In this document: positions 1 through 21,019 of the stretch, one piece after another
Position numbering within the stretch: the stretch's first letter is position 1
How the letters are laid out: every line of letters starts with the position of its first letter
Source of the DNA: a virus
IMG/VR virus record: IMGVR_UViG_3300008107_000879
Location: 1 to 21,019 of that record
Length of the DNA stretch: 21,019 nucleotides
Direction: 5' to 3' (one strand)
The notes under the pieces: model-generated
What the model was told of the DNA's origin: nothing
The model's database searches: none
Seen by the model: the letters and a program-made list of their open reading frames with translations, nothing else
Made by a program: the position numbers and the translations under genes

Positions 1-3000
1 TTCCTAACTCCTTCGTCTGCCAGTTTTGTTTTCTCTGCTTCAAGTGTTGTTTTTTGTGCGGCAACACCCTTAGCATTTAGGTCATACATACCCTTGCTTG
101 TGTAGGCTTTTGTTTGTGCATCCATTCCAGCACCAAATGCTTTGCCTTTACTAACTCCAGCAATTGCTGCACTAGAGGTTGTGGCTTTAACGCCAGAACC
201 ATTATTATCTTTGTCGTCTTTGCCATCTTTACCATTGCCACCAGTTCCACCAGTGCCACCAGTAGTAGGGTTGTATGGCTTTATAAGTGCCAAAGCCTGT
301 CCAGACTTAAGAACACTAGCCATGTGCTTTGCAGACTTGAGTGCATTTTGCTGAATGTTAAACTGGTACTGTTCTTCTTTAAGTTTGTATCCTGCAATCT
401 TTTCAGCATTACCTTCAAGAATTGCTTCTAGTTTTGTACGGTCAGTAAGAACACCATTAATACTAACCTCAATGCTTTCAAGTTCGTTCTTCCTAGCAGT
501 TTCTAGATTTGCTTTAGCATCTTCCAGGGCTTGCTTTTGAGAATTTTGTTGAGCCTGGAAAGCAGCCTTTGCAGCAGCAGCAATATCACCCTTTGACAGA
601 GCGTCTGCAAGTGTAAGAGTGTCTGCTTGTTTTTGGTTATTTCTATCTTGAAGTTTTCCAATTTCGTCAAGAGCCTTGGCACGAGCATTATACTTGTCGT
701 TAACTTTCTTTTCTTTAGTTGCAATTACGTCAAGACCAGCCTGATACAATTCATTGTCTTTTGCTAGTCTTTCTGCAGGAGTTGCAAGAACATAGGTAAG
801 ACCAATTTCACTCGCATCCTTAATTTCCTTCAACTTCTTTAGAAGTGCTCCAGCATTAGCCCTTAATTTACCAGTCTTCTTATCAACAATTCTATTCTGC
901 TCTTCTTCAGTACCGTTCATAAAGTCTCTAATAATTTCTGCATCCGCACCTTGAGCCTTCATCAATACTGCAATACCGCCCATTTGCTTGACTGCTGCAC
1001 TTCCGTACTTCATAATTGCCTTGTATGATGCATCCCAACCAACGGTGAGTTTTTGCTGCCAGTTGTTTGCTTCACGAAGCATCTTTACATATGGGTCAAG
1101 GATTGATGGGTCTGGACCTTGCTTTGTTGATGTGTCCTGAGCGGAACCTGGTCCAGTAGTATTGTCTACACCAAATGATGTAACTGTTCTGTCTGCTTGG
1201 TATGCCGCATAGTCAGCAAACGTAAGGCTCTTATTTCCTTGTTCACTTTGCCAAACCTTAAAGGCAGCCATCATATCTTTATCGCCCTTCATGGCAAGAA
1301 TTTGCTGAAGTTCTGTCATAAACACTACCTTATTTGCTTTATTGTATTTGTTAAAGGTTGCAAACTTAGACTTTAGTGCTGCAATACCGTCTTTACTTCC
1401 TTCTAAGAATTTAGTTGCAATAGGAAGAGTAATTGTCTTTTCCTTCTTTAGTTTTTCAATATTTTCATTAAACTTAATCATCTTGTCTTCATTTTGAATT
1501 GAGAAGTTTACAATTGCTTCGCTTGCCTTACCCTTAAAGACACCCCTGGTTTTGTTAGCAAGTTCTAGAGCATTGTTTGTTTGCATTAGTTTTGCAGGGT
1601 CCATAGTAGAAGCATCAGTTAGATATTTCTCTTTAAGTTTTGCGTCTGTAATGTTCGCTGAAAGACCTAGTGCACGGTTCGCTTCTACTGGGCTATTTGT
1701 AAGTAGATTAGTAAGGTTTGTCATACCCTCGGCTGAACCACCAAACACCTGTGAAGCAGTGTTTGCCTGACTAATTCCAAGTTGCTTAGTAGCAATAGCA
1801 GACTTAATAAAGTTTTCTTGTCCCTGAGTTCCAGCAGAATTGTCAATTGCTTCTCTTGCCAGTTTGGCTTGAGTCTCCATTCCAGTACCCTTGTAGGCTT
1901 CTTCAATAGACTTGTTAAGTTCGTCGCTTGTGGCAACCTGAGTATTGAATAGAATTCCCCAACCAGTGCTCTGGTCTTCAAGAGTTTTTAATAGTTCTTG
2001 GTTAGTCTTCTTGTTTGCTTCTAACAATTCTCCTTGGTCAATTAGATATTGATTTTCAAGTTTTGTAGCCTCTGCTATATCTCCAGCCGCACGAGCACTA
2101 GCAATTCTCTTTTCATAGGACAACTGTAATGAGTCAACCATTTGCTGCTCAACCTCTAGGGTATTTTGAATAGACTCAGAAAGTGCTGCAGCCTGTTTTG
2201 TAATCTGTTCTTGATACATAACACCTGCAATAACCATTCCAGTAAGTGCTCCAGCAATAGTTCCAATGATTGGAACTGCAGAACCTGCTGCTGCTAGACC
2301 AGCAATAATTGTTCCTGTTCCTGCAATTGCAAGACCGCTTCCAGCAAGAGCGGAGGCTCCAAGAGCCACTGCACCACCAACAGCAAGACCAGCACCTGCA
2401 CCAACAACAGCACCAGTAGCAGTACGACCTGCTTGAACACCATTGTTTGCTTCTGCTCCAGTCTGAGCCATTGCAGCGGCATTACCTCTAACCTGGTCCA
2501 TAGAAGACTCAATAATCTTCATTCTAACTTCTAGGGGGTCGTTAGCAAGGTTTTCACCATTAGGACCCATAATGTCTGTAAGGCTTGCAGAAACATTTAG
2601 ACCAAAGTTCATGTCGCCCATCTCTGTTCCTAGGTTTGCTGCAATACTTCTTGCCTGTGCAGGATTCATTACACCAGTAGCAATTGCTTCTGACAACTGA
2701 TTTGTAATTAATTTTTGTGCATTTTCAATTCCCCCACCCTTTGCAATTTCAGTATCAACAGATTTAACTAAGTCCTTACCTGCGTCTGTTTTCATATAGG
2801 ATTCACCGAAGGTTGTCTTACCCTGAACAATATTAAAGAACTGACCACCACTTGTTTCACGGCGTTTATCCATAGCCTCAGTACCAGTTACCTTTTTAGA
2901 AAACTCTGCAAACTTTGCCATTGCTTCATTGCTAGTACCCATCTTCTTTTCTAAATCAGACGATTCCTTGGCTAGTTTGTTAAGGTGTTCATTAATTTGG

Positions 3001-6000
3001 AATGCTGCAACACCAATAGCAGCAAATCCTGCTACCACCAATCCAGCAGGACCAGGGATTAGAGACATGGCTGTGGTGGCAGCACCGATTGGACCCATTG
3101 CTGCTTGAGCAGCCTCGCCAACCTTACCTGGAATAGTTGATGCTAGACCAGCAACAGTTGTAAGAGCATACATGGCAGACTGTACTTTACCAGTTGTTTC
3201 ATTTCTAGTAAACGCACCAGAAATTTTTCCAGCAAGACCCTTGCCAGCAAGACCTTTATCAAATCTAGCCTTTTCTTCCTTTGACATTTGGTCGTAACCA
3301 GCATTAACCCTCTTTTGATTGTCTGCAATTCTCTTGTTTTCTATTTCTTCTTGTTTTGCTCTTTCTTGTTCTTGCTTAATCTGTTTGCGAATTTCTTTAT
3401 CAGTTATCTTAGTTTCTTTAGTAACTTCAGCAACTCCGTCTGCTGCCTTGATAACTTTGTCTGCTGCTGTGCCTTGTAACTGTGACAGCCTTAATGCCTC
3501 TGCATCTTTCTTCTTGCTCAAATCATCCATTACCTTGACTGGTAGTGGACGACCTTCGTTATAGGAATCACCGATGTAGCCACCACCTTCGTAACCAATA
3601 ATTCCACCGTTAGCATACCCTGGAATATTGCCAGCAATCATTTGCTGAATAAGTGGGCGGTTCTTTGCTGCTGACTTAGCAGGAATAACAGCCTCGCCTG
3701 GAGACAGCATAGCAGGAACTACATCGCCAGCACCCTTTGGTCCTGGAACCGAGAACACTCCGTTGGCGTATCCAGGAATTGTTCCACCCATATTTAGTTT
3801 AAGTGGATTGTAAGTAGGAATACCAAGAAGACTAATAGCACCACGAGTCTTAGCCATGTCGTCATAGAATTCTTCAATGTCGTAGTACTTCATGTAAGCA
3901 GATGTTTTGTCATACTTCATCTGTTCTGGTTTGCGATAGTCTTTATCTCTTCTAGCAATGACCTTGATGCCGTTCATATCAATGCCAAGTTTTTGTAGGG
4001 TCTCAATAGTGTATGGCTCGTAGAAGTCTGGGCGAGCGGTCATAAGTAGAATCTTGTTGCCACGAGCCTGAGCAGCCTTTAGTGCAGCAAGACCTGCTGG
4101 AATTCCCTTCGGGTCTTTAGCAACTTCCTTGTACCACTTCTTTTTTTGGTCTTCTGGAAGTTTTTCGTTTTCTGCTTGGTGCTGTGCCATGAATGACGAT
4201 AGGTCAAGAAGGGTGTCGTCAATATCAAATACTGAGGCTTTTGGTTTGACGCTTCGTTTGCCGCCGACGTTGTCAGTTCCTTCTGCAAACTTTTGAGCAG
4301 ACATAAAAGCCTTCTCGTCAAAAACGTTTTGGTCTGATACTGAAGTAATACTAGCAAGCAATTCGTCGTAACTTGAAATACCAGTTAGTGAGCGTCTAAA
4401 CGAGCCTGGTGGGATAGACGAGCCACGAAGTTTAAGGTCTTCTGGCAGTGCTGCTGGTGCTGCTCCAGAAGCAATCCAAGATGCTCTTGACGATTCTTGC
4501 TGTGCTCTTTTTTCTGGTTTACTGCTAGAACTTGCTAATGCGAATCTTCCAATTTTTATTTTTGTTCCAGCAAAAACAACGTCTTTTCCATTTGGTGCAA
4601 ATTCTGCAATTCCAGATGCAAGAAGATGTCTAAGTTTTCCATCTGCATTTTTACCCAAATCTGCACGGATACTGCCTACGGTATTTGAACGCTCAAGAAG
4701 TCTGTTTGCTACTTCGGCGGAATCTCCGCCCATTGCAACAGAAGAGAAAAGTGCTTCTCTTGTTCCATCTGCCAAGATTGGGTCAATTACATTTTTACCA
4801 GCAGCCACTCTAACTGTTGTGCTACCAATTGTATCTTCAATTTGAGCAAGCGTATTATTTAGTCTACCTGGAACTCCAGCAGCCTTAGCACTTGAATTAA
4901 ACTTGCCCTGAATTGAGTTCCAAACTTTTTGGAAAATAGGAGGAACAATTCCACCCTTGCCAGGAATTAGTCTTTGATTGACCCAGGTTGGAAGGTCTGC
5001 TGTCAGGTTTCCAAGAACTGTAATATACTGCAGGTGTTCATCTTTTAGTCCTGGGTAAATTGCTTCAATCTGTGCTCTAACCGCAGGGTCATTTTTGTCA
5101 AGTTCTCTTTGTGTGTGTGATGCTTGAGTTAGACCTGCAAAGCCACCATCCTCAAACTTCTTTGGTGGAACTGCAGAGTGCATAACCTGATACTTAGCCC
5201 AGTCAACACTCAAACCTCCACGAAGTCTTTGTTGCATTGCCTGATAGGCAACTGTTTCTTCTGGTGACATTGGACCAAAGCCAGCAATTGTAGCATCAAG
5301 TTTTGGAATTACTTTTTGAATTTCAGCCTTCATGGTTGCATCGTATTCTGCAGGTGTCATCTTTGAAACCATTTCAGATGTTGCTTCAGCAAAGAATCTC
5401 TTAGCACCACCCTTTACACCAAGCAGGTTGATGATGGCTTGTTCTTCCATAGAGTTAATAGCACTACCGAGAGCACGTTTACCAGATGCTCTTCCAAATA
5501 CACCAGCAGTTCCTACGTCAGCAAGTACGTTGCCGCCAAGGTTTCCAACACCAAGGTCTTTATCTCCACGAAGAAGTGAGGCAACAAGTTGTGTAAAGTA
5601 TTGGTCTTGTGTGAATGTGTTTGGAATATCTGCAATTCTAGAATCAAGTGCTGACTCAAGAACAATAAACTTACGCTGATTCTCTGGGTCAGTTGGGTCC
5701 ATCATTACACGAATCTCTTGCTTCGGTGCTACAAGACTGTGAGCGTCACGAGCAATGGTTGTTCCACGGACTTCTGCTAGTGCAGACGTAAGGTCCATCT
5801 GTGGCTTAACAAATACCCTTGTTCCGTCTGGCTTTTCGTAGATACCTCCAACGCTAAATGCTGGGAATGAGTGTCCAGTAGTTGGAGAAATCTGGGTACC
5901 AAAATCAGTAGGTGGGACGTTTGCGTAAGGACCAGCCTTTACCTCGTCGCTAATTTCCTTTAGTTGTAGACCTGTTCTACCGAGTCCTTCTGTTTGCTTT

Positions 6001-8213
6001 TGTGTGAGTGGTCCATAAACACTCTGACGCATACCAGCACCAGTAGTACCATTTTCAAATCCAGGAAGGTTTCCTCTAACCATACCAGCAATTACAGGGG
6101 CATACTTCTTTGCATTCTTAGCAGGGATAACTGCTTCACCTGGAGATAGTAGTGCTGGAACAATATCTCCTGCACCTGCTGGACCAGGAACCATAGACAC
6201 ACCATTAGCGTACTTCTTTGGTGTCATTGCATTCGGGTTGCCCACAGGAACGTTTGGAACACCAGAGAATGCTTGCTGGGCTTGGATAGCATTTCTGTAT
6301 GCAGCAGTCAATTCATTTACAGCACCTGCTTCAGAAGTAAATGTTTGACGAAGTTTTGCGTGAGCCTGGTCAAGCGATGCTGCAATTGCTGCACCCTTAA
6401 GTTGTTCACTTGTCATATATCCTGTTTGTTCACCAAGGATGTCAGAAGGCTTTGTGGTCTTGTTTATGAAGCCCTTCATGTTTGTAAAAAGTTTCATAAT
6501 GTTTGCAACACCGTTGGCAATTAGACCAAATGTCATTAGCAGCAATGGACCAATACCAGCCACAGCAGTAACTAGAATAGTAATGAAAGATTTTGTTCCT
6601 TCACTTAGGTTATTAAAACCATCAAGTATTTTGGTAACAAATTCAATAATTGGTGTTACAGCCTTTAGAAATGCTTCTCCGACTGGAGCAAGTTTTGCTT
6701 GCATGTCTTGGATAGACTTTTGAAACTTGAACATTGGGGAGTCTGAAATCTTGCTTAATTCTCGTTCTGAAAGAACTGCCAATTCTTCTGTTGTTTGTTT
6801 TGCAAGTCCTGCAACAGTACTAGCCTGGCTGCCCTCTTTAATTACGTTCTGAAATAGTGTTGAAATACGAGAGAACTGAAACTTTCCAAACATTTGCTCA
6901 ATGGCACGAGCACGGTTAAGTGGGTCAAGGGTGTCCAAAGCCTTACCCATTTCAATAACAGTTCCCTTAACGTCCCCCTTGTTAGCCTCTACAATACCCT
7001 TGATGCTAATTCCAAAACTAGACATAAACTCTGATGCTTTTTTGCTTGGGTTGATTAGGGACGCAAGACCAGACTTAAGTGCGTTAGCACCTTCAGATGC
7101 ATTAATGCCACCTTCCTTCATTGCTGTCAGGAAGAATGTAAGGTCTTCTACGTCTCCACCGAGTTGCTGAATAACTGGTGCTGCTTTTGGAATAGCAATT
7201 GTAAGGTCTTCGATGGAAGTTACGGTTTGGTTTTCTACTGCGTTTAGGAAGTTAATCTTTCCAGAAAGGTCTTCGGTAGCAATACCAAATGCGTTAGTTA
7301 GTGATATTGTTGTTTCAAGTGCTTGGCTCTGGTCTACCTGACCCAATACAGCAAGTCTGCTTGCTTCAGAAATTTGAGCAAGAAGGTCTGCTCCAGTCTT
7401 ACCCATTGCAGCAGCCTTGGCTGCCATGTCCATAGTATCTGAAATGGCAACACCATATTTTGTAAATTCACTTGCAAGTTTACGAACATTGCCAACCATC
7501 TTTTCTGTTTCGTCTGACGTTGTGTTAATGTCTCCGTATACACGTCTAAAGGAAATAGAAGCCTTTTCAATTTCCATGTAGGCTTTGGCAGCAGCAGAAC
7601 CCATTAGGGTAAGTGGTACTGTAAAACCAACCATAAGTTGGCGACCAGCCCACTGAGTATTTTTACCAAAGTTTAGTAGGTTTGTAGAACCCTGTGTCAT
7701 TAGTTGATTAAATAGTTGCTGACGTTGTGCAGCCATCTGGGTTTTTGTACCCAAATTTTCCATGTCAAGGGCAAGCGGTCGCACGGCAATGGCTTTCATT
7801 GCACCATTAGCATCACGACCTAATTTAATGTATTGAGTCTGTAGGTCTTTTACTCGTTCACGAGCAACTTGGTTAATTGTTTCAAATTCAGATTTGAATA
7901 GTTTACCAAAAGATTTTGATGCTCCACCAGCATAGCGGAAGTACTCACCCATTGTGAGTTTGTTCTTTTCAAGTGCTCCTGTGAAACGTTCTGCACTTGT
8001 TTGGATTGTTTGAATGTTTGCTTGAAACTTGCCAGTTGCGTTAACTGAGTTTACAAGATTTTGCTGCATCTGTCTTGCAGCCAGTGCATTGTCTGCACCT
8101 GCTTTTCGCATGGCTTGCTGAAAGGCTGATATTTGCTGTTGCAAAAGTTTTAGTTGCGCCAGAGCATCTGACGTATCTATATTTACTTTTACATTGGATT
8201 CAATATCAGCCAT
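1..8213 (-). CDS. Tape measure protein, giant, with embedded enzyme-like domains (partial at left edge)
   Basis: One open frame runs from the ATG at 8213 to the window edge with no stop: 2737 complete codons, end not seen. Tape measure proteins set tail length and are ejected with the DNA. Residues 1-190 are helical and Gln-rich. Residues about 190-470 match the TP901-type tape measure core (PLTLMGSAAAKAYMEIEKA, then a conserved stretch ending near EQMFGKFQFSRI). A hydrophobic segment lies at about 545-578. Two 54-residue Gly/Pro motifs (669-722 and 1483-1536) bracket a kinase-like and a HAD phosphatase-like domain. Further hydrophobic Gly/Ala-rich stretches lie at 1681-1738 and 1932-1998. 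The C-terminal part is coiled-coil-like, with a Gly/Asp/Asn linker near 2650-2672. The gene follows the chaperones by 18 bases, the standard place, with only a weak GGTGTGG ribosome site. I see no peptidoglycan hydrolase motif in the visible part. The family call is firm; the domain roles are inference. Confidence 0.95.
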   Translation of the reverse strand, partial: MADIESNVKVNIDTSDALAQLKLLQQQISAFQQAMRKAGADNALAARQMQQNLVNSVNATGKFQANIQTIQTSAERFTGALEKNKLTMGEYFRYAGGASKSFGKLFKSEFETINQVARERVKDLQTQYIKLGRDANGAMKAIAVRPLALDMENLGTKTQMAAQRQQLFNQLMTQGSTNLLNFGKNTQWAGRQLMVGFTVPLTLMGSAAAKAYMEIEKASISFRRVYGDINTTSDETEKMVGNVRKLASEFTKYGVAISDTMDMAAKAAAMGKTGADLLAQISEASRLAVLGQVDQSQALETTISLTNAFGIATEDLSGKINFLNAVENQTVTSIEDLTIAIPKAAPVIQQLGGDVEDLTFFLTAMKEGGINASEGANALKSGLASLINPSKKASEFMSSFGISIKGIVEANKGDVKGTVIEMGKALDTLDPLNRARAIEQMFGKFQFSRISTLFQNVIKEGSQASTVAGLAKQTTEELAVLSERELSKISDSPMFKFQKSIQDMQAKLAPVGEAFLKAVTPIIEFVTKILDGFNNLSEGTKSFITILVTAVAGIGPLLLMTFGLIANGVANIMKLFTNMKGFINKTTKPSDILGEQTGYMTSEQLKGAAIAASLDQAHAKLRQTFTSEAGAVNELTAAYRNAIQAQQAFSGVPNVPVGNPNAMTPKKYANGVSMVPGPAGAGDIVPALLSPGEAVIPAKNAKKYAPVIAGMVRGNLPGFENGTTGAGMRQSVYGPLTQKQTEGLGRTGLQLKEISDEVKAGPYANVPPTDFGTQISPTTGHSFPAFSVGGIYEKPDGTRVFVKPQMDLTSALAEVRGTTIARDAHSLVAPKQEIRVMMDPTDPENQRKFIVLESALDSRIADIPNTFTQDQYFTQLVASLLRGDKDLGVGNLGGNVLADVGTAGVFGRASGKRALGSAINSMEEQAIINLLGVKGGAKRFFAEATSEMVSKMTPAEYDATMKAEIQKVIPKLDATIAGFGPMSPEETVAYQAMQQRLRGGLSVDWAKYQVMHSAVPPKKFEDGGFAGLTQASHTQRELDKNDPAVRAQIEAIYPGLKDEHLQYITVLGNLTADLPTWVNQRLIPGKGGIVPPIFQKVWNSIQGKFNSSAKAAGVPGRLNNTLAQIEDTIGSTTVRVAAGKNVIDPILADGTREALFSSVAMGGDSAEVANRLLERSNTVGSIRADLGKNADGKLRHLLASGIAEFAPNGKDVVFAGTKIKIGRFALASSSSKPEKRAQQESSRASWIASGAAPAALPEDLKLRGSSIPPGSFRRSLTGISSYDELLASITSVSDQNVFDEKAFMSAQKFAEGTDNVGGKRSVKPKASVFDIDDTLLDLSSFMAQHQAENEKLPEDQKKKWYKEVAKDPKGIPAGLAALKAAQARGNKILLMTARPDFYEPYTIETLQKLGIDMNGIKVIARRDKDYRKPEQMKYDKTSAYMKYYDIEEFYDDMAKTRGAISLLGIPTYNPLKLNMGGTIPGYANGVFSVPGPKGAGDVVPAMLSPGEAVIPAKSAAKNRPLIQQMIAGNIPGYANGGIIGYEGGGYIGDSYNEGRPLPVKVMDDLSKKKDAEALRLSQLQGTAADKVIKAADGVAEVTKETKITDKEIRKQIKQEQERAKQEEIENKRIADNQKRVNAGYDQMSKEEKARFDKGLAGKGLAGKISGAFTRNETTGKVQSAMYALTTVAGLASTIPGKVGEAAQAAMGPIGAATTAMSLIPGPAGLVVAGFAAIGVAAFQINEHLNKLAKESSDLEKKMGTSNEAMAKFAEFSKKVTGTEAMDKRRETSGGQFFNIVQGKTTFGESYMKTDAGKDLVKSVDTEIAKGGGIENAQKLITNQLSEAIATGVMNPAQARSIAANLGTEMGDMNFGLNVSASLTDIMGPNGENLANDPLEVRMKIIESSMDQVRGNAAAMAQTGAEANNGVQAGRTATGAVVGAGAGLAVGGAVALGASALAGSGLAIAGTGTIIAGLAAAGSAVPIIGTIAGALTGMVIAGVMYQEQITKQAAALSESIQNTLEVEQQMVDSLQLSYEKRIASARAAGDIAEATKLENQYLIDQGELLEANKKTNQELLKTLEDQSTGWGILFNTQVATSDELNKSIEEAYKGTGMETQAKLAREAIDNSAGTQGQENFIKSAIATKQLGISQANTASQVFGGSAEGMTNLTNLLTNSPVEANRALGLSANITDAKLKEKYLTDASTMDPAKLMQTNNALELANKTRGVFKGKASEAIVNFSIQNEDKMIKFNENIEKLKKEKTITLPIATKFLEGSKDGIAALKSKFATFNKYNKANKVVFMTELQQILAMKGDKDMMAAFKVWQSEQGNKSLTFADYAAYQADRTVTSFGVDNTTGPGSAQDTSTKQGPDPSILDPYVKMLREANNWQQKLTVGWDASYKAIMKYGSAAVKQMGGIAVLMKAQGADAEIIRDFMNGTEEEQNRIVDKKTGKLRANAGALLKKLKEIKDASEIGLTYVLATPAERLAKDNELYQAGLDVIATKEKKVNDKYNARAKALDEIGKLQDRNNQKQADTLTLADALSKGDIAAAAKAAFQAQQNSQKQALEDAKANLETARKNELESIEVSINGVLTDRTKLEAILEGNAEKIAGYKLKEEQYQFNIQQNALKSAKHMASVLKSGQALALIKPYNPTTGGTGGTGGNGKDGKDDKDNNGSGVKATTSSAAIAGVSKGKAFGAGMDAQTKAYTSKGMYDLNAKGVAAQKTTLEAEKTKLADEGVR
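2220..2420 (-). other. Glycine-zipper-like hydrophobic segment in the tape measure protein (residues about 1932-1998)
   Basis: About 65 residues consist almost only of Gly, Ala, Val, Ile and Leu, with small residues spaced as in glycine-zipper membrane helices, ending GMVIAGVMYQEQ. Two other hydrophobic stretches occur at residues about 545-578 and 1681-1738. Tape measure proteins often carry such segments, and some are thought to insert into the host membrane during DNA entry. Membrane insertion here is inference. Confidence 0.6.
3606..3767 (-). repeat. Gly/Pro-rich tape measure motif, copy B (residues 1483-1536)
   Basis: This second copy starts at ANGVFSVPGP, contains VVPAMLSPGEAVIPAK and ends NIPGYANG, followed by a Gly-rich linker (GGIIGYEGGGYIG). 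Together with copy A it brackets residues 723-1482, which hold the kinase-like and HAD-like domains. Confidence 0.85.
3780..4250 (-). other. HAD-superfamily phosphatase-like domain inside the tape measure protein (residues about 1322-1478)
   Basis: All four HAD motifs are present in order. Motif I is FDIDDTLLD with nucleophile Asp1330, acid/base Asp1332 and Thr1334. Motif II is LLMTARPD with Thr1392. Motif III is a lysine in the stretch RKPEQMKYDKT (Lys1428, Lys1433 or Lys1436). Motif IV is EFYDDMAKTRG with Asp1451-Asp1452. Spacing (62 residues from I to II, about 59 from II to IV) and the trailing LLGIPTYNP resemble polynucleotide 3'-phosphatase and acid-phosphatase-like HAD domains. The domain is in frame within the tape measure protein, just before the second Gly/Pro motif copy. 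HAD enzymes hydrolyse phosphate esters; the substrate cannot be read from sequence. Catalytic residues look intact, so activity is plausible. Confidence 0.75.
5484..5861 (-). other. Candidate kinase-fold core inside the tape measure protein (residues about 785-910)
   Basis: The translated segment reads like the nucleotide-binding core of protein-kinase-like, HipA-like or PI3/4-kinase-like folds. A Gly-containing strand turn (SVGGIYEKPDG, from S787) is followed by RVFVKP with Lys803, the beta-3 lysine candidate. Next come a helix with Glu814, a hinge-like KFIVLESAL, a helix QDQYFTQLVASLL, then GDKDLGVGN with Asp886 and Asn891 five residues apart as in catalytic loops. ADVG (Asp899-Val-Gly901) sits where the metal-binding DxG motif would. 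Helical sequence follows to about residue 1000 and could be the rest of a C-lobe. The assignment is by motif spacing only. It could be an inactive pseudokinase or a chance resemblance, and the substrate is unknown. Confidence 0.45.
6048..6209 (-). repeat. Gly/Pro-rich tape measure motif, copy A (residues 669-722)
   Basis: This protein-level repeat starts at ANGVSMVPGP and includes GAGDIVPALLSPGEAVIPAK, ending NLPGFENG. Motifs of the type PG.G.GD.VPA.LSPGE.VI are common in tape measure proteins. By my count it is identical to copy B at 37 of 54 residues with no gap. Synonymous positions have drifted, so the duplication is not recent. Confidence 0.85.
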
Positions 8214-8231
8214 TCAACCACACCGACTTTA

Positions 8232-8558
8232 TTAGCCGTTAATTAGACCACCCATTAGCGAGGCTTCGCTAAGTTTGATACCAGATGCCTCTTCGACAAT
8301 CTTGTATACGGTAGGAAGGTCTAGAAGTTCTTCCAGTGCCTTCAGGTCTGTTGCTTGTTCTGGAGCATACTGCTTCATAGCAATCTGCACACACTCCATG
8401 AGAAGAGTCATTGACTTCTCATTGTTGTCTGCTACTTCTGCGATACCCTCAAACTTTGTCATAAAAGGGCGAAGAAGTGAGATTTTTAGTGGACGGACAG
8501 AAATCTTTGTACCGTCTAGTAGTTCTACAGTTTTAGTTTCATTGATAGTTGTAGACAT
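8232..8558 (-). CDS. Tail assembly chaperone, short form (108 aa)
   Basis: This small protein lies directly upstream of the tape measure gene, the standard place for chaperones that coat the tape measure protein while the tail tube polymerises. Residues 11-96 align with residues 11-94 of the neighbouring 235-residue protein at about half identity by hand (shared VEL.DGT, PLKI, ECV.IAMKQY, DLPT.YKI). It lacks that protein's C-terminal extension, so it corresponds to the short G-like product that most phages make from a frameshifting gene. The ATG at 8558 is set by a strong AAGGAGG at 8563-8569. A TGn-type extended -10 lies at 8584-8592. No overlapping downstream frame exists into which a frameshift could extend it, because the tape measure gene starts 18 bases after the stop. 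Confidence 0.85.
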   Translation of the reverse strand: MSTTINETKTVELLDGTKISVRPLKISLLRPFMTKFEGIAEVADNNEKSMTLLMECVQIAMKQYAPEQATDLKALEELLDLPTVYKIVEEASGIKLSEASLMGGLING

Positions 8559-8562
8559 GAAT

Positions 8563-8569
8563 CCTCCTT
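8563..8569 (-). promoter_or_regulatory. Strong ribosome binding site of the short chaperone
   Basis: AAGGAGG lies four bases before the ATG at 8558. It contrasts with the long-form gene, which has no Shine-Dalgarno sequence, and may help set a short-form excess. Confidence 0.75.
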
Positions 8570-8583
8570 ATGGTTTCTAGTCA

Positions 8584-8592
8584 ATTATAACA
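8584..8592 (-). promoter_or_regulatory. Candidate extended -10 promoter for the short chaperone
   Basis: TGT-TATAAT lies in the 43-base gap between the two chaperone genes, about 25 bases before the start codon, giving room for a short leader with the ribosome site. No clear -35 box is visible. Confidence 0.5.
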
Positions 8593-8601
8593 TAAAGAAT
8601 G

Positions 8602-9309
8602 CTATTTTGAAACAACTTCGTACTCAAGACCCATGCCAATACCAAAGCCATATTGCTGTGCCTTCTGTCCTTGTAGAGATGTAATATCATTAGGGTCTCC
8701 GTTACCAATACCAGATACTTGTGACGCTACCCTGGCTTTCATGGCTTCCCAAGGGTCTTCGTTCTTAGTTCCACTTGCTTCATCTAGGTCTACGCCTTGC
8801 ATAGCAGCAAGGAACTTTTTTTCGTTGTAGTCCAATTCTCTTCTTGATTCAAGAATAGCCATCATTTCTGGCATAGATATATTACTCTCTAATTCATCAT
8901 AGTTCTTCCAGATTCCTAACAAGAATAGTTCTGATTCAAGTTTAACTAAATCAAGATTGTCCCAACTATTCTCGCTTTTAGATTTTGCAGTTTGTGGCAT
9001 AGGCTCGTTGGTATCTTCGCTTTTCTTAATTTTAACACCAGCACAAACATCGATAATCTTGTATATTGTTGGCAAGTCTACAGAGTCTTCCAAGTCCTCA
9101 ATTGTTTTAATTACTGGGTGGTATTGTTTCATTGCAATTCTTACGCATTCAGAGAGGATGGCAATAGACTCTTCGTCTGTCTTTGCCTCCTTGATAGTAT
9201 CGAATACGTCCATGAACTGTCTCATGTACTTGATTTTTAATGGTGAGACTTCTATAACTGTTCCGTCAACTAACTCAACTTCATCTATAGTGTATATTTT
9301 TGTAGGCAT
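8602..9309 (-). CDS. Tail assembly chaperone, long form (235 aa)
   Basis: Residues 11-94 form the same domain as the short chaperone. A charged linker follows at 95-113, then an extension (114-235) starting NSWDNLDLVKLESELFL. This is the arrangement expected of the GT-like product that links tail-tube subunits and the tape measure protein, but here the extension is in the same reading frame and no frameshift is needed. The gene lies between the major tail protein terminator and the short chaperone. No Shine-Dalgarno sequence precedes the ATG; instead TGG-TATACT ends six bases before it, consistent with a leaderless transcript. The role is assigned from position and from paralogy with the short form. 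Confidence 0.8.
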   Translation of the reverse strand: MPTKIYTIDEVELVDGTVIEVSPLKIKYMRQFMDVFDTIKEAKTDEESIAILSECVRIAMKQYHPVIKTIEDLEDSVDLPTIYKIIDVCAGVKIKKSEDTNEPMPQTAKSKSENSWDNLDLVKLESELFLLGIWKNYDELESNISMPEMMAILESRRELDYNEKKFLAAMQGVDLDEASGTKNEDPWEAMKARVASQVSGIGNGDPNDITSLQGQKAQQYGFGIGMGLEYEVVSK

Positions 9310-9315
9310 TCTATA

Positions 9316-9324
9316 AGTATACCA
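9316..9324 (-). promoter_or_regulatory. Candidate leaderless extended -10 promoter for the long chaperone
   Basis: TGG-TATACT is fused to the T-tract of the preceding terminator and ends six bases before the ATG at 9309. Transcription would start at or next to the start codon. No ribosome site is present. Confidence 0.5.
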
Positions 9325-9360
9325 AAAAAGAAACTGCCCCAGGAGTAAACCCAGGGCAGT
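9324..9360 (-). terminator. Rho-independent terminator after the major tail protein
   Basis: On the minus strand the arms ACTGCCCTGGG and CCTGGGGCAGT form an 11-bp stem with two G-U pairs and a 6-base loop, followed by TTCTTTTTT. It lies 17 bases beyond the major tail protein stop and would end that highly expressed message. Confidence 0.9.
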
Positions 9361-9377
9361 CTCAACACTATTTAATT

Positions 9378-10118
9378 TTAGTAACTGCGGTCAACAATCT
9401 TACCATAAGCACCGTTGTTGTCTGGAAGCAGACGGAACGATACTTCGAAGGATGTTGCTGCATCACGCTTTGCGGATACTGTTACTGAGTCGATTGACAC
9501 AGCACGGTATGCAACGTAAACACGCTCTGCCTGGTTGCTGGTTGTATCTGGAGTTGTACCAGATAGGTTACCAAGTCCAGGACCAACAGCAATAATACCA
9601 CGTTCGATTGGGTAGTCACCCAAGTCGCCTGAAGTAATATTTAGGAATGTGTTAACGTCTGTACCACCTGATGTTAGAACAGCAGATGATGCAACAGTAC
9701 CTGTCTGTGCAGCACCTAGAGTTAGAAGACGAGTTGCTTCTGTAGATGTTCCCAGGTTAAGTACACCAAAGTCTGAAGTCTTGCCAGCGATTGCTAGGAG
9801 AAGGTTCTCCAGGGTCGCTTCAGCAAGAGTAGTCTTTAGGGTAACTTTCATTCCCTGCTTGAAGATTTTAGCGGTGTCTAGTAGTTGGTCTACCATTACC
9901 TCACCAAAGTCTGGAGCGAATGCGATTTCTAGACCGTTGTTGGTGTAACCAACGTTACGGAAGTTTGTAGTTTCACGAAGGGCTAGTGTCTCTTTGTAAG
10001 ATTCTCCATCAATGAAGTTAGGAACAGTTGCTGAAGTCAGCGTTGCTGTGTCCTTAGTTACGAAAAGAGCAGCAGCACCAACGATAATGTTAGCATTTGA
10101 GCCTCTTGTATAAGCCAT
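9378..10118 (-). CDS. Major tail (tube) protein (246 aa)
   Basis: The protein has the size and position of the polymerising tail-tube subunit: after the neck and tail-completion genes and before the chaperones and tape measure gene. The N-terminus (MAYTRGSNANIIVGAAALFV) and the C-terminal FEVSFRLLPDNNGAYGKIVD resemble tail-tube proteins of actinobacteriophages as I recall them. It is rich in Thr, Ser and small residues, as expected for a beta-rich tube protein. It has its own promoter with a leader of about 50 bases and a strong terminator, so it forms a single-gene transcription unit suited to high output. No sheath gene adjoins it, which argues for a non-contractile tail. Confidence 0.85.
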   Translation of the reverse strand: MAYTRGSNANIIVGAAALFVTKDTATLTSATVPNFIDGESYKETLALRETTNFRNVGYTNNGLEIAFAPDFGEVMVDQLLDTAKIFKQGMKVTLKTTLAEATLENLLLAIAGKTSDFGVLNLGTSTEATRLLTLGAAQTGTVASSAVLTSGGTDVNTFLNITSGDLGDYPIERGIIAVGPGLGNLSGTTPDTTSNQAERVYVAYRAVSIDSVTVSAKRDAATSFEVSFRLLPDNNGAYGKIVDRSY

Positions 10119-10172
10119 ATTTTTTCACCATCTTTCATTTATGAATTTTGTGAACGGTGTTTCCTCTGTATT

Positions 10173-10181
10173 AGTATACCA
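10173..10181 (-). promoter_or_regulatory. Candidate extended -10 promoter of the major tail protein
   Basis: TGG-TATACT lies 54 bases before the ATG at 10118 in a gap of 74 bases. The predicted leader contains a small TTCAT-AA-ATGAA inverted repeat and a modest GGTGA ribosome site. Confidence 0.55.
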
Positions 10182-10192
10182 TGCTTTTAGTA

Positions 10193-10717
10193 TTAGTCTT
10201 GTTCTATCATTGTATAGTCGTAATAGATGATAATCTTGTTACCACCGTAGGTTCTGGCTGTACCGAAGTTGACGATATCTCTGGTCTCCTGAAGCATAAA
10301 CACCTTGAAACCAAAGAAGTTAAAGTTTGGCTCGATAGTTTCCCCTTCGACAACAATCGAACCCTTTTGTTTGCACCAAGCATTTAGTTCTTCTGCTGTC
10401 TCGTCTTCACGGTCCATAAGTCTATTAACCTTTTCAGTGATTTTAATCATGTTGATGATTGAGTTTTCTGCGGTGGCATAGAAGTAGTAAAGCAATTGCT
10501 CACACTTGATATGTGGGAATGGGCTTTTACGCATACGCATAAGTCGGTCGTATGTACACATTACCCCACCTGCTGGGAAGAACTCGGTAACGTCATTTAT
10601 AGTTGACGGCGTGGTAGGAAAGAATGGGACTGTCTCAAATCCAAGCCCTTCAAGTTTTTCCTGTAGGTAGGCGTTTACCCAAAGTACTGGTGTGTTAAGA
10701 ATAGATGTTCTGCTCAT
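10193..10717 (-). CDS. Tail terminator or tail completion protein (174 aa)
   Basis: This is the last gene before the major tail protein in the connector and neck cluster, the usual position of the tail terminator that caps the tube (lambda gpU-like). I see no diagnostic motif. Visible features are the N-terminal VNAYLQEKLEGLGFETVPFF, which fits the opening helix and strand of small tail terminator proteins, and a beta-rich end with FNFFGFKVFML. The ATG shares one base with the stop of the gene before it (TAATG). A TGG-TAGAAT sequence ends six bases before the start, inside that gene, so an internal leaderless promoter is possible. The function is a positional guess. Confidence 0.55.
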   Translation of the reverse strand: MSRTSILNTPVLWVNAYLQEKLEGLGFETVPFFPTTPSTINDVTEFFPAGGVMCTYDRLMRMRKSPFPHIKCEQLLYYFYATAENSIINMIKITEKVNRLMDREDETAEELNAWCKQKGSIVVEGETIEPNFNFFGFKVFMLQETRDIVNFGTARTYGGNKIIIYYDYTMIEQD

Positions 10718-11400
10718 TAGTCTATTCTACCACCTTTCGTTGCCCATTGGTAGCCAACTTTAAATCCTAGTGCTTTACCCTGTTTTGACCCTGCAAGCAC
10801 ATTATCCTTGTACACTCTTGGGTCATTTAGATGCGATAGTACTCCACTTGTCATTAAGAATGCTTGGGTAAAGTAACTGTCAAAGAATGTTTTAATTGTT
10901 CTTTCAAATCCCCCCTCAACGTTTGAGCCTCCTGGGTTTTCAACTACAACTGGTTTCTTTGTAAATATCTGCTCTCCGTCAACATTAAAAGAAAGTACCG
11001 AAGCCTGTTTTGGTCTAATTGTGACTGGCGTTCCTCTTTCCATAATCTCTGCCTTATCATAGAAAGGAACAGTAGAATTTTTAGAATATGAAGATGATTG
11101 GGAAAATGTGTAATTAAAGGAAAGACCACTCTTGCCAACAACAAGATAATCAATGTCAAACAGTCTTGCTTCTGGAGAACCAGTCTGATACCATTCATAG
11201 ACGTGATGAAGTGTTTCTGGACTCACCCTTGCGTTTGTATCTATAAAGTCTTTTAGCGATTCTATGACTTCTTTACCAAGATTATCCATAATTATTGGAG
11301 AGGCTGCCTCAACACCGTTCAAAAAACCAATAGAGTATTGGGTTAGGTTATTTAAACTATTAACAAAACTCTTAGTGTCTAGGTCTACTTTTAGTGTCAT
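10717..11400 (-). CDS. Neck / head-tail joining protein, minor tail type (227 aa)
   Basis: The third gene of the connector cluster, with a 4-base ATGA overlap with the gene before it. The N-terminal part (SLNNLTQYSIGFLNGVEAASPII) is helical. The middle carries an ERGTPVTIRPKQASVLSF segment like those in HK97 gp10-type and related neck proteins, which often have a helix followed by a beta domain. The C-terminus is basic and aromatic. Position between head-completion and tail-terminator genes supports a joining role. The exact family was not confirmed. Confidence 0.55.
   Translation of the reverse strand: MTLKVDLDTKSFVNSLNNLTQYSIGFLNGVEAASPIIMDNLGKEVIESLKDFIDTNARVSPETLHHVYEWYQTGSPEARLFDIDYLVVGKSGLSFNYTFSQSSSYSKNSTVPFYDKAEIMERGTPVTIRPKQASVLSFNVDGEQIFTKKPVVVENPGGSNVEGGFERTIKTFFDSYFTQAFLMTSGVLSHLNDPRVYKDNVLAGSKQGKALGFKVGYQWATKGGRID
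10724..10732 (-). promoter_or_regulatory. Possible leaderless -10 element before the tail completion gene
   Basis: TGG-TAGAAT overlaps the last codons of the preceding gene and ends six bases before the ATG at 10717. It matches the TGTGGTAGAATAG in front of the 1019-residue gene at ten or more consecutive bases. A weak AAAGGTGG also lies here, so ordinary translational coupling is an equally good reading. Confidence 0.3.
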
Positions 11401-11843
11401 AGGTCAACAGCCTGATTCTCTGAGCGTCTAAGTATAACTTTATAGTATTCCGTTTTTCCAAATGGACCAACAATTGGGACAAGTGTGGCAATTTCAAATA
11501 ATGTAGCATTGCCAGAACGTGGTCCTGAAGTTTCGCTATGAATTAGTATGCCATCGTTGCCACGAATATTGGTAACAATAATGTTTGTAGTAGAGTACAG
11601 AGTATCAGTACTTGATATTGCTGGATTGTTTCTAAGCCTACCAATAAGAGCAGTATCAATAATAATGTTTGCTTCTGTTCCAACATCTTCTTTGAACTTG
11701 CTGCCACCGACGTTAAAGAAACAGGCAACTGTCTTATCTAGGACCCACTGCTTCTTTAAGTTACCATAAGCACCAGTCTCAACTATTGGATAGTAGATAT
11801 CAGCAAGTAGTGGGTAAGCAAAGTCTGTGGTTTCGCATATCAT
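11397..11843 (-). CDS. Head closure / head-tail connector protein (148 aa)
   Basis: Beta-rich small protein second in the connector cluster. It contains LRNNPAISSTDTLYSTTNIIVTNI and a C-terminal FGKTEYYKVILRRSE; strand-rich proteins with this kind of end are common as head-closure (stopper) proteins. Its ATG shares the final A of the previous stop codon (TAATG) and its own end overlaps the next start by four bases, so all four genes of this cluster appear translationally coupled. The role is inferred from order and size. Confidence 0.55.
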   Translation of the reverse strand: MICETTDFAYPLLADIYYPIVETGAYGNLKKQWVLDKTVACFFNVGGSKFKEDVGTEANIIIDTALIGRLRNNPAISSTDTLYSTTNIIVTNIRGNDGILIHSETSGPRSGNATLFEIATLVPIVGPFGKTEYYKVILRRSENQAVDL

Positions 11844-12985
11844 TATAGTATCGCTGGCTTGAATGTACTGCCCTTATAGTTGTTAAGAATCTTATCAACG
11901 AGCATGTTGCCAGTTCCCTCCAAAAATTGTGGGGCAAACTTAATGTCAAATTGGTCTGTTTTGTATTGGGTTACAAATCTTTTGTAATAGTCGTTGCTTC
12001 CGCACTTCAACTCTTCTACCAAAATTCTTGCAGCCTTTTCTACATCTGCTGGAATTGTCTTGTATCCTGCATCTAAGATAAAAGTAAAGTCGCTTCCTTC
12101 TGCAAATGCCACATAGCCAGTCCTTTGCCCAGCATGTACTGCTAGGTCACCAGAGCCTGATGGGAGCCTTAGTGGGGTAGATTCGTTCCTATTGTACACT
12201 CCATTTGCCTCTACTCTAGCAATAGCAGAATTGTCTAGCAAGGTCTTGTATTCGTATTCCCAGGTTCTAAGAACTGTTCCAGCAGTAGAGATATTGCCTG
12301 TGGTTGAGTTTGCAAAACTAAAAGATGTGGTTGTTGGAACTGCCGTGACAGAAAATGTTCCACGGTATCCTGTTGGGACAACTGCAGAAATTGTAACTAC
12401 GTCGCCAACCTCAAAACCATGTGCAGTAGCCGTTGTTAACGTTACAGTTCCAGATGATATTGTTGGGGTCTGTGTTGCAAGAGTGATGGCAACATCTTCG
12501 CCATTAAAAATAAGAACGTTGTTCTCGTATACCTTTAGGACTTTATTGACATTGTGCCAGATTGGGAAGTAGTCTCCTCCCTGTCCTTCTTTTACAATAA
12601 CAAGTTTGTGGTTGTAGAAATCGCTTTTGTCAAGGTAGTTATCCATGATAGACCTAGCGATGATTTCCCAGTTTTTGTATTCCGCAATTTCTTGTGCAGT
12701 AGTTGCTAAACTATTTGGATTAATATATGGTCTATAGATTGTTAGGTTTTCGTCTACAACAATTTCCCCAGTAGAATCCTTTACTTGAAACAAAAAGTCA
12801 CGGTCGTATTGTACTTTTGAGCGTGGCAATACATATGAGATTTGCTTGTTTGCATCTGATGTAAGCGTGGATGTTTCGGATGAGTGGTCCACCAAATCCT
12901 GTACATAAACAGAATATGCAGTGTTAGCCGCTGGCACATCCCACTTAGTTGTAATTGGATATGGTGGAACCCTCAAAACTTCCAT
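11843..12985 (-). CDS. Head-tail connector protein with inserted beta module (380 aa)
   Basis: First gene of the connector cluster after the capsid genes. Its C-terminal region (about 300-370: KAARILVEELKCGSNDYYKRF) has the helical look of adaptor proteins that dock to the portal. Residues about 168-238 form a distinct Thr/Val-rich module (TATAHGFEVGDVVTISAVVP then YRGTFSVTAVPTTTSFSFA). This sequence pattern recurs in many phage and bacterial structural proteins and is sometimes annotated as an E1 FCCH-like domain. The ATG follows the preceding stop immediately (TAA-ATG), with GGAGG about 11 bases upstream. An adaptor function fits the position; the module may face outward as a decoration. 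Confidence 0.6.
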   Translation of the reverse strand: MEVLRVPPYPITTKWDVPAANTAYSVYVQDLVDHSSETSTLTSDANKQISYVLPRSKVQYDRDFLFQVKDSTGEIVVDENLTIYRPYINPNSLATTAQEIAEYKNWEIIARSIMDNYLDKSDFYNHKLVIVKEGQGGDYFPIWHNVNKVLKVYENNVLIFNGEDVAITLATQTPTISSGTVTLTTATAHGFEVGDVVTISAVVPTGYRGTFSVTAVPTTTSFSFANSTTGNISTAGTVLRTWEYEYKTLLDNSAIARVEANGVYNRNESTPLRLPSGSGDLAVHAGQRTGYVAFAEGSDFTFILDAGYKTIPADVEKAARILVEELKCGSNDYYKRFVTQYKTDQFDIKFAPQFLEGTGNMLVDKILNNYKGSTFKPAIL

Positions 12986-13381
12986 TTAGGCAAATGCCTC
13001 CGCTACTTCTTCTGGGGTACATACACGAATGCCTCGCTGTGCTGTCCAGAAGTCTACATACTTCTTTGGAACAATGTTGTAGCCAACATTAATTTTTCCA
13101 AAGCCATCTGCGTATACGTTGCGTGTTGAGAATAGTGCAACCTTAGTGGTTGTTGATTCTTGTACAACTTCTTTCTTTTCTACCTTTGCTTTTCCAGCAT
13201 CTGTAGTTGTTGAACCGATTACGCCATCTGCATTGAATCCCAATGTAGGAACGTCTTTTGTTGGTTCTGGTGCTACGATAACCTTTTCCTCAACTGCTTC
13301 TGCCACTTCTTCTACAGGTGCTTCTACAACTGCATCTTCAACAACAGGCTTTGGGGTAGGTGTCTTTTTTACTTCAGCCAT
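12986..13381 (-). CDS. Small capsid-associated protein with acidic, low-complexity N-terminus (131 aa)
   Basis: Residues 1-60 are a low-complexity run of Val, Glu, Ala and Pro. The C-terminal 50 residues (VALFSTRNVYADGFGKINVG then ending TPEEVAEAFA) form a compact conserved-looking unit that I recall next to capsid genes of actinobacteriophages. It may be a minor head or decoration component, but no function is established from sequence. AAGGAGG seven bases before the ATG sets the start. A TGG-TATAAT promoter lies between the capsid terminator and this gene, so it heads the connector transcription unit. Confidence 0.6.
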   Translation of the reverse strand: MAEVKKTPTPKPVVEDAVVEAPVEEVAEAVEEKVIVAPEPTKDVPTLGFNADGVIGSTTTDAGKAKVEKKEVVQESTTTKVALFSTRNVYADGFGKINVGYNIVPKKYVDFWTAQRGIRVCTPEEVAEAFA

Positions 13382-13407
13382 GATAAATCCTCCTTAGATT
13401 TAATTTA

Positions 13408-13416
13408 ATTATACCA
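13408..13416 (-). promoter_or_regulatory. Extended -10 promoter of the connector unit
   Basis: TGG-TATAAT, a perfect -10 with TGn extension, lies between the capsid terminator and the AAGGAGG ribosome site (13389-13395). The predicted leader is about 20 bases. Confidence 0.6.
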
Positions 13417-13427
13417 GATAAATATAG

Positions 13428-13458
13428 AAAGGGGGTAGAGAAATTAATCCCTACCCCC
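13428..13458 (-). terminator. Rho-independent terminator after the major capsid protein
   Basis: The arms GGGGGTAGGGA and TCTCTACCCCC form an 11-bp stem (one G-U) around a 6-base loop, followed by TTTCTATATTT on the minus strand. It lies 26 bases past the capsid stop. Confidence 0.88.
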
Positions 13459-13484
13459 AATCAAAGGGTAACACTAAACAGAGA

Positions 13485-14468
13485 TTAGTCTGTAGTTGTG
13501 TCTGCGAATGCTACTGCATCCAGTTCTTCCCATGCAATTCCAAAGCGAACGAATACTGTGTATTCTACAGTGTCCTTCTTTGGTACATAGAAACGGTTCA
13601 CAGTGATATCTCTCTGGAAGCCCCAAATACGGTTCTGTGGGAACGTTAGGTCAACGAATCCTGCAGGGTAGTAAGGAACTTCAAGAACAGGTACACCTAG
13701 TACACGAGTCTGACGTGCTTCACCGAAAGTCTGGTTTGCACCACCTAGGAACTCTCCACGAGAACCTTCGGTAGAACCAATGTTAGCAATAACTGTACCA
13801 TTGTTCTTAACAATGTTGGCAAATGTGTCTGTACCAGCATAGAACTTTAGTCCGTTAGTGATAGCACGGTATCTACGAGGCATAGCCAAGATAAGTGCTT
13901 GCATTCTTTCAGTTGTCCAATCAGTGAACGCAGCGTTCGACCCAACTAGAGTTGTGTTGATTACTTCGTGTGCACTTCCAAGGTTTGAACCAGAACCAAC
14001 GTTAGGGTTGGTCTTTTCCAAGTTAATGAATCCGTTCATAATGCTTAGGAACGAGCCTGTCGAACCGTCGCCGTTGATGGCTAGGTCTTCGATGTCGTTA
14101 CCGAAAGCATTAGTCATTAGACGCACTAGGTGGTCCTCTAGAGCAGCACCTTCGATGTTATCTTCAAGTGACTCTGCAGAAACTTCCCAGTCTAGACGAA
14201 TCTTCTTGGTTGTTAGTTCTACCTTAGAGAAGGTAGCACCAGTGTTTGGATAAGCTGGACTTGCAGAGGCAGATGGGTTTACACCATTTGCACCAGTGGT
14301 TACACCAAAGTTAGCGGTTGGGCTGTTGCCCAGAAAAGTACCGTGCTCGGAAAAAGCACCTGTACCTGACGAAACGCTAGCTGCTGTACCGAAAGCACCT
14401 TCAGCGTTAGGGTATCCAGAAACTGGAGACGCACCTGAAGGCATATTTTTGATAATTTCTTCTGACAT
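13485..14468 (-). CDS. Major capsid protein, HK97 fold (327 aa)
   Basis: The gene follows the protease/scaffold gene directly, as major capsid genes do. Features that fit the HK97 fold include the helix region LEDNIEGAALEDHLVRLMTN, then GNDIEDLAINGDGS and a long loop, the FYAGTDTFANIV region, and a C-terminal PQNRIWGFQRDITVNRFYVP strand set. The N-terminus is Gly/Ser/Ala-rich and has no long scaffolding delta domain, consistent with a separate scaffold. I place the start at ATG 14468: a GTG at 14480 in the same frame lies inside the Shine-Dalgarno sequence and is not credible. AGGAGGTGA in front of it and the terminator behind indicate very high expression. Confidence 0.9.
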   Translation of the reverse strand: MSEEIIKNMPSGASPVSGYPNAEGAFGTAASVSSGTGAFSEHGTFLGNSPTANFGVTTGANGVNPSASASPAYPNTGATFSKVELTTKKIRLDWEVSAESLEDNIEGAALEDHLVRLMTNAFGNDIEDLAINGDGSTGSFLSIMNGFINLEKTNPNVGSGSNLGSAHEVINTTLVGSNAAFTDWTTERMQALILAMPRRYRAITNGLKFYAGTDTFANIVKNNGTVIANIGSTEGSRGEFLGGANQTFGEARQTRVLGVPVLEVPYYPAGFVDLTFPQNRIWGFQRDITVNRFYVPKKDTVEYTVFVRFGIAWEELDAVAFADTTTD

Positions 14469-14469
14469 T

Positions 14470-14931
14470 TTATTTTTCACCTCCTAGTGAATTTATTTTA
14501 GTAAATCGGATGTTGTGAGGAAACTTCCGCCCCATACTGATTTTAGACTTACGGAAAGCGGTGTCTGCTTCTACTGCGTCAATACGCTTTCCAAGATTGT
14601 TAAAGTCTGACTCTGCATCTGCAACCTGTGTGGTTACATAACCGAGAGACTTCTTTAGTTCAGCAACATCGGCAACTAGTGATGCATTTGCATCTGCTAG
14701 TGACTTAATGATTGCTGTAATGTCGCTAAAGGCTGTCGCAACTGTTGAGCCTAGTTCTGAAACTGCCTTAGCAATTTCTTCCTCTGAACCAGGAACATCT
14801 TCTACAACTTCTTCTACATGTGCTGGCTCGGCTACTGGAGCCTCTTCAACAACTTCTTCTGTAGCAGGAGCGTCAACAACTTCTGCCTCTGGAGCGACAT
14901 CTACTGATTCAACGTTTTCGTTTTCAGTCAT
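14470..14931 (-). CDS. Nested in-frame scaffold protein (153 aa), internal start
   Basis: Inside the protease gene, codon 255 is an ATG preceded by AAGGAG at nine bases. The product from here begins MTENENVESVDVAPEAEV and contains exactly the acidic, coiled-coil and basic-tail part, without the protease. Lambda C/Nu3 and similar phages make scaffold this way, in excess over the protease. The start site is seen in sequence; that it is used is inference. Confidence 0.7.
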   Translation of the reverse strand: MTENENVESVDVAPEAEVVDAPATEEVVEEAPVAEPAHVEEVVEDVPGSEEEIAKAVSELGSTVATAFSDITAIIKSLADANASLVADVAELKKSLGYVTTQVADAESDFNNLGKRIDAVEADTAFRKSKISMGRKFPHNIRFTKINSLGGEK

Positions 14932-15693
14932 GTTATCATTCTCCTTTTTAATAGTCTTAGAAGTATTAATGCCTTTAGCACTATCTACTAAGAACTTTAT
15001 CATGTCAATCTTGTCAGTATCTGACTTCTCAACAAAACCTATGTTCTGCATACTTGCACCAGTAACTGGGCTAGTTGCTGCTTCTTCTTCTGAGATTGTT
15101 ACCAATCCTGATTCTTTGTCCCAGAATACATTTTCTAGAACTGTTTCTGTACCCTCGCCAACGATGGTGTCTACGCCATCAACCTTCTCTACAGAGATGA
15201 TATTGGCAAACTGGTTTGCTGGGCTGTCAACAAGTGACAACTCAACTAGGGTGTAGTCTTTAATAATACGGATACTTGCATCCATCTTTTCGTCGTAGGC
15301 ATCGTCCCACTTGTTCATTTTACCGCCAATAGAAAATCCTGTGTATGTTCCATCTAGAACCTTTTCCCATGCATCCTGAGCACCCTTTGAAACGTATGCT
15401 GATACATAAATGCCCTGATAGAACTTCTTTTCTTCTGGGTCAAAATACTTGTCTTCTTTGAAAGCAACCATCTTGCCAACAGCCTTTGGCTGGTGCATTT
15501 CACGGATGTTGCCACGGAACTTAGAGAATGCTTCTAGAGAAGCCTCTGGAGTAACAATGTCATTCTGGCGGTCAAGGTTGTCGAGGGTGGCAAAACCAGA
15601 AACGATTCTGCGTTCTGCGTCCACCTTTGTTAGTGGCATTGAAATACGGAGATTATTTCCGTCAACGTCGAAGTGTGCCTTTTGAATACTCAT
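14470..15693 (-). CDS. Prohead protease fused to scaffold (407 aa)
   Basis: Residues 1-170 look like an S78/XkdF-type prohead protease: VSGFATLDNLDRQNDIVTPE, REMHQP with His67, YTGFSIGG with Ser121, and VELSLVDSPAN with Glu151. These fit the His-Ser-Glu/Asp catalytic arrangement of the family. Residues about 255-407 are acidic, Val/Glu/Ala/Pro-rich, then coiled-coil-like (LADANASLVADVAELKKSLG), and end in a basic tail, as scaffolds do. Such proteases cut scaffold and capsid N-termini during maturation. An internal start with its own ribosome site divides the two halves. The ATG at 15693 has no Shine-Dalgarno sequence; TATAAT ends six bases before it. The stop lies one base before the capsid ATG. 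Confidence 0.88.
   Translation of the reverse strand: MSIQKAHFDVDGNNLRISMPLTKVDAERRIVSGFATLDNLDRQNDIVTPEASLEAFSKFRGNIREMHQPKAVGKMVAFKEDKYFDPEEKKFYQGIYVSAYVSKGAQDAWEKVLDGTYTGFSIGGKMNKWDDAYDEKMDASIRIIKDYTLVELSLVDSPANQFANIISVEKVDGVDTIVGEGTETVLENVFWDKESGLVTISEEEAATSPVTGASMQNIGFVEKSDTDKIDMIKFLVDSAKGINTSKTIKKENDNMTENENVESVDVAPEAEVVDAPATEEVVEEAPVAEPAHVEEVVEDVPGSEEEIAKAVSELGSTVATAFSDITAIIKSLADANASLVADVAELKKSLGYVTTQVADAESDFNNLGKRIDAVEADTAFRKSKISMGRKFPHNIRFTKINSLGGEK
14477..14485 (-). promoter_or_regulatory. Near-ideal ribosome binding site of the major capsid protein
   Basis: AGGAGGTGA, a nine-base match to the 16S rRNA anti-Shine-Dalgarno end, lies eight bases before the ATG at 14468. It overlaps the last codons of the protease/scaffold gene and fixes the capsid start. 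Confidence 0.85.
14941..14946 (-). promoter_or_regulatory. Internal ribosome binding site for the nested scaffold
   Basis: AAGGAG (with flanking A-rich sequence) lies nine bases before the in-frame ATG at 14931, in the middle of the protease reading frame and at the domain boundary. Confidence 0.7.
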
Positions 15694-15699
15694 AGACTA

Positions 15700-15705
15700 A
15701 TTATA
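15700..15705 (-). promoter_or_regulatory. Candidate leaderless -10 promoter of the protease/scaffold gene
   Basis: A perfect TATAAT ends six bases before the ATG at 15693, with no ribosome site in between. It has GGC rather than TGn in front. Confidence 0.45.
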
Positions 15706-15719
15706 GCCCCCTTTTACTG

Positions 15720-15749
15720 AAGTGTTATACAAATGTTATTATAACACTT
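15720..15749. repeat. Perfect 10-bp inverted repeat between portal and protease genes
   Basis: The arms AAGTGTTATA (15720-15729) and TATAACACTT (15740-15749) are separated by 10 bases. The repeat starts two bases beyond the portal stop codon. A run of six T (15748-15753) follows on the plus strand, so as a hairpin it looks like a terminator for plus-strand transcription, not for the portal message. On the minus strand one arm contains TGT-TATAAT, an extended -10. It may be an operator, a promoter or a processing hairpin. Confidence 0.6.
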
Positions 15750-15751
15750 TT

Positions 15752-17350
15752 TTAAGAGGAGCGTCTCCCTTCGCCTTTAGGATTTCTTCCAGCGGTGGTT
15801 GCAGGAGTATCAGCCTGAGCCTGTTGTCTTTCAGCATCACGGTCTCTGTTACCTGCGTTGTTTGCATTAGAGTCTGCTGCTTGACGAGCCGTAGGCTGAA
15901 CCATTGCATCTCCATCTGGACGCTCTGCAAGGTTAAGAATGTCACGAGCCTCGTTAGGAGCCATAATCTGGTTCTTAACGTAGTTAGTAATAATCTGTGA
16001 CTGAGCAAGTTCGTCTGTAAGTGTTAGTTCGTTGAACTTAAGTTCTAGAACATCTGTCTTCTCACGGATAATCTTGTTAAGAATCTTTTCAAGGTTACGC
16101 TGTGCTGGTCTTGCAACCTGCTCTTTAAATGTTCTGTCCTGTGCTAGTGAGTCAGCAATTGACGATGAACTGCTACCTCCAAGTTTTGAAAGTGGAACTT
16201 GGTGAGCAACAAGAATGTCGTCACGGTTCTGGTTACGGTACTGGCTAAACGAGCCTTCCTGAATACCGTTTTCAATTGGCTCCATCTTGAACTCAACTTT
16301 GTTGCTGTCTGAGTCTCCTGGCAATGGAATGTAAAGAGTTCTGTGTGACTGACCCTTTAGACCAGTCTGCAGGAAACGGAACAACTTGTCCTCTGCCTCT
16401 TGTGTAAGTTGTGCACCCTTAAGAGTTACAATGTAACGTGGCACTGCCTTGTTGTTGAAGTAATCGATGTTGTACTGGGATGCAAGCATGTCTCCCAATA
16501 GAGATGGCATAGCAGCCATAATGTCTGGCACACCATAGAAAGTGTTTAGTGGAGAGTATTCCTTAATGTGGATAATCTCGTTTGGTCGTGGGTCTTCGGT
16601 AATGTAGTTAATGTTCTTTGCACCAAAGTTACGGAAATAAACAACCTTGTTTGAAATGATTTGAACGTATCCATCACGCAGTCTACGAACACGCATTGTT
16701 GATGCAGGGATGTGACCAATGTAGCCAATCTCTCCAGTGGTTGTTCTTCCTACTTCAATGTAGCCATTACCCATTGCGTGTACGTCAGTAAATACCTTCT
16801 CAAGAACTGAGGAGAACGATTCGTCTTGGTTGAGTCCTTCTATCCAGTCTCTAAGTTGTACCTTAAGTCTTTCAATTCTCTTTCTAGCACGAGACATCTG
16901 TTCTGCCGAAGCAGCCTCTAGTTTTAGATTTGTCTTGTCTGAAACAATAAAATCATAACCAAGACCAACTGTGTTTTCAACTTTTGCATCAATAGCGGCG
17001 TGGTTGGCAAATGAGGTGTCGTAGTAGTTTGCAAGTTCGTAAAGATTGTATGGTGGGGTAATTACGTCAAAGAGTGAGTATGCGTTACGGAAGACTATTC
17101 CAGGATTGATGGCATTTGAGCGAGCACCACCTGTACCCATCTGAATTGCACCAGCAGACTCTAGATAAGCATCGTCGCCAATTGCCTTAGACATTCTGGA
17201 ACTTCTACGCTTAAAGTTGGTCTGCATACCAGAAAGACCCTTTAGTTCATCCCATGATTTGTTGAATGGGTCTAGAGAAGCAAACTCATTCACTGTCTCT
17301 TGAGCCTCGTCTAGGCGAGCAGGTGTGTTTGCGTATTCGTAGTAACTCAT
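15752..17350 (-). CDS. Portal protein (532 aa)
   Basis: The portal is the dodecameric ring at the capsid vertex through which DNA is packaged and ejected, and the docking site for connector proteins. The sequence fits the HK97/PBSX-type portal family: VFRNAYSLFDVITPPYNLYE (87-106), FTDVHAMGNGYIEVGRTTTG (187-206), YSPLNTFYGVPDI (265-277), YNIDYFNNKAVPRYIVTLKG (293-312), the crown helix region, and a disordered Ala/Gln/Asp/Arg-rich tail (about 485-532). The length is normal for the family. The ATG overlaps the previous stop (TAATG) with GAGGAG just upstream, so its translation is coupled to the small gene before it. From memory it resembles portals of large actinobacteriophages. Confidence 0.93.
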   Translation of the reverse strand: MSYYEYANTPARLDEAQETVNEFASLDPFNKSWDELKGLSGMQTNFKRRSSRMSKAIGDDAYLESAGAIQMGTGGARSNAINPGIVFRNAYSLFDVITPPYNLYELANYYDTSFANHAAIDAKVENTVGLGYDFIVSDKTNLKLEAASAEQMSRARKRIERLKVQLRDWIEGLNQDESFSSVLEKVFTDVHAMGNGYIEVGRTTTGEIGYIGHIPASTMRVRRLRDGYVQIISNKVVYFRNFGAKNINYITEDPRPNEIIHIKEYSPLNTFYGVPDIMAAMPSLLGDMLASQYNIDYFNNKAVPRYIVTLKGAQLTQEAEDKLFRFLQTGLKGQSHRTLYIPLPGDSDSNKVEFKMEPIENGIQEGSFSQYRNQNRDDILVAHQVPLSKLGGSSSSSIADSLAQDRTFKEQVARPAQRNLEKILNKIIREKTDVLELKFNELTLTDELAQSQIITNYVKNQIMAPNEARDILNLAERPDGDAMVQPTARQAADSNANNAGNRDRDAERQQAQADTPATTAGRNPKGEGRRSS

Positions 17351-17745
17351 TACTCCTCATTCCCAAATTCTAGTTGTGTCTTCTTGGCTGCAATCAATGC
17401 ACCGAGGTCTGTTTCTGAAGGAATGTATCCCTGCTGCATACGGTCAATCTGCTCGCTGTATTCTTCATCCGATACCTTGCGAACATTAGGAAAGAAAACT
17501 GCCTGTCCATCTGGCTGACCATTATACGATGCTTCTGCACGGAGCAGAGCAATACGAGATTCGTCACCCTTCATTGAGTCAATGCTTAGTGCGTTACCGT
17601 GGTCGTCTGTGAAATACTTGCCAGAACGCAACTGCCATACATAGATTCCGTAGTTGGAAAATGGTTCTTCAACGACTGATACCTTTGTTTTACCAATCTG
17701 ATTGGGCATAACCTGCCCGAAGTCTTTTGTAGTGTCAATGTTCAT
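17350..17745 (-). CDS. Conserved small protein upstream of portal, function unknown (131 aa)
   Basis: An acidic protein with VWQLRSGKYFTDDHGNALSI and a helical C-terminus (LGALIAAKKTQLEFGNEE). I do not recognise a domain with a known function. Its tight coupling to the portal (TAATG overlap) suggests a head-assembly or packaging role. Two starts are possible, GTG 17751 or ATG 17745. I prefer the ATG, because TGG-TATACT ends one base before the GTG but seven bases before the ATG, the spacing at which transcription starts; there is no ribosome site. Confidence 0.75.
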   Translation of the reverse strand: MNIDTTKDFGQVMPNQIGKTKVSVVEEPFSNYGIYVWQLRSGKYFTDDHGNALSIDSMKGDESRIALLRAEASYNGQPDGQAVFFPNVRKVSDEEYSEQIDRMQQGYIPSETDLGALIAAKKTQLEFGNEE

Positions 17746-17752
17746 AACCACT

Positions 17753-17761
17753 AGTATACCA
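17753..17761 (-). promoter_or_regulatory. Candidate leaderless extended -10 promoter of the portal unit
   Basis: TGG-TATACT lies in the 35-base gap after the 1019-residue gene and ends seven bases before the ATG at 17745. It would drive the small gene and the portal. No strong -35 is seen. Confidence 0.55.
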
Positions 17762-17780
17762 CATTATCTACTATTTTGCA

Positions 17781-20700
17781 CTATTCCATACCAGTGAGTG
17801 TCGAAAGTACTGGGTTTGCTACAGAATATTGCTTAGTATTAAACGAGTTAGTTCCAGCAAAATATAGATATGATGAATCCAAAACCTGAAGTTTTGTTAA
17901 AACGTGGTCATTGTTTGACAAATTAGTAACTCCTACATAGGAATTATAAGCGTCTGAGGTGTTTGACTTAAACACAGACAATATAACATCTTGCCAGGTT
18001 ATTCCTGTAAGGTCTTGCCACTTACCAGGAACATATCTTTGCCAAGTATTGCTAGAGGATAGTGCTGCCAAGTTTGCATTGATTTGATAGAGAATAAGAT
18101 TATCTATTGTTAAATATCCTGTTAGGTCAAACTGACCAGTAATTCCATTCAGGGATAGTGCTGTTGGGAACATTGCTGAAATGGTTACCCATGTGTTTAC
18201 GTTAAATGTGTTTGTCTCAATACCGTCGATGTAGAAAATAACGTTGGTACTTACAAGACCAGTACTTAGGTCAGTTGCCGATATTCTAACGTCTTCTGAA
18301 TTAGAAGATACTGTCGAAAGACTAAATCTATAATTAAAGTTAGAACTGGCAACATCAAATACGTTTTCTGTGCTTGACTGCAAAGTATATGCTGATGTTG
18401 CTGTGTTGTATGGAGTATCGTATTTTGCAGCAAACTGTATAGCACCCAACTTATAGTCTGAAGTTGCTTGTGGATTGATTGGAAATCTAAGTCCACGATT
18501 TGTTATTCCAGATACCGCACCTGGGGCTAATCTAATTCCACTACTTGAACTCAAATAAAGGTGTGGACTTGGTTTCTTGCTAATAATATAAGGATTCTTG
18601 CCAGCATAGTTATAGGTTCTACTTGATATAACATTCGGAGTTGACTCTGTATATGTAAAAGGAATTATTGTTCCTCCAAATTTAGTGGTAATTGGATTGG
18701 TAACATTTTGATAATAATTATAGGCTACCGAAAAAAGGTCAAGATACTGAATCTTTGGGTAGTTAGACAATGTATCAATTACCTGAAATTCTGTGTGAAC
18801 AACAATACAGAGTTGTGATAAGTCTGGGTCTGTTGGCGGATAAACAATCACACCGTCGGCAACCTCATACTTTGTTGTTTGCCAAGAAGTTCCTGCTCCT
18901 GGGCTAATCGTTAGGTTTAACGGTATTGATTGAGTAGTGGTGAAGGTTGAGTCTGGTTGATACGGATTGCTTAATGGCTCAAATGTAATATATGTTCTTA
19001 CCATTGTTGTAAGCAAGTTAAGTGAAGAGTTTGCAAAACCACTATATCTTCCTGTATTTAGATTAGATGAAGTTCTTGATACTGGTGCATCATAACCCAC
19101 ATTAAACTGAAGAAAATCAAAGTCGTAACCAACATTGCCAGAAACATCTGTAACTGTTTGAGAAAAGTTCTTAAGTGGAATATGGCTTTTCCAAGACCCA
19201 CCAGAGTTTGAGACAATCTTATTGTCAAACATTGTAACTTCATAACTAGCCATTACGTTTTGAAGTCCATTTAAAATAGTTCCACTTGTCTCAGTTCCAG
19301 ATGGGAAGTAGAACACTCCATCTGTCCTTACTATTGTTTCTCCAGATATAGGGTTTGTTCTTCTTGAAAGATTGTCGTCTGTTAAAAATTTAATAGAAAG
19401 AATGTCTGCTACTGATGTGTCGTCATTTGCCAAATTGCTATCTCCAGCAATAAAGACAACAATTCTAGACTGATTGCTAAAGAAGTTAGCAACATTGCTA
19501 CCATAGTTGTTGGCAAATTTGTCAATATCAATTCCAACATTGAAATAGTAGTAATTTGGACTTCCAGTAATAAGGCGTATGTTGTCTGCTGGAGTTTCTG
19601 TCTTTAAGGTAGACAATGTTCCATTATAAGATAACTTATAATAGATTGTTCCAGAGTTTACAGAAATTGAGAAATAATTTGCTGTATTTATGTCTACAAA
19701 TTTAAATATAATTTCCTCTGATGTTGGTCTTGTAGTGTTATATCTTCCATAAAGATAAAATGCCTTTATAGGTTCTTCCAGTATTTCCATAGAGTCAAAT
19801 GAGAAATTTGATACTAGCCACCCTGCCTGTTTCAGATTTATCTTTCCTGTTGCATTCAGGTCTGAGATTGTTTGTGTTCCAGTGGTATTAAGTGTTGGCA
19901 AAGCATATTTATTTACAGCAATGTAGTTTTTTGCTATCGTCAGATTGTCTGACACACCGCTGCTCCAGGGGGCATTTGTTGGAAACTTATACTCATTAGA
20001 AAATCCAGAACTAGAAAAATCTACAGACGCTACATTTCCTGCAGCAGAACCAATAGTGTTTTCAATTGTATTTACGGCATGTGCTTTTGCAAATCTAACT
20101 TGTGCCTGTGATATGCTAACTCTATATGGGAATATTGAAATACAATCATATATTCCATCATTAAAGGAGATGTAGTCAGTCATTGAATTTGCATCCCCTG
20201 CTGTTGCTAGGGATGGCTCTGCTAACAATGCTAAATCGTCACTATCTATATCCAGTGATATTAAGACTTCTCCGTTAACCATCAATAAAACATTTTCCGA
20301 AGAGTAAACTATGTGAATCAATAGTGGTCTATTAAAGTCCTTAAAGTGATGGCTGCCAGTTTTATTTCCAAACTTAAGAACAAATGATGTACTGTTTACA
20401 TAAAGTCCATTAGTGTTTACTAAATCTGCAAATGAGGAAACAACCTTTGTAAGTGTGTTGTTGATTGGTTTTTTAATTTGAGTCCAAAACTCAAGGGTTA
20501 GGTTTCTATATGTTCCTAGTGTATTTAAAAATCCAAATGCTGGGAAAATCAATCCATCGTCTGTGTTAAGGAATTTAGTTGAATTAAACGAACCATAAAT
20601 AACTGGTTTTGTGTTTACTTTGGTTGTCGATGTTTTCACATAGCCTGGATAGCCTTTTAGATTGTATGGTGCAAGCAAATGAACAGCATCGCTCATAGTT

Positions 20701-20840
20701 CCATCAATTGGTGCTGTGTTTCCATATAAATAATATATATCTACAATTGGTGTTGTCGTAAAATCTTCATCAATTGCCCATGTTGCGATTGATTGTTGTG
20801 ATAGCACGAAGTTAGCATAGGAATTTATTTTGGTAGCCAT
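17781..20840 (-). CDS. Large LamG-like structural protein, probable tail fibre or virion surface protein (1019 aa)
   Basis: Residues about 80-256 look like a concanavalin/LamG jelly roll: LTLEFWTQI (115-123), IHIVYSSENVLLMVNGE (175-191), then YDCISIFPYRVSISQAQVRF (231-250). The rest is a long beta-rich, Ser/Thr/Asn/Tyr-rich chain with Gly-poor repeats and a C-terminal part containing KWQDLTGITWQD. Such proteins bind glycans or form fibres and head decorations. The position, upstream of the portal and far from the tail tip genes, is unusual for a tail fibre. The coding is visibly more AT-rich (many ATA, TTA, AGA codons) than the portal and capsid genes. The gene stands alone between a terminator-promoter pair and the next promoter. 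The jelly-roll call is by pattern only. Confidence 0.7.
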   Translation of the reverse strand: MATKINSYANFVLSQQSIATWAIDEDFTTTPIVDIYYLYGNTAPIDGTMSDAVHLLAPYNLKGYPGYVKTSTTKVNTKPVIYGSFNSTKFLNTDDGLIFPAFGFLNTLGTYRNLTLEFWTQIKKPINNTLTKVVSSFADLVNTNGLYVNSTSFVLKFGNKTGSHHFKDFNRPLLIHIVYSSENVLLMVNGEVLISLDIDSDDLALLAEPSLATAGDANSMTDYISFNDGIYDCISIFPYRVSISQAQVRFAKAHAVNTIENTIGSAAGNVASVDFSSSGFSNEYKFPTNAPWSSGVSDNLTIAKNYIAVNKYALPTLNTTGTQTISDLNATGKINLKQAGWLVSNFSFDSMEILEEPIKAFYLYGRYNTTRPTSEEIIFKFVDINTANYFSISVNSGTIYYKLSYNGTLSTLKTETPADNIRLITGSPNYYYFNVGIDIDKFANNYGSNVANFFSNQSRIVVFIAGDSNLANDDTSVADILSIKFLTDDNLSRRTNPISGETIVRTDGVFYFPSGTETSGTILNGLQNVMASYEVTMFDNKIVSNSGGSWKSHIPLKNFSQTVTDVSGNVGYDFDFLQFNVGYDAPVSRTSSNLNTGRYSGFANSSLNLLTTMVRTYITFEPLSNPYQPDSTFTTTQSIPLNLTISPGAGTSWQTTKYEVADGVIVYPPTDPDLSQLCIVVHTEFQVIDTLSNYPKIQYLDLFSVAYNYYQNVTNPITTKFGGTIIPFTYTESTPNVISSRTYNYAGKNPYIISKKPSPHLYLSSSSGIRLAPGAVSGITNRGLRFPINPQATSDYKLGAIQFAAKYDTPYNTATSAYTLQSSTENVFDVASSNFNYRFSLSTVSSNSEDVRISATDLSTGLVSTNVIFYIDGIETNTFNVNTWVTISAMFPTALSLNGITGQFDLTGYLTIDNLILYQINANLAALSSSNTWQRYVPGKWQDLTGITWQDVILSVFKSNTSDAYNSYVGVTNLSNNDHVLTKLQVLDSSYLYFAGTNSFNTKQYSVANPVLSTLTGME

Positions 20841-20847
20841 ATGTACT

Positions 20848-20856
20848 ATTCTACCA
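20848..20856 (-). promoter_or_regulatory. Candidate leaderless extended -10 promoter of the LamG-like gene
   Basis: TGG-TAGAAT ends seven bases before the ATG at 20840, directly downstream of a terminator. No Shine-Dalgarno sequence lies between. Confidence 0.5.
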
Positions 20857-20860
20857 CATA

Positions 20861-20893
20861 AGAAAATGCCCTGCCTAACTAAAGACAGGGCAT
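20861..20893 (-). terminator. Rho-independent terminator of the right-most gene
   Basis: The arms ATGCCCTGTC and GGCAGGGCAT form a 10-bp stem with one G-U and an 8-base loop, followed by TTTCTT on the minus strand. It lies 12 bases beyond the stop of the partial gene at the right edge. Confidence 0.88.
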
Positions 20894-20905
20894 CTCAACA
20901 TCCAA

Positions 20906-21019
20906 TTACTTCTTGTCTGGAATCTTGATTTCACAGGCATCTGTTGTACAGTATGCTTCTCCCATTGCATCTAGATTCTCTACACCGTCGTAAATTGCAG
21001 AGAAGTCAATCTTTGCAAG
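20906..21019 (-). CDS. C-terminal end of an unidentified protein (partial at right edge)
   Basis: An open frame enters from the right edge and gives 37 residues ending AYCTTDACEIKIPDKK before a TAA. It has two cysteines seven residues apart and an acidic character. It is followed by a well-formed terminator, which supports a real, well-expressed gene ending here. Too little is visible to name it; terminase genes would be expected upstream of a portal, but this short end does not identify one. Confidence 0.6.
   Translation of the reverse strand, partial: LAKIDFSAIYDGVENLDAMGEAYCTTDACEIKIPDKK

Follow-up and report, generated by a model that had tools for sequence, protein, structure and literature searches.

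The locus studied here raises the question of why the tail tape measure protein (TMP) of a phage should carry a kinase-like and a phosphatase-like domain between two copies of a Gly/Pro-rich repeat. The DNA analysed, hereafter the window, is a stretch of 21,019 nucleotides (IMG/VR virus record IMGVR_UViG_3300008107_000879, positions 1 to 21,019). Its longest gene was identified as the TMP gene because of a PhageMin_Tail match (PF10145, E 2.1e-24), matches to phrog_10030 (E 1.4e-100) and many other TMP PHROGs, and the gene order; these matches also bear out the view, taken in a preliminary description of the sequence, that the flanks of the enzyme segment are TMP. The genes run portal, protease, capsid and tail tube, then small ORFs placed as chaperone genes would be, then TMP, which is the order found in Streptomyces phage Bmoc. 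The features of the TMP (residues, r) and its upstream neighbours are as follows.

8232..9309 (-), two small ORFs in the tail assembly chaperone position, directly upstream of the TMP as in Bmoc
3..8213 (-), TMP ORF of 2737 aa, its C-terminus truncated by the contig edge
6234..8213 (-), N-terminal TMP core (r1-660), holding the PhageMin_Tail match at r245-443
6048..6209 (-), repeat 1 (r669-722), a Gly/Pro linker with the VPALLSPGEAVIPA motif
5133..5963 (-), atypical protein-kinase-fold domain (r751-1027), predicted from an AlphaFold2 model and structure comparison
4284..5114 (-), MID module (about r1034-1310), helical for the most part, with a few strands
3786..4259 (-), HAD phosphatase domain (r1319-1476), with motifs at D1330/D1332 (DxD), T1392 and the D1451 region
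3606..3767 (-), repeat 2 (r1483-1536), the second 54-aa copy
2055..3218 (-), C-terminal TMP core (about r1666-2053), with a hydrophobic segment at its start and kept across the family

The portal gene is preceded by a 1019-aa ORF (17781-20840, (-)) that is beta-rich in appearance, belongs to no Pfam or PHROG family and is matched by none of 50,697 phage records. An Rfam search gave no match.

The repeats were placed exactly to the residue in the preliminary description: the copies align ungapped over 54 aa with 37/54 identical, and 760 aa separate them. The pair has an ungapped BLOSUM62 score of 206, and since the runner-up self-match within the TMP scores 48, the similarity does not arise by chance. 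Both copies are mostly of low confidence in the AlphaFold2 model, and repeats and linkers are likely to be flexible.

The kinase-like domain belongs to no Pfam family, CotH, HipA and PI4K included, and by sequence it has no significant match in the PDB, yet the fold initially proposed was upheld by an AlphaFold2 model (pLDDT 92, pTM 0.90) with the two lobes of a kinase, and by its structural relatives. These are CotH (Z 12.0, rmsd 4.0, 217 aa), CtkA (Z 10.6), PI4KII (Z 10.1), HipA (Z about 9) and Fam20C, the best aligned relatives all being atypical kinases; Foldseek alone gave a weak signal (best E 1.8e-3). The domain is not a member of the CotH, HipA or PI4K family proper, and the likeness is at the level of the fold only. 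Kinase-fold matches in BFVD include phage proteins that go, by name only, as ADP-ribosyltransferase or portal. No relatives of the kinase were found in 50,697 annotated phage records, where a match in Shewanella phage S0112 covers the repeat only. Two scans of 84,980 species genomes with strict patterns returned pattern matches with none confirmed, which is weak evidence of absence.

The HAD phosphatase-like domain, also recognised initially, is corroborated by Pfam (Acid_phosphat_B, E 2.5e-14; PF03767, E 3.4e-15), by PHROG (polynucleotide kinase, E 1.3e-12) and by structure, the closest match of its model being the 3'-phosphatase of T4 PNKP (Z 16.7, rmsd 2.3 over 133 residues), followed by Nir2/lipin-type and acid phosphatases, including class C. 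As modelled, the domain has the PNKP-type/class C acid phosphatase fold with a DxD motif. A pattern scan of IMG/VR found no HAD relatives outside the TMP group studied. A classical PNKP, in which a P-loop kinase stands beside the phosphatase, was considered and rejected because the fold on the kinase side is protein-kinase-like. The suggestion that the pair repairs nucleic-acid ends is tenable as far as the HAD fold goes, but no P-loop polynucleotide kinase accompanies it.

Conservation of the motif residues is pronounced. In the kinase, K803, E814, Q832, D884, D886, N891, D899 and G901 are unchanged in 76/76 copies compared, at identities down to about 40%; the roles of K803, E814, D884/D886, N891 and D899 (Lys, Glu, catalytic Asp, Asn, metal Asp) are assigned by pattern rather than from a solved structure. 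Such invariance is as would be expected of an active enzyme. The catalytic Asp residues of the HAD domain are likewise unchanged in 15/15. Both observations argue against a purely structural or neutral role, in which the segment would be a spacer or decoration suited to tail length or packing and the enzyme folds mere building blocks; the wide length variation of complete TMP ORFs (e.g. 2565 to 4062 aa) would suit this explanation, which we nevertheless regard as very improbable.

Relatives were collected in four viral scans of IMG/VR, the first three of which yielded 108 different TMP ORFs (plus or minus one for the window's own). The N-terminal core is almost unvarying in length, with 80-91% identity across most of the close set and 62% in L022. 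Among members in which it is intact, it spans about 660 aa and is almost constant, as is repeat 1 at about r660-745, and the stretch that separates this repeat from the C-terminal core ranges from 293 to 2083 aa. The content of this bay in the 108 ORFs is either no recognised enzyme, kinase alone, kinase with HAD, or kinase and HAD with a GNAT-like and an ART-like domain; a nucleotidyltransferase, ART-like domains and a second kinase-like domain also occur. The GNAT-like call is weak (Pfam E 0.0013, under the curated cut-off), as is the motif-based ART-like call, for which there is no Pfam match. The arrangements include the following.

TMPs without kinase: repeat-MID-C-core
L061: repeat-kinase-repeat-MID
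L072: repeat-kinase-HAD-repeat-MID
L048: repeat-kinase-HAD-GNAT-like-ART-like-repeat-MID
L106: repeat-cytidylyltransferase-like-repeat-MID (PHROG E 1e-8)
L020 and L099: kinase-MID-HAD with ART-like domains
L102: a second kinase-like domain, by motif only
L017: three copies of an unnamed domain
L147 and others: repeat-MID-kinase, without a second repeat

The unnamed domain of L017 (r1661-2616) measures 175-180 aa, occurs up to three times within the bay and is also seen in L033 and L068. In a distant TMP clade (L049, L054, L055 and L067) the kinase lies at about r1250-1400 and other modules precede it. In tblastn searches of annotated phages, neither the GNAT-like nor the ART-like nor the nucleotidyltransferase cargo gave a match, and PDB sequence searches with the L106 and L102 cargo returned nothing useful.

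The preliminary description had envisaged one inserted or exchanged cassette, to be recognised by relatives that lack it. Modular content was indeed found, and relatives lacking cargo keep one repeat, but the interval consists of several modules rather than one unit, and the close relatives all keep the kinase while MID and HAD vary independently of each other. On a tree of the N-terminal core (105 rows) at least 7 changes are needed for presence of the kinase and at least 4 for that of HAD, gain and loss being indistinguishable. The MID module, modelled with a pLDDT of about 90, is also found in many TMP relatives without kinase. On sequence comparison, r1031-1310 between kinase and HAD is a separate, fast-swapping third module: on either side of MID the window and L003 share about 80-100% identity, and within it about 30-40%. 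This divergence indicates that modules within the interval are exchanged too.

Where the exchanges take place can be followed in close pairs. L115 and L048 are 87% identical through the end of the first repeat; L115 has a single repeat and no recognised cargo, whereas in L048 a further stretch of about 1000 residues follows, then a second repeat that shares 85% identity with the first, after which homology resumes. The DNA identity of L116 and L115 (88.7% over 5.9 kb) stops 14 nt short of the repeat end, with none beyond. Between HAD linker and repeat 2, L068 has exactly 194 codons more than L093, with the reading frame kept, and L101 and L102 carry different domains in the stretch that runs from a short GGxVPGYSGGT linker to repeat 2. 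The first DNA break past the N-terminal core falls within a repeat in 172/381 close pairs, which are non-independent, and in 22/54 of a reduced set, repeat 1 with its margins making up about 1/10 of the span from repeat to C-terminal core. Many breaks outside the repeats fall at the end of the kinase. Taken together, these comparisons support in-frame module exchange at or near the repeat linkers.

It is plausible that the repeats themselves drive the recombination. The breaks define module borders rather than a mechanism, because a conserved N-terminal unit beside a mosaic region also puts breaks there. The repeats may accordingly be passive, with breaks at this point since the mosaic region starts there, and this account, which concerns the exchange mechanism only and is compatible with any of the functional readings, is a real if lesser possibility. 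It would agree with the presence of repeat 1 in nearly all members with an intact N-terminal core, with the occurrence of the motif in TMPs of unrelated cultured phages, and with a DNA identity of only about 54-75% between repeat copies inside one genome. It fits less well with breaks inside the repeat (about r702-713) and insertions that abut repeat 2 precisely, or with the repeat subtypes, since GPGTGTSDS or VPGPxGAGD is common to the repeats of one genome, yet orthologous repeats may differ between genomes. The original proposal of exchange through the repeats is thereby backed by DNA breakpoints at repeats and qualified by the absence of a second repeat in many members and by the commonness of the motif in TMPs. 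A large survey of mosaicism in phage proteins left genuine recent mosaicism of TMPs unconfirmed (PMC10684548), and the in-frame presence or absence of domains and the allele swaps described here are candidates for it.

The repeat is, on sequence evidence, a general and ordinary TMP motif. At E values up to 1 it was matched in 201 annotated phage records, with tape measure genes in all the best rows. Most family members have a weaker copy close to the C-terminus; many are without the second repeat or without any recognised enzyme. Bmoc has no repeat immediately past the N-terminal core, and the homology of its C-terminal core to the family is too weak for a full empty-site comparison. In cultured phages, copies of the repeat flank an SLT domain in the TMP of Gordonia phage Yeezy (L184) and an NlpC/P60 domain in that of Mycobacterium phage DyoEdafos (L187), which offers a tractable model. 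The family of the window therefore employs an architecture found elsewhere, with cargo of another kind: wall hydrolases there, and here kinase, HAD and other domains whose expected substrates are cytoplasmic.

The reading we favour, with modest confidence, is that the TMP holds a cargo bay from which ejected enzymes modify the host cytoplasm early in infection; the exchange of modules rests on comparison, delivery and function on inference. The bay lies between the fixed N- and C-terminal cores, Gly/Pro repeat linkers connect its enzyme domains, and comparison shows that these domains come, go and are exchanged at the linkers or close to them, with the frame kept. In the phage of the window it contains the atypical kinase, MID and the HAD phosphatase. 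The TMP would lie in the tail lumen with its cargo threaded or compacted and be ejected on infection, and the cargo may then refold in or at the cytoplasm of the actinobacterial host. Hosts are probably Actinobacteria because whiB scores above the curated cut-off in the contigs of 13/20 relatives. Kinase and phosphatase could there add or remove phosphate on proteins of the host, on nucleotides or on the ends of nucleic acids, conceivably in the service of takeover or counter-defence.

A folded kinase would hardly fit the tail lumen, and this counts against a cytoplasmic cargo. So does the fact that, to our knowledge, the TMP enzymes described to date act on the cell wall. The domains could instead act in the envelope at entry, modifying wall polymers or membrane proteins and staying out of the cytoplasm, as would suit a repeat that also flanks SLT and NlpC/P60 domains. 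The kinase moreover matches CotH and Fam20C and the HAD domain class C acid phosphatases, families with some secreted enzymes. We consider action in the envelope unlikely: relatives of the kinase fold are ATP-dependent and ATP is scarce beyond the membrane, and the ART-like, GNAT-like and nucleotidyltransferase-like domains of the relatives would use cytoplasmic co-substrates.

Action in the producing cell, through a TMP polyprotein cut before or during assembly or through domains that are tail-assembly factors, has a precedent in lambda gpH, which is processed while the tail assembles, and the predicted flexible repeats and linkers could contain cleavage sites. It appears less probable still, as no protease site was identified, excision of the bay would divide the ruler in two, and the loci examined showed no copy standing on its own.

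Cytoplasmic delivery is favoured because of the cofactor needs of the enzymes, the fold likeness of the kinase to phage proteins named ADP-ribosyltransferase or portal, and a report on the lambda TMP, according to which TurboID-ManZ, a bait in the inner membrane, labels this protein by proximity and the defence nuclease SNIPE associates with it while injection takes place (PMC13190303).

Earlier work already covers the principle, both for multi-enzyme proteins that are injected (PMC5512222) and for effectors derived from TMPs (PMC11126660, PMC13277306). Polyvalent proteins of phages and conjugative elements combine several enzymes and, by prediction, are injected along with the DNA (Iyer et al. 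2017, PMC5512222), and their repertoire, like that of the present family, includes ARTs, kinases, GNATs and nucleotidyltransferases. Several disparate enzymes per polypeptide, as in polyvalent proteins, are likewise present here, with kinase and HAD in the window and the weakly called GNAT-like and ART-like domains added in L048. The carrier here, however, is the TMP, a term absent from the text of PMC5512222, and the domains, among them a PNKP-like HAD where that text mentions no phosphatase, sit in a fixed, repeat-bordered bay. The TMPs of Yeezy and DyoEdafos resemble those of the family in having an enzyme between copies of the same repeat. The effectors Tme (PMC11126660) and Sle1 (PMC13277306) similarly join a TMP-like carrier to a variable functional domain, but belong to bacterial contractile injection systems (CIS) and have this domain at the C-terminus, in contrast to the internal bay of a phage TMP. 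Polymorphic toxins and phage MuF/portal fusions share a virion or secreted carrier with exchangeable enzymes and differ in the carrier and in the internal position found here. Virion-borne enzyme cargo with the TMP as carrier is the best label, and in the literature covered, mostly papers outside subscription, no description of repeat-bordered exchangeable kinase/phosphatase cargo in phage TMPs was found.

One may tentatively go further and regard siphophage TMPs as a general, reloadable platform for effector delivery, in which cytoplasm-acting enzymes in a repeat-linked internal bay are exchanged between phages; we hold this to be nearly an even matter. If the cargo does enter the cytoplasm, a protein that is among the most widespread in phages would turn out to carry effectors, and close phage pairs that differ only in cargo offer a clean test.

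Two further loci deserve mention. In L084 the TMP frame is broken inside the kinase, giving two ORFs, by a frameshift, an assembly error or a true break. In L043 an ART-like domain (r3161-3290) is flanked by two repeats near the C-terminus, where it may mark a second bay.
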